This document shows, one piece after another, positions 1 through 46,977 of a stretch of 46,977 bases of DNA. Positions within the stretch are counted from its first letter, which is position 1. Every line of letters begins with the position of its first letter. The notes below the pieces were generated by a model. The model worked only from the letters and a program-made list of their open reading frames with translations. It had not been told where the DNA came from and did no database searches. Made by a program: the position numbers and the translations under genes. The DNA is from a virus, in IMG/VR virus record IMGVR_UViG_3300010300_000025, positions 1 to 46,977 of that record. One strand, given 5' to 3'.

Positions 1-435
1 ACCAGCTTTCATTGCTTCATCTACACGGAATTTTATCTCGTCATAATTACCACGTTGAAGTAGTTCAACAGAATCTACTATGGCAGATTTAAGTTTTTGA
101 TTTTTACAGAATTTTAAAGATTCATCTTTTACAAACTGAATATCTTCACCGTCAAAGTTTCTAACAACTTCCTTCAATGTATCAATAACAGATGCTTTTA
201 ACACATCATTATCAATAACATCTATCTTTACCTTCATTACATCTAAGGTAGGAGACATTTTATATTCACTAAAGTACTCAGCTACAGATTTTACTATCCA
301 CTTATTTGCTTCAGCTTCGAAGAATTCAGGGTGTAGTATATCTGTAATTTGCTGTAAGAATGGTTTATCTTTAAAAAGAGCTGCTAAAAGCTTTATTTGA
401 AAATTATAACCGTATGTTTTAAACGTATCACTCAT
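1..435 (-). CDS. Replicative DNA helicase, DnaB/gp41-like (N-terminal part, runs off the left edge)
   Basis: Only the first 145 codons lie in the window; the reading frame is open to base 1. The protein begins MSDTFKTYGYNFQIKLLAAL and continues with a helical stretch (FLQQITDILHPEFFEAEANKWIV compressed here to its key words: D-I-L-H-P-E-F-F, then N-K-W-I). This resembles the N-terminal domain of phage DnaB-type helicases such as T4 gp41, which unwinds DNA at the fork and recruits primase. The Walker motifs would lie beyond the edge, so the call rests on the N-terminal pattern and on the neighbours (exonuclease, UvsX, SSB). The ATG at 435 follows a GAGAG purine stretch and a clear promoter (441-474). 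Moderately sure of the family. Confidence 0.62.
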   Translation of the reverse strand, partial: MSDTFKTYGYNFQIKLLAALFKDKPFLQQITDILHPEFFEAEANKWIVKSVAEYFSEYKMSPTLDVMKVKIDVIDNDVLKASVIDTLKEVVRNFDGEDIQFVKDESLKFCKNQKLKSAIVDSVELLQRGNYDEIKFRVDEAMKAG

Positions 436-440
436 ATGCT

Positions 441-474
441 CTCAATATAAGAATATTTATTTTTTATCGCAACT
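441..474 (-). promoter_or_regulatory. Early/middle-type promoter before the helicase gene
   Basis: On the minus strand this reads AGTTGCG, 14 nt, then TTCTTATATTGAG. It is one of six copies with the same 7-14-13 layout. It overlaps the end of the exonuclease gene, and its -10 element ends 5 nt from the helicase ATG at 435. It fits sigma70 (TTG, 17-nt spacer, TATATT) and also the Bacteroidetes TTG/TAnnTTTG pattern. Confidence 0.6.
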
Positions 475-1512
475 TTTATTGTATGTATTTGCATGAATAT
501 CTAAGGAAGAAAATTTCTCTCTCAGCCAAAAGTCTAGATTCTTAAATGCATTGTTCAACCCATCCTCAATAATCATAACCTTGAATTGCATTGAGTTTAA
601 CCTAGGAATGCTATTGTCTGCCACATTCATTATCTTCTCTTTACTGCTACCACTAATATCCACTTCACGTAATTGCATTAATTTATAGTTTAACTCTAAG
701 ACTTCTCTATTCTCACGGATAGATTGGAGAACCTTTATATTTGAATCTCCGCACTCATCTATGATATCGTCGATAGTTAATTGTTTATCACTAAATATGG
801 ATGGTAATCTCTTCTCTAGCGTTTTAACACCTGTGCCTCGAATTCCTGGAATATTATCAGATTTGTCACCTGTTAGAGTTCTATATAATAAGTAATTGTG
901 TGCAGGTATTTTATAATCTTGCACAACATCATCCTTAAAATATAGTTTCTTTTTAGTAGGTGACCAAACAGCTATCCTATCATCAACAAGCTGTATAAAA
1001 TCTTTATCAGACGACATAATAAATATTTTACTATCAGTTAAAACCTGTTTAGATAAATATGCAATAGAATCATCTGCCTCAATATTCTGTGGAGCTATTA
1101 ATTGAACGGGAAGTAGATCTAAATACTGAATTAACCTACCGAGTTGCATCTTCATATTCTGATCTTCTGAATCTTTATCTACAAATGAGTTAGTTCTATT
1201 TAATTTTGTTCGAACCATTCTATTTGCTTTATATTCAGGGAATAATTTTCGTCTCCGTTGGCTGCCACCTTTACCATCAAAACATATAATAACTCTTGTC
1301 GGATTAAGAGTTTTAATAGCAAAACCTATTGATAATAAAAATCCGGATATACCACCTACATGGACACCATTATCATTAGTTACAGGAGAGACAGCAAAGC
1401 TACGAATAAATGTATTTAAACCATCTATAATTAATACTTTATCATTAGGCTTACTTTCATAACTGTTACCTTCTTGTAAATTGTCAAATATTTTAAAGTA
1501 ATCTTTCTTCAT
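457..1512 (-). CDS. 5'-3' exonuclease, FEN/RNase H family (T4 Rnh-like)
   Basis: This 351-aa protein has the full layout of flap/5'-3' exonucleases, which remove RNA primers and flaps from lagging-strand fragments. Visible metal-binding motifs are VLIIDGLNTF (Asp30), VIICFDGKGGSQRRRKLFPE with the arginine-rich helical-arch entry, NIEADDSIAYL, and MSSDKDFIQL. The helix-3-turn-helix DNA-binding segment is GDKSDNIPGIRGTGVKT. In Pol I this domain is fused to the polymerase; here it is separate. The family A polymerase-like protein lies at 6412-7689. The start ATG at 1512 has AAGGAAG just upstream. An intrinsic terminator sits immediately before that ribosome binding site, so expression probably depends on read-through or attenuation. 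Confidence 0.9.
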   Translation of the reverse strand: MKKDYFKIFDNLQEGNSYESKPNDKVLIIDGLNTFIRSFAVSPVTNDNGVHVGGISGFLLSIGFAIKTLNPTRVIICFDGKGGSQRRRKLFPEYKANRMVRTKLNRTNSFVDKDSEDQNMKMQLGRLIQYLDLLPVQLIAPQNIEADDSIAYLSKQVLTDSKIFIMSSDKDFIQLVDDRIAVWSPTKKKLYFKDDVVQDYKIPAHNYLLYRTLTGDKSDNIPGIRGTGVKTLEKRLPSIFSDKQLTIDDIIDECGDSNIKVLQSIRENREVLELNYKLMQLREVDISGSSKEKIMNVADNSIPRLNSMQFKVMIIEDGLNNAFKNLDFWLREKFSSLDIHANTYNKSCDKK

Positions 1513-1699
1513 AACTTCCTTTTAAAAAGAGCAGGGGCCAATAAAGACCCCCGCTCGGTGAGCTTCTAGCCTACTATACTTTCTAGTGATATCTAAGGCG
1601 CTCTCAATAACACATTGGTTTCAGCTGTATAATAACGAGTTGTAACGCTCTACTAGAACTTATACTCTTGTGTGGCTCCATTGCACAATTGTATACTCA
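1513..1699 (-). ncRNA. Structured intergenic RNA / leader between uvsX and the exonuclease gene
   Basis: This 187-nt gap is long for this compact block and holds no ORF. Read on the minus strand it offers several nested pairings: TTGTG/CACAA near its start, GTATAA (1660-1665) with TTATAC (1627-1632), and a two-part stem GAGC-GCCT (1603-1596) with AGGC-GCTC (1572-1569 and 1563-1560). It ends in the terminator at 1529-1556. The order of structured region, terminator, ribosome binding site and gene is that of a riboswitch or attenuator leader. It could also be the 3' end and a small RNA of the ssb-uvsX transcript. I recognise no known RNA family and no tRNA cloverleaf. Confidence 0.45.
1529..1556 (-). 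terminator. Intrinsic terminator 16 nt upstream of the exonuclease start codon
   Basis: On the minus strand GAGCGGGGGTC and GGCCCCTGCTC form an 11-bp, GC-rich stem (two G-U pairs) around a TTTATT loop, followed by TTTTT at 1528-1524. It would end the ssb-uvsX transcript. Only 11 nt separate the U tract from the ATG at 1512. Confidence 0.85.
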
Positions 1700-2818
1700 C
1701 TAACCCTCTGGAATTGGATCTGTGCTGATTTCAATATCATCAATTCCAAGCTCATCTGTTTTATACTCCATAATTAATGCATTGCATATCTTATGGTATA
1801 TCTCGTTTTGTATCCCAGGATTGTTTTCCATTAATTTTTGGAAATCTTTAGATAAAAACTTATGCGCTTTACCGCTATCATCGGTATAAGTATACCATGC
1901 ACCTCCTGCTGATACAAGTTTTTGAGCCTTCATAACCTTTAACCAGCCACCAAAGTCATCGATACCTGAATCAAAGTATATCTCAAACTCTGCCTTTCGC
2001 AAAGGCGGTCCCATCCTGTTTTTAACTACTTGAGCTTGTGTCTTGATACCTATTGTCTCATCAACACCATTGATCTTAGCTTTGATCTGACCCATTGATT
2101 TGAGTCGCAATCTACAGCTTGAATGGAAAGCAATTGCCTTCCCACCAGAGGTTGTCCAAGGATCACCAAACATTACACCTAATTTCTGACGTAACTGATT
2201 TGTGAAAATTAAAGCGATACGCTGTCTACCTACCATCTGAGTTACTTTTCTCATTGCTTTGGATAGTACGATTGCTTTGGATGTTGCCCAACCATCTTTA
2301 CTGTAATCAGACTCTGCTTCTACTGCAGTTGTCGCAGCTGCTACAGAATCTACTACAATAGATACTAATCTGTCTTTACTGGATTCACGAATTTTTGATA
2401 TAATACTTTCAATAACCTCGAAGATGTCTTCTACAGTTTCTAGCTGTACATATACCATATCTTGTACATTGACACCGATACAACGTAAGAACTCTTCATT
2501 CATAGCATTCTCAGTATCAATATAAACTGCTAAACCACCTTTCTTTTGCGTGTTCGCTAATAGATGTGCTGCGAGTAATGATTTACCACTACCTTCAAGA
2601 CCAGTTACTTCGGTAATTCTACCAACTGGTATTCCTCCATCAGGTCTGTTCGCAATAGCTAGATCGAGCATCGAAGAACCAGTAGAAATCCATTCAGTAA
2701 GATCAGTTGGAGTATCCTCAGATCCATCAAGGAAATAAGCTACCTTATAATCCTTAAATTTTTTATTTAAACTATCTGCTAGCACGGATGCTAGCTCATC
2801 TCTTTCACTCTTAGCCAT
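1700..2818 (-). CDS. uvsX: UvsX-like RecA-family recombinase
   Basis: This 372-aa protein is a RecA/UvsX-type strand-exchange ATPase that coats single-stranded DNA for recombination-dependent replication and repair. The Walker A motif is GLEGSGKS at residues 73-80, after the family signature GGIPVGRITEVTG. The Walker B-like strand is LVSIVVDSVAAAT and a loop rich in TNQLRQKLG follows, as in RecA and UvsX. The length is close to T4 UvsX (about 390 aa). The gene starts 8 nt after the SSB stop with an AAGG ribosome binding site, so the two form one operon whose products act on the same DNA substrate. A structured region and terminator follow it. Confidence 0.92.
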   Translation of the reverse strand: MAKSERDELASVLADSLNKKFKDYKVAYFLDGSEDTPTDLTEWISTGSSMLDLAIANRPDGGIPVGRITEVTGLEGSGKSLLAAHLLANTQKKGGLAVYIDTENAMNEEFLRCIGVNVQDMVYVQLETVEDIFEVIESIISKIRESSKDRLVSIVVDSVAAATTAVEAESDYSKDGWATSKAIVLSKAMRKVTQMVGRQRIALIFTNQLRQKLGVMFGDPWTTSGGKAIAFHSSCRLRLKSMGQIKAKINGVDETIGIKTQAQVVKNRMGPPLRKAEFEIYFDSGIDDFGGWLKVMKAQKLVSAGGAWYTYTDDSGKAHKFLSKDFQKLMENNPGIQNEIYHKICNALIMEYKTDELGIDDIEISTDPIPEG

Positions 2819-2826
2819 ATATAACC

Positions 2827-3573
2827 TTATGAGTTAAATAACTCGTCAAACGCTTGATTTACATCATCAACTTTATTTGCATTACTAGCTGCTGCAGGTG
2901 TTGTAGCAGGCTCTTGCTCAGCTTCAGGATTTAACCACTCACCGAGAGCTGCTTTTAGATCGTCATAAGATACTTCTTTAAAGATTTCAGTAATCTCTTT
3001 TTGACCACCAGTAATACGATCAGCGACATTTTTATCACTTGTTGCAGGTGTTTGATTAGGTTTTACACGGATAGATGTTTTAGGGAATGATCCTGCACCT
3101 TCTGCAGCAATAAACTCTACCGATACATCTCTACCATTAACTAAATCTGTGATATCACCATAATCTGGATCTGAAATAATACTTAGTAATTCTTGGTAGA
3201 CAGTCTTACCAAACCCCCAAAATTTTACACCTTCAGACTCTTGACCACGTACAATAACAGGTACGTAAGTTCTCATCTTAGGTTCCATTTTACGAGCCAT
3301 TTGCCAGTCTTCTTTATTACCAGTTGCTTTCAATTGTTCACAGAATTCTACTACAGGATCTGCTTTACCAAACGTTACCGGTGATAAGTAAGTCTTCTTC
3401 CCTAGATTGTAATGGAAGTATAACTCCTGAAAAGGGTTATCTTTGTTAAATTGATAAGGTACGATACGGATTGTTTGTTTGCCTGGTTCAGGCTTCCATA
3501 GATTGTTTTGTTTCCCGGTTTGGGATTGTAAGTTGTTCAACTTCTTGCGGATAGCATTTAAATCAATTGCCAT
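2827..3573 (-). CDS. Single-stranded DNA-binding protein, gp32-like
   Basis: The 248-aa protein resembles T4-type gp32, which binds single-stranded DNA cooperatively and organises the replisome. The N-terminal basic segment MAIDLNAIRKKLNNLQ is followed by a core with NLWKPEPGKQTIRIVPY, LYFHYNLGKKTYLSP, FGKADPVVEF and MRTYVPVIVRGQE, a pattern common in marine T4-like SSBs. The T4 zinc ligands (one His and three Cys) are not evident; only one Cys is near that position. The C-terminus is acidic (DDVNQAFDELFNS), as expected for the tail that binds partner proteins. Start: ATG at 3573 with GAGGAG 6 nt upstream. An early/middle promoter (3656-3689) and a late-like motif (3626-3636) lie upstream. 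Confidence 0.88.
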   Translation of the reverse strand: MAIDLNAIRKKLNNLQSQTGKQNNLWKPEPGKQTIRIVPYQFNKDNPFQELYFHYNLGKKTYLSPVTFGKADPVVEFCEQLKATGNKEDWQMARKMEPKMRTYVPVIVRGQESEGVKFWGFGKTVYQELLSIISDPDYGDITDLVNGRDVSVEFIAAEGAGSFPKTSIRVKPNQTPATSDKNVADRITGGQKEITEIFKEVSYDDLKAALGEWLNPEAEQEPATTPAAASNANKVDDVNQAFDELFNS

Positions 3574-3625
3574 TTTTTACTCCTCTATTTGTTAATTAAT
3601 AATTGTTAATTGTCATTTGTTACTG

Positions 3626-3636
3626 TAATAAATATA
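3626..3636 (-). promoter_or_regulatory. Late-promoter-like motif (variant) before the SSB gene
   Basis: The minus strand reads TATATTTATTA, a variant of the [GT]ATATTTATAA element found before virion genes. It lies about 50 nt before the SSB ATG and downstream of the host-like promoter at 3656-3689, so SSB and UvsX may be transcribed in two phases. Confidence 0.35.
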
Positions 3637-3655
3637 TGTCAATCAACTTTCGGTT

Positions 3656-3689
3656 CTAAATATAAGAAATATATTTCTATAAGGAAACA
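3656..3689 (-). promoter_or_regulatory. Early/middle-type promoter before ssb-uvsX
   Basis: The minus strand reads TGTTTCC, 14 nt, TTCTTATATTTAG. The downstream element is a perfect copy; the upstream element is the weakest of the six (five of seven bases). It abuts the stop codon of the upstream membrane-protein gene. Confidence 0.55.
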
Positions 3690-4031
3690 TTATTTCCATA
3701 AAATTTGTATCAAAATTAATATTGTTGAAAGTGCTATACTAATCATAGTTTTACTATTAATACCTTCACCCATAAATACCCATGTACATAAAGCGAACAC
3801 AATAATACCAGAACCAAATCCTATAAATCTTCCAGGCCATAAAAGTCCATCGAATCCAGTAACAACATAAGTTGTTGCTTTGATTAGTATATACGATATT
3901 GGTAATCCACAGGCAGCTAAAACCCATGGATGTTCTTTACACCAATCTGATATAAATTGTGAATTGGTCTGAAACCAGATAAGTAACTGACCGATAGTGA
4001 ATAATAGAAAGCTTATTATTATCTCTCTCAT
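3690..4031 (-). CDS. Small multi-pass membrane protein
   Basis: A 113-aa protein starting MREIIISFLLFTIGQLLIWF. It has about four hydrophobic segments: residues 2-19, 34-52 (WVLAACGLPISYILI), 65-84 (RFIGFGSGIIVFALCTWVF) and the C-terminal ISIALSTILILIQILW. I do not recognise the family. A longer reading from a TTG at 4076 is possible, but that stretch is already coding in another frame for the 32-aa gene just upstream, and the ATG at 4031 lies 1 nt after that gene's stop. I therefore chose 4031. The two membrane proteins probably form a pair driven by the promoter at 4161-4194. A role at the cell envelope is inference. Confidence 0.6.
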   Translation of the reverse strand: MREIIISFLLFTIGQLLIWFQTNSQFISDWCKEHPWVLAACGLPISYILIKATTYVVTGFDGLLWPGRFIGFGSGIIVFALCTWVFMGEGINSKTMISIALSTILILIQILWK

Positions 4032-4032
4032 A

Positions 4033-4131
4033 CTATAGTGAATTGTAAAACCAAAGAGTACTTGCGAATAAAGCAACTGCTCCGAATAATACTGATAACG
4101 CTAATAATGCTTCTTTGTCTGTCTTGTGCAT
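4033..4131 (-). CDS. 32-aa single-span membrane peptide
   Basis: A short ORF, ATG at 4131 to TAG at 4033. It has a charged start (MHKTDKEA) and one hydrophobic stretch (LLALSVLFGAVALFASTLWF) that would span a membrane once. Support comes from its position: it is the first ORF after an early/middle-type promoter, and its stop is 1 nt before the next ATG (TAG-T-ATG), typical of coupled genes. There is no Shine-Dalgarno sequence. Function unknown. Confidence 0.5.
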   Translation of the reverse strand: MHKTDKEALLALSVLFGAVALFASTLWFYNSL

Positions 4132-4160
4132 AACTTGTTTTTTTACTTAATAACTTATAA

Positions 4161-4194
4161 CTAAATATAGTAAATATAGTTCGGGGAGGCAACT
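4161..4194 (-). promoter_or_regulatory. Early/middle-type promoter before the small membrane-protein pair
   Basis: The minus strand reads AGTTGCC, 14 nt, TTACTATATTTAG. It overlaps the stop codon of the 101-aa gene and lies 29 nt before the 32-aa ORF. Confidence 0.6.
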
Positions 4195-4498
4195 ATTCAC
4201 CCCACTTTACTTCTACAATATTATAATCAACTTTTCTACCACAATCACTATCCCAATCATCCATACCAAGCTCTAACTTAAGACCTCTGGTACGAAGTAA
4301 TTGTTGAATTTTTTCATAATCTCGTATATCAAGCACGTTCCAGTACCCAAATCTCATAGTCATATACGATAGAGATTTGTTATATTTAGTACCATCAGTA
4401 CAAACAATCTCTTTAATTCTACTAGTAGAGCCAATCTCGATTTCGTGGGAAGTTGATTCTTGAATTTTTGCTAAAGTGTTAAAATCTAATCTAGACAT
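4193..4498 (-). CDS. Hypothetical protein, 101 aa
   Basis: I do not recognise this protein. It starts MSRLDFNTLAKIQES and is a soluble, mixed-charge sequence with an acidic end (GMDDWDSDCG, VEVKWGE), no membrane segment and no metal-binding cluster. It has its own early/middle-type promoter at 4528-4561 and is followed directly by another, so it is probably a single-gene unit made early. No Shine-Dalgarno sequence precedes the ATG at 4498. Early single-gene units of unknown function in T4-like phages are often host-takeover proteins; that is only a guess from position. Confidence 0.65.
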   Translation of the reverse strand: MSRLDFNTLAKIQESTSHEIEIGSTSRIKEIVCTDGTKYNKSLSYMTMRFGYWNVLDIRDYEKIQQLLRTRGLKLELGMDDWDSDCGRKVDYNIVEVKWGE

Positions 4499-4527
4499 AG
4501 TGTGTGCTTTTAATTAATTACCTATAT

Positions 4528-4561
4528 CTAAATATAAGAAGAATGTTTCAGGGAGGCAACT
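4528..4561 (-). promoter_or_regulatory. Early/middle-type promoter before the 101-aa gene
   Basis: The minus strand reads AGTTGCC, 14 nt, TTCTTATATTTAG, a perfect consensus copy. The -10 element ends 29 nt before the ATG at 4498. Confidence 0.65.
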
Positions 4562-4567
4562 ATTTTA

Positions 4568-4972
4568 CTAACTTTTTTTCACTTTTATGTAAATTATTTC
4601 TTGAACTGAGGTATCTATACGACGTAAACCTTCTTCATTGGTAAGTAAAACACAATCTCTATAACCTTCCCAATCTAACTGAAATGAAGTATCTAGAACA
4701 CCATTATTATGTGATTGTATAAGATGATTAAGAGCATTAATTGTATATAATGTATTTGTTTGCTTTTTTCTGTGTAGTGATATAGTACTTTGTAGGATAG
4801 AGTAATCTTGATTCCTTTCAATATTATATGTACACATTAGTTCATTGGAATTATCATTATTTTTTAAAATAAATATTTTGTTGTATAATATATCGTAACT
4901 ATCGATAATTTGATCAATAGTTTTTCTTACAGAACGATCTGTAGCAAAGGTACATAGTAGTTGTGTGCGCAT
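4568..4972 (-). CDS. Hypothetical protein, 134 aa
   Basis: An unrecognised 134-aa protein starting MRTQLLCTFATDRSVRKTID. It looks like a compact alpha/beta domain (alternating hydrophobic strands and a helical DQIIDSYDILYNKIF), ends in basic residues, and has no membrane segment. The start ATG at 4972 lies 3 nt after the stop of the HNH gene, so it is probably co-transcribed with and translationally coupled to it. It has no ribosome binding site of its own. Confidence 0.6.
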   Translation of the reverse strand: MRTQLLCTFATDRSVRKTIDQIIDSYDILYNKIFILKNNDNSNELMCTYNIERNQDYSILQSTISLHRKKQTNTLYTINALNHLIQSHNNGVLDTSFQLDWEGYRDCVLLTNEEGLRRIDTSVQEIIYIKVKKS

Positions 4973-4975
4973 TAA

Positions 4976-6400
4976 TTACTTTTTGGCCTTTAATCTCTTA
5001 ATCTGACCTTTGCGTGTCTCTATCTGCTGTATAATCTTCTGCATAGCACCATCGATAACTTGTACTTCTGAAGTTGTAGGGATATCTAATCCTGCACCTC
5101 TCATTTTAGTTTTAACAAGCTCTATCATCTCTGATCTACCTATGGGTTTACCACCACCAGCTCTACCTGATGCTCTATCAGCTGATGATCTATATCTAGC
5201 AATAAAGAAGTCAGAACCTTCAGGATGTGTTTTATTCCATCCCTTTACCAAATAATCTAACTGCTTCTTATTCATCTTATCAATGGATACTTCAGTTAAT
5301 CCATGATCACCACTATTACTGAATTTTTTATCCCAGTAATCAATTAAAGCCGTTTTAGAGAACTGTTTTAGTTCGATTTCTAATTTTTTAGCACGCTCTT
5401 GCTCTGGAGTCATAGCAAGCTTCTTTTTAATATTTTTCATAATTTGTTCATTATCTAAAGCACCTTTAAACTGGTTGAATCTTGACTCCATAAATTCCCA
5501 GTTTGCTGGTTCATCTTTTCCGCCATTATCTAATGACACTTTATGATCTAATTGTGATTCGTTAAATGGTACCATCTCACCAGTAATGGTACTAATACCA
5601 CCAGTTTGAAGATAATGTTTTAGTACTGCACGTATTCGCTTAGATCCAGCTTCACCAGTTCTAAACTCTTTAGGTGGATCACCCTTTTTACGTAATCTTT
5701 CTCTAAAACTTTTAAAGTATGTGGGATTAGCTTCCTTTACGAAAGATATAACAGTATCAATGTCATCATCTGATATATCGTAAGAAGGTATTTCAGGAAT
5801 ATTTCCTTCTAAGTAATTTTTGTAAATAGTGAGATCTTCACGAGACATATTAAATCTACCTGCACCCATACCAGCTGTAGCATCTTGTTTTAACAATACA
5901 TCTACCATACCCTTTAAGAATACTTTTTTCTCTTTCTCATTTTTAAGTTGCAGAGGTGTAGGACCTGTAGGTTGTTCATCTGATACACCTTTTGCTGCAG
6001 TTGCTGCTTTCTGCTCTTTCTCTTTATCATCAGCAGCATCGGAGTTAGGCTCTGGCGTATTGAGCATATTCTTTGTATATTCAGTATTATCTTGACTAGG
6101 TGCATCTTCACTATCAATTTTTGAGAATTTACCATCATCAGATTTTTCGTACTTCTCTGCATCAGGGTTATTTTCTTGACCCTGCTTAACATATACACCT
6201 TTACCTAAGTGAGTATAATCATTACCATCTGCTTCTCGTAAATTTTGAATAGATTGATTAACTTCATCCTTAGGTACACCTAATGCAATTAATACTTGCT
6301 CTAATATCTGAACATGTTCAGGATTTTTAAAGTCAGGACAACCGTCAGTTGTTCTCCAACTTACCTCATTTAGTATGTCTACTATACTCATCTTTTTCAT
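4976..6400 (-). CDS. HNH endonuclease-domain protein with long disordered linker
   Basis: The 474-aa protein has a helical N-terminus, a low-complexity charged linker (about residues 75-160), a helical middle, and an HNH-type site at about residues 272-312: Asp285-His286 in QLDHKVSLDNGG, then Asn300 and Asn309-x-x-Lys312. This is the spacing of HNH (beta-beta-alpha metal) nucleases, without the zinc-binding cysteines. The C-terminus is basic. A late-type promoter motif ends 2 nt before the ATG at 6400, so the in-frame ATG at 6391 (MSIVDIL) may be the real start; I list the longer form. The late signal fits a packaging or DNA-processing role like T4 endonuclease VII better than a homing enzyme, but that is inference. 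Confidence 0.65.
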   Translation of the reverse strand: MKKMSIVDILNEVSWRTTDGCPDFKNPEHVQILEQVLIALGVPKDEVNQSIQNLREADGNDYTHLGKGVYVKQGQENNPDAEKYEKSDDGKFSKIDSEDAPSQDNTEYTKNMLNTPEPNSDAADDKEKEQKAATAAKGVSDEQPTGPTPLQLKNEKEKKVFLKGMVDVLLKQDATAGMGAGRFNMSREDLTIYKNYLEGNIPEIPSYDISDDDIDTVISFVKEANPTYFKSFRERLRKKGDPPKEFRTGEAGSKRIRAVLKHYLQTGGISTITGEMVPFNESQLDHKVSLDNGGKDEPANWEFMESRFNQFKGALDNEQIMKNIKKKLAMTPEQERAKKLEIELKQFSKTALIDYWDKKFSNSGDHGLTEVSIDKMNKKQLDYLVKGWNKTHPEGSDFFIARYRSSADRASGRAGGGKPIGRSEMIELVKTKMRGAGLDIPTTSEVQVIDGAMQKIIQQIETRKGQIKRLKAKK

Positions 6401-6402
6401 AA

Positions 6403-6413
6403 TTATAAATATC
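6403..6413 (-). promoter_or_regulatory. Late-promoter-like motif before the HNH gene
   Basis: The minus strand reads GATATTTATAA, an exact copy of the commonest form. It ends 2 nt before the ATG at 6400 and 11 nt before the alternative ATG at 6391. Confidence 0.55.
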
Positions 6414-7689
6414 AGCTGATTATATTAAAATCGTATGATTCCATATTTTTATAGTTTCTACCTGTTTTGCATTTTACAGGGAATTTCATAAGATTTGCTA
6501 TATCTTTCAATATATCGCCTTCTGATGGGTGAATGTCGAATAACAATGCATCATAAGTATATAAAATTAATTTACTCTGTTTACTGTTCAGATATTCATG
6601 AATATCTTTTATAACGATAATATTCTGCTCTGTTTCGACAGCTTGTATTATATAGTTAAATAATGTTTGTGGTTTTATATCACGACTTTGTAGATTAACT
6701 TTATAAATCTTACGTTTAAAGATTGGAGTTTCAATATAACCGTTACTCTTATAAATATCCCAAACTTTAAAAATATACTCTTTTATACGCTTAAAGAATG
6801 GTATATTTTCAAACTCCGGTGGGATTCCTCCATATAATATTTTAAATGTTATAGATTTAGATTCGTTATATTCATCTTTTGTTAGCATTTCTTTATCGAA
6901 ATAGTATTTACCAAGATAAGCATGAATAGAAGTATCTGGTAGTTTGTAATCAATTATATTTGCAATGAGTCTTAAATGGTATGCATCATAGTCAAATTCA
7001 ACAAGTTTACCATCGTTAAATCTACTGATATACTTCTCCCTTGTATTATCTTCTTTATTTAAAGCTGCATAATTAATACCACCGAAAGCATTACTCGGCC
7101 TACCAGTTATAGACCATGGATTATATTTAGAGTGTTCAAATACCTGATCTGTTGTATATAACCCAGCTGTTTCAATTTGCTTAAGCTGTGGTAGTAACAA
7201 AGTATTATATTCTTTAAACCCAGGCTCTTTATGCAGATCTAATAAAGGTAAAATTTTATCTTTTATATTACTACAATACTCTTTATGTTTAAGTAAAGGT
7301 ATAATATCGTTCAGATTATTTAATCTCCAGCTCCTATTGTAAAAGTAGTGATGAGCTGATGTCTGTAGTGATTGTAGATCTATGCTAGTAGAACTTGAGA
7401 AGTAATATAGTGCATCTATATTGATAGAATTCTTTATACCGCTACTATAAGTATAAGTGAGTTTATCATTATTTATGAAATTTAGATCGCTTACATTGAA
7501 AACTTTATCTGAATGATTTATTGGTATAATAAATTCTTTTTTCGTATTTATAATGTAGATATATAGTAAGGAAACTCTAGAATATACGCGATGTTTATTC
7601 ACATCACTGTAAATAGGTATAACAATTGATTCAGAATCTTTATACTGAGATTTTAAATCACACAAAATTTGATCGTTATCTACAATCAT
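6412..7689 (-). CDS. Divergent, short family A DNA polymerase-like protein
   Basis: The 425-aa protein carries polymerase A motifs in order: TGR at 195-197, motif A EFDYDAYHLR (Asp233), motif B KSITFKILYGG (Lys278, Phe282, Tyr286, Gly287), a helix like the family's N-x-x-IQ segment (NYIIQAVETE), and motif C YTYDALLFD (Asp380). Both metal-binding aspartates are kept. The motif A Glu (E. coli 710) is His238, the motif C Glu (883) is Ala381, and the motif B Arg appears lost. The first ~150 residues resemble a decayed 3'-5' exonuclease fold without its acidic residues. At 425 aa it is much shorter than Pol I or T7 polymerase. It may be active or an accessory protein. The ATG at 7689 follows AAAGG and an early/middle promoter (7708-7741). 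Confidence 0.75.
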   Translation of the reverse strand: MIVDNDQILCDLKSQYKDSESIVIPIYSDVNKHRVYSRVSLLYIYIINTKKEFIIPINHSDKVFNVSDLNFINNDKLTYTYSSGIKNSINIDALYYFSSSTSIDLQSLQTSAHHYFYNRSWRLNNLNDIIPLLKHKEYCSNIKDKILPLLDLHKEPGFKEYNTLLLPQLKQIETAGLYTTDQVFEHSKYNPWSITGRPSNAFGGINYAALNKEDNTREKYISRFNDGKLVEFDYDAYHLRLIANIIDYKLPDTSIHAYLGKYYFDKEMLTKDEYNESKSITFKILYGGIPPEFENIPFFKRIKEYIFKVWDIYKSNGYIETPIFKRKIYKVNLQSRDIKPQTLFNYIIQAVETEQNIIVIKDIHEYLNSKQSKLILYTYDALLFDIHPSEGDILKDIANLMKFPVKCKTGRNYKNMESYDFNIIS

Positions 7690-7707
7690 ACAAAACCTTT
7701 ATTTTAC

Positions 7708-7741
7708 CGAAATATAAGAATAATTATTTAATCTTGCAACT
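7708..7741 (-). promoter_or_regulatory. Early/middle-type promoter before the polymerase-like gene
   Basis: The minus strand reads AGTTGCA, 14 nt, TTCTTATATTTCG, overlapping the end of the preceding baseplate-region gene. It separates the late baseplate operon from the polymerase. Confidence 0.62.
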
Positions 7742-8186
7742 TAAACTCTTCAAGATTTATAAAATAATTTCTAAAAGTTGCTTGTAGAGGTTTAGGTAAA
7801 TCTTTTAATCCTTGTTCAATATAATATGCATTTACACGCGGTATGTTAGGATTATCAATTACAAGTCCACGAGGTGGCTGTGAGGATTCTATTAGTTGCC
7901 ATTTTATAACAATATAAAAATACATACCTTTAGTTAGAGTACCTTTTTTTCTACTACCCTCACGAGCACTGACTTCAGTTATTGATCCATCATATCTCAT
8001 TACAAATTGTCTGTATATGAAACCTTTACTATAGTCTTTATCCGAAGGTGAAGGATAAAATGGTCTTACACCAACAAATGATTGCTTAACTTTGTTATTG
8101 GAAAGCTTATTATATGTATCAGTATCTTCGTATATAGACATTTGACCATTAATCTTATTTACAAATTTATCTAAATCTCTTGCCAT
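7728..8186 (-). CDS. Hypothetical baseplate-region protein, 152 aa
   Basis: An unrecognised protein starting MARDLDKFVNKINGQ. It appears to be mainly beta, with strands around VGVRPFYPS, FIYRQFVMRYDG and MYFYIVIKWQLIE. I chose the ATG at 8186 over the upstream one at 8213 because it overlaps the hub stop codon as TAATG and has a strong AGGAGG 10 nt upstream. Tight coupling to the hub gene and its place as the last gene of the tail cluster suggest a baseplate component or hub assembly factor. The gene is clearly real; its function is unknown. Confidence 0.65.
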   Translation of the reverse strand: MARDLDKFVNKINGQMSIYEDTDTYNKLSNNKVKQSFVGVRPFYPSPSDKDYSKGFIYRQFVMRYDGSITEVSAREGSRKKGTLTKGMYFYIVIKWQLIESSQPPRGLVIDNPNIPRVNAYYIEQGLKDLPKPLQATFRNYFINLEEFKLQD

Positions 8187-11100
8187 TATACTATAGCCTC
8201 CTCTCCATTCCATGATTTATGATTTTGCGGCACTTTACCATAAATTAACTGGTTAGGAGAATATGTCCAATGATGCTTCTCTCCTTTTACTTCACGTCTG
8301 AATCCAAATTTATGGGCATTATTAACTAACCATTTATAGTGACTACTATCTTGCGTACTAAAATCTATAGATCTACCATCCTGATGAGATGAATAGCCAG
8401 GAGGATCAGCAGGATAGAATTTAGGTGGAGTCTTACCACGCTTCACATAGTCAGCATACCCATTGTATAAAGCTTCTTGCTCTTCATATGATCTCCAAGC
8501 ACTATTAACTTTTAATGTTATACCTGCACTAACAGCCTCTTCACACATAGCAATAAATTGTGTAAATACTTTTTCATCGAAATATTCAACTTCTGAACCG
8601 CCATCCTCTGTGGTAAATAGTCCGTCAGAATCATTACCTGAAATACCGTAATATGTTTGCTGCTTGCCAGCTGCACCGTTAACATATGGTACACCAGACA
8701 CATTAAGTAAGCGTTTAAATTTATCAATTCTAGGCTTTACTTGCTCTATAGTATCTACACTAAGTCCAGAAGTAATTGCATTTGCAGGGACTGGTTCAGG
8801 TTCTGGTCTATCAATAACTTTTGGTGCTAACAGATTTTGTACTGGTCTCATAAGTGTACCAATACTCGTAGTCCAACCATCTGCAGAGATACTTTGATCA
8901 ACAGAAGTTGCTTGTAGTGCAACTATATCTCTATATCTGTTAGGTATCATTCCACCTTCATCAATAGTTTCAAGCATTATAGCATTACCCATGTATATTC
9001 CTGATATCCCGTTTAGTGTTAGTGATACATCAATAGGTATAGGAGGACTATATGAAGGATTATTCTCAGATGAATCATGTATAAAAATATTAACGAATTT
9101 TTTTGCAATATTAATAGCTTCTCTATAACCTCGAGTACCACTAATACCTGTAGATAATTCAAAGCGTGTTCTTATAACTAAATCCTGATATCGTTGCCAT
9201 ATATTGGCTAATTCAATATCATCACGTTCACTTTTTATATCGCTAGTAAAGACGGGTTTAAGTCTATCCTCTAATCCTGTACCATATAGTTTAAACATAT
9301 TTATATCACTAGCAACAGTAGATGATGCACCACTCATTGCATAATAAGCTAATGCTTGCACTTCATTAGGTAATTTTGTTTGAATTTTCACATCTCTACA
9401 GATATTATTTAAACCAATACCGGAAAATTTATAAACATTATCACCTTGATCAGCAGCTGTTTTATATCCTTTAAAGTCACCGCCGTAATTTTCATCAATA
9501 ACCATTACTTGCTGTAATGCAGTATTTGTAATAACTTTAAATGACCAAGGGTTACCGCATGCTTCTGAAACTTGTGATAGTATCTCTAATGCAAAATCAT
9601 TTACACTACTTGCATTATTAGAAGCGTCTCTTACAACATTTATATTAACTAATATGTTACGTAGGTAGCCTTCTGAGTAGCCATCTCCAACAGTAAATAT
9701 ATTTTTGATTGAGTTTAATGGTGAAGAGTTAGGTAGTTGCTCTGCATCACCGTTACTTGACACAGTCAATTCCTGACCTGGTAAAATACAAATTGTAGGA
9801 TCTAGAGATCTCAACCACTGATTATTAATAATTTTAACACTTTCATATTGTATAGGCTGCTCTTCATCAGAATCAGAATCTTCCTGTGTCTTTTCTACTG
9901 GATGCAAACTCATAAATTTAGTAGCTAATTTATCATCCCCGACACGTGGCATAAATAATTCATTAATTACATACTCTTCTATAAATCTCCAACTAACATA
10001 AGTTTCACCATATAATGATATACCCATTTCGTTATGATCTGAATTAATAAATGACAATTCATCTTCTTTTGCAACCGTCGTTCCAATACCTGGTCTGCAA
10101 GTCATAATAGGTATATTATTTGTACTATCATATAAAGGAAAAGATACTTCACCCCATGAAAAAGCACTCTGATTATCACCATTAACATTAAACACTATCG
10201 AGTTAGCTATCGTTATATCAGATTCCTCTTGTAAATCTGCAGAATCTTCCAAGTTACTACTAAACTGCTCGTATGCAGAATCAACAACATCCTGCAATTT
10301 AGCTATAGGTGATTTACCATTCCAAAATCTTGCAACATTTGTATACACCTGTTGACCATCATCCCCTACAATTGTGATACCTTTTGCGCCAACTGTGTTT
10401 CCTGCTGAGTCTGTTGCTTGTTCGGTTTGCAAAACTGTCTGTCCAGGATCACTTTCCACTACCCTTGCTTTTAACTTATCATTCTCAACAAAGAATTCAA
10501 TAAATCCTAGACTATCAGCTAAATCACTATACTTTAAAGTAAGTAAGCCTTCAGGTGAAGCTAGAATCTGTGCAACTGTCATATCATCAGTATTTTCACT
10601 TAATATATCAACTGATGCATCTGCTAAATTATCTTTTATAGCATCCTTTGTCTGTTCGGTACGGATTCTGGTAGATTTACCGTTTATAGAGTAGTAAACT
10701 AATTCTACATCATTTACCGGTATTAAAGGTTGCTCTCCACCTATCTCTTTAGCACCGAGATCAATTATATTACCACCTAATTTATATGTGTTAGTTGGTA
10801 TAGCTAATGCTAAACTATTTGGAGATATAATATCTATTTGAATATCGTAAGAACCATCAGAAGCGTTTGACCAGTTAAATTTAGTAACTACACCGAGTAA
10901 TCCGTCGTATAATCCAGCTGTAGTATTTTCCGGATCATTAATTGAGTACTGTTGTAATAAGTCTTCAACATCTAAAGTCTTTTTTATGAGCTCTTCCTGT
11001 ATAGCATCTATATTAGATAATCTACCTTTCTCTTGTAAGTCACCTAAATAAATGGGCTGAACAGTTTTAGTGTTAGAAAACCAGCCCCACTCTATTAAAA

Positions 11101-11557
11101 TACTAGCACCTGGCACCATATACATCATTTCAAGATCTTCTAAATCTTTCTCATGGTAACACTTTAAAGATAATGTAGCTCGTCTAATTGTACCTAAATC
11201 ACCCTTATTACTAACTGTTATACCTGTTATACCAGGAATAGGTGTATTGCGTAGATCACTCCTATACAAGCCTGTATCATTACTGTCTAACCCTACTCTA
11301 CCAAATTGCGGTACTTGTCCGGGACCGAGATCAGTCCCTTGTAAAGAATATAATACATATTTTTGCCATCTAGGTACTGTTTCATTATCCGGATCTAAAG
11401 GTCGAATAAATGGTACAGAACGCATCCATGGAGTACGTGTTGTTATATGATTAAATGATTCTGGGTCCTCTTTAGTAAAGCCTGCTGTTTCAACATCTAA
11501 CGCAGCTTTAATATTAGGATGGATTGAATCTAATACTATTCCTCTATAACTCGGCAT
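8186..11557 (-). CDS. Baseplate hub protein with C-terminal M15 (VanY-type) peptidase domain
   Basis: A 1123-aa protein in the hub position, after the tape measure and LysM-type baseplate genes. The N-terminal ~900 residues are large, mixed beta and of hub type by location; they include the segment LSLKCYHEKDLEDLEMMYMVPGAS. The last ~150 residues match the D-Ala-D-Ala carboxypeptidase/endopeptidase family M15B: SAWRSYEEQEALYNGY, PPGYSSHQDGRSIDF with His1058 and Asp1065, WLVNNAHKFGF, and a final HHW with His1096. These are the expected zinc ligands. The likely role is puncturing peptidoglycan during injection, as T4 gp5 lysozyme does by another chemistry. The GAGGT ribosome binding site supports the start at 11557. 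Confidence 0.8.
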   Translation of the reverse strand: MPSYRGIVLDSIHPNIKAALDVETAGFTKEDPESFNHITTRTPWMRSVPFIRPLDPDNETVPRWQKYVLYSLQGTDLGPGQVPQFGRVGLDSNDTGLYRSDLRNTPIPGITGITVSNKGDLGTIRRATLSLKCYHEKDLEDLEMMYMVPGASILIEWGWFSNTKTVQPIYLGDLQEKGRLSNIDAIQEELIKKTLDVEDLLQQYSINDPENTTAGLYDGLLGVVTKFNWSNASDGSYDIQIDIISPNSLALAIPTNTYKLGGNIIDLGAKEIGGEQPLIPVNDVELVYYSINGKSTRIRTEQTKDAIKDNLADASVDILSENTDDMTVAQILASPEGLLTLKYSDLADSLGFIEFFVENDKLKARVVESDPGQTVLQTEQATDSAGNTVGAKGITIVGDDGQQVYTNVARFWNGKSPIAKLQDVVDSAYEQFSSNLEDSADLQEESDITIANSIVFNVNGDNQSAFSWGEVSFPLYDSTNNIPIMTCRPGIGTTVAKEDELSFINSDHNEMGISLYGETYVSWRFIEEYVINELFMPRVGDDKLATKFMSLHPVEKTQEDSDSDEEQPIQYESVKIINNQWLRSLDPTICILPGQELTVSSNGDAEQLPNSSPLNSIKNIFTVGDGYSEGYLRNILVNINVVRDASNNASSVNDFALEILSQVSEACGNPWSFKVITNTALQQVMVIDENYGGDFKGYKTAADQGDNVYKFSGIGLNNICRDVKIQTKLPNEVQALAYYAMSGASSTVASDINMFKLYGTGLEDRLKPVFTSDIKSERDDIELANIWQRYQDLVIRTRFELSTGISGTRGYREAINIAKKFVNIFIHDSSENNPSYSPPIPIDVSLTLNGISGIYMGNAIMLETIDEGGMIPNRYRDIVALQATSVDQSISADGWTTSIGTLMRPVQNLLAPKVIDRPEPEPVPANAITSGLSVDTIEQVKPRIDKFKRLLNVSGVPYVNGAAGKQQTYYGISGNDSDGLFTTEDGGSEVEYFDEKVFTQFIAMCEEAVSAGITLKVNSAWRSYEEQEALYNGYADYVKRGKTPPKFYPADPPGYSSHQDGRSIDFSTQDSSHYKWLVNNAHKFGFRREVKGEKHHWTYSPNQLIYGKVPQNHKSWNGEEAIV

Positions 11558-11560
11558 GTG

Positions 11561-11848
11561 CTACCTCAAATTTTGTATATAATCTGATGTTTTACTTGGT
11601 ATACGAAGTCTCATTCCCGGTGGTACAAAAAGGGTCCCTTTACCTATATTATTAGCAAGTGCAATTATCCACCACATAGTTACATCATTGTAGTATTTTT
11701 GGGCAAGCATATCTAAGCGTTGACCACTTTGTACATAGATATAAAAATCATCTTCATGTCTTGGTATATCACCAGGGTATATAGTTGATTGTCTGTACCT
11801 AGAGCCTGTATTATCTCTCTTTATTTTAGCACTTTTATATCTCTTCAT
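11561..11848 (-). CDS. LysM-like baseplate protein (gp53 / Mu gpX type)
   Basis: A 95-aa protein with a basic N-terminus (MKRYKSAKIKRDNTG) and a LysM-like core: YVQSGQRLDMLAQKYYNDVTMWWIIALANN compressed to its keys, namely S-G-Q-R-L-D, A-Q-K-Y-Y, W-W-I-I-A-x-A-N-N, and GTLFVPPGMRLRIP. That pattern (get started, heavy WW, Asn-Asn, Pro-Pro-Gly, Leu-Ile-Pro) is shared by small tail LysM proteins and the C-terminus of T4 baseplate wedge protein gp53. It lies between the tube-cap candidate and the hub with gaps of only 1 and 3 nt. AGGAT precedes the ATG. Function as a baseplate connector is inferred from family and position. Confidence 0.7.
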   Translation of the reverse strand: MKRYKSAKIKRDNTGSRYRQSTIYPGDIPRHEDDFYIYVQSGQRLDMLAQKYYNDVTMWWIIALANNIGKGTLFVPPGMRLRIPSKTSDYIQNLR

Positions 11849-11849
11849 A

Positions 11850-12878
11850 TTAATATCCTGTCGAACTATTACTACTACCCTTCACTGAACTAAACGCTTG
11901 TGCAGCAGTAGTAGGAACTTCATAATGTAACACTGTAAAGCCAAAGCTTATATTTAATGCTCGTGGTACAACATAGCGCTGCTGAGTAGCTCCTGGAGAT
12001 GGGAGATCATTTATTCTATATCTAAAATCTAATGTTCTACTTGGGTAATCTAAATCAGGGTCATTTACTTCCCAAGATAAATCTTCTATAGGAGCAACAT
12101 TAAGAGATGTCATAATTACCTGTTCTCGTAAATAATCACCTATTGTAAGCTTAGTGATAGGCGCTGACATTCTACGAGGTTGGAACACATCATCCGGTGT
12201 TGGTCGTGTTAAATCATATAGCTTGTTAACTCTCTGATACATTTTCTTTATGTCTTTATGACTAGTTGCATACACAATAAGATCAAAAGACAGGGTTCTC
12301 TCAACACCACTATATGAATATATTTGATCTGGTCGTCCTGCATATCCAGTACCTGTCCATGTTGGGTTAGATGAATCAGTAAGACCTGATAATGTGCCTC
12401 TAAATTGATAATCACCAATTCGTACAGGTATTAAATCTTTGAAATCACCTTTACCGGGTTCATCTAGATTTTCTGGATCTTCTGGGAATGCATTATTATC
12501 AGGGTATCGTAATCCGTAATTTTTTTCTAACGAACCAATATCGTTATTTAAAGACACTAGAGGGTCAGCGTAAGTACCACCTTGCCCTCTTGCTGCTTGC
12601 ATAGCTCGTTCTGATGCTATGCGACCTACTTCAGTAGAGTTAGCTAGAGGTGCTAATAAGTCTTGAGCTACATATGGTGCAGTTCCACCTTTAGGTTTAA
12701 ATTTATTATTAGTTAGATTAACAGCATTTAATAGTGCTGACTTAGCTTGATAATCTCGTCCAGGCTTTTCTGTAAAATCTTCTCTAATCATCTCTCCTTG
12801 AGACTTTAACTCTGATTTTGGTACACCAGTAATTCTTCTATATAAATTTTCTACTGCTGTTTTTAGTTTTAATGCCAT
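11850..12878 (-). CDS. Baseplate / tail-tube cap protein (gp48/gp54-like candidate)
   Basis: A 342-aa protein directly after the tape measure gene, where T4 has genes 48 and 54, whose products cap the baseplate and start tube polymerisation. T4 gp48 is 364 aa, so the length fits. The N-terminal third is helical and probably flexible. The C-terminal two thirds look like a tube-type beta domain, with IGDYQFRGTLSGLTDSS, YSGVERTLSFDLIVYA and a helix DIKKMYQRVNKLYDLTRP. A GGGGTAAG element precedes the ATG. No unmistakable signature was seen; the call depends mainly on gene order. Confidence 0.5.
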   Translation of the reverse strand: MALKLKTAVENLYRRITGVPKSELKSQGEMIREDFTEKPGRDYQAKSALLNAVNLTNNKFKPKGGTAPYVAQDLLAPLANSTEVGRIASERAMQAARGQGGTYADPLVSLNNDIGSLEKNYGLRYPDNNAFPEDPENLDEPGKGDFKDLIPVRIGDYQFRGTLSGLTDSSNPTWTGTGYAGRPDQIYSYSGVERTLSFDLIVYATSHKDIKKMYQRVNKLYDLTRPTPDDVFQPRRMSAPITKLTIGDYLREQVIMTSLNVAPIEDLSWEVNDPDLDYPSRTLDFRYRINDLPSPGATQQRYVVPRALNISFGFTVLHYEVPTTAAQAFSSVKGSSNSSTGY

Positions 12879-12881
12879 ATC

Positions 12882-14555
12882 TTACCCCATCCCTACTGGT
12901 ACTCGTTCTAGATCCATTACTTCAGCTAACTGCGTTCCGGATACATTTAATACTCTTTGTTGAGATAATAAAGCAATCATCTTATCTAGCTTCTCACCTA
13001 TTCCGGAATTTCCACCACCACCCAAGTTGGTACCAGCTATAATAGAATCATCTTTATTTAATTGGATAGAACCTTTAGGACCGGAAACAATCATTCCACC
13101 ATCTGAGCCAATAACACCATCATCCATTTTAGGTGGTTTAGCAGAACTAAATGCACTTGTCATAGATCCCACTGCAGTGGCAATACCAGCTGCAATAGCT
13201 AATGCACCAACACCTATTGTTAAAGCAGACATCGACGTTACATCAGCAATCGCTTTAACTGTAGCAATAGCTGCTAATGCTGCTTGCACTGATTGGATAC
13301 CAATCATAACAGTTTTCAATTTATTTTGATCTGTTAATTGAGAAGCAAGAGATTCTTTTATATTTCTTTCTGCATTCTCCATAGCTTCTGCAGCTGTAGT
13401 TGCATGCTCTTTACTTAATAATTGATCAGCTAGTAATACATTACCTTCCTCAAAAGCTTGGTTTGCTGCTTGTGTATCAGAAACATTTGTAGCAGCATTC
13501 TCAGCTAATGAGTTTGATATTTGTAATTGATCAGCACGCAAACCTGTAGCTTGCTGAAGAGCTTGTATCTCAAGCATGTTAAGATCTGATATATCACCAA
13601 CTTGCTTACGTACTTCATCTAATGCACCTGCTAAATCATTCTCTAAAACTAAAGCCCTAGCTCTATCAAAATTAGCTTGTCTACCAGTTAACACGTTAAA
13701 CTTCATTTGAGATTCAATTGAGCTTTCAACATCCAAAAGGCTATTAGCTAACCCGAGTGCATCGTTTAATTCAAATCCCATCTTTCTAGTTTCTATAGCA
13801 GTACGAATCATATTCTTTAAACTCATACCTGTGGCATTAGAGAAATCTCTACCTGAACCAGCTATATCTTCCATAACCTTACCAAACTTAACACCGTTAG
13901 CATCAGCTAAATTACTAGCTAAGGCTAATGTAGCATTAGCTGTTTCAGAAGATGCACCATCAATCAATTGCATCAAACTAGATAATTTAGTTGCTTCTCC
14001 ACGAGAAATGTTTAATTTATTAGCGGTTATAGATATTGTTTTTGCTTGCTGTGCTGAGAAATTATTACTACTTCTAAAGAGATCATCCATCTCGTTCATA
14101 CTCTCAAGTATCTCCTCTCGAGTAGTATCAATTATCATACCAAATTTTAATTCTTTAGCTATTTCTTGATTAACCTTCTTAGCCTCTCTCAATGTAATAC
14201 CCATAGTATTAGCAGTATTTCTCTGAGTATCAGAAATGAACTTCACAGCATCTTTCATTTTCTCTGTTACAGTTAAAATACTACCAGCAGATACTAATTG
14301 TTTTGTAAGAGATTTCTCTTGTTTAGCATCCTCTTGAGATATAGCTTGCTCAGTTTTAAGTATCTTTCCTTGAGTTGTAGACAGTTTTACATAAGCATTT
14401 TCAAGAGTCTTAGCTTTTTTATTAATTTGCTCTTGCTCTTTACCTTGCTTAATATAGAGATCTAGAATAGCTTCATGCTTTTTTACGAGCTGTTCTGTTC
14501 TAGCTTCTGCTGCTTTTAATGCATTTAAATCTGCTTGTCTATCTCGTTTAGCCAT
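12882..14555 (-). CDS. Tail tape measure protein (gp29-like)
   Basis: This 557-aa protein is almost entirely helical. Coiled-coil character is strong in residues 1-130 and the central region; a hydrophobic, alanine-rich stretch lies at about 410-470 (VQAALAAIATVKAIAD, GVGALAIAAGIATAVG); and the Gly-rich C-terminal part (MDDGVIGSDGGMIVSGPKGS, DDSIIAGTNLGGGG) is common in tape measure C-termini. T4 gp29 is 590 aa, so a T4-like tail length is expected. Tape measure proteins set tail length inside the tube and pass through the membrane during injection. It follows the tube gene, the gp26-family gene and a 59-aa ORF, and precedes baseplate genes, as in other contractile tails. No Shine-Dalgarno sequence is evident. 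Confidence 0.82.
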   Translation of the reverse strand: MAKRDRQADLNALKAAEARTEQLVKKHEAILDLYIKQGKEQEQINKKAKTLENAYVKLSTTQGKILKTEQAISQEDAKQEKSLTKQLVSAGSILTVTEKMKDAVKFISDTQRNTANTMGITLREAKKVNQEIAKELKFGMIIDTTREEILESMNEMDDLFRSSNNFSAQQAKTISITANKLNISRGEATKLSSLMQLIDGASSETANATLALASNLADANGVKFGKVMEDIAGSGRDFSNATGMSLKNMIRTAIETRKMGFELNDALGLANSLLDVESSIESQMKFNVLTGRQANFDRARALVLENDLAGALDEVRKQVGDISDLNMLEIQALQQATGLRADQLQISNSLAENAATNVSDTQAANQAFEEGNVLLADQLLSKEHATTAAEAMENAERNIKESLASQLTDQNKLKTVMIGIQSVQAALAAIATVKAIADVTSMSALTIGVGALAIAAGIATAVGSMTSAFSSAKPPKMDDGVIGSDGGMIVSGPKGSIQLNKDDSIIAGTNLGGGGNSGIGEKLDKMIALLSQQRVLNVSGTQLAEVMDLERVPVGMG

Positions 14556-14558
14556 AGG

Positions 14559-14738
14559 TTAGTTTTGCTCTAAATCTTGTTCCAATTCTTTATTCAGTTG
14601 TTCAAGTTCAGCTGTAAGGTCTTTAATGCTTTGTTGAATTTTAGGATTTTGTAACGCTTTTCTTCTCGCTATAGATTTTATACCTTTCTTAGCGAAAAAT
14701 AATCCTAGCATTGCAGTTACTATTTTTTGTAAATTCAT
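14559..14738 (-). CDS. 59-aa helical protein before the tape measure gene
   Basis: A short gene from ATG at 14738 to TAA at 14559. It starts MNLQKIVTAMLGLFFAKKGI, with one short amphipathic or membrane-prone helix, followed by a basic stretch (KSIARRKALQ) and a C-terminal coiled coil (IKDLTAELEQLNKELEQDLE). It has a good GGGAG ribosome binding site and a late-type promoter motif at 14763-14773, and ends 3 nt before the tape measure ATG. These signals make it a real gene. Function unknown; its position suggests tail assembly, for example a partner of the tape measure. Confidence 0.7.
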   Translation of the reverse strand: MNLQKIVTAMLGLFFAKKGIKSIARRKALQNPKIQQSIKDLTAELEQLNKELEQDLEQN

Positions 14739-14762
14739 AATACTCCCTTTCTCAGTTATATA

Positions 14763-14773
14763 TTATAAATATC
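14763..14773 (-). promoter_or_regulatory. Late-promoter-like motif before the 59-aa and tape measure genes
   Basis: The minus strand reads GATATTTATAA, 24 nt before the ATG at 14738. The GGGAG ribosome binding site lies between. Confidence 0.6.
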
Positions 14774-14779
14774 AAATAC

Positions 14780-14992
14780 CTACCTTTTACGAGTCTTTCT
14801 TTGCAATTCTTTATTCTGTTTTTCCATATGCTCTTTACGTTCTTTGAACGTTTCATTTAGACATTTTATATGAAATCTGCGTAACCATACAGGCATATTG
14901 TATACATCAGAGAAAGAGAATCCACCTCCACCATTGTAAACAAGGTAGAATATCTCTTTATGTATTATGGGCTTGTAATCAAACCCTAGGCC
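14780..14992 (-). CDS. Frameshift extension of the gp26-family protein (probable tail assembly chaperone C-terminal part)
   Basis: From the GGC codon at 14992 to TAG at 14780 there is a 70-residue open frame (ending about LGFDYKPIIHKEIFYL, NGGGGFSFSDVYNMPVWLRR, then a charged helix to KTRKR). It has no ATG, GTG or TTG before the conserved-looking part; an in-frame TAA lies eight codons upstream of the T7 run, and the only Met options are late (NMPVW). It is in the +1 frame of the gp26-family gene and overlaps that gene's last codons at a TTTTTTT run (14993-14999). A +1 or -2 shift there would fuse it to the upstream protein (about 350 aa). Position before the tape measure gene matches tail chaperones that use frameshifting. 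Confidence 0.6.
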   Translation of the reverse strand, partial: GLGFDYKPIIHKEIFYLVYNGGGGFSFSDVYNMPVWLRRFHIKCLNETFKERKEHMEKQNKELQRKTRKR

Positions 14993-15830
14993 AAAAAAAG
15001 TCGAGTCCGATGGGTAAATTTACTCTTGAATCAAAGTTAAATTCTGAGTTTGTAACATGAACTGTTAAATCGATATCTGGGCTAACAGTAAGTATATAAT
15101 TACGTAATTGTAGAGAGTCTCTTGCAATTAACATATTATCAATAAAGTTGTTTATGACTGATTTGTCTGTATCACCATCAATAGATAAAATTTGGTGTTT
15201 TAATCTAGTTGTTATTCCTTTAGAGTGTCCTCGTAAAGATTGCTGCTCTAACTGACTAGCAATACTAACTTCCTCTTCCCCTGTAAGTAGCTTAAATACA
15301 ATTTTTTGTTTACCAACAGGTAGAGTGAATTCAAATTCGTTAGAGTTATTATATAGAGATTCATCAATTATTTGATTACCTACCTCAGTTAAGTCAACGA
15401 CATGAGGGAAAGAATCAGAAGTGCCAGGAATATTTACATTTATTTCGTATTCTGGTCCGTATCCTAGAACACGTGCTGCTATCATAATAGCGTTTTTATC
15501 ACCTAAAATAAGATCAGAGTAATTAACAGCTTTTCCATCACCATTACCAACTATCAAAGCATCAAACAATTTATCTAAAGCTTTACCTTGTTTAATTAAT
15601 GTAGGGTTAGTAAGTATATCTTCCTCTCTTGCAGTCATATACTTCATTTCTACTTTCCCACTAGATAATGGATTATCTTTAGAATAAACCAAACCTTTAC
15701 TAGGTAAATCAACTATTTCAGTAGGAAATTCAAAATTACCAGCAGCTGCTGATCTAGCTATTGCTTGTTCTTTAATATCTTTATTTGTTACTCCACCTGG
15801 ATAATCTGTATCTATAACTTGTCCTGACAT
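14979..15830 (-). CDS. gp26/T4_baseplate-family protein
   Basis: The 283-aa protein has the signature of the T4 gp26-related family widespread in marine T4-like phages: FEFPTEIVDLPSKGLVYSKD, then LSSGKVEMKYMTAREEDILT, QGKALDKLFDALIV, and an acidic, hydrophobic C-terminal half ending FNFDSRVNLPIGLDFFWPRV. In T4, gp26 is assigned to baseplate hub assembly. Here the gene lies between the tube gene and the tape measure gene, the usual place of tail assembly chaperones. The ATG at 15830 has AAGGAG and a late-type motif at 15861-15871. Its end overlaps a start-less ORF in the +1 frame at a T7 run, so two products may be made. Confidence 0.75.
   Translation of the reverse strand: MSGQVIDTDYPGGVTNKDIKEQAIARSAAAGNFEFPTEIVDLPSKGLVYSKDNPLSSGKVEMKYMTAREEDILTNPTLIKQGKALDKLFDALIVGNGDGKAVNYSDLILGDKNAIMIAARVLGYGPEYEINVNIPGTSDSFPHVVDLTEVGNQIIDESLYNNSNEFEFTLPVGKQKIVFKLLTGEEEVSIASQLEQQSLRGHSKGITTRLKHQILSIDGDTDKSVINNFIDNMLIARDSLQLRNYILTVSPDIDLTVHVTNSEFNFDSRVNLPIGLDFFWPRV
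14993..14999 (-). other. T7 homopolymer, candidate ribosomal slippage site
   Basis: On the minus strand the gp26-family frame reads GAC TTT TTT TGG CCT AGG GTT TGA. Shifting +1 (or -2) on the T run gives TTT TTT GGC CTA GGG TTT GAT and enters the 70-codon downstream ORF. It sits four codons before the stop codon. The run could also cause transcriptional slippage. Confidence 0.55.
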
Positions 15831-15860
15831 TCTATAACTCCTTATTGCAAATTAGTGTAT

Positions 15861-15871
15861 ATATAAATATA
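15861..15871 (-). promoter_or_regulatory. Late-promoter-like motif before the gp26-family gene
   Basis: The minus strand reads TATATTTATAT, about 30 nt before the ATG at 15830 and just downstream of the tube-gene terminator, which is where a new transcription start is expected. Confidence 0.55.
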
Positions 15872-15884
15872 TAAACAATAAAAA

Positions 15885-15904
15885 AGTCCTGATTTCTCAG
15901 GACT
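15885..15904 (-). terminator. Intrinsic terminator after the tail tube gene
   Basis: An 8-bp perfect stem AGTCCTGA/TCAGGACT with a 4-nt loop; on the minus strand it is followed by TTTTT and an AT-rich stretch. A run of T also lies on the other side, so it could work in both directions. The same 20-nt hairpin occurs after the major capsid gene (36773-36792). Confidence 0.88.
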
Positions 15905-15927
15905 CTTTTTTAACTATAATTATAATA

Positions 15928-16416
15928 TTAGAATTCTAATACTGCATAATCGTATTTAACAGTAATGTTAATTTCTAATGGCTGATCATTTGCCCAATCA
16001 AGTTCACCCATATCAGTAGCAGATACAAATGCACCTTTAACCACCCATCTCTCTCTAATATCACCTTGAGGTCCTAAAACTTCAAAAGTAATATCTTCTT
16101 TATAGAAATCAGGATAACCAGCTGTACCGGTTGCAGATTCATAACCTCTACGAACCCACTCCATAACGTTTTGAGCTCCTGAAGGTACGATTGGGTCCCA
16201 AAGACCGATTGTAATATCATTCCAATCTGCTTTACCTTGTAATTTACGTTTTGTATTAATATGATCGATTACAACATCACCAAATGTTACACTAGGTCGT
16301 GTTACTTTTTTACAAATGAATGATGGTATATCGCCAACTGACATAATGAATCTATTCGCCACTTTAGGTGTGAACGAGTTAAACATTAATTGCTGTGCGC
16401 TGATAGTTTCTGCCAT
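15928..16416 (-). CDS. Tail tube protein (gp19-like)
   Basis: A 162-aa protein, the same size as T4 gp19 (163 aa), directly after the sheath gene as in T4. It starts MAETISAQQLMFNSFTPKVA and shows the tube-fold pattern common to marine gp19: RFIMSVGDIPSFICKKVTRP, a central DITIGLWDPIVPSGAQ, and the end LDWANDQPLEINITVKYDYA. It forms the inner tube of the contractile tail around the tape measure. It has an AGGAG ribosome binding site, its own late-type promoter motif (16436-16446) and a strong terminator, as expected for a product made in many copies. Confidence 0.85.
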   Translation of the reverse strand: MAETISAQQLMFNSFTPKVANRFIMSVGDIPSFICKKVTRPSVTFGDVVIDHINTKRKLQGKADWNDITIGLWDPIVPSGAQNVMEWVRRGYESATGTAGYPDFYKEDITFEVLGPQGDIRERWVVKGAFVSATDMGELDWANDQPLEINITVKYDYAVLEF

Positions 16417-16435
16417 TATATTGTTCTCCTATTTA

Positions 16436-16446
16436 TAATAAATATC
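16436..16446 (-). promoter_or_regulatory. Late-promoter-like motif before the tail tube gene
   Basis: The minus strand reads GATATTTATTA, a one-base variant, 19 nt before the ATG at 16416 with AGGAG in between. It lies between the sheath stop and the tube start. Confidence 0.5.
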
Positions 16447-18189
16447 TTATTCACCGAAAGTTGCACCGGTTGGCATAACATTAAAGTCAACAACAATGAA
16501 TTCAGCAGCTTTAGCTGGCTGGATAAAAATGTCACCCTTCATTATGTTTCTATCTATAATATCAGGCGTGTTATTTGTTGCGTCCATTACTACTTTAAAT
16601 GCAAATAGACCATTATTCTCTTGAACTCTTTCCATATATGGAACAACGGTTGATAAGAATCTATTTCGAGTTTCATTTGTATTATTTTCAAATACTAAGA
16701 ATCTACTTGTTGATGCAATAAACTTCTTAAGGTTAATTAACAATCTTCGTACATTAACTCTATCTAATGCAGAAGGTTTTTTCTGTAGTGTTTTCTGTCC
16801 CCAAACACATACACCTTGACCAGGGAATGTTGCAAGTGGATTAACGCGTCCTAGGTATAATGTATCTCTGTTTGTGTGAGTTAATTTACGCTCAGCTCTA
16901 ACTGCTACATCAATACCACCACGATTAAGACCAGCTGGTGCGTACCACTCATGTGATACTCTATCATTGAAAGCAAGAACACCTGGCAATACTGTACTAG
17001 CTGGTACCCATGCTAATTTACTTAATTGATTATCAGGTATTTGAACCCATGGCCAGTACATTGCTGCATAGCTTGAGTTATAATCAGCTGCTTCATCTGT
17101 TACTTGCGTTATAGATGAACCATATGGTACAGGATCTACAACTGCAAAAGCATCACCTCGTGCTTCACATACTTTAATAGCTTTATCTACTATCGCAGAG
17201 TGATCCTTTTGATTAGCACCAGGTACTAGTATCATGTTAATATCATACTCATCCTGATTCTGTAATAATTGTAAAGCTTGTATGTATGATGCACCACCAG
17301 ATGTGTTTGTCCCATTAGATAAATTATACCCTTGAGAGTTACCAGATGTGATATTTTCGTAGTATTTAGCGGATGCAACCTTAGTGCCGTCTGCACCTCC
17401 ACCAAATGAGCCTGATGAATTTGCTGGTAGGCTTGCAGAAGCATCACCAACTCTTACATTACCATTTTCATCAAGATAGTCAACAGTTAGCTTTGAGACC
17501 TCAACACGAACATACTGTGATTTATTAGAGTATGAGCCTGATAGTTGTAAATAAGGATCGCTTGCTGTACCACGTACTTCGAATTTTTGATCACCTATAA
17601 CTTTAGCTATATAATTAGTTGAATTAGGATCTAAAGATAAATTACTCCAAGATTCTAAAACTGTTTTAGATATGCTCGTATCATCTCCACGTCTAATTAA
17701 TAAATTAAATGTACCTGTACCATTATCTTTACCAGTCACTTCCCATCTAAGATTATCTTTAGAACCACTCGGTAATAAGTTATTAGTAGTCTCAGTACTA
17801 TAGCTATTTAGAATAGCACCATCTGATAGTGTATGTAACTTAAACGCTGTACCATCTGCTGTTGGGGTTGCAGAACTTGTAGCTACTGAACTTGTAGCAT
17901 GGCTAAATCCATCACCTGCGATTCTAACAACTGTTAATGGACCACCGTTTTGAAGATACTGCTCTGCTGTATGAGATGTTAAATATTGATAGTAATCATT
18001 ACCATCCTTAAAGGTATTACCAAAGACTTCAACATATTGTGCATATGATGTAACTTGAGTAGGGATACCTACAGGTCCTTTAACAGTCGGACCAACTATT
18101 GCTGCACCAATCTCACCAACACCTTGTGGTAAGAATGATAAGTCATTTTCACGCGTAAAGACGCCAGGACTTACAATTTTTTCAGCCAT
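16447..18189 (-). CDS. Tail sheath protein (gp18-like)
   Basis: A 580-aa contractile sheath protein. The N-terminus (MAEKIVSPGVFTRENDLSFL, then GVGEIGAAIVGPTVKGPVG) and the C-terminal half (FPGQGVCVWGQKTL, LDRVNVRRLLINLKKFI, FVVDFNVMP-like end) match the sheath family conserved from T4 to other contractile tails. In that family the terminal strands interlink neighbouring subunits. A variable surface-exposed insertion lies at about residues 90-270. T4 gp18 is 659 aa, so this version is somewhat shorter. AGGAG precedes the ATG and a late-type motif lies at 18230-18240. The tube gene follows. Confidence 0.92.
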   Translation of the reverse strand: MAEKIVSPGVFTRENDLSFLPQGVGEIGAAIVGPTVKGPVGIPTQVTSYAQYVEVFGNTFKDGNDYYQYLTSHTAEQYLQNGGPLTVVRIAGDGFSHATSSVATSSATPTADGTAFKLHTLSDGAILNSYSTETTNNLLPSGSKDNLRWEVTGKDNGTGTFNLLIRRGDDTSISKTVLESWSNLSLDPNSTNYIAKVIGDQKFEVRGTASDPYLQLSGSYSNKSQYVRVEVSKLTVDYLDENGNVRVGDASASLPANSSGSFGGGADGTKVASAKYYENITSGNSQGYNLSNGTNTSGGASYIQALQLLQNQDEYDINMILVPGANQKDHSAIVDKAIKVCEARGDAFAVVDPVPYGSSITQVTDEAADYNSSYAAMYWPWVQIPDNQLSKLAWVPASTVLPGVLAFNDRVSHEWYAPAGLNRGGIDVAVRAERKLTHTNRDTLYLGRVNPLATFPGQGVCVWGQKTLQKKPSALDRVNVRRLLINLKKFIASTSRFLVFENNTNETRNRFLSTVVPYMERVQENNGLFAFKVVMDATNNTPDIIDRNIMKGDIFIQPAKAAEFIVVDFNVMPTGATFGE

Positions 18190-18229
18190 GTATTTCTCCT
18201 AAAAATGCAATATGAGTAATTTTATTCTT

Positions 18230-18240
18230 ATATAAATATA
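18230..18240 (-). promoter_or_regulatory. Late-promoter-like motif before the tail sheath gene
   Basis: The minus strand reads TATATTTATAT, about 40 nt before the ATG at 18189, in the 73-nt gap after the gp15-like gene. Confidence 0.55.
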
Positions 18241-18262
18241 TAATAGAAAGTGCAAACTTGTG

Positions 18263-19039
18263 TTATTCAGATAAATTATCAGTAACCTTTTCACCGAACG
18301 AAATCTGTGCAGGACTGAATGTTTTAGCACTCCCTTGCTGTACTTGCTTTTGAATAGTATTTGGTATAATGTGACCGTTGAGTGTAATTGTAAATTCAGT
18401 TTTTACAGCTCTATCATTACCTGAAACTAATTCAGTAGCGGTAGAGAAATCATCAATTCTAGCTTTGACTAGATATTTACTATTATCACCCCAATATGAT
18501 CCTTCAGAATAGCTCAGTGCTTCAACAATTCTATTCATTTGCGTGATATACTCTGTCCAAACTATACAATCGTATGTAACAATAACTTGATCAGGAACAA
18601 CGATTTGTTGAAATTCTCTTACTTTACTTCTACCTTGAAGGATATCAAATTTGTCATACTTACTCTCTTTAGAATATTTATTTTCTATAGAGCGGTACAA
18701 GGGATTATTAACATCAACTTTCATACCGAGTTCACGATTTTTAGTTACACTGGTGCGTCTATACATAATAAGAGGTAATTGGATTTTACCTTTAGTGTCT
18801 CTATAAAAATTAGACTTTTGAACATTTTTCCAACGTTCTGGTGAACCGTAAATAACAGGTACTTTTTGCTCAATATTATTATTATCTGTAATTTGTAATC
18901 TTGCTACATTTTCACAGTAAAATTTAATAGTTTCATCAAGATCTACTAAACCTGATTTAACATCGAGATTAGTATCAGTATCTCTACGAACTTGGTCCTC
19001 TCTTTGAACTTTTTGTCTGTGTGGTTTATTATTTGCCAT
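18263..19039 (-). CDS. Tail terminator / sheath stabiliser candidate (gp15-like)
   Basis: A 258-aa protein close in length to T4 gp15 (272 aa) and in the same place, third of the neck cluster and just before the sheath. The pattern VTYDCIVWTEYITQMNRIVE followed by YLVKARIDDFS and TEFTITLNGHIIPN (two strands flanking a helix, then a hydrophobic strand with a Gly-His-Ile-Ile-Pro end) resembles the gp15/tail-completion family of marine T4-like phages. gp15 caps the tube and sheath before the tail joins the head. The start overlaps the upstream stop as TAATG. The call rests on synteny plus this pattern. Confidence 0.58.
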   Translation of the reverse strand: MANNKPHRQKVQREDQVRRDTDTNLDVKSGLVDLDETIKFYCENVARLQITDNNNIEQKVPVIYGSPERWKNVQKSNFYRDTKGKIQLPLIMYRRTSVTKNRELGMKVDVNNPLYRSIENKYSKESKYDKFDILQGRSKVREFQQIVVPDQVIVTYDCIVWTEYITQMNRIVEALSYSEGSYWGDNSKYLVKARIDDFSTATELVSGNDRAVKTEFTITLNGHIIPNTIQKQVQQGSAKTFSPAQISFGEKVTDNLSE

Positions 19040-19545
19040 TAAATTATCTCATTCGGTCTAATGTTTTGGTTATTTTCTATAGCTACTTTAGAACGTCTTG
19101 TAAGGTGAGTTGATGCAATAATAGATATACTAGCACCATCTTTTAAGTTTTTATCTTCCGGTCTCCGCCCACCAAAATATTGATTTTCTACAACACCATC
19201 TACTTCCCAATACCCATTATCGTGCTCAATAATATCTCCTACCTCGATAGCTATTTTAGCTCTATCTTTTAATAAATCTTTAAGGAATGCAAAAGTAGCA
19301 GTTTGGTTAACATCTATACCAAATTCTGAATCTTCCCATTCCTGGTCTTCTTTTGTAACTAAACATGGTACTTGAACAGGTGTTCTATACAATTTCTCTG
19401 CGGAACTTTCTCCGTAAAGATTTTCTTGAGTTGAACCTAAATCATACTTATACACATTTACAAGCTGTTCAATAATATCACCAACTAACTCATAATTTAC
19501 TTTATTTATTAAAGCTGCGTCTTTTGAAGAATGAAATAAAGCCAT
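19039..19545 (-). CDS. Neck / head-completion protein candidate (gp14-like)
   Basis: A 168-aa protein second in the 13-14-15 order. It contains a helical TFAFLKDLLKDRAKIAIEVG, followed by a beta stretch (GDIIEHDNGYWEVDGVVENQ) that resembles the segment of T4-like gp14 neck proteins reading ..GDLVYF..N..FEI..V.... T4 gp14 is 256 aa, so this one is shorter. Neck proteins seal the portal after packaging and accept the tail. AGGAT lies just before the ATG at 19545. Its stop overlaps the next start (TAATG). Confidence 0.5.
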   Translation of the reverse strand: MALFHSSKDAALINKVNYELVGDIIEQLVNVYKYDLGSTQENLYGESSAEKLYRTPVQVPCLVTKEDQEWEDSEFGIDVNQTATFAFLKDLLKDRAKIAIEVGDIIEHDNGYWEVDGVVENQYFGGRRPEDKNLKDGASISIIASTHLTRRSKVAIENNQNIRPNEII

Positions 19546-19546
19546 A

Positions 19547-20695
19547 TTATCCTATATAAATGTTTAACGGTATTTTGTTAATAGTATCTTGTTGAAATTG
19601 TGCTTCTTCGCTATTACGTTCCATCATATTACGTCTGGAAGATTGTTCTAAATCTTCACGCAATTGTTCTATCAGTACATCCTTTTCTGCTGCACCTTCA
19701 GATCTTAATGTATCACCATCTAACGATGTCTCACCACCTGGAGTAGGTATTGAAGGATATTTACCTCTAACAATACCTAATAATTCTTTACATAATGCAA
19801 GAGTATATTTACGAATCCACTGCTTACCAGGATCATTAATATTAGCATATTTAAAGTTACTATACTGCATATTTGAGTAATCTGATACTGCAGTTTTATC
19901 ACCTAATAACAGGTTATCCCTATCCTCTGTTCTTAAATATTGTAACCATAATTTGGAGTCAGCTGTTGGTCTAGGAAATATTGATAATTGATTATTTACT
20001 AATTCAAAGCTATATGCCGATTTACGTACCATATCATTAAATTCGATAGCTTGTACACGTAATATATCATCATACATAGGCATCATTAAGTAATTAATAG
20101 CAGGTGAGTAATTGCCCCAACCCATAGAATTTAACATTTGTTGAGAACCTAGACCAGAGCCAATATGAGGATCAAAGAATCTTGTCATAGCTGGTGATGA
20201 TTCATAGAATACTCTACGAACTTCTATATCTTTTCCTGCGCTTGAATTAATACCAATTAATGAATCTAGATCATATGTTTGCTTATCTTTTACTAAATCA
20301 ATAGATGCAGAGTAAAATGTTACATCACCACCAACACCGGCTTCAGTACCATACTGTTTACTTATACCGATTATACTTCCTAAATTAGGAGTTAAATGTT
20401 TGTGTGAGAAATCTGACCCTGTACTAGACCCTTTAGCGATAAGTAAGTTTTCACGAATATTAAATCTATTTACTTGAGCTGTATATTCTAGAGTTGCTTC
20501 TTCAAAACAAGCCCAAAATTGTAAACTTTGAAGCTCGATATCTACCATAGGGTAGCCTAAACGTCTTGCACACCATAATGTTGCATTGTTACAATCGTTT
20601 CTAAAATCTATTTCTGAACTATATGTGCCGATAGGTACTTCTTGATAAGCACCTACGAATAATTCCGTTCCATCATAATACGACGATGTTGCCAT
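19547..20695 (-). CDS. Neck protein (gp13-like)
   Basis: A 382-aa protein that opens the neck-tail cluster, with a late-type motif (20718-20728) and AGGAG upstream. The N-terminal half (SSEIDFRNDCNNATLWCARR, LGYPMVDIELQSLQFWACFE, EATLEYTAQVNRFNIRENLL) is typical of the first neck gene in marine T4-like phages, where a conserved helix with the Pro-Met-Val-Asp-Ile-Glu-Leu pattern recurs. The C-terminus is helical and acidic. T4 gp13 is 309 aa; this protein is longer, mainly at the end. gp13 joins the portal to gp14 after packaging. Confidence 0.65.
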   Translation of the reverse strand: MATSSYYDGTELFVGAYQEVPIGTYSSEIDFRNDCNNATLWCARRLGYPMVDIELQSLQFWACFEEATLEYTAQVNRFNIRENLLIAKGSSTGSDFSHKHLTPNLGSIIGISKQYGTEAGVGGDVTFYSASIDLVKDKQTYDLDSLIGINSSAGKDIEVRRVFYESSPAMTRFFDPHIGSGLGSQQMLNSMGWGNYSPAINYLMMPMYDDILRVQAIEFNDMVRKSAYSFELVNNQLSIFPRPTADSKLWLQYLRTEDRDNLLLGDKTAVSDYSNMQYSNFKYANINDPGKQWIRKYTLALCKELLGIVRGKYPSIPTPGGETSLDGDTLRSEGAAEKDVLIEQLREDLEQSSRRNMMERNSEEAQFQQDTINKIPLNIYIG

Positions 20696-20717
20696 GTTGT
20701 CTCCTAAATAGTTATAT

Positions 20718-20728
20718 ATTATAAATAT
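20718..20728 (-). promoter_or_regulatory. Late-promoter-like motif before the neck genes
   Basis: The minus strand reads TATATTTATAA, 22 nt before the ATG at 20695, with AGGAG between. Confidence 0.58.
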
Positions 20729-20759
20729 ACAAAACTGTGTTAAGGCATAGGTATTTTAA

Positions 20760-23700
20760 TTAATATTGAATATTTAACTTCTCACTACCAGTAGGTAAGG
20801 TAGAATTAAGTAAAGTCATTACTCCATTAATAGATAAGTTATTGATACTACCAGTTATTTCTGATCTATTAGTTTTAGAGAAAGGCCAGTGAGCTACACC
20901 ATTAAAAGCACCATATAAACTACGATTTCTATTAAAATCTGAGTAACTGAGGAGATAGCGCCTGAACCGTTGTTCAGCTGTTTTCCTTTTTCGTTCACCA
21001 TTTTCAATATTAAACGTGTTAGTTGGATCTGCAAAAAATCTTTGATAGCTAGATGAAAACAAATCTGAATTTATACGTTCATGGTAGTATTCACGGGTAT
21101 GAGTTCCACTACTCGAGACATTAAAGTAAGGAATTTGGCTAGGGTAATCAGAATTGCTAATACCTACATTACTACTAATACCAAATAAAAATCTATCAAA
21201 ATCATTAATGTTACGAACAGTATCTGGTCCAAACAGGTTTTCTTCTCTAAATGCACCCCTATAACTAGAAGCTTGCATTACTGCACGGAGTTCTAATTGT
21301 GTAAGTTCAGGAAATAAATCTAACCATAAAGCTGCTACACCAGCAGTTAGCGGGCATGAAAATGATGTACCTCCTGTGTATTTATATAAATTTAATCTAC
21401 CTGTTGAATCTTCATATATAGGTAATGAATATGATTTTAATCTACGTGCATCTATCATTTCTCTATTAGCAATATATGCAGTTCGTCCAAATGACATAGG
21501 GAAATCTCCGACGAATGCTTGACTACTTGTCATGAATCCTAACTCTGGAATAGTATTATTATTAGAATCTCTCATATTATCAAACGAGCAACTTGCAAGT
21601 AAAAATGGGTATCTATAATAATCACTACCTGTATTAAAATAATCTAATAAAGTTACACCGGTAGTTGTGTAAGTATTGTTAGTCGCTTCAGCTACTAGTA
21701 CATCGGATCCGGGAGCCCATATACTCACTCTATTACCTTTATTAGAGAAAACAGAGGGTGCATCAGCAAATGCTTGATCATCACCAGATTGAGAAGTGAA
21801 AAAGTGTTTGTACTCTACATTATCAACACTACTTGTCCAGTACGATCCAGGAAAGTGAAATGTACCACTAACATATGTTTTAGTAGGATCATTACCTCTA
21901 ACTAAAGTTGATGCACCAACGGTATTAGCGCGCTCATCTAAATCATATTTCGCAGGATATCCAGATAATCTTATCGGTGAATACGGCTGTTTAATTTTTA
22001 TTAAATCTCTCTTACCCCCTGGTCGTTCTTTTAGTACAAGTATAGAATTACCAAAATTAGCTCGTCTGGTTAGGAAGAGATCTAAATCAGATACATTTTC
22101 TTCTTTTTTATCAAAATTAATTATTTCACTAATCCATGGCTGTTTGAATAATTGATGCAGGTTAAGTCCGGAGTCAGGATCAATTATATCTTCCCCATAA
22201 ATAAAATCAAGTTCAAACTGATCACCAAAACTATTAGTAACTGGAAGTGTAGATTGAGGTATAATTGGAGGTATATTTCTTTCTATATTTACACTAGCAC
22301 TGTAATATAAAAGGTTTTGAGATAGCAAAGTATGGAATTTAAGAATTTTAGAAGCACTCGGCACTTCCCCGTCTCTCATTTTACTTATATTTACTGTATA
22401 GTAGGAATTTAGCGGTGATGTAGCTTCTGGATTTTTTAGTTTAAATTCCGTTTCTGTATCTGGTAAAATACCTAAATGTGCGTCGCTGTCATAGTAATGG
22501 ATGAACATCAATGGCTCGTTATCTATAATTTGTTCTTCATCATCATAGGGATGTAGAAGCAATCCAATATAATTGTAATTATCAACAATATTTTTTAGAG
22601 CACTAACTTTTTCAGGTGTATCATTTACAAGGGTGTTTATGTTACTTGAATCTGAATCTAATTGGTCAAATATTTCATTAATTTCATATAGATCAGGGTG
22701 TGAACCAAAAACTGAGAACGCAGGATGTAATCTACAACACTGAAATGGAAAAGCGATATTATATGCATCGTTAGCGTGATAAGATTTAATTGTTAAATCA
22801 TCTGTAAAGCGTGCACCTTCAATTATTTCTACTTGGTCATCTGAATCCTCGAGTGTTGAAAGATCTTCTATATCAGTATTGACCATACCTTGTAATCTAG
22901 GTAAGGTATTATTAATATAAGAACCGGTTATAAATACACCATTGCTTGGGAATGAAGTGTGTTGAGTGTAGCGCTCAGGGGAGGAGGTATAAATACCGTT
23001 TTCATCACTATTAGCTAACAAAGTAATATTTTCAGGATCTTGAGTAGTTCGTTGTGTAGCATCTTTACCCTTGGTTTCGTTAATATACTCTATATTAACC
23101 TTTGTATCACTGGACCTCAGTAATGGATCGCTCGTATTGTACAATGAGCTAGATATTAGAGATGCTAGAGTCGGTTTATTGTGAGGCGGTAAATCAACAT
23201 TAACGTATGTACTAAACGACTGCCATCTTTCTGTTAATGCAATCGATTGTGTTACAATACCAGTTGTAGTGTGTGGAAAAATCCAAGAAACTGTATCAGG
23301 AACATCTTCACTCTCTTTTAGTACAATAAAATATGATCTACCAGGGTATAAAGTAAGACTCGTAGCCGGTAGATATGGGAACCCTATACCAGTAACACCT
23401 TTAATTTGACCGATGACATTTCGGTCATAACCACCGTCAATCCAGTCTTGATTATTTTGTTCGTTGTAAGTTAAAAGCTCTTCAAGTGTTATTGAGGCTG
23501 TACTGTACATAGGTAATCGTTGATGCGCGGTTGTTCCGTCGATTGTAGGTGGTGGATACTTAAACGTGTCAACTCTAGTATTTTCAACAGCCGTACCTTC
23601 AATATGCATGTAAGGTAAAGATGATGTGGTAGGTGCAAATAATATATAACCTTCACTAGATGTTGCTATCAATGGTAAGGTTGATTCACTCATAGAAATA

Positions 23701-25286
23701 AACGATGTTGTACCATCATCCCACACATCTTTAAGACCGATATTAGACCAAACAGGCTTTACTCTCCATACCTTGGGCCATTTGTATCCTATTGCAGTAT
23801 GTGGAGTTAGGCTTCCTGAACGCTCTATTATACCTTTACTAGGAAGATTTTTTAATGTATCTAAATAATTATAATTAGAGGTAGAACGTACACCTATAAT
23901 AGGTTCGTTGGTAGGTGTTAAACCCTCCTTCAAAGTATATTCTCTAGTATTAATAAGGGATGCTGATTCATACGCAAGCGTGTTAGCAAATCCACCTAAA
24001 AAATTTTCATCGATATACTTCTTTCTAGCTTCCATGTTAGACAGAAAATCTGTGTTAAAGTGTGAATTACCTGCTGATCGGAATGAATGTCCGCCATGAT
24101 CGTAGAATACATCGTAACTATCTTTATCAAGTTGATCATCAATTGTACGAGGTAGCGGGTGAACACCATATTGTAAATTAATGGTTTGTACGTATGCCTC
24201 ATTGTAAAAATCGGCGTCGTCATAAAATTTTGTATTCAAAGATTGTAAATAATTAAGGTGACTAGATAAATTAAAAGTTTTTTCAATATAATCTTTTATT
24301 TCATTTTGCTCTAGTAATGTTTCACGGTCGTAACGCAAGCTGCCAGAGTATTCAAATACTATAGGAGTACCTTCTGTCTCATTTTTGCTACTATCTATAC
24401 CTGATAAAGTATTCGCATCTGACGCTGTAACACGTGTAGCAATTTCACAAAACTTTTTTACTACGTCTGGTATAGTAATTTCTATATCACCGTTAGTACC
24501 TTGTACTGTTGAACTCTGAGATACAGCAGATGGAATGATGGGAGCAACGTTGAGATTAGTAACCATGTTAGCTCTAGCAGGCAAATTAGGATCGCCTGTT
24601 ATACCTAATGACATTGAGTGTATAGTTGGTCTCCGTATACCTGATCTCTGTTTACACTGTGCAAGTAGTGCAGCTGGTGTTATATTTGCAATTCCTAGAT
24701 CTTTGTTATGTTTATATGTACTTGATGCTTTGTAGCCCCATAAGTATATATGAGCATCTTTTGCTAAACCAGTTGTTTTACCAACAATATTAGATAAACA
24801 GTTAGTTCCATGTGAAGATACACTTTGAAGTGTCATATAATGACCTAAGCGTAAATCTAAACCATCCCTTTTTAGTTTATTACTATATGTACCTTTATAA
24901 TTGTAATTAGAGAGAGTAAATGGGGACCATTCTGTCACCATTCTCTTTTTCTCAGGATGATAAGCTCGGAGTCCACCTTGAGAAACAGCGTCATCTAAAA
25001 TCTCTTGAAAGTATCTTGCAATGGTACTATTTAATTCTTCATATGTAACATCTTGAGCTCTCCACTCCTCAAAAGTACAATTAGGATTATTTAATAGATA
25101 TCCCCAATCAACTAGCTGGATATTATCTCTAAATTCATAATGCATTATATCGTAACTACTATCTGTTATACATACATCTACATTAGCACCTGTAATATCA
25201 CTTGTATATTGGTAGTTATCTATATAATCCTGAAACGAAATCATTTCAGGTGTACTGATAATATAATCTTTAATTTTTTTATACAT
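20760..25286 (-). CDS. Giant virion protein with a split subtilase (S8) domain
   Basis: A 1508-aa protein with a subtilisin-type triad: Asp42 in VDVCITDSSYDIMH, His159 in SVSSHGTNCLSNIVGKTTGL, and Ser1308 in GGTSFSCPLTAGVAALW. Other subtilase landmarks are SMSLG after the His and, near the Ser, AKYDLDERANTVGAST and NRVSIWAPGSDV. His and Ser are usually about 150 residues apart; here it is about 1150. The ~1000-residue insertion carries fibre-like beta modules, one shared with the neighbouring 1152-aa protein. The usual oxyanion Asn is not obvious. The protein sits in the fibre cluster and has a late-type motif, so it is probably on the virion, perhaps cutting host-surface or structural protein. 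Activity is inference. Confidence 0.78.
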   Translation of the reverse strand: MYKKIKDYIISTPEMISFQDYIDNYQYTSDITGANVDVCITDSSYDIMHYEFRDNIQLVDWGYLLNNPNCTFEEWRAQDVTYEELNSTIARYFQEILDDAVSQGGLRAYHPEKKRMVTEWSPFTLSNYNYKGTYSNKLKRDGLDLRLGHYMTLQSVSSHGTNCLSNIVGKTTGLAKDAHIYLWGYKASSTYKHNKDLGIANITPAALLAQCKQRSGIRRPTIHSMSLGITGDPNLPARANMVTNLNVAPIIPSAVSQSSTVQGTNGDIEITIPDVVKKFCEIATRVTASDANTLSGIDSSKNETEGTPIVFEYSGSLRYDRETLLEQNEIKDYIEKTFNLSSHLNYLQSLNTKFYDDADFYNEAYVQTINLQYGVHPLPRTIDDQLDKDSYDVFYDHGGHSFRSAGNSHFNTDFLSNMEARKKYIDENFLGGFANTLAYESASLINTREYTLKEGLTPTNEPIIGVRSTSNYNYLDTLKNLPSKGIIERSGSLTPHTAIGYKWPKVWRVKPVWSNIGLKDVWDDGTTSFISMSESTLPLIATSSEGYILFAPTTSSLPYMHIEGTAVENTRVDTFKYPPPTIDGTTAHQRLPMYSTASITLEELLTYNEQNNQDWIDGGYDRNVIGQIKGVTGIGFPYLPATSLTLYPGRSYFIVLKESEDVPDTVSWIFPHTTTGIVTQSIALTERWQSFSTYVNVDLPPHNKPTLASLISSSLYNTSDPLLRSSDTKVNIEYINETKGKDATQRTTQDPENITLLANSDENGIYTSSPERYTQHTSFPSNGVFITGSYINNTLPRLQGMVNTDIEDLSTLEDSDDQVEIIEGARFTDDLTIKSYHANDAYNIAFPFQCCRLHPAFSVFGSHPDLYEINEIFDQLDSDSSNINTLVNDTPEKVSALKNIVDNYNYIGLLLHPYDDEEQIIDNEPLMFIHYYDSDAHLGILPDTETEFKLKNPEATSPLNSYYTVNISKMRDGEVPSASKILKFHTLLSQNLLYYSASVNIERNIPPIIPQSTLPVTNSFGDQFELDFIYGEDIIDPDSGLNLHQLFKQPWISEIINFDKKEENVSDLDLFLTRRANFGNSILVLKERPGGKRDLIKIKQPYSPIRLSGYPAKYDLDERANTVGASTLVRGNDPTKTYVSGTFHFPGSYWTSSVDNVEYKHFFTSQSGDDQAFADAPSVFSNKGNRVSIWAPGSDVLVAEATNNTYTTTGVTLLDYFNTGSDYYRYPFLLASCSFDNMRDSNNNTIPELGFMTSSQAFVGDFPMSFGRTAYIANREMIDARRLKSYSLPIYEDSTGRLNLYKYTGGTSFSCPLTAGVAALWLDLFPELTQLELRAVMQASSYRGAFREENLFGPDTVRNINDFDRFLFGISSNVGISNSDYPSQIPYFNVSSSGTHTREYYHERINSDLFSSSYQRFFADPTNTFNIENGERKRKTAEQRFRRYLLSYSDFNRNRSLYGAFNGVAHWPFSKTNRSEITGSINNLSINGVMTLLNSTLPTGSEKLNIQY
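23200..23780 (-). repeat. Fibre module, copy in the subtilase protein
   Basis: The part encoding PMYSTASITLEELLTYNEQN and its flanks matches a stretch of the neighbouring 1152-aa gene (27400-27800). DNA similarity is visible around 23462-23518, including an identical gtaagttaaaag and gctgtactgta. Boundaries are approximate. Confidence 0.65.
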
Positions 25287-25302
25287 TACAACCTCGTTAC
25301 TG

Positions 25303-25313
25303 TTATAAATATC
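25303..25313 (-). promoter_or_regulatory. Late-promoter-like motif before the subtilase gene
   Basis: The minus strand reads GATATTTATAA. It overlaps the stop codon of the 1152-aa gene and lies 16 nt before the ATG at 25286, with GAGG between. Confidence 0.58.
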
Positions 25314-28300
25314 TCAATTTAGTAAAATCAATTATATCTGCAACAGATATACTTACAGAAGCATCTTGTGTTACTTTAATTTGATAACCTTCACCAGGTA
25401 TCATCTTAATATCTGTGGTATTTAGCAGCGGGAACCATGTTTTTCCTGAGTTAGTTTTTACATATGTTATTTTATCACCAATACTGATAAATACATCTAA
25501 AGCGGAAGCATATTGATTAGCAAGGTCGGTGTCAAACACACCTAAATTACCCCACGGTACACCAATAAAATTTATCCCAGCTGTGAGATTGAAAGTGTGT
25601 ACGAAATTTATATCGCTAGATACCTCTCCAGGTAATCTAAATTCATAACGTTTAGTAAGATCACGTAATGGGTTTAATTGAACTCTATAAGATCCTGTTT
25701 TATTAACAGTTCCTAGATTGTCTCTCGATGATGGATTATTGGTAGTCCAGAGTGGATATTCAGGTGCCTTTCTTTCAAATATACTAGTTACAACACTAGA
25801 AATCCCCGGTTGTTCTGCAGTAGGTATAATAGAGGATATATCTAAATCAGTTTCAGCAAATAAACTATCTTCTAGTAACTCACCTAAATCTCTATTAGTA
25901 TCTATGCTAATACTAATATCAAACGCGTTTACAGTTTTTACCAATGATTGTGGAGGTAGAGATATAACTTGTGTAGTTGCAATAGCATTGCTAGGAGGTG
26001 GTAAACATGATCCATCATCTACATTAGCTTTAGGGTTATAGTTAGAGCTAAACTTATTAGTACAGCCTTCAACCTTCTCAACATTATAACGAATAGTTAA
26101 TCCGGTTTGAGTTGTTGAAAGAAAATATCCTTTACCGGGTTCAAATGTTTCTAAACCTCCTGCTAATGGCCATGGACTGACTCCTGTACCATAAATTTTA
26201 TCAAATTTGTTTTGAAAGTTTGAATCAAATGTTTCATTAAATGCAATCCAATCAGATATACTTATATTGGAAGGTGTAGGTACAGGTAAAGAATAAAGTC
26301 CTATACCATTACTTAATACAATTTCATTAGTAATCTTAAGATTACCAACTAAATGTAAGAACCCACTATTCAATGAAAACACTTCAATACCTGCATCGTT
26401 TTTTAGTTGAACGCCGTTAGTATCAAGACTTCCAGATGTCCAATCTAGAATAGGCGCGTCATTACCATTACCATGTTGCCTAGCAAATCCAATACCACTA
26501 CCACCAATTAAGTTAGCTTCACTCACTTGATATGGATCATCAGTTGAATAAAAGTTATTATCAAATAATTGACCTATTGTATACGAATTAAAAGGCTCTT
26601 GACTCATATCAACAAAAGTACTAATATGGTTCCAGCCGAGGGAAATAGGAATTACTTGTCGAGATAATAATTGACAAGACCCATCATTAATAGTTGCTTC
26701 CGGGTCGTAATTGGAACTTCCTATAACTGTACAGCCGTATATTCTACAAGAACCATCATCAATTGTTGCTGAAGGATTGTAATTAGAAGCCCTACTGTTT
26801 GTACAGCCTACAATACCTACATCATTAATTATATTAACGGTGACGTTACCGTCAGTACTAAGATTGTAAGCCTGACCAGGTACTAGATTACCAATACCAT
26901 TAAACCCTTGCCCAGGTACATAAGCTTTACCATCATTATTCGTTACTTGTCTGATGACATTTTCTGAACCTTGAAAATAATCAACTGCATTAATTTCTTC
27001 TAAAGATGGAAAGCCTATTATATGATTACCAGCACCGTAAGTGTGAGTGAAACGATTTATTACTGAACCCGATACACGTAGCTGGTAACCACTACCATCT
27101 ACTTTAACCAGTAGGCCTTCATAATTATTCCACTGTCCTATCCCGTCATATTTATCGCTTTGTCGATAATCAATAATACCACCGTTTCCATTTTTTATCA
27201 AAAGTATAGGTGAGGATTCATAGTTATGTTCTATTCTGTTCTTATCCTTTATTTGAGTAATAACTGATTGAGGATTAGGTTCTCTGTTTTCAGGTGAATC
27301 TACTGTGGTTGAAAATAATCTAGTATTAATAATTTGATTCCATGAATTAATTTTATTATTACCATTTGTAGTCATATCTATGTAAGTACTGATAAGATTT
27401 GGACCATGTATTAAAGGAATAACTTGAGTTGCTTGAAGGCCTTCTGCTGTGCTAGGAAATAATAATTTTACAGGTAAAGTTGATGCAGGTACGGCATTAG
27501 TCAGAGATATTATTAAAGATTCTCCAGGTTGAATATCTCTAGTTAAAGAACTAAAGGTACTACTCCAAAATTCACCAGTTACAACTTTTATATTTCCTAT
27601 AAATGCTCTATTAAATTGAGTATTATATGTCTCATTGTAAGTTAAAAGTTCCTCTACTGTAAATGGAGCTGTACTGTAAACAGGTATTTGATTAGCCCAA
27701 ACACCACCTTCTTCTGCAAAACCATCGTCACCTGTAGGTGATACTCTCCATAACGATGCGGTTGTATTATTAACCACACTACCACTAAGAATAATATACT
27801 TAGTATCTAAAGAGCTGTTATAAACTAAATATCCATGATCATTTCTCATATCTAACGATACAGCTGAACTTGTTACACGGCTCGGTAAAACGTAAGCATT
27901 AGTAGTTGTATCATATAAACTACCAGAAAATATATCATATGCAGTTCTACCAGTAGTATCTATAAATGTAGAAATTAAATTAAAACCATTATCTAAAGTA
28001 ATATTATGTATATCACTATCACCTAACACATTTTCACTTACTGGTGGTTCCGGTGTATCATCTACTACCTCTTCTACGTCTTCAGGTATACCTAATTCTA
28101 AGTCAGGATTAATCCAGCTATCAGGAATTCCATCAGGAAATTCAGAAACAGGGTATAACTCATTTAAAGTTACATTACTTAAATAATCAATACTACCTGT
28201 AATACGCTCATTAGGTATAGTTAATCTCCACAATCCCCAACTTTTAGGCATCATATCAAAATTATTAATAATGCATGTTCCGATAGCTAACATCTCACCT

Positions 28301-28761
28301 TCAGTAAGAGTATGATCGTAATCACTAGATCTTGATCCATAACCAATGAAATCGGGTACATTATCTTTAGCGGAATTTACTATACTATATGATTGTGAAA
28401 AAGAACCTAGGCTGTAGTAATAATCTACATAAGACATACTAGGCTCTGTAGGATTTAAACCAAACATCCCTTTTAATGTAGCAGCTTCTACACCAACATC
28501 TGGTAAATCGCCTTTTTCATATATAGCAAATTTATTATAATCAATATCCTCAACTACTTCATCTTTACCTAAATCATAGTAATTTGCAACTAGGTTAGTA
28601 CGCAATAACATATCAAGTTGTTTTACTGTCATATGCAATATTAATACATTAGGTATAGTAGGAAATGTATTAGCTATTTTAATGCTAGTATTTTTAACAT
28701 ATTTATCTAAAAAAACAAATTTGTCAATTTTTGTAACTCTTATTTTGTAAGATTTAATCAT
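25303..28761 (-). CDS. Modular fibre / adhesin-like protein with GCT...DDGSC repeats
   Basis: A 1152-aa protein built of repeated beta modules. At least four units share a GxNLIST[YF][IV]D[MT]-type strand pair (NGFNLISTFIDTTGR, HGPNLISTYIDMTTN, LGWNHISTFVDMSQE, AGINFIGVPW) followed by a PGxGYxL-type turn (EPGKGYFLST, VPGQAYNLST, IPGEGYQIKV). Three 21-residue Cys repeats (GCTxxxxSNYxPxAxxDDGSC) occur in the second half. An acidic linker lies near residue 240 (PEDVEEVVDDTPEPP). The modules are typical of extracellular adhesins of marine bacteria. The protein lies between the collagen-like fibre and the subtilase, 1 nt after the former, so a tail fibre or head-decoration role is likely. Its receptor is unknown. 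Confidence 0.65.
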   Translation of the reverse strand: MIKSYKIRVTKIDKFVFLDKYVKNTSIKIANTFPTIPNVLILHMTVKQLDMLLRTNLVANYYDLGKDEVVEDIDYNKFAIYEKGDLPDVGVEAATLKGMFGLNPTEPSMSYVDYYYSLGSFSQSYSIVNSAKDNVPDFIGYGSRSSDYDHTLTEGEMLAIGTCIINNFDMMPKSWGLWRLTIPNERITGSIDYLSNVTLNELYPVSEFPDGIPDSWINPDLELGIPEDVEEVVDDTPEPPVSENVLGDSDIHNITLDNGFNLISTFIDTTGRTAYDIFSGSLYDTTTNAYVLPSRVTSSAVSLDMRNDHGYLVYNSSLDTKYIILSGSVVNNTTASLWRVSPTGDDGFAEEGGVWANQIPVYSTAPFTVEELLTYNETYNTQFNRAFIGNIKVVTGEFWSSTFSSLTRDIQPGESLIISLTNAVPASTLPVKLLFPSTAEGLQATQVIPLIHGPNLISTYIDMTTNGNNKINSWNQIINTRLFSTTVDSPENREPNPQSVITQIKDKNRIEHNYESSPILLIKNGNGGIIDYRQSDKYDGIGQWNNYEGLLVKVDGSGYQLRVSGSVINRFTHTYGAGNHIIGFPSLEEINAVDYFQGSENVIRQVTNNDGKAYVPGQGFNGIGNLVPGQAYNLSTDGNVTVNIINDVGIVGCTNSRASNYNPSATIDDGSCRIYGCTVIGSSNYDPEATINDGSCQLLSRQVIPISLGWNHISTFVDMSQEPFNSYTIGQLFDNNFYSTDDPYQVSEANLIGGSGIGFARQHGNGNDAPILDWTSGSLDTNGVQLKNDAGIEVFSLNSGFLHLVGNLKITNEIVLSNGIGLYSLPVPTPSNISISDWIAFNETFDSNFQNKFDKIYGTGVSPWPLAGGLETFEPGKGYFLSTTQTGLTIRYNVEKVEGCTNKFSSNYNPKANVDDGSCLPPPSNAIATTQVISLPPQSLVKTVNAFDISISIDTNRDLGELLEDSLFAETDLDISSIIPTAEQPGISSVVTSIFERKAPEYPLWTTNNPSSRDNLGTVNKTGSYRVQLNPLRDLTKRYEFRLPGEVSSDINFVHTFNLTAGINFIGVPWGNLGVFDTDLANQYASALDVFISIGDKITYVKTNSGKTWFPLLNTTDIKMIPGEGYQIKVTQDASVSISVADIIDFTKLRYL
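26005..26067 (-). repeat. Cys repeat 3 (GCTNKFSSNYNPKANVDDGSC unit), 63 bp
   Basis: One of three 63-bp units encoding a 21-residue motif with Gly-Cys-Thr at the start and Asp-Asp-Gly-Ser-Cys at the end. The two Cys probably form a disulfide or bind metal with the Asp residues. Such units are common in marine Bacteroidetes surface proteins. Confidence 0.8.
26674..26808 (-). repeat. Tandem Cys repeats 1 and 2, 63 bp each with a 9-bp spacer
   Basis: Two units lie at 26746-26808 and 26674-26736, separated by 9 bp. They encode GCTNSRASNYNPSATIDDGSC-type motifs (given here only as the pattern). The order Gly-Cys-Thr, Ser-Asn-Tyr-Asn/Asp-Pro, Ala-Thr-Ile, Asp-Gly-Ser-Cys is kept in both. Confidence 0.8.
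27400..27800 (-). repeat. Fibre module, copy in the 1152-aa protein
   Basis: This stretch encodes PVYSTAPFTVEELLTYNETY and flanks, matching the module in the subtilase protein (23200-23780). Both copies also share the following segments: an I-G-x-I-K-x-V-T-G strand and a W-x-F-P or L-L-F-P-s-T strand. Boundaries are approximate. Confidence 0.65.
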
Positions 28762-28762
28762 A

Positions 28763-31700
28763 TTAACTATTATCCGGCTCTAAATACTGAGAGCCTGTAG
28801 GAATATTTCTCCATGTATCTGTAAATGGTTGCCACATCCACATTTGCCCAGCTGTTAATACTTGCTGCTGTACCGTACGTATAGCCATATTGTTTACTGT
28901 ACCGGAAGGTCTGTTATCAGAGAAAGAGGTTGCTATACCTCCTGAATGGGCTTGTACAGGTGATCCATCATATCCGCGAATAACTGTTAATACAATGAGT
29001 GGTCGTGTAGTCCCTGTAAATGTTGCCCAACCAGGACTTGAAATATTTGATATATACAGTAATTCAGCATCATACTTTATAACTCTACCAATACGCAGTT
29101 GCCCGGTATTGGAAAGGCTGTAAACAGAAAAGCGTTTACCAGCATCCCAATCATATACACCAGATAATAATATTCTATTACCTTCAGGGTTTACAATAGT
29201 ATTATTTAAGTTAGTTGCATTGTAAGTTCCGTAACCTGAGTATCCGGCTTCTGGAAAATGTAGGCTGTGTTCAATGTTAGTATTTGTACCGCCAGGACCA
29301 AATTTACTAATCCCTGTAAGTACATCAACGGGACCTGCTTCTCCTTGTACATAAACTAGTTCACCACCTCGTAAACTAGCTGTTGGTATTTGCTTGACCT
29401 CATCTTCTGAGTTATATTTAGGAACAGCAAATGGTACATCAAAGTTTATCGATTCATTACTACTTGTAATAGCACTATTAAGTTCAATCGATGGTGTAGT
29501 AAAAATAACTTTACTTGAAGGTTGAATTGTGGTAATAGAAAAGTCATTGTTAGAAGTTAATCCCTGTGTAGGCAATTTATAATCCCAAGGACTTGTTAAT
29601 ACTGGTTTACCATTCCATTTTAATAATCCATTTTCTTCATATAAAGTGTTATCTATAAATTCAGGAGCTCCAGACAGACTGTAACCGCGTGCTATTACCT
29701 GCTCTTTTAATATTACATCATTATCAACATGCAAACTACTTTGCATCTGTACAACACCTATTCCTTGACCTGATGGGTTTATTTTAAGTATAGCTGTACC
29801 TGTTGTCAATTCAGCATCACCACTGTTATTGAAGGTAAAGCTAGCACCAGGTGCGATCTGAACATCACTGTTTAGAGTTAGTTTAGATGAAGATATATAA
29901 GAACCACCTACCTTATCTAAACCAATTTTTAGAGCTACGGAAGCACTATCAAATCTTACTTCAGGTTGACTACCATGAGATTGTGATAGATGAATCATTG
30001 CCTCCGGATTACTAGCATTAATACCTAACCTAGGGATACCACCAGTAAAGGTAAACCAATCTTTTGATAGGGCTGTACCGTATGTTAAACCTAGTTGTGT
30101 ATTAGTAGCTCCTTCATAAAAAGATGTACCGGATAGTGAAAAAACTTTTCCATTGACAAGCTCGTTATTTAATACTTGGACTAATGCATTACTTGATGTA
30201 TGTATATCAAGAGTACCGGATATATTCAAATGATTAGTTGTTAGTTTTTCGTTACCAACAGTAGTAAATATTCCATCACCTGTACCCCCTCCAGCTTGTG
30301 AACCTACACCGTAACTACCTGTGTAGTAAAATCTACCTGATGCTTTATCATAGATAACGGAGCGTAAATCATCGTAGTGAGTAGGGGCGTGAGATGCGCT
30401 AGCGAATAATAACCCACTTGCACTTATATCAGCAGAACCAGTTATACTTTCATCAACTTCCAATCTACCTTGAACTATAGTTCTTGAAGTAGAGTTTGTA
30501 CCTGGATTTCCTAATTTCACATCAATACGGTAAGAAGTTTTTTCATCGTCAATACCACCACCGTGGAGAGACAGTCCTGTACGAAGGGTGAAATTACCTA
30601 AAGTATTCACATCGAAATCTAACGTACTACGCTCACTACCATTAGAAGTATCATCAGCTATATTAATAATTCTAGCGTATGTCTGGTCATTACTTAATGC
30701 ATCTGTACCGTTAAAGAATACTTGACCTATAACAGTGTTATCTGTTAACCCCGTACCGTCTGCTCTTTCACGTTGAAAAAACAGTGAGGGTGAACCGATG
30801 TGAGAGTTAACATTTCCTTTAAGAATTAAATCAGGTTCACCAAAGGTAGCAGATTCAATAGTAACTTTATCAGATAGTAACTTTACAGAACCTGAGAATT
30901 GAGAGGAAAAATCGTGAGCTCCGGGAGATATTATAATATCACCACCATAACCAGAGCCTGAACCAGGCCCGGCATTTATTTTTATATCACCACCGTCACC
31001 TGAAGGGCCGAATCCATGACCTGATTCAATAGTTAAATCAGCTCCATCGGCATTAGAAGACCTATCAGGTGTTTCAATTTTAATAGAAGTAGCTCCAGGA
31101 GAGAAGGTTATGTTGTTAACATTAACTATATCCTCACCATTCATATTAAGAGCTTGTACAGCGGTGTGATTACCTAAATCATCACCTCCAGCTTCTGCTG
31201 CAGCAAGGGAAGCAGATAAATTAGGTATACCGTCCAATACTATATTACTTGCACTAATAACACCACTTGCTGTTATTTGACCCAAAACATTTAAATTATC
31301 GCTAATCTGAGTAATAGGTGCAGTAAGGAAAATAGAACCAGATCCACCTGTCCCTCCACTCCCAACAGTATGCAATGTTATATCACCACTATCAGCAGTT
31401 CCGGCTCCAAAACCTGGACGTAATATTAAATTACCACCTGTGTGCCCTAGGCCGTATGCACTACCAGCCTCTATAGTAATATCAGCACCTTCTCGTCCAT
31501 AACCTTCAACAGTGTAGAATGCTTCATCAGGCGCTTCTATTTTTATTGAAGTTGCACCTTGATTAAATACTAAATTATTAGCAGTTAGAGTATCTGCTTC
31601 TATAACTCCACTGGAACTTATATTACCAGAAGCTGTTATATTACCAGTTACTTGTAGATCTGAGTCGTTTATTACTTTATTATTGGCATTTATTTCAAGT

Positions 31701-33946
31701 ATATCTGTTGTAGGACTAGTTATATACTCACTACCATCAACACCATCAAAAAATATTTTACCTGTACTATTTAAAAATAAATCATCACCAACAGCTAGAT
31801 CATTAATTATTAATAAATCAGAAGCTGTTATGTTAGTGCTTGCACTAATAATACTTGCAGTAAAAGGACCGGTCGCATGGAGTGTCGAACCAGTTAGTTT
31901 TGTAGCTGCGTCTTCAAGTGTAACTGTATCATCATTAGATAGGGTAAATACAATATCATCACCTGAAAAAGATGATTGTGAAACGTATGCACCGGTAGCT
32001 CCTTGTGCACCTGGTGGTCCTGGTGATCCTTGTCCACCTTGAGGACCGGTAGGGCCTTGCGAACCCGATGGGCCGCGGATTGCACCTACATTAGACCAAG
32101 CTTCATCGCTCCATACAACACCTTCACCAGCTGAACCAGATATACCATTACCAGCATCTCCAGATGCATCTAATATAAACATACTACCTGATTGAAGTGT
32201 TGTAGTATCTAAAGTTGCAATATAATCTGACCCTGTGGTGGCTATTATACTAACACCAGAACCTGCTTCACCTTTATCACCTTTCAATGATGTTTTAGCT
32301 CCGGTTAATGTAAATGTACCAGCGTTGTTAGATAAAGTAAATACTATATCATCGCCGGAGAATTCAGCTGTTTCAACACCTGGTCCTGCATTACCGGTAT
32401 CACCTTTTAGTGCTGGTATAATGTCACTTAATACTACTTGTGTTGAATCGGTATCATTTAATGTAAAGATAATGTCATCACCGGATCTTGCAGCAGATGA
32501 TATATCAGCCCCATTAGTTCCGTCTGCACCGTTAATAAAACCAATATCTTCAACACTACCATCATCCATAGTAAATTGGAGTAGACCGGTAGAACTATTA
32601 TAGTCAACTGTAGAAATACCTCTACCTTGAGGGCCAGTAGATCCTGCAGGTATACCAAAATTAAGTAAAGCTGCAGAAGTAGTACCAACATTCGTTACTG
32701 TAGGTGTTGAACCTTCAGGTAAAGATACTACAGTATTAACATTTATAGTTGCGGCTGCACCTGCAGAGCCATCTGATCCTCTAATATCATCAGTTGTGAA
32801 TGTATATTGTGGATCTGCGTGAGTAAAGGTTACTTGTCCAGTAGAGTTATCGTATGAGGCACCTTCCCACCCTAACACAGTAAGATCAGTTATTTCAGCC
32901 CAAGCAGAAGCACCTTTTTTGTATATTTTATCAGTAGCTGTATCATAGTAAAAATCACCTGCATCACCATTTGAGTTATCAGGTACACCTGAGGCAGCTG
33001 TCCATTGTGATCCATTAGTTCCGTCTGTACCATTAGCTCCAGCTGCACCTGTTTCACCTTGAGGACCTCTAATACCACCAACATTACTCCATTGTGCACC
33101 AGTCCATACAACACCATCGCCAGCAACGGTTGCTACACCATTGACAGTACCTGAATTAGATGCTATATATAGATCACCGGTACTAGGAGAACCAAGTGCT
33201 AATATTTCCGATACCGTTTTTGTACCTTTTATTGAAAGTGATAAGCCATCAGCTCCATCATTACCTGCAGCTCCATCAGAACCTGTTAACGGTGATGTTA
33301 CTATAGGTGTAGATCCATCATCTAACGTAATTGTTAAACGACCTGTTGTATCACTATATGTAATAGTTTGAATAGATGTACCAGCTGCACCGGGTCGACC
33401 ATTTAAACCTGGAGGTCCTTGTGGTCCTGTAGCACCTGTAGCACCTTTGATAGACATTAAGCTTGTCCAAGCAGATGCACTTGTCTTTTTAAATATTTCA
33501 CCATTATTAGTATCTAAGTAAAAATCACCTATAGCACCGTTTGCAGGATTAGGTGAACCTGTACCATTTGTCCACTCTGTACCGGTAAGAAATTCAATAA
33601 AATCTTGCTCTGTACCTGAGTTACCAGCAGATAGCCAAACTTCATAAGCAGATGCACCTGTAGCACCTGTAGTACCACTACCACCACTACCACTGCCTAA
33701 CTCTTGCCAATTGGATTGTGTACTAAAGTTATTGATATTACTGTTTTTATACATGTAGTATTTGTTATTACTACTTGTTTTAATAATCATACCAGCTGTT
33801 CTATGTGCACTAGGAATTTCCGATGCTACAGTAGATAGGGAAGCTACGATACGGACGTTACCTTGAACATTATCAATATGTACTAAAGGAATAATATTAT
33901 TATTAATATATAATCCGCCTGTAAAAAGAACTTTATAATTTGACAT
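28763..33946 (-). CDS. Large collagen-like tail fibre protein
   Basis: At 1727 aa this is the largest protein in the window. The N-terminal ~100 residues (MSNYKVLFTGGLYINNNIIP) would attach it to the particle. Residues 90-700 alternate Gly-X-Y collagen-like stretches (GATGATGPQGPPGLNGRPGA, GPSGSQGPTGPQGGQGSPGP) with short globular repeats such as GDGVVWTGAQWSNVGGIRGP and FYLDTNNGEIFKKTSASAW. The remainder is glycine- and serine-rich repetitive beta, with a repeated GATSIKIE-PD unit and TASGNISSSG-type segments, as in trimeric beta-helix fibres. I see no C-terminal S74 chaperone. It overlaps nothing and is 1 nt from both neighbours, so it belongs to the late fibre operon. Host binding is the likely role. 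Confidence 0.75.
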   Translation of the reverse strand: MSNYKVLFTGGLYINNNIIPLVHIDNVQGNVRIVASLSTVASEIPSAHRTAGMIIKTSSNNKYYMYKNSNINNFSTQSNWQELGSGSGGSGTTGATGASAYEVWLSAGNSGTEQDFIEFLTGTEWTNGTGSPNPANGAIGDFYLDTNNGEIFKKTSASAWTSLMSIKGATGATGPQGPPGLNGRPGAAGTSIQTITYSDTTGRLTITLDDGSTPIVTSPLTGSDGAAGNDGADGLSLSIKGTKTVSEILALGSPSTGDLYIASNSGTVNGVATVAGDGVVWTGAQWSNVGGIRGPQGETGAAGANGTDGTNGSQWTAASGVPDNSNGDAGDFYYDTATDKIYKKGASAWAEITDLTVLGWEGASYDNSTGQVTFTHADPQYTFTTDDIRGSDGSAGAAATINVNTVVSLPEGSTPTVTNVGTTSAALLNFGIPAGSTGPQGRGISTVDYNSSTGLLQFTMDDGSVEDIGFINGADGTNGADISSAARSGDDIIFTLNDTDSTQVVLSDIIPALKGDTGNAGPGVETAEFSGDDIVFTLSNNAGTFTLTGAKTSLKGDKGEAGSGVSIIATTGSDYIATLDTTTLQSGSMFILDASGDAGNGISGSAGEGVVWSDEAWSNVGAIRGPSGSQGPTGPQGGQGSPGPPGAQGATGAYVSQSSFSGDDIVFTLSNDDTVTLEDAATKLTGSTLHATGPFTASIISASTNITASDLLIINDLAVGDDLFLNSTGKIFFDGVDGSEYITSPTTDILEINANNKVINDSDLQVTGNITASGNISSSGVIEADTLTANNLVFNQGATSIKIEAPDEAFYTVEGYGREGADITIEAGSAYGLGHTGGNLILRPGFGAGTADSGDITLHTVGSGGTGGSGSIFLTAPITQISDNLNVLGQITASGVISASNIVLDGIPNLSASLAAAEAGGDDLGNHTAVQALNMNGEDIVNVNNITFSPGATSIKIETPDRSSNADGADLTIESGHGFGPSGDGGDIKINAGPGSGSGYGGDIIISPGAHDFSSQFSGSVKLLSDKVTIESATFGEPDLILKGNVNSHIGSPSLFFQRERADGTGLTDNTVIGQVFFNGTDALSNDQTYARIINIADDTSNGSERSTLDFDVNTLGNFTLRTGLSLHGGGIDDEKTSYRIDVKLGNPGTNSTSRTIVQGRLEVDESITGSADISASGLLFASASHAPTHYDDLRSVIYDKASGRFYYTGSYGVGSQAGGGTGDGIFTTVGNEKLTTNHLNISGTLDIHTSSNALVQVLNNELVNGKVFSLSGTSFYEGATNTQLGLTYGTALSKDWFTFTGGIPRLGINASNPEAMIHLSQSHGSQPEVRFDSASVALKIGLDKVGGSYISSSKLTLNSDVQIAPGASFTFNNSGDAELTTGTAILKINPSGQGIGVVQMQSSLHVDNDVILKEQVIARGYSLSGAPEFIDNTLYEENGLLKWNGKPVLTSPWDYKLPTQGLTSNNDFSITTIQPSSKVIFTTPSIELNSAITSSNESINFDVPFAVPKYNSEDEVKQIPTASLRGGELVYVQGEAGPVDVLTGISKFGPGGTNTNIEHSLHFPEAGYSGYGTYNATNLNNTIVNPEGNRILLSGVYDWDAGKRFSVYSLSNTGQLRIGRVIKYDAELLYISNISSPGWATFTGTTRPLIVLTVIRGYDGSPVQAHSGGIATSFSDNRPSGTVNNMAIRTVQQQVLTAGQMWMWQPFTDTWRNIPTGSQYLEPDNS

Positions 33947-33947
33947 A

Positions 33948-35627
33948 TTATTTTACCGTCACCTCTTCACCGCTAGGTATTGCACCTGGTATATCAAATT
34001 TATATATATCAAATTTTAATGATTGTGAACCAATACTAAAATTGAAATCTGTTATTATCTGAGCTATAGTAGTCATTTGATTAGTACCTGGATTACTAAA
34101 ATATCTAACATCAGTAATATTACCAAGATAGGATGGTATAGCAAAGTATACATATTTAGATGCGTTTGTTGTATTTGAATTACCTGTAAATTTTGTTTGT
34201 TTACTTACTTGATTTTTTACTGACTGTGTTTTTATGCTATTTAAAACAGAATTAATTGAAGCAATTCCAGCAGGTGTTTGGGTTGAGCTGGAATTAATAT
34301 TTACTGTTGTACCGCCGAAATATCTCGGGGTGTTTACTGTAACAGTTAATCCGGTAAGAGCATGAGAACTACCATCAGTTTTTATCGCATTAGCTTTTAC
34401 ACGTATCTGATGTGAATCATTATTATTCTTAAGATCAGTAGGATTTATAAATAATGTCTTAGAAGAAAATGTGAATGGTGATGTGTTATCATTACCAGCA
34501 GATACACTAAAACTTGGTGTTTCATTATTTGCATACACCTGTGTTATATAAGGTAAAGTACCACCTTCCCCTGTTGTTCTTGACCATGCTACTGTATTAA
34601 AAGTAATACTAGAACCAAAGTTTATAGTTTTATTAGATATTGTTGTACTACCATTTTTTACAGTTAGTGATGAGACTTCACCAACAGCTGGTTGGTAAGG
34701 TTCTACGAATATTAATTCCATAATTTGCTGAAAGGTTGTACCTATATTTAACGTTGTACCTTTCTCTAAAAATCCTACTGTTTTACCTACTGTTATAGCA
34801 GATGTTAACGCAGCTGTACCGCCTGAACCCTCTCCACCTCCTCCACTTGGACCTTGAGGACCTCGTGGACCTTGTGGGCCTTGGATATTACCTAAAGAAA
34901 CAGCTTCATCCTGATTCGTTAATTTTACCATTAGATTATAATTATCGATTTCAATAGTATCAATACCAACACCATCAGCTCCATCGTCTCCATCATCTCC
35001 ATCCAAACCATTTACTGGCCCTACAGGTGTTAGAGAAACACCGTCATCTCGCTGAAATGTAAGTAATCCGTTAGCAGAATTATAACTAACGGAATTTATA
35101 CCAGGACCAGGAATTCCTTGATCACCGTCTTGACCTTGAATTTTTCCTGTATTAAGCCAAGGTAGACCAGTATAAAGTAATCCGTCACCTATAGATCCAG
35201 ATATACCATCTCCTCTGTCAGCTGAATCTTCTAATATATACCAGCTACCTGTAGGAATAGCGTCGATATCATTTATTGTCTCGTTATAAATATGTTGAGA
35301 GGAGGTAACACCTAAAATATTAACACCTAATCCGTATGGCCCTCTTGGACCGGTAGGTCCTTGGATTCCTTGAATTCCTGTGTTACCTTTAACTCCTTGA
35401 GGACCTTGATCTATTACTTGAATAACATTAGTACGAACTGTTTCGGTAGTTATAGTAGATGTATCAGTAGTTGTAGGTATTATATTAGTAGTTGCACCTT
35501 CCTGAATTTTTATAACATTATCAGGTAGATCGACAATAATAACTTGACTCGATAATTTACTATTATCGATAACCTCTATCCTACCAACCGGGACGGTGAT
35601 ATTTACTATATTAGGTGAATCAGACAT
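33948..35627 (-). CDS. Collagen-like fibre / adaptor protein, 559 aa
   Basis: A 559-aa protein with a beta-rich N-terminus (MSDSPNIVNITVPVGRIEVI), three Gly-X-Y stretches (GPQGVKGNTGIQGIQGPTGP, GQDGDQGIPGPG, GPQGPRGPQGPSGGGGEGSG) and a C-terminal beta domain after residue 270. It shares the unit GDGLLYTGLPWLNTGKIQG with the larger collagen-like fibre (GDGVVWTGAQWSNVGGIRG), so the two are related or assemble together. It lies 1 nt before the larger fibre gene and 1 nt after the 135-aa gene. A connector or short fibre is the most likely role. No ribosome binding site of its own is clear. Confidence 0.68.
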   Translation of the reverse strand: MSDSPNIVNITVPVGRIEVIDNSKLSSQVIIVDLPDNVIKIQEGATTNIIPTTTDTSTITTETVRTNVIQVIDQGPQGVKGNTGIQGIQGPTGPRGPYGLGVNILGVTSSQHIYNETINDIDAIPTGSWYILEDSADRGDGISGSIGDGLLYTGLPWLNTGKIQGQDGDQGIPGPGINSVSYNSANGLLTFQRDDGVSLTPVGPVNGLDGDDGDDGADGVGIDTIEIDNYNLMVKLTNQDEAVSLGNIQGPQGPRGPQGPSGGGGEGSGGTAALTSAITVGKTVGFLEKGTTLNIGTTFQQIMELIFVEPYQPAVGEVSSLTVKNGSTTISNKTINFGSSITFNTVAWSRTTGEGGTLPYITQVYANNETPSFSVSAGNDNTSPFTFSSKTLFINPTDLKNNNDSHQIRVKANAIKTDGSSHALTGLTVTVNTPRYFGGTTVNINSSSTQTPAGIASINSVLNSIKTQSVKNQVSKQTKFTGNSNTTNASKYVYFAIPSYLGNITDVRYFSNPGTNQMTTIAQIITDFNFSIGSQSLKFDIYKFDIPGAIPSGEEVTVK

Positions 35628-35628
35628 A

Positions 35629-36036
35629 TTACGGTGATGTAGTAACTTCTTTAGTTAAATTTATTTGACCTACTAAAATTTTATTAACTGTAACAGGTAC
35701 ACTACCACTATATATTTCTAAATCGTATTGAGCAGCTCTAAAGTCAAAAGCAGACGAAGTTGCAGCTGATATATAAATTCTTAATGAGCCTGAAGATTTA
35801 GGTAGAACGCCTGCACCATCTGGATTAGGAGGTTGCATATGAATACCTGTAAAATCAGTGTTTATACTAGAAGATAAGGTAGCATATAATGTATCTGAAC
35901 CAGCTTCCGGTCTTATATCCATCCTTGCTTCATAATCAGTTAAGTCGATTGGTGTACTGTTAGAATCTGTATAATTTATGGTAAAATCAACAGTAGAGCC
36001 TTGCTCGATTTGAAAATTGTATCTACCCGCAGCCAT
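35629..36036 (-). CDS. Small beta-rich virion protein, 135 aa
   Basis: The sequence begins MAAGRYNFQIEQGSTVDFTI and continues with a TPIDLTDYEARMDIR segment. This N-terminal pattern (an F-x-I-E-Q-G-x-T strand, then D-L-T-x-Y-x-A-R-M-x-I-R) is common in small proteins next to fibre genes in marine phages and resembles the N-terminal domain of baseplate upper/fibre adaptor proteins. Its start overlaps the PhoH stop as TAATG and AAAGGGAT precedes it. The downstream neighbours are the fibre genes. An adaptor or fibre-attachment role is inferred. Confidence 0.6.
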   Translation of the reverse strand: MAAGRYNFQIEQGSTVDFTINYTDSNSTPIDLTDYEARMDIRPEAGSDTLYATLSSSINTDFTGIHMQPPNPDGAGVLPKSSGSLRIYISAATSSAFDFRAAQYDLEIYSGSVPVTVNKILVGQINLTKEVTTSP

Positions 36037-36719
36037 TATTTTATCCCTTTATCATGTTTATAGTCTTTATAGACTTTTAATACATCATCTAATATTGGAT
36101 GTCTGTGATTATTTAACAACTCTATTGTATGTAATCCAGCAACACTATCTACAGATGATAGAAATTTGAATCCTGTTTCACTCTCTTTTTTAAGATCTAT
36201 TTGATCTGTATCACCACAAAACATCATTCTACTATTGATACCAATACGTTGTAATATCATTAGTGTTTGGTCATGATCTAAGTTCTGACACTCATCAATA
36301 ATAACACAACTATCTAAAAAAGTTCTACCTCTCATATATGATACAGGTACAATTTCTATCACACCGTTATTTATCATAGTTTCAACTCTTTCTTTACGTA
36401 ACAGCTGAAACATATTAGAATAAATAGGAGCCACCCAAGGTGCCATCTTATCTTCTACACCACCAGGTAAGAACCCTAAATCCTCTTTGGATACAGTTGG
36501 TCGCGTTATTATTATCTTTTTCTTTCGTTTTTCTAATACTTCTTGGAGAGCAATTTGACAAGCTAATAATGTTTTACCTGAACCTGCTTTACCTTTTATA
36601 ATTGATAACGTATTCTCTAGTATTACTGCTTTCGCTAATTTTTGTTCTTCATTTAACGATAGTAAAAATCTATAACCTTTTTTATTATTTTTAGGTCCAT
36701 TTATAAACTGCTTAGCCAT
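36036..36719 (-). CDS. phoH: PhoH-like ATPase
   Basis: A 227-aa PhoH-family P-loop ATPase. Walker A is KGKAGSGKTLLA, Walker B is CVIIDECQNLDHDQ, and the family segments IIITRPTVSKEDLGFLPGG, VSYMRGRTFLDS, GDTDQIDL and ELLNNHRHP are all present. PhoH-like genes are frequent in marine phages; the proposed roles are RNA-related and unproven. I chose the ATG at 36719 rather than 36731 because GGAGG lies 6 nt before it and the late-type motif at 36735-36745 would place the transcript start between the two ATGs. The gene lies between the capsid terminator and the fibre operon and appears to be the first gene of that late operon. Confidence 0.93.
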   Translation of the reverse strand: MAKQFINGPKNNKKGYRFLLSLNEEQKLAKAVILENTLSIIKGKAGSGKTLLACQIALQEVLEKRKKKIIITRPTVSKEDLGFLPGGVEDKMAPWVAPIYSNMFQLLRKERVETMINNGVIEIVPVSYMRGRTFLDSCVIIDECQNLDHDQTLMILQRIGINSRMMFCGDTDQIDLKKESETGFKFLSSVDSVAGLHTIELLNNHRHPILDDVLKVYKDYKHDKGIK

Positions 36720-36734
36720 AGTGTCCTCCATATG

Positions 36735-36745
36735 TTATAAATATC
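36735..36745 (-). promoter_or_regulatory. Late-promoter-like motif before phoH and the fibre operon
   Basis: The minus strand reads GATATTTATAA, between the capsid terminator and the phoH start; a start site 6-8 nt downstream leaves a leader with GGAGG. This is the cleanest case for the motif being a promoter with this orientation. Confidence 0.65.
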
Positions 36746-36772
36746 GAGTTACAATCTTTTACAAATAAAAAA

Positions 36773-36792
36773 AGTCCTGATTTCTCAGGACT
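36773..36792 (-). terminator. Intrinsic terminator after the major capsid gene
   Basis: An 8-bp stem AGTCCTGA/TCAGGACT with a 4-nt loop, followed on the minus strand by seven T. The 20-nt hairpin is identical to the one after the tail tube gene (15885-15904). Confidence 0.9.
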
Positions 36793-36817
36793 CTTTTATT
36801 AGATATGGTAACTATAA

Positions 36818-38350
36818 TTAGTTGATAGTTACGCTTACTTTTCCATAGAATTCTGGACGAACAACTTTCTTCGCGTAGCGAGTCATCACACCTTTTCTTG
36901 GAGTGAAGTTTGTTGGATCGTACACCAATGGAGTCATGATTAATGGAATGTAAGGAGCATATACAGCACCAGTTTCCAAGAATTGATTTCCACGGAATCC
37001 CATTAAGATACCTTGTTCAGTAGCTCTATATGGATTTTTGTAGATAGTGTATCTGTTAGCAAAAGAACCAACTTTAGTTACACCAGCTGCAAATTGAGTT
37101 TTAGTACCGTCAGTATCAGCACCAAATCCTGGAATTGATTCAATGATAGAAGCAATTTCTGGAGATACTACAGCAAAGTTAGCACCACCACGCATAGTAG
37201 CTTTGTGGATTTTGTTAGATACTTTTTGCATTTGGTAACCCAATGTTTGAGCCCAAGTACCGAAGTCATATCTTGCAGTTGCATTTGATACACCTTGAGG
37301 AGCATATCCATTAGCAGCTGTTTCAAGCGTAAAAGTTTCACCTGTAAATACAGCAGCGTTATCTAGCATAGATAAGATTTCTAGATCAATTTCCATTGAA
37401 ACGTATTCAGACAACATAGAAGTTAATTCTGCTTCAGCGTCAATTGAGTGGTAAGCATTCAAGTCTTGAGCGAACTCTGGTGACCAAACAACTTTCAATT
37501 TACGCGTCTTAGCGATGATAGCTTCTTGTCTCAATTCAACGTTCAATTCTGGAATACCGATATCACCAGAAGCACCTTTATCAGGGTTACCACCAGTAGT
37601 GTCTTCGAAGTCACCTCTGTTAGCAGCACCTTGATCATTAGCTGATTGGTAGTAAGCGATATCAAAAACTGAACCTGCAGCGATTGTAGCATCAGCAGTA
37701 AATGTTAGTGTAGTACCTGCAGCGTTAAGCGTTGCATTATCAGATAAAATAACACCTGATGAAGATACAGCATAGAATGCACCAGCTAAATCTGAATCAA
37801 TATTAGTTAATTGAGATACAGCAACGGTAAATGTTGCGTCATCACTAATTGCACCAGTAGATCCTGTAGTGAATGTTGCTTTGTTTAATGTGTAAGCAGC
37901 TTTTGCGCCGTCACCATCAGTAGCAGATTGGTAAAGACCACCTTGTGCTGTAGAGCCTGATGTGTTACCCATAACATCACTGTTAAGATCATGTTCACCT
38001 CTACCAGTTCCGTATTTGAAATCTAACCAGAAAACAAGACCAGATGGTAAATTCATAGGTTGAACAGAAACGAATTCTTTAGCGAAAATTTCACCGAAGA
38101 TTCTTCGTACTAATGGTAAAGCTACACCATTCCACTCTTCAGAACCAGCAGCACCAGTCTTAGAGTTTTCCGAAATAAGTTGACGAGCTTGGTTCTCTAA
38201 AAGGATAGCAGTATTATGTTTTTCATAATCTGTGTCAACACCTTCTAAAAGACCTGTCTTCTCCCATTTCGAAACGTATTGCTTAGTCTCAGCCAATTGT
38301 TGGCGGTAAGTAGACTGAGCATCGTTTAATAATTCTGAAATATTTGACAT
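36818..38350 (-). CDS. Major capsid protein (gp23-like)
   Basis: A 510-aa protein (T4 gp23 is 521 aa), second gene after the scaffold, with a strong terminator. The N-terminus MSNISELLNDAQSTYRQQLA is the helical targeting region removed or ordered during maturation. The core contains the gp23 signature EEWNGVALPLVRRIFGEIFA followed by VSVQPMNLPSGLVFWLDFKY, and later LDLEILSML-type, GFRGNQFLETGAVYAPYIPL and MTPLVYDPTNFTPRKGVMTR, all conserved in T4-like capsids. A TTG at 38362 extends the frame by four codons, but the ATG at 38350 has GGAG 8 nt upstream and is the better start. It forms the hexamers of the capsid. Confidence 0.94.
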   Translation of the reverse strand: MSNISELLNDAQSTYRQQLAETKQYVSKWEKTGLLEGVDTDYEKHNTAILLENQARQLISENSKTGAAGSEEWNGVALPLVRRIFGEIFAKEFVSVQPMNLPSGLVFWLDFKYGTGRGEHDLNSDVMGNTSGSTAQGGLYQSATDGDGAKAAYTLNKATFTTGSTGAISDDATFTVAVSQLTNIDSDLAGAFYAVSSSGVILSDNATLNAAGTTLTFTADATIAAGSVFDIAYYQSANDQGAANRGDFEDTTGGNPDKGASGDIGIPELNVELRQEAIIAKTRKLKVVWSPEFAQDLNAYHSIDAEAELTSMLSEYVSMEIDLEILSMLDNAAVFTGETFTLETAANGYAPQGVSNATARYDFGTWAQTLGYQMQKVSNKIHKATMRGGANFAVVSPEIASIIESIPGFGADTDGTKTQFAAGVTKVGSFANRYTIYKNPYRATEQGILMGFRGNQFLETGAVYAPYIPLIMTPLVYDPTNFTPRKGVMTRYAKKVVRPEFYGKVSVTIN

Positions 38351-38376
38351 TTTAGTCTCCAATATTTATTTTAATT

Positions 38377-39276
38377 TTACAATAATCCAGCTAGACGTTT
38401 CATTCTATCTGCTAGATCGTTTGATTCAACAATTACCTCTTTTGAAGGTTTTGTAGATTTTACTGCTTTAGAAGCAAGACCTTCTGCTATTTTAGCTTTT
38501 GGCGCTCTTTTATCGTTAAACGATTCAGTCAACGTAGAGTAAACTAATTTAACTTCTCTTAAGTTAGCAGCTCTATCAAAAGTTTCAATAACTTTTACTT
38601 TTTGTGCTTCACTTAAGTTGTTAGACTTGAATAATTTGTTAGAGAATAACAATTTAGCGTTCAATAAATTAACTTCTTGTAAAGTAGCTTGTAACTCTTT
38701 AATAGTAGCGTAAGCTTCTTCTAGTTCATTTACTTCTTCTAATTCTTCACCCTCTTCTTCATCAGCTTCTTCCAATGATTTGATAATCTCATCAAGATTA
38801 ATTTCCTCATCTTCAGTTAATTCAGCTGAATCTTCAACAGATTCTTCAACTGTTTCTTCTACAGATTCCTCTACAGATTCTTCAACAGCTTCTTCTTCAT
38901 CCTCATGTGCACCTTCTTCGATAGCTTCACTACCTTCAAGTTCACGGATGATAGCTTCTAGCTCTAAATCATCTTCTTCCTCTTCATCAGCTACAGCTTC
39001 TACGTCTTCTTCGTAGTTACCTTCTTCTACTTCTTCTTCATCGCCGTGTGCCATTTCAGATGCAATTTCTTCATCTTCGTGTTCACCTTCAGCGTGATAT
39101 GCATCTTCTAATTCTACTTCGTCCTCATCTTCGAGTTCTTCAGAGATTTTAGTAGATAACATAGATTGAAGTTTTGGTGTAAAAGCTTCTTCAAGAGCAA
39201 GTTTTGCGTTTGCGATAGCAGTTTCACGTACAGCTTTAGCGTCAGCGATTGCCTCTTTTAATAAGTCTTTTGACAT
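38377..39276 (-). CDS. Prohead core scaffold protein (gp22-like)
   Basis: A 299-aa, extremely acidic protein placed directly before the capsid gene. Residues 45-190 are mostly Glu and Asp in runs (EEAVEESVEESVEETVEESV), and the C-terminal part (LLNAKLLFSNKLFKSNNLSE, QKVKVIETFDRAANLREVKL) is the helical segment conserved among gp22-type scaffolds of marine T4-like phages. T4 gp22 is 269 aa. The scaffold forms the core on which gp23 assembles and is then degraded by the protease. GGGAG precedes the ATG, and the leader (39277-39418) carries two hairpins and a late-type motif. Confidence 0.85.
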   Translation of the reverse strand: MSKDLLKEAIADAKAVRETAIANAKLALEEAFTPKLQSMLSTKISEELEDEDEVELEDAYHAEGEHEDEEIASEMAHGDEEEVEEGNYEEDVEAVADEEEEDDLELEAIIRELEGSEAIEEGAHEDEEEAVEESVEESVEETVEESVEDSAELTEDEEINLDEIIKSLEEADEEEGEELEEVNELEEAYATIKELQATLQEVNLLNAKLLFSNKLFKSNNLSEAQKVKVIETFDRAANLREVKLVYSTLTESFNDKRAPKAKIAEGLASKAVKSTKPSKEVIVESNDLADRMKRLAGLL

Positions 39277-39418
39277 TATTGTCTCCCGTATATTTTAATT
39301 GGAAATAAGGTTATTAGGAACCTTAATAGAAATTTGTTATGTAGCTACACTATATTAAGAGTGATAGTGTATTTTGTACACATATAAATATATGCATATA
39401 TACTAAAGGTATAAAAAA
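39277..39418 (-). promoter_or_regulatory. Long leader of the scaffold-capsid operon with two hairpins
   Basis: This 142-nt non-coding stretch holds a late-type motif at 39382-39392 and, downstream of it on the minus strand, two simple hairpins: ACACTAT (39370-39364) with ATAGTGT (39353-39347), and AAGGTT (39324-39319) with AACCTT (39312-39307). GGGAG then precedes the ATG. The other late leaders are 20-40 nt, so this one is unusually long and structured; mRNA stabilisation of a highly expressed operon is a plausible role. Confidence 0.5.
39382..39392 (-). promoter_or_regulatory. Late-promoter-like motif before scaffold and capsid
   Basis: The minus strand reads TATATTTATAT, located just after the bS21 terminator and 105 nt before the scaffold ATG. 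Confidence 0.52.
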
Positions 39419-39445
39419 ACCGGAAAAGTTTTTAATTTTTCCGGT
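39419..39445 (-). terminator. Intrinsic terminator after the bS21 gene
   Basis: A 9-bp stem ACCGGAAAA/TTTTCCGGT around a 9-nt loop, followed on the minus strand by a T run (TTTTTTTA). It isolates the bS21 gene from the scaffold-capsid operon. Confidence 0.85.
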
Positions 39446-39478
39446 GTTTTTAATAATTTTTACTATATTTAATGTGTT

Positions 39479-39793
39479 TTAGATAGCCTTACCATCTACA
39501 ATTAGAGTCCAAGACCTATCTCCCCAAAACGCCACCTCCTTTTTGTGCTGAAGTGCTTGTCGTCGAATTGCGTCATTCATCTTCTTACGACGAGCTGTTT
39601 TAGGTTTAGTGTATTCTCTACGAGCTTTACACTCTTGTAACTTACCTGACTCTTTTAATTGTCGCTTGAAGATCCTTAAACCTTTCTCAAGCGCAAAGTC
39701 AGATGAATCTGGGATTTTTACTCCTAATGGAGAGCCCGGGTTAACGAAATCTCTAGGAGTATAACGTTTACCAGTTTTGCGTCTTTTTTGCAT
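39479..39793 (-). CDS. rpsU: Ribosomal protein bS21 homologue
   Basis: A 104-aa protein whose residues 33-84 match bS21: FALEKGLRIFKRQLKESGKL, then ECKARREYTKPKTARRKKMN and a basic helix. Cellular bS21 is usually 55-70 aa; this version has a basic N-terminal extension (MQKRRKTGKRYTPRDFVNPG) and a C-terminal extension (VAFWGDRSWTLIVDGKAI). bS21 is the small-subunit protein next to the anti-Shine-Dalgarno end of 16S rRNA and is loosely bound, so a phage copy could replace it. Phage bS21 genes are known from several marine and large phages. It is a single-gene unit with an early/middle promoter (39821-39854) and its own terminator, inside the late capsid cluster. No ribosome binding site is visible. 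Confidence 0.82.
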   Translation of the reverse strand: MQKRRKTGKRYTPRDFVNPGSPLGVKIPDSSDFALEKGLRIFKRQLKESGKLQECKARREYTKPKTARRKKMNDAIRRQALQHKKEVAFWGDRSWTLIVDGKAI

Positions 39794-39820
39794 ACTTATA
39801 ACTTAAATGATTAATAATAC

Positions 39821-39854
39821 CTAAATATAAGAAATGATTTTCTAAAAGGCAACT
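39821..39854 (-). promoter_or_regulatory. Early/middle-type promoter before the bS21 gene
   Basis: The minus strand reads AGTTGCC, 14 nt, TTCTTATATTTAG, a perfect consensus copy. It is the only one of this class inside the capsid cluster. Confidence 0.65.
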
Positions 39855-39856
39855 TT

Positions 39857-40498
39857 TTACTTAAGTTTTCCTCGTTTAGCATCTCTCTGTAAGTCTTCTA
39901 GAGCATTGATCTGATCTTGGATAGCCATTTCTAAACCAACCCCTCTATACTTAGCTTGCTTTCTTACAGCCATCATAGCAATACGCTTCTCTTCTGTAGA
40001 TGAACCTTCGTTCATGATAGCTTCCATCTTCATAGCTTTTTTGATAGCAGCATCTTTGTTATCTAAATACTCTTCTTCATCTGGTTCGTCAATACCATCA
40101 CCATCCATATCACCTTTATCAGCTTCATGGATATCATAATACTTTCCTAGCTTATTACCCATATCTTCATAAACAGATTCTAAACGTTGTTGTAGTTGAG
40201 TCATCTCTTTTGCAGTTTTTTCAAACAATTTAACAGAGTTAGATACTTCTTTCATATCTCTCTTTACAGTTACACTATCAAACCAATCTTCTGTTTCATT
40301 CAATGCTAAAGCAGATGCACCAGATGCTAATTCTTTTATAGCACCAACCATCTCTTGTATTTCATTAACTTTATAAACTGAAGAAGCAAAATTATTAAAT
40401 TTTGATACTGCATCCATGATAGCTGCTTTATCTTCTTTAGTAATTTGGCGAGTTATTTCTTGCTTTTTATTTTCTTTTAAAATATTTGTTAATTTCAT
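39857..40498 (-). CDS. Capsid-cluster protein with an EF-hand-like DxDxDG loop, 213 aa
   Basis: An unrecognised protein starting MKLTNILKENKKQEITRQIT. It is mostly helical, with probable coiled coil at about residues 75-115. Residues 130-141 (DMDGDGIDEPDE) match the DxDxDG core of EF-hand or thrombospondin-3-type calcium loops, although the usual hydrophobic residue sits one position early. The ATG at 40498 has AGGAG 6 nt upstream and follows the protease stop by 2 nt; a frame extension to 40525 overlaps the protease and lacks such a signal. Position between protease and scaffold suggests a prohead core or internal protein. Confidence 0.68.
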   Translation of the reverse strand: MKLTNILKENKKQEITRQITKEDKAAIMDAVSKFNNFASSVYKVNEIQEMVGAIKELASGASALALNETEDWFDSVTVKRDMKEVSNSVKLFEKTAKEMTQLQQRLESVYEDMGNKLGKYYDIHEADKGDMDGDGIDEPDEEEYLDNKDAAIKKAMKMEAIMNEGSSTEEKRIAMMAVRKQAKYRGVGLEMAIQDQINALEDLQRDAKRGKLK

Positions 40499-40500
40499 TA

Positions 40501-41130
40501 CTACTCCTGATTTGGTAATGCGCATTTACATGTTAAGTCACATAACATCTCATTAATAATACTATTTACTTTACTATATTTGTCAACTGTTTTATGTTGA
40601 ACTGATTCATTAATACCTGATGGTCTCATAAATGCTCCATGTGTAGATGGATTAGATACAAAATCCCAGCATACTAATTCAAAATCATCTTGAACCTCTA
40701 CTGTACCCTCTGCCATTTGCTTAACAGACCCCATACCTCTTGAACTAATACCTAAAGTAATATTCATACCTAGCAGCTCTTTAAGAATATTCCCTGCAGG
40801 TGTAGGAAGGACTTCCACCTTACCATATAAATCATTACCTTTCCACCAAACATCTAACACATTGTGTGATACATTCTGTAGGTTGACAACTGAAGATTCT
40901 GGATGATCTAATTCACCTAGAGCTCTTCGCTGTGCTATTTCTGTTTGTTTATATTTTTCTACTTCACGCTCTAATATATGTTTAGGGTAAACTCTTTCGT
41001 TTTGATTAGGTGCACCAGCTCTTTGAAGAACGCCAGTTACAATAACACGTCCATTATTAGCCACTTCTGATTCTGTAATCATAGCAGGTTCGACGTGAAA
41101 TGGTGTATAATCAACTAGTAGATTTTTCAT
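40501..41130 (-). CDS. Prohead core protease (gp21-like)
   Basis: A 209-aa serine protease of the T4 gp21 type (T4 gp21 is 212 aa), which cleaves scaffold and capsid proteins during head maturation. The motifs are the His block RRALGELDHPESSVVNLQNV, with the catalytic His, and the Ser block GISSRGMGSV; DFELVCWDFVSNPSTHGAFM supplies the conserved acidic segment. The fold is shared with herpesvirus assemblins. GGGAGAG lies before the ATG. It is 1 nt downstream of the 44-aa gene and is followed 2 nt later by the 213-aa gene, all in the late capsid operon. Confidence 0.9.
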   Translation of the reverse strand: MKNLLVDYTPFHVEPAMITESEVANNGRVIVTGVLQRAGAPNQNERVYPKHILEREVEKYKQTEIAQRRALGELDHPESSVVNLQNVSHNVLDVWWKGNDLYGKVEVLPTPAGNILKELLGMNITLGISSRGMGSVKQMAEGTVEVQDDFELVCWDFVSNPSTHGAFMRPSGINESVQHKTVDKYSKVNSIINEMLCDLTCKCALPNQE

Positions 41131-41131
41131 C

Positions 41132-41266
41132 TTATGATCTCTCCCACATTGTTCGTTTTCTATATAAATCGAAGAAAATCCTTGCTAACTCTTTACGAAT
41201 TATGGCACGGATCATTTGCGTATCCTGTGAGGATAACTCTTCTTGTATTTGCTTTTTATCTTTCAT
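41132..41266 (-). CDS. 44-aa protein upstream of the protease
   Basis: A short gene, ATG at 41266 to TAA at 41132. It starts MKDKKQIQEELSSQDTQMIR and ends in a basic helix (RIFFDLYRKRTMWERS). The start overlaps the upstream stop as TGATG and the stop is followed by G-ATG of the protease gene, so translational coupling on both sides strongly supports it. T4 has small internal head genes (67, 68) at this place before gene 21; this may be a functional counterpart, but no sequence similarity is claimed. Confidence 0.68.
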   Translation of the reverse strand: MKDKKQIQEELSSQDTQMIRAIIRKELARIFFDLYRKRTMWERS

Positions 41267-41691
41267 CAAAATTTTCTCAACTTTTCACTTATTCTCAACA
41301 TCTTCTCAGATATCTTATATAAGTTACTTCGTGTTGGCTTCCAGTATTTAGAAGAATCAACACCTTCTTCTGTTTTTAACTTAACATTTTGATTTATTAT
41401 TCTCTCAATAGCAAATAACCTACTATTTATTTCTCTGATAGCGCGATTTACTTTTTGCTTTGAAGTAGCAGAATCATCTTTTTTATAATCTTTATACGTT
41501 GCTTCTGAGATAAATGATTGTTTTGCCATTTTCATAAAATTACTTTCATTAAGATCATCTTCATCATCTTTTTTCTTTTTGAAAGCTTTTGGAGTATTAT
41601 AAGACATACCTGCATGAGTTGTAGATATTTCATCTACATTTTCCTCTTCAAGTTCTTGTATCATATCCTCAATAATTTTATTTAACGACAT
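41266..41691 (-). CDS. Capsid-cluster protein, 141 aa, likely internal head protein
   Basis: An unrecognised protein starting MSLNKIIEDMIQELEEENVD. It has an acidic N-terminal helix, a charged Lys/Asp linker around residues 35-50, and a C-terminal helical region (AIREINSRLFAIERIINQNV, ISEKMLRISEKLRKF). AAGGAG precedes the ATG, and the start overlaps the 287-aa gene by 14 nt. It falls between portal and protease, where T4 encodes internal core proteins gp67 and gp68 (80 and 141 aa). The match in size and place to gp68 is suggestive only. Confidence 0.62.
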   Translation of the reverse strand: MSLNKIIEDMIQELEEENVDEISTTHAGMSYNTPKAFKKKKDDEDDLNESNFMKMAKQSFISEATYKDYKKDDSATSKQKVNRAIREINSRLFAIERIINQNVKLKTEEGVDSSKYWKPTRSNLYKISEKMLRISEKLRKF

Positions 41692-42541
41692 TCTTTAACT
41701 CCTTAATTAGATCATAAGACCTTAGCATAGAAACTAAATGTTTATCTCTAACAACTTTATCATTTTTTATATTAACAAGTTGAGAATTAACTTCTGATAA
41801 TTTTACCTTAACAATATCGTCAGTAACAGATTTAGTTAATTTTGTAATCTCTTTAGAGATAGAGTTTATTTCATTAACCATATATTTTTTAAGTGTAGAT
41901 GTGTTAGAAATGTTATTTATAAACTCTCTTAATAGTGTTTTCTGCTTAGAAGTTAACGTACCATATTTATCGTTAAACTTTTCAAGTAAAATTTTATATG
42001 ATAGTAAACGTAAATCTTTTTCCTGCTTAGAGTACTCGCTAATAATAGATGTAGCTTCTTTTGAAGATTTTTGTGTACCTGTAATATGCTCTACTATATT
42101 GAATCTGTACTTCATTAATTGAGAAGGTTTAATAGAGTTTGATGTTATATGTGACTCTAATAAACTACAAATAGATGCATTTAGTCTATAATTAGGTACT
42201 CTCGATTTAAAGAAATCTTCTAGATTATAATGCTTTTTTATTTCACGTACTAAATTATACTTTTCACGTTTAGATTTACTACGATTAATCTTTTTATACT
42301 CTGATATTACGATATCAATAAATTTCTCAGCTTTAGAATCAGAAGTATACTTCTGTTGCTGAAGTGCTTTGTAAAGATCTAATTCTCTTGAGAGAACAGT
42401 ATCTTTTTTAAAAAATTCTTTAACTATATCGATAGCTGGAGATTTTTTATTGTTAGATAGTGTGTCGGATGTTATTTGACGGGTTAGTAATTCAAATAAT
42501 ACACCAACATTTTTTACTTTACTATGCTTTAAAGATTTCAT
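41678..42541 (-). CDS. Capsid-cluster protein, 287 aa
   Basis: An unrecognised, very lysine-rich and almost wholly helical protein starting MKSLKHSKVKNVGVLFELLT. Its opening (K-N-x-G-V-L-F-E-L-L-T-R-Q-I-T-x-D) recurs in marine T4-like phages between portal and protease genes, always without known function. AGGGAT precedes the ATG at 42541 and a late-type motif lies at 42569-42579. The gene follows the portal by 45 nt. A role in head initiation or in core assembly is inferred from position. Confidence 0.62.
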   Translation of the reverse strand: MKSLKHSKVKNVGVLFELLTRQITSDTLSNNKKSPAIDIVKEFFKKDTVLSRELDLYKALQQQKYTSDSKAEKFIDIVISEYKKINRSKSKREKYNLVREIKKHYNLEDFFKSRVPNYRLNASICSLLESHITSNSIKPSQLMKYRFNIVEHITGTQKSSKEATSIISEYSKQEKDLRLLSYKILLEKFNDKYGTLTSKQKTLLREFINNISNTSTLKKYMVNEINSISKEITKLTKSVTDDIVKVKLSEVNSQLVNIKNDKVVRDKHLVSMLRSYDLIKELKNVVK

Positions 42542-42568
42542 ATTATATCCCTATATATTTGTATGCTC

Positions 42569-42579
42569 TTATAAATATC
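42569..42579 (-). promoter_or_regulatory. Late-promoter-like motif before the head-core genes
   Basis: The minus strand reads GATATTTATAA, 27 nt before the ATG at 42541, in the gap after the portal gene. Confidence 0.58.
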
Positions 42580-42586
42580 AACTTTC

Positions 42587-44347
42587 TTACAAAGAATCAT
42601 CATCTAACAAATTATTTTCATTTAATAAAGTGCTCTTACTCATAGATTTAATTAAACCGTCAAAAGACTCTCTAGCCAGTGGACTACCATTAAATTTATG
42701 CTTTATTGATCTATCTTTGTTTCTTGCGTCTCTACTTCTCGTTTCGGAACCAAGAGGGTCTCTACCTCTAATATGATCTTGTGTTCCATATTTAATACCT
42801 TCTGGTGGTCTACCGATAGGTCCTGATTCTTCAAATGATTCTTCATCATCTTCTTGAGGTCCAAGAGGTGGATTAGCGGGATCTGTACCTTCATCCTCTA
42901 TTGCAGATTTTCTAAATTTGCTTTTTGTATCCTCAATGACATTAGCGCGCTCTCTTTCTATTTCTTCTTTTGAAAGCTCAAATATTTTTTCATAAATCCA
43001 ATTCTCAGATAACATCTGATTATCTTTAATACTATCAGCTAGAGATATTTTTTCGTTCCATAAAGATATTTTCTCTTGTTGGTAAATCATAGAGGAATTA
43101 GTAAGTGTTAAGTTGAAAGCACCTAACTTCTCATCAGTATAACCTTGAGAGTATAAATGAACGATAGCTATTTTAGTAAGCTCTGAAACAACTATTCTCT
43201 GTATACGTTCAATAGTTCTAGCAAATCGAACATCTTCAGCAGCTAAAGTCGCTTTACCTTCTGTTGTTTCATCATATCCTAAAAAAGCTTTAGGAATTTT
43301 TAATGCTGCAAACATTCTATTTCTTAAGTATTCGATATCATCAATACCACCAAACTCCATACCACTTAAGGTATCTATCTCTGTACCACTCTGTCCACCT
43401 CTAATAGGCATATAATAATCTTCCATCATATTTTGCATATTAAATTTAAGATTATATTGACCGGTTTGTGGATCAACGTAAGGTACTTTTTTCATTTTGT
43501 TAATAACCTTTTGCATGTAGTTATCAACTTCCGCAGGTGGTATATTACCTATATCAACCTTGAATACTCGTTTTTCAGGAGCGCGCATAATTCTATGAAT
43601 CATCATAGCGTCTTCCATAAGGGTTAATTGCTTCCAATTTTTCCTTGCACCTTCAAGCATAGATTTACCATAAGGTAGGAAATTAGAATCTGAAAGAAGT
43701 CTGAAATGAGCTACTTCGTAATTTTCATATTCAGTTTTTTCTGTAAATTGATTACCACCACCCATTGATATATCGTGTGTAAATTTTACATATTCTGGTC
43801 TCTGCTCATCAGTACCTTCTTCCCTAACCAATTCATAGGTAGATAATGGTGTAGCGTTTGTAATACCTAACTTTTCTGTTATATCTAACTTAAGGTAAAA
43901 ATCACCATATTTACACATACTTCGGATCCATGGCCATAAATTAAACTCAATGTTAAGTATATCATAAAATAAATTTCTTAATATATCATGAATTTCTTCA
44001 TCTTCACAATTTATACTTAACACATCGCCGTATTCATTTTTCATTGTCGATTCATCTGCATATATATCTAAAGCAGAAGATATAATAGAATCTTCATCCA
44101 TACTTTCATAATCAGTAAATAAATTTATTCTTTGAACTTGAAAAGTTTGATACTGATTATAAGTCATGTTAGTACTAGAACTATGGAGTTTATTATATCT
44201 ATCAACCAATCGATTAGAAGCTAACTTATTAGTAGCTTGAGCTTTATTTACATCGATTACTTTTAATTTATTAGCACCTACTTTTCTTACAATAGTGTTT
44301 GTAGAAAAAAGCGTCTGTAATCTTCCGAAAAATGATTTATCTGCCAT
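42587..44347 (-). CDS. Portal vertex protein (gp20-like)
   Basis: A 586-aa portal protein (T4 gp20 is 524 aa), which forms the dodecameric ring through which DNA is packaged. Typical gp20 segments are NLFTDYESMDEDSIISSALD, YADESTMKNEYGDVL, FDILNIEFNLWPWIRSMCKY-like (DILNIEFNLWPWIRSMCKYG), HRIMRAPEKRVFKVDIGNIP and DDIEYLRNRMFAALKIPKAF with the following LGYDE. The C-terminal ~110 residues are polar and probably disordered (QEDDEESFEESGPIGRPPEG). AAAGGAT precedes the ATG. It is 9 nt downstream of the terminase, in the same order as T4. Confidence 0.94.
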   Translation of the reverse strand: MADKSFFGRLQTLFSTNTIVRKVGANKLKVIDVNKAQATNKLASNRLVDRYNKLHSSSTNMTYNQYQTFQVQRINLFTDYESMDEDSIISSALDIYADESTMKNEYGDVLSINCEDEEIHDILRNLFYDILNIEFNLWPWIRSMCKYGDFYLKLDITEKLGITNATPLSTYELVREEGTDEQRPEYVKFTHDISMGGGNQFTEKTEYENYEVAHFRLLSDSNFLPYGKSMLEGARKNWKQLTLMEDAMMIHRIMRAPEKRVFKVDIGNIPPAEVDNYMQKVINKMKKVPYVDPQTGQYNLKFNMQNMMEDYYMPIRGGQSGTEIDTLSGMEFGGIDDIEYLRNRMFAALKIPKAFLGYDETTEGKATLAAEDVRFARTIERIQRIVVSELTKIAIVHLYSQGYTDEKLGAFNLTLTNSSMIYQQEKISLWNEKISLADSIKDNQMLSENWIYEKIFELSKEEIERERANVIEDTKSKFRKSAIEDEGTDPANPPLGPQEDDEESFEESGPIGRPPEGIKYGTQDHIRGRDPLGSETRSRDARNKDRSIKHKFNGSPLARESFDGLIKSMSKSTLLNENNLLDDDSL

Positions 44348-44356
44348 TTTTATCCT

Positions 44357-45940
44357 TTATATAAGCCATGTTATATCTTCTTGCTCATCACCGAGATTCA
44401 TTCTCCATGATTCATGATTATTAGTATTCGATTGTCCATAAATACCATCGTAACCAGAAGAGCCCATTAATCCAATAGCTCGCTTATTTAATTCTAATCC
44501 TTCATTACGTAGTTTTAAAGCTGTATCTCTGACATACATAGCGATAGCAAATGCCATAACTAAATCATCGTTGTAACCTTGTTGAGCTTCAGGTCTACTA
44601 CCTTTCCATATAAAGACAAAAAGCTCATCAATTAATCGTTTTGATTTTATTGAACAGGCTTTTTCTCTAAAATAAATATCAAGCTTGGAAACTAAAAGTG
44701 GTCTAGTTCGACTAGATGTTGTAAAACCAGGCACCATTTGTGACTTATCTTTCATATCATAGCCTTTACGTAATTGAACCTCAGGATCTACAACACCATC
44801 ATGCTTATAGGTATAGTATAGATTTCTATACCCTCTATCTATAGCTGGTTGGATAGCTGCCCATCCGATGTTAGCATTTTCAATTACTAGTAAAGCTTCG
44901 TTATATTCTGTAGCAACATTGACAAGCATGTTACCAAATTCTTTAACACCAATTTGGCTTTTAAATTCAGCTACTTGTGTGACAGTCTCTATATCAATAA
45001 CATGGAATGTTGAAAAGTCAGCTCCATCACCACGAGCAACATCGGCAACAACAATATAATCTTTAGTGTAATCAGGATACTCCCATATCCACATTGCACC
45101 ATCTACACCTCTACGTTCAATAGGTTCAATACATTGATTGTTTCGATACCATTCTAATAATGTACCAGGTATAACTGTTGCACCAGAAGATATAAAATCA
45201 CAATCACATTCTTGCGCGGCTTGATCTTGACCTAGAATAACATCTTGTTCATCTCTCCAAATTTGATCTCGTTCAGGATGTACAGTCCAGTGAAGTTTAA
45301 TAGTATTGAATTTATTTTCACCTGATTCAGCTTTCATCCATGTTCTATGGAAGAAGTTACCAGTACCGTTAGGTGTTGAGAGTACGATTGATTTACCACC
45401 AGTTGCTAATGTTTGTTGAGCAGAAGTCCAGATATCATCAACCTTATCAATAAAAGCAGCCTCATCTATTACTAGTAGTGATAGTGCTTCTGAACGACCT
45501 GCGTCTGGGGAACTTGATACGGCTTTAATTTGAGATCCGTTTGCCAAACGTAATGATAATTTATTATCTTCTAATACTTTACCTTTCAACCAACTTGGTA
45601 AGTAATCATGCATTACACGTACTTTAGTAACCAAGTTTTTAGCTGTCTCCTGCTTGATTGCAATAACTAAACAGTTAAAATCTTCGTTAAAAATCATTGA
45701 CCATAACGAATAACCAGCAGTTAAAGTTGATATACCTAACTGACGGGATTTAAGAATGATATTATAATCATGATCTTTAAATTCTAGTAGTGATTGTTCT
45801 TGGAATGGGTAGAGATTAAATTTAATTTTTCCTCGTACCGGGTGCTGTATCATACAGTATTTTTTCATAAAATATACTGGATCTTTAGCACACTTGATAT
45901 ATTCAGCTGCTACTACTTCTTTAATACTTTGTTTAGCCAT
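44357..45940 (-). CDS. Terminase large subunit (gp17-like)
   Basis: A 527-aa packaging motor. The ATPase part has the Walker A variant LKSRQLGIST (63-72), Walker B LSLLVIDEAAF with Glu160, and the coupling motif LSTPNGTGN. The C-terminal RNase H-fold nuclease shows VVADVARGDGADFSTFHVID, IENANIGWAAIQ and YNDDLVMAFAIA with its acidic ligands. T4 gp17 is 610 aa. A late-type motif lies only 5 nt before the ATG at 45940, and no Shine-Dalgarno sequence is visible, so the message may be nearly leaderless. The small terminase gene is not in the window. Confidence 0.95.
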   Translation of the reverse strand: MAKQSIKEVVAAEYIKCAKDPVYFMKKYCMIQHPVRGKIKFNLYPFQEQSLLEFKDHDYNIILKSRQLGISTLTAGYSLWSMIFNEDFNCLVIAIKQETAKNLVTKVRVMHDYLPSWLKGKVLEDNKLSLRLANGSQIKAVSSSPDAGRSEALSLLVIDEAAFIDKVDDIWTSAQQTLATGGKSIVLSTPNGTGNFFHRTWMKAESGENKFNTIKLHWTVHPERDQIWRDEQDVILGQDQAAQECDCDFISSGATVIPGTLLEWYRNNQCIEPIERRGVDGAMWIWEYPDYTKDYIVVADVARGDGADFSTFHVIDIETVTQVAEFKSQIGVKEFGNMLVNVATEYNEALLVIENANIGWAAIQPAIDRGYRNLYYTYKHDGVVDPEVQLRKGYDMKDKSQMVPGFTTSSRTRPLLVSKLDIYFREKACSIKSKRLIDELFVFIWKGSRPEAQQGYNDDLVMAFAIAMYVRDTALKLRNEGLELNKRAIGLMGSSGYDGIYGQSNTNNHESWRMNLGDEQEDITWLI

Positions 45941-45945
45941 ACTAT

Positions 45946-45956
45946 ATATAAATATA
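45946..45956 (-). promoter_or_regulatory. Late-promoter-like motif before the terminase gene
   Basis: The minus strand reads TATATTTATAT. It ends 5 nt from the terminase ATG and overlaps no gene. Confidence 0.5.
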
Positions 45957-45975
45957 TATTAGGAAGAAAAATTAT

Positions 45976-46371
45976 TTACTTCTTACCTCTTTTTTCCATA
46001 GTACGGCCACCGAAGTATGCACCTATTACTGTTATAAGAACTAATTGGAGTAGATCTGTCCACTTCTCTTCAACTTGGAATGATATTGCGCCTGCATCTA
46101 TAAAGATCATAAGAACTGTCGATACTACTAAAAATACTAATACAAGTGGTCTAACATTCTTAGATAGCCAAGAATCAGAATTCATATCTGCTTTCCACCT
46201 ATCAGTAATATTTTGCTCCATTTTAGTTTCATAATCAGAGATTAGCTGTTGCATTTTTTGTTTTGCTTGTAACTTCTCTTCTTCAGTCGTTGTTAGGTTA
46301 TCTAATACACCTCCAACACTTTGTACTAACTCTTTAGCACCGCTTGAAAAAACCTTCTTTAAAATACTCAT
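45976..46371 (-). CDS. Holin-like membrane protein (GTA_holin_3TM type)
   Basis: A 131-aa protein with the layout of the gene-transfer-agent holin family: an N-terminal amphipathic helix, a central coiled coil (LTTTEEEKLQAKQKMQQLIS), the segment DRWKADMNSDSWLSKNVRPL, and two membrane spans at about residues 74-93 (PLVLVFLVVSTVLMIFIDAG) and 106-122 (LLQLVLITVIGAYFGGR), ending basic (MEKRGKK). Trp, Ser and Arg-Pro before the first span are family hallmarks. Holins open the inner membrane at lysis. It is just upstream of the terminase, and AGGAAA precedes its ATG. No endolysin gene accompanies it here. Confidence 0.78.
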   Translation of the reverse strand: MSILKKVFSSGAKELVQSVGGVLDNLTTTEEEKLQAKQKMQQLISDYETKMEQNITDRWKADMNSDSWLSKNVRPLVLVFLVVSTVLMIFIDAGAISFQVEEKWTDLLQLVLITVIGAYFGGRTMEKRGKK

Positions 46372-46372
46372 T

Positions 46373-46876
46373 TTATTTCCTATCGTCGAAACGTCTTAAT
46401 TTTTTATTTTTATCATAATAGAATACTATTTTTTCTAATAACTCTTCATGATCCATAGTTTCAGCTAAACTATCATACATATCTTTAGCTATTTTATATA
46501 CACGTGAACTTTTAGGAGCTTTTAATGCAGTACGGAGTTTAACAGCATTACCTGTATCAGGATTATCAATACGTCTGTCTCCATGAACTTTTCGAACATC
46601 TAACTCTTCTAACTCACCAGCTGGTTCTTGCATAAGAGCTGCGTTAAATGCAGATTGTACCTTTTGTACTACCTTATGCATAGCAATAAGCTCTTTTTTC
46701 ATTTTTTCACGCTTAGCAGGATCTTTTTCAGCTACAAACTTCTTACGTAACTGCTGCTGCTTTAATTGAACATCGTAAAGTGCTTCAGTAGCTTTCTTGA
46801 ACTTTCGAGACATTGAAGCTTCAACTATACCTTCTATTTCTTCATTAATAATTTCCATTAGTTTACTTCTTTTCAT
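46373..46876 (-). CDS. Hypothetical helical protein, 167 aa
   Basis: An unrecognised protein starting MKRSKLMEIINEEIEGIVEA. Residues 20-85 form a charged, coiled-coil-like region (KATEALYDVQLKQQQLRKKF, REKMKKELIAMHKVVQKVQS); the C-terminus is polar and basic (KNKKLRRFDDRK). Its stop is 1 nt before the holin start and its ATG overlaps the end of the upstream gene by 14 nt, so it belongs to the same operon. Nothing identifies a function. Confidence 0.62.
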   Translation of the reverse strand: MKRSKLMEIINEEIEGIVEASMSRKFKKATEALYDVQLKQQQLRKKFVAEKDPAKREKMKKELIAMHKVVQKVQSAFNAALMQEPAGELEELDVRKVHGDRRIDNPDTGNAVKLRTALKAPKSSRVYKIAKDMYDSLAETMDHEELLEKIVFYYDKNKKLRRFDDRK

Positions 46877-46977
46877 TTCTTGCTTCCCGTATTTTAGTTA
46901 CCTGCTCGTCAAATTCACGACGCAACTCTTCTTTAGTCTTACCACCGGACCAGTCTTCAATATCACCTGCTTCAGTA
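46863..46977 (-). CDS. C-terminal end of an unknown protein (runs off the right edge)
   Basis: The minus strand is open from the edge (first full codon at 46976) to TAA at 46863, giving 37 residues: TEAGDIEDWSGGKTKEELRR and a further charged helix to NEKK. It ends inside the start of the 167-aa gene (14-nt overlap), the tight packing seen elsewhere in the block. Too short to identify. Confidence 0.55.
   Translation of the reverse strand, partial: TEAGDIEDWSGGKTKEELRREFDEQVTKIREARNEKK

Follow-up and report, generated by a model that had tools for sequence, protein, structure and literature searches.

Two-form tail assembly chaperones (TACs) bind the tape measure and tail tube proteins and are absent from the virion, the ratio of the two products being set by a translational frameshift. 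Vladimirov, Gautam and Davidson (2022, Virology 566:9-15) reportedly described such two-form TACs, with a short form (TAC-N) and a long form (TAC-NC), in T4-like phages. Later papers refer to this work for separate short and long chaperone genes (PMC10885494) and for poly-T signals of the -1 type (PMC12846349); in T4-like phages, both the identity of these proteins as chaperones and their occurrence in two forms were known before. In T4 the short and long forms are two genes, gp26 and gp51 (PMC10885494); gp26 has no frameshift-type overlap, and gp51 is a gp26-like protein with an extra domain. By contrast, the phages P-SSM2, S-PM2, HTVC008M, KVP40 and phiM12 carry the homologous domain in the -1 frame, on the site U_UUU_UUY. 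A canonical -1 TAC likewise has a slippery X_XXY_YYZ heptamer and its C-domain in the -1 frame, and the lambda pair gpG/gpGT is made by a -1 shift. Other directions have also been described, namely a -2 shift in phage Mu and a likely +1 TAC in the archaeal virus HSTV-2 (PMC5009743).

The locus considered here lies within 46,977 nucleotides of viral DNA (the window, meaning the whole stretch analysed), and very probably represents the chaperone locus of an uncultured T4-like myovirus in which a +1 slip on UUU yields TAC-NC besides TAC-N. A gp26-family ORF of 283 aa (PF12322/phrog_150; 15830-14979, minus strand, as are all features below), the putative TAC-N, ends in GAC TTT TTT TGG CCT AGG GTT TGA, with three sense codons and then the stop following TGG in the 0 frame. 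The run of seven T residues (14999-14993) is the candidate shift site TTT TTT T, read as UUU_UGG C. Overlapping it, the +1 frame opens at 15019 after a TAA (15022-15020) situated eight codons ahead of the run, and closes at TAG (14782-14780); it has 79 codons in total, or 72 codons and a stop when counted from FFGL, the latter part (14780..14998) encoding a C-terminal domain, TAC-C, that begins FFGLGFDY and ends KR. The -1 frame shuts within a few codons, which sets the window apart from the canonical -1 type. This arrangement of gene end, T run, upstream TAA and overlapping ORF, as given in the preliminary description, was confirmed from the letters themselves, and it is far beyond chance expectation. 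The predicted fusion, TAC-NC, would be 349 aa long, with the junction ..GLDFFGLGFDYK.. (...GLDFF-GLGFDYK...).

The chaperone gene is flanked by tail tube and tape measure genes. Upstream is a gp19-like tail tube protein (15928..16416; phrog_4542, E 2.7e-25). Downstream, a small ORF of 59 aa (14558..14738), confined to the five closest relatives (L001-L005), precedes a probable tape measure protein of 557 aa (12882..14555). The latter had no match in family-library searches and is identified by its position and by its homology to the long gene that occupies this position in Mel-JY01 and other relatives. The order tube, chaperone, tape measure is kept in Mel-JY01, immuto, SP-15 and LIS04. It is also that of lambda, where a chaperone with a frameshifted extension stands between the same two genes, although sequence homology between the lambda proteins and those of the window was not detected.

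Several lines of evidence bear on the proposal, made in the preliminary description, that the gp26 family is the T4-like counterpart of the tail chaperones. TAC-N passes the Pfam threshold for PF12322, the family of T4 gp26 and gp51, with 25.4 bits against a cut-off of 24.5, and matches phrog_150 (baseplate hub) with an E value of 1.9e-11. When profiles of the +1 fusions were compared with T4 gp51 and the -1 fusions by HMM-HMM alignment, both domains were covered (probability 97.9%, E 6e-13), and the C-domain alone matched the C-terminus of gp51 and the -1-frame domains (probability 96%, E 4e-9). Twelve of 47 C-domains alone also touched phrog_634, ‘baseplate hub assembly catalyst’ (best E 0.0026), which covers the C-terminus of gp51. 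TAC-N and the C-domain were folded as separate models rather than as a fusion. The AlphaFold2 model of TAC-N is confident (pLDDT 89.5), and its best PDB match, a weak one that hints at a structural likeness, is the HK97 tail assembly chaperone 2ob9 (E 0.68, probability 0.63; first of 350,542 chains). A fold search with the C-domain model gave no significant match, and a profile search of solved structures gave no convincing one. Searches with PF12322 of the window's own record and of W07, W08 and W09 missed divergent members, which direct comparison finds in at least three, and absence in such searches therefore weighs little. Taken at the level of sequence homology, the proposal is supported: the gp26 family appears to be the tail assembly chaperone of T4-like phages, and the match to the extra C-terminus of gp51 argues that the chaperone is made as both TAC-N and TAC-NC. 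T4 thus shares with the window the PF12322 N-domain, the C-domain as judged by HMM-HMM comparison, and the possession of a short and a long form, the difference being that two genes serve in T4 where one gene and a frameshift would serve here.

The preliminary description had also looked to related phages for an overlap at the homopolymer, and the comparison upheld it. Of 128 distinct homologous loci collected with several seeds, 125 have a long +1-frame ORF in this position, as do 52 of 54 distinct loci from a further seed set that partly overlaps the 128; the two exceptions in the latter are L212, a repeat of the L181 contig, and L242, whose gene contains an early stop. In the first homologue set every junction that could be read is TTT TTT TGG CCN with the domain following in the +1 frame, one contig (L055) ending too early for its junction to be read. 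Isolates with the +1 ORF include Mel-JY01 (TTT TTT TGG CCT), immuto (TTT CTT TGG CCT), RM378 (TTT TTT TGG AAT), SP-15 (TTT TTT CAC), LIS04 (TTT TTT AGT) and GXN1 (TTC TTT CGT); the site in the huge phage LR756508 is TTT CTA TTC. Sequencing error was considered as a source of the overlap and ruled out, since many independent assemblies as well as isolates show the +1 ORF. Over the 121 distinct loci that carry the tryptophan codon, the junction DNA is much more conserved than the sequence flanking it: T-6, T-5, T-2, T0, G+1 and G+2 are invariant in all 121, and C+3 and C+4 in 120. The invariant residues of the +1 frame (F2, G3) begin right at the junction. Past the gp26 stop, substitutions in 46 non-overlapping locus pairs number 281, 169 and 842 at codon positions 1, 2 and 3 of the +1 frame, a pattern which indicates that this frame is translated. 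Together, the conserved site and the coding selection in the +1 frame favour a programmed shift into that frame on the T run, as originally suggested.

Whether such a shift would go forwards by one base or backwards by two had been left open, and the variants of the site now speak for the former. In every +1-frame variant an in-frame TTT is retained with T or C as the next base, the UUU_Y motif, and at each of them a tRNA-Phe slipping +1 re-pairs fully; members of the immuto-like clade (TTT CTT TGG) contain, in addition, CTT plus a following T, the tetranucleotide on which RF2 shifts. The same two-form chaperone, with an extra Phe at the junction, could also arise by a -2 slip, the kind used by phage Mu. 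Such a slip would likewise allow full re-pairing of tRNA-Phe on TTTTTTT, and the hairpin described below, 6 nt beyond the run, has the spacing usual for backward shifts. However, full re-pairing is available to the +1 slip and not to the -2 slip at TTC TTT TGG (TTC being the first codon in 10 of the 121 distinct loci), at TTC TTT CGT in GXN1, and at TTT CTA TGG, where only a +1 slip at the first TTT re-pairs well, and the -2 reading is consequently unlikely. The run of seven T residues in the window and most relatives might also invite slippage of RNA polymerase, leading to mRNAs with one base missing or two added, and yet homologues with TTTCTTTGG, TTCTTTTGG, TTTCTATGG and TTTCTTTACC, in which runs do not exceed four, still keep the +1 architecture; we regard this explanation as very improbable indeed. 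UUU_Ynn is known to be especially +1-prone in bacteria, and CUU_U is the site of RF2 (PMC5009743). We infer that the programmed shift goes +1 from the re-pairing of the +1 slip at all variants, its failure for -2 at the TTC sites, the absence of long runs from some homologues and the known proneness of UUU_Ynn.

Alternatively, the C-domain might be translated on its own, either from a start within the overlap or by ribosomes that re-initiate once gp26 has ended, and this seems to be true of three of the 128 loci. L181, L186 and L088 have the C-domain as a separate ORF in another frame, whose own ATG lies at the gp26 stop or shortly behind it (TAGAAATG, TAGAAATCATG and TAATG, respectively; gp26 stops at 2218, 2215 and about 3769). 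The window itself has no ATG, GTG or TTG in the +1 frame ahead of the ATG in ‘...DVYNMPVW’, that is, before the folded part. The description of the ORF as start-less thus holds strictly for the window and for 24 of 121 relatives, which have none of the three codons, while 67 of 121 lack ATG; it does not extend to the many relatives in which ATG, GTG or TTG, including non-ATG or distant starts, are present in the frame. Against a general separate start also stand the junction DNA, conserved far beyond its surroundings, and gp51, a relative's gene product that is functional in fused form, and for the group as a whole this reading is quite unlikely. Homologues with a separately started downstream ORF had been named beforehand as the observation that would count against a frameshift; they are limited to these 3 of 128 loci, and because the slip site is changed or gone in each, they are better read as secondary loss than as refutation. 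L181 and L186 are nearest to immuto-like sequences, L186 falling inside the CTT clade on the protein tree, and these two at least look like secondary losses of the frameshift.

Returning to the +1 slip, a candidate stimulator is found in a hairpin of 7 bp, GGGTTTG-ATTA-CAAGCCC (14986-14969), which begins 6 nt past the T run and takes in the gp26 stop codon. Of the cells in the alignment of the stem for the window's clade, 94% are paired and 14 cells in 4 pairs are changed on both sides; none of 500 shuffles reached the paired percentage, and sliding the partner registers destroys the covariation. These figures carry some selection bias, because the clade, whose sequences are related, was first noticed by its stems and then checked on the protein tree, where it consists of neighbouring leaves. 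The hairpin is limited to this clade: no downstream structure conserved across all clades was found, and the other clades lack the window's stem. In 109 of 121 loci the surroundings of the site contain no Shine-Dalgarno-like element, and in the other 12 one lies 9-10 nt upstream. With this element missing so widely and the hairpin clade-specific, the site has no known general stimulator; within the window's clade the hairpin probably raises the rate of the shift.

The following scheme would account for these observations. Ordinary translation would give the gp26-like TAC-N of 283 aa. In a minority of cases, while the A site presents a still unread UGG, the peptidyl-tRNA-Phe paired with UUU would move forwards by one base to the UUU that overlaps it, helped in the window's clade by the hairpin, and the ribosome would go on in the +1 frame to give the longer TAC-NC. 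By analogy with lambda gpG/gpGT, many copies of TAC-N and few of TAC-NC may coat the tape measure protein, with the C-domain recruiting tail tube subunits. The shift-prone tetranucleotides are those of the RF2 (CUU_U) and UUU_Ynn +1 sites. RF2, however, combines a stop codon in the A site with a Shine-Dalgarno element some 3 nt ahead of the shift codon, whereas in the window the A-site codon is UGG and there is no such element at the RF2 spacing.

The cyanophage, HTVC008M, KVP40 and phiM12 genes join homologous N- and C-domains at the same FF on a U-rich site, and differ in frame and motif: their C-domain is read in -1 on U_UUU_UUY, that of the window group in +1 on UUU_Y. As the same U-rich junction serves -1 in the cyanophages and KVP40 and apparently +1 in the window group, the direction of frameshifting would have switched between homologues at a conserved junction. 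It is a reasonable, if somewhat uncertain, proposition that a hairpin-assisted, stop-codon-independent +1 shift at UUU_UGG is the usual route to the long chaperone in a large, mostly uncultured T4-like group, and that such a switch took place. Relative to the earlier work as cited in PMC10885494 and PMC12846349, what is added here is the putative +1 direction, a near-invariant UUU_Y site over this large uncultured group, and the clade-specific hairpin. The homologous chaperone genes form a natural series in which the same domain pair is served by -1, by +1, by two genes or by a separate start, and with it one can test directly how the direction of frameshifting evolved and what the +1-associated hairpin does.

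A further consequence would be a correct two-product annotation for an abundant group of aquatic phages. In the deposited annotations of the isolates PP395634.1 (L081), NC_055915.1 (L082) and OQ999172.1 (L087), the +1 domain is given as a separate overlapping hypothetical gene, shortened to a fragment, or missing. Elsewhere in the window, near the tail cluster, a gene at 8186-11557 encodes a protein of 1123 aa whose C-terminal part contains a VanY D-Ala-D-Ala carboxypeptidase domain (residues 992-1095); it may be a hub protein to which a cell-wall peptidase has been fused.

Follow-up and report, generated by a model that had tools for sequence, protein, structure and literature searches.

A bS21 gene with its own early-type promoter motif in the head cluster of T4-like phages, and its possible bearing on Shine-Dalgarno use

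Introduction

It has been previously reported that phages with predicted Bacteroidetes hosts carry genes for the ribosomal protein bS21 (clades a-e of Chen et al. 2022, PMC9723584), and replacement of the host bS21 was proposed. Those genes, like the one described here, lie beside the TerL, portal, protease and major capsid genes. They stand on the opposite strand, however, are paired with a neighbour gene, encode an aromatic residue at position 54 and are expressed late, whereas the clade described here has its bS21 on the same strand, with its own early-type promoter and terminator, and an Arg at position 54. The data of Chen et al. are the sole published expression data for Bacteroidetes phage bS21; they place it with the late genes, and they come from environmental snapshots of phages with bS21 on the opposite strand (PMC9723584). 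The Pelagibacter phage HTVC008M (Mizuno et al. 2019, PMC6375957) is likewise a T4-like phage with a bS21, and the joining of this protein to E. coli 70S ribosomes is mentioned, by way of citation, in PMC9723584. HTVC008M belongs to another host group, Pelagibacter, and in the region of it that we scanned neither promoter class of the present clade showed enrichment. Finally, the RpsU of the Microcystis phage Mel-JY01 (PP395634) is encoded at the corresponding place, with protease and capsid genes on either side; it has Lys at position 54, is shorter, lacks the C-terminal motif described below, and has a weak AGGA before its start and no own upstream promoter that we could see.

The closest cellular system is the autoregulation of rpsU in Flavobacterium johnsoniae, in which bS21 controls access to the anti-Shine-Dalgarno (ASD) sequence (McNutt et al. 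2023, PMC9976891). Bacteroidia ribosomes ignore the Shine-Dalgarno (SD) sequence because bS21, bS18 and bS6 hold the 3' tail of 16S rRNA, and Tyr54 of F. johnsoniae bS21 helps to latch the ASD (PMC9976891). With the Y54A substitution, the output of an SD reporter rises by about 70% in vivo and by a factor of 3 in vitro; strong SDs are used more with Y54A or when the C-terminal region is lost, and ribosomes with mutated bS21, or without it, prefer SD-led messages (PMC9976891). Among the genes of Flavobacteriales, rpsU is practically alone in having a strong SD (PMC9976891). The phage arrangement described here is the mirror image of the host pattern: rpsU of F. johnsoniae is SD-led among SD-less genes, whereas in the phage it is the late genes that are SD-led and bS21, which is without Y54, that has no SD.

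Earlier publications thus cover phage bS21 as such, its position in head-gene clusters, its occurrence in phages of Bacteroidetes and the proposal that it replaces the host protein in ribosomes. In our literature search we found nothing that ties phage bS21 to the phages' own use of SDs, and no report of an isolated, early-type phage bS21 unit. The question bears on why so many aquatic phages carry bS21, and on the debate over truly specialised ribosomes in bacteria; if the reading proposed below is true, one ribosomal protein could flip a cell between translation-initiation rules.

Results

A bS21 gene lies within the head cluster

The window, by which we mean the whole stretch of 46,977 nucleotides analysed, is the 47-kb virus record IMGVR_UViG_3300010300_000025 of a T4-like phage, described as a virus of sea bacteria. 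Profile matches place gp20 (portal), gp21 (protease), gp23 and TerL together in a T4-like head cluster on the minus strand. Between the gp21 prohead protease (40501..41130, Pfam/PHROG-type matches) and the gp23 major capsid protein (36818..38362, led by the SD TTGGAGACTAAAATG) lie, all on the minus strand, a 222-aa gene that is scaffold-like by position (39857..40525, profile/PHROG search), the bS21 gene (39479..39793, 104 aa) and an acidic 299-aa gene with the SD GGGAG (38377..39276). The bS21 gene is therefore near TerL, portal, protease and major capsid genes and on the same strand as the structural genes, which agrees with the original observation that late genes flank it on both sides. 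Searches of the window for Rfam families and for tRNAs returned no matches.

The open reading frame at 39479-39793 is a true bS21. The Pfam profile Ribosomal_S21 (PF01165) matched it with 36.5-37.3 bits against a cut-off of 27, the S21 core covering residues 35-79 (39557-39691, minus strand); it also matched PHROG 21469 and, at E<=1, 43 PDB sequences that were bS21 nearly throughout (best E 3e-7). The proposed bS21-like core, whose standing hung on such profile matches, is confirmed by them. The N- and C-terminal extensions are likewise real and shared with relatives: the C-terminal one (39482..39556, minus strand), defined from the relatives' sequences and an AlphaFold model, holds a conserved W-T-x-I-x-x-G motif that recurs in the long clade defined below. 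The AlphaFold model of this strongly basic protein (mean pLDDT 84) has predicted helices at residues 32-49, 51-59 and 64-91, and the long last helix is followed by a small hairpin in the C-terminal extension. Foldseek comparison of the model with the PDB gave no useful match, the protein being very small and helical, so the assignment of a helical S21 core rests on the sequence profile and the predicted helices.

Promoter, leader and terminator of the bS21 unit

Comparison with relatives and with Flavobacterium phage immuto identified an early/middle-type promoter, TTG-N20-TATATT (39824..39852, minus strand), composed of TTG at 39850-39852, a 20-nt spacer and TATATT at 39824-39829, 36 nt before the bS21 start codon. 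On inspection the short leader that follows (39794..39823, minus strand) has no SD. Downstream, a terminator scan located an intrinsic terminator (39412..39445, minus strand, with a plus-strand version too) in which a CCGGAAAA/TTTTCCGG hairpin precedes a T-run on the bS21 sense strand; at -10.5 kcal/mol, it bears out the strong terminator that had been noted. Beyond it, motif comparison found the late-type promoter motif ATATTTATA of the next gene (38377-39276) at 39383..39391 on the minus strand. The promoter had been called perfect. A generic sigma-70 scan, however, scores it at no more than 9/12, and in this region sites of that kind were no more frequent than in shuffled sequence (22 found, 16.9 expected). 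Since the generic scan gave no excess over chance, we took the meaning of the promoter from the comparison with relatives and immuto instead, and by that comparison both the word perfect and the early/middle designation stand.

In the window there is no terminator between the upstream gene, which ends at 39857, and bS21. With none ahead of the bS21 promoter, bS21 is likely to be transcribed by late read-through as well as from its own promoter. The description of the gene as monocistronic therefore needs a caveat at the upstream boundary.

The isolated unit is a property of a clade

Searching viral contigs with bS21, gp23 and gp21 queries yielded loci L002-L172, which hold 86 bS21 homologues, the window's own included. 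In the loci retrieved with gp21 or gp23 queries, bS21 lies on the same strand as gp21/gp23. Two types can be told apart among the homologues: a long one (about 104-123 aa), in most cases carrying the C-terminal W-T-x-I motif, and a short one (79-82 aa). Among 44 distinct long-type relatives, which are phylogenetically non-independent, a TATATT element stands 28-50 nt upstream of the bS21 start in about 40; a terminator follows bS21 in 36 (shuffled sequence, 1) and another precedes its promoter in 26 (shuffled sequence, 3). In the short type bS21 comes directly after the preceding gene, with an upstream terminator in 0/10 and a downstream one in 9/10. Because promoter and terminators recur in the long type, the isolated unit belongs to the whole clade and is not peculiar to the window; the suggestion that relatives might keep the same unit was borne out. 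One long-clade relative, L022, is a short contig with other ORFs between protease and gp23 and no bS21 there, which suggests that the gene was lost or relocated.

Two promoter classes separate bS21 from the structural genes

The promoter motifs of these phages form two classes, ATATTTATA for late structural genes and TTG-N20-TATATT for the class to which bS21 belongs. The late motif lies upstream of positions 14979, 16447, 19547, 20760, 36036, 41678 and 44357 in the window and is present across this T4-like group, immuto included; when reverse-complemented, it is similar to the T4 late motif TATAAATA. In the regions of T4, HTVC008M and P-SSM7 that we scanned, the motif was absent upstream of genes.

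For the bS21 class we found 29 TTG-N20-TATATT sites in immuto, with a spacing of exactly N20, and none in a coding sample. The consensus reads aGTTGc...TTC.TATATTtAggtA in immuto and AGTTGCct...TTCTTATATTTaGGTA in the window's set; the two early-promoter consensus sequences are nearly identical, and unlike those of T4, HTVC008M and P-SSM7. A near-complete relative (G006) has 12 strong sites of this class, 11 outside the structural module and 1 before bS21; they precede genes for gp32, a 5'-3' exonuclease and a family-B DNA polymerase, as well as an AAA ATPase, a deoxyribonucleotidase and small ORFs without an assigned role. In the window itself, promoter comparison assigned early-type promoters to a DNA polymerase match (6412..7689, minus strand) and to a 101-aa gene without an SD and with no assigned function (4193..4498, minus strand). 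These comparisons support an early/middle type for the bS21 promoter. The promoter class argues for early or middle transcription of bS21, and the read-through argues for late transcription too; the predicted independent and probably earlier expression is therefore favoured by the separate unit and its promoter type, with late expression likely besides. The canonical Bacteroidota element TAnnTTTG was dropped as promoter evidence for Bacteroidota, the window's promoter being TATATTTAG, and the immuto comparison was used in its place.

The aromatic latch residue is absent from the long clade

We made a gap-free alignment of the phage bS21 proteins with that of F. johnsoniae over the core. In this alignment the partner of Tyr54 is Arg77 (codon at 39563..39565, minus strand), so that the ASD-latching aromatic residue of Bacteroidia-type bS21 is absent in the window. 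Position 54 is Arg in nearly all members of the long clade and Ala or Asn in a few, with two aromatic exceptions (L102 and L109). It is Y or F in the short-type phages and Y, F or H in the Flavobacteriales genes that we read. As all phage bS21s of Chen et al. are aromatic at this position (PMC9723584), the present long clade differs from theirs. We rejected the notion that position 54 explains everything: short-type phages keep the aromatic residue yet use SDs, so residue 54 alone cannot decide.

Shine-Dalgarno sequences lead late genes but not bS21

Among five R/A-type phages an SD precedes 8/40 early-promoter genes vs 35/48 late-promoter genes (Fisher p 7e-7). bS21 itself is preceded by an SD in 2/44 genes of the long type and 0/11 of the short type; there is none in the window, and the extended SD of Bacteroidia-type rpsU autoregulation is absent before the window's bS21 start. 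The gp23 leaders carry an SD in 29/30 members of the R-type clade vs 0/9 of the immuto clade, and the sheath leaders in 10/10 of the R-type clade; TerL leaders have none (0/22). Median SD strength before gp23 is -7.9 kcal/mol in the R type, -6.2 in the aromatic type and +1.3 in the immuto clade. The share of genes with a strong SD (dG<=-7) is 15-41% in R/A-type phages, compared with 23% in T4 and 2% in immuto, and most R-type phages are similar to T4 in this respect. This pattern fits the idea that ribosomes may be changed before the late messages appear. In Mel-JY01, early genes are often SD-led (10/21).

Most R/A-type phages avoid SD-like sequences within their genes (0.24-0.64), and immuto does not (1.33); the R-type phage G001 shows no such avoidance. 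We considered avoidance as a sign of a switch in time and rejected it, as it is equal in structural and other genes, with no early/late difference.

Two further clades, 3a and 3b, have median gp23 SD strengths of -5.9 and -5.2 kcal/mol; bS21 was not detected in the contigs searched, which are incomplete records. A strict rule by which the presence of bS21 equals SD use was therefore rejected, these bS21-less clades having SDs, if weaker ones. We also looked in the bS21-less phages for a phage bS18 that might do the unmasking instead, and found none. Clade 3a (L188-L202; contigs G024 and G028) has moderate SDs in its structural genes with neither bS21 nor bS18. In the bS21-less immuto (L173 / L248-L255) and in L203-L205, SDs are avoided at gene starts and internal SD-like sequences are not, as expected for SD-blind hosts.

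Discussion

Gene identity, promoter class, terminator, conservation of the unit, the Arg at the latch position, the lack of SDs before early genes and bS21, and their presence before late genes are all read directly from the DNA. What they might mean together is as follows. The phage bS21 would be driven by its own host-type early/middle promoter on a message that, being SD-less, could be translated by unmodified, SD-blind Bacteroidota ribosomes. The protein may then replace host bS21 on the 30S platform, by analogy with its family and with the published incorporation of another phage bS21. Lacking the aromatic latch residue and having a different C-terminal tail, it would presumably no longer pin the 16S 3' tail, and the freed ASD would give the phage's late structural messages, which are SD-led, an advantage over host messages that lack an SD. 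Timing, ribosome entry, unmasking and selectivity are the steps that we infer here. We give the whole account, in which late phage messages gain from an ASD that an early, latch-less bS21 has freed, slightly less than an even chance. The sharper statement, that such a protein makes SD readers of SD-blind Bacteroidota ribosomes and that late phage messages are chosen in this way, is put forward tentatively, the balance leaning against it. The points that count against such a switch are serious: phages with aromatic-type bS21 and phages without bS21 use SDs, internal SDs are avoided to the same degree in early and late genes, the published transcripts are late, the host is inferred, and the relatives are non-independent.

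The best of the competing explanations, which we regard as doubtful, is ordinary substitution: phage bS21 would keep ribosomes stocked during heavy late protein synthesis, or in variants would out-compete host bS21 or resist host shut-off, and the SD pattern would be a separate matter of host range or ancestry. Many unrelated phages have bS21 within their head genes and express it together with the late genes (PMC9723584), read-through could supply late expression in the window as well, and relatives without bS21 use SDs too, all of which speaks for substitution. Three observations count against it: bS21 has a separate early-type promoter that is conserved and has a terminator on one side or on both; the long clade has lost the latch residue; and bS21 is SD-less amid SD-led neighbours.

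A second alternative, which we consider unlikely, is that the hosts are SD-reading bacteria and not SD-blind Bacteroidota, the Arg and the SD-led late genes mirroring the host and bS21 being a host-like copy. If the host reads SDs anyway, unmasking is not needed. E. coli bS21 has Lys at position 54, SD strength in the clade is like that of T4 and HTVC008M, and clade 3a uses SDs with no bS21. A scan of metagenome-assembled genomes (MAGs) with the protease found no direct host link, and the MAG contigs that carry kin by gp23 alignment come from mixed bins, which makes them weak host evidence. Many of these bins are Flavobacteriales, however, and three further observations oppose an SD-reading host: the early-promoter consensus is near that of immuto and unlike those of T4, HTVC008M and P-SSM7; immuto is among the closest cultured relatives by gp23 and gp21, with Rhodothermus phage RM378 next, and more distant, for gp23; and the early genes are SD-poor, unlike the T4 early region. 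Immuto-like promoters, cultured kin and MAG bins thus support a Flavobacteriia-like host, the phylum being drawn from promoters and kin only. A role off the ribosome or in the virion, for instance as an RNA- or DNA-binding protein linked to the head genes, would suit a strongly basic protein encoded within the head cluster, and packaging of phage bS21 has been raised as possible (PMC9723584), but a clear S21 profile match over the ribosome-binding core and an early-type promoter unlike those of head genes make it very improbable.

Two observations touch on hosts of related phages. A MAG of the Flavobacteriales bacterium NAT55 (L271) contains a phage contig with a bS21 fragment and SDs before 8/17 genes. 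The early promoters of Mel-JY01 (L174 / L256-L265) match the canonical Bacteroidota form TTG-N-TAnnTTTG, with 16 such promoters upstream of genes against about 2 expected from coding sequence; its stated host, Microcystis, may be wrong, and its true host a Bacteroidota of the culture.

Finally, the bS21 coding region of the window contains, at 39533..39541 on the minus strand, the stretch AAGGAGGTG, a 9-nt match to the complement of the ASD, with codons conserved in close relatives. Inspection revealed no common start or frame product, and an internal start or frameshift signal was rejected. The stretch is read as the rare codons AAG-GAG-GTG in 5/6 related genes and as AAG-GAG-GCG in the sixth, and AGGAGG occurs in 14/46 bS21 genes of the non-aromatic type vs 4 expected from synonymous shuffles, a comparison among related, non-independent sequences. 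Self-regulation through AAGGAGGTG is possible.
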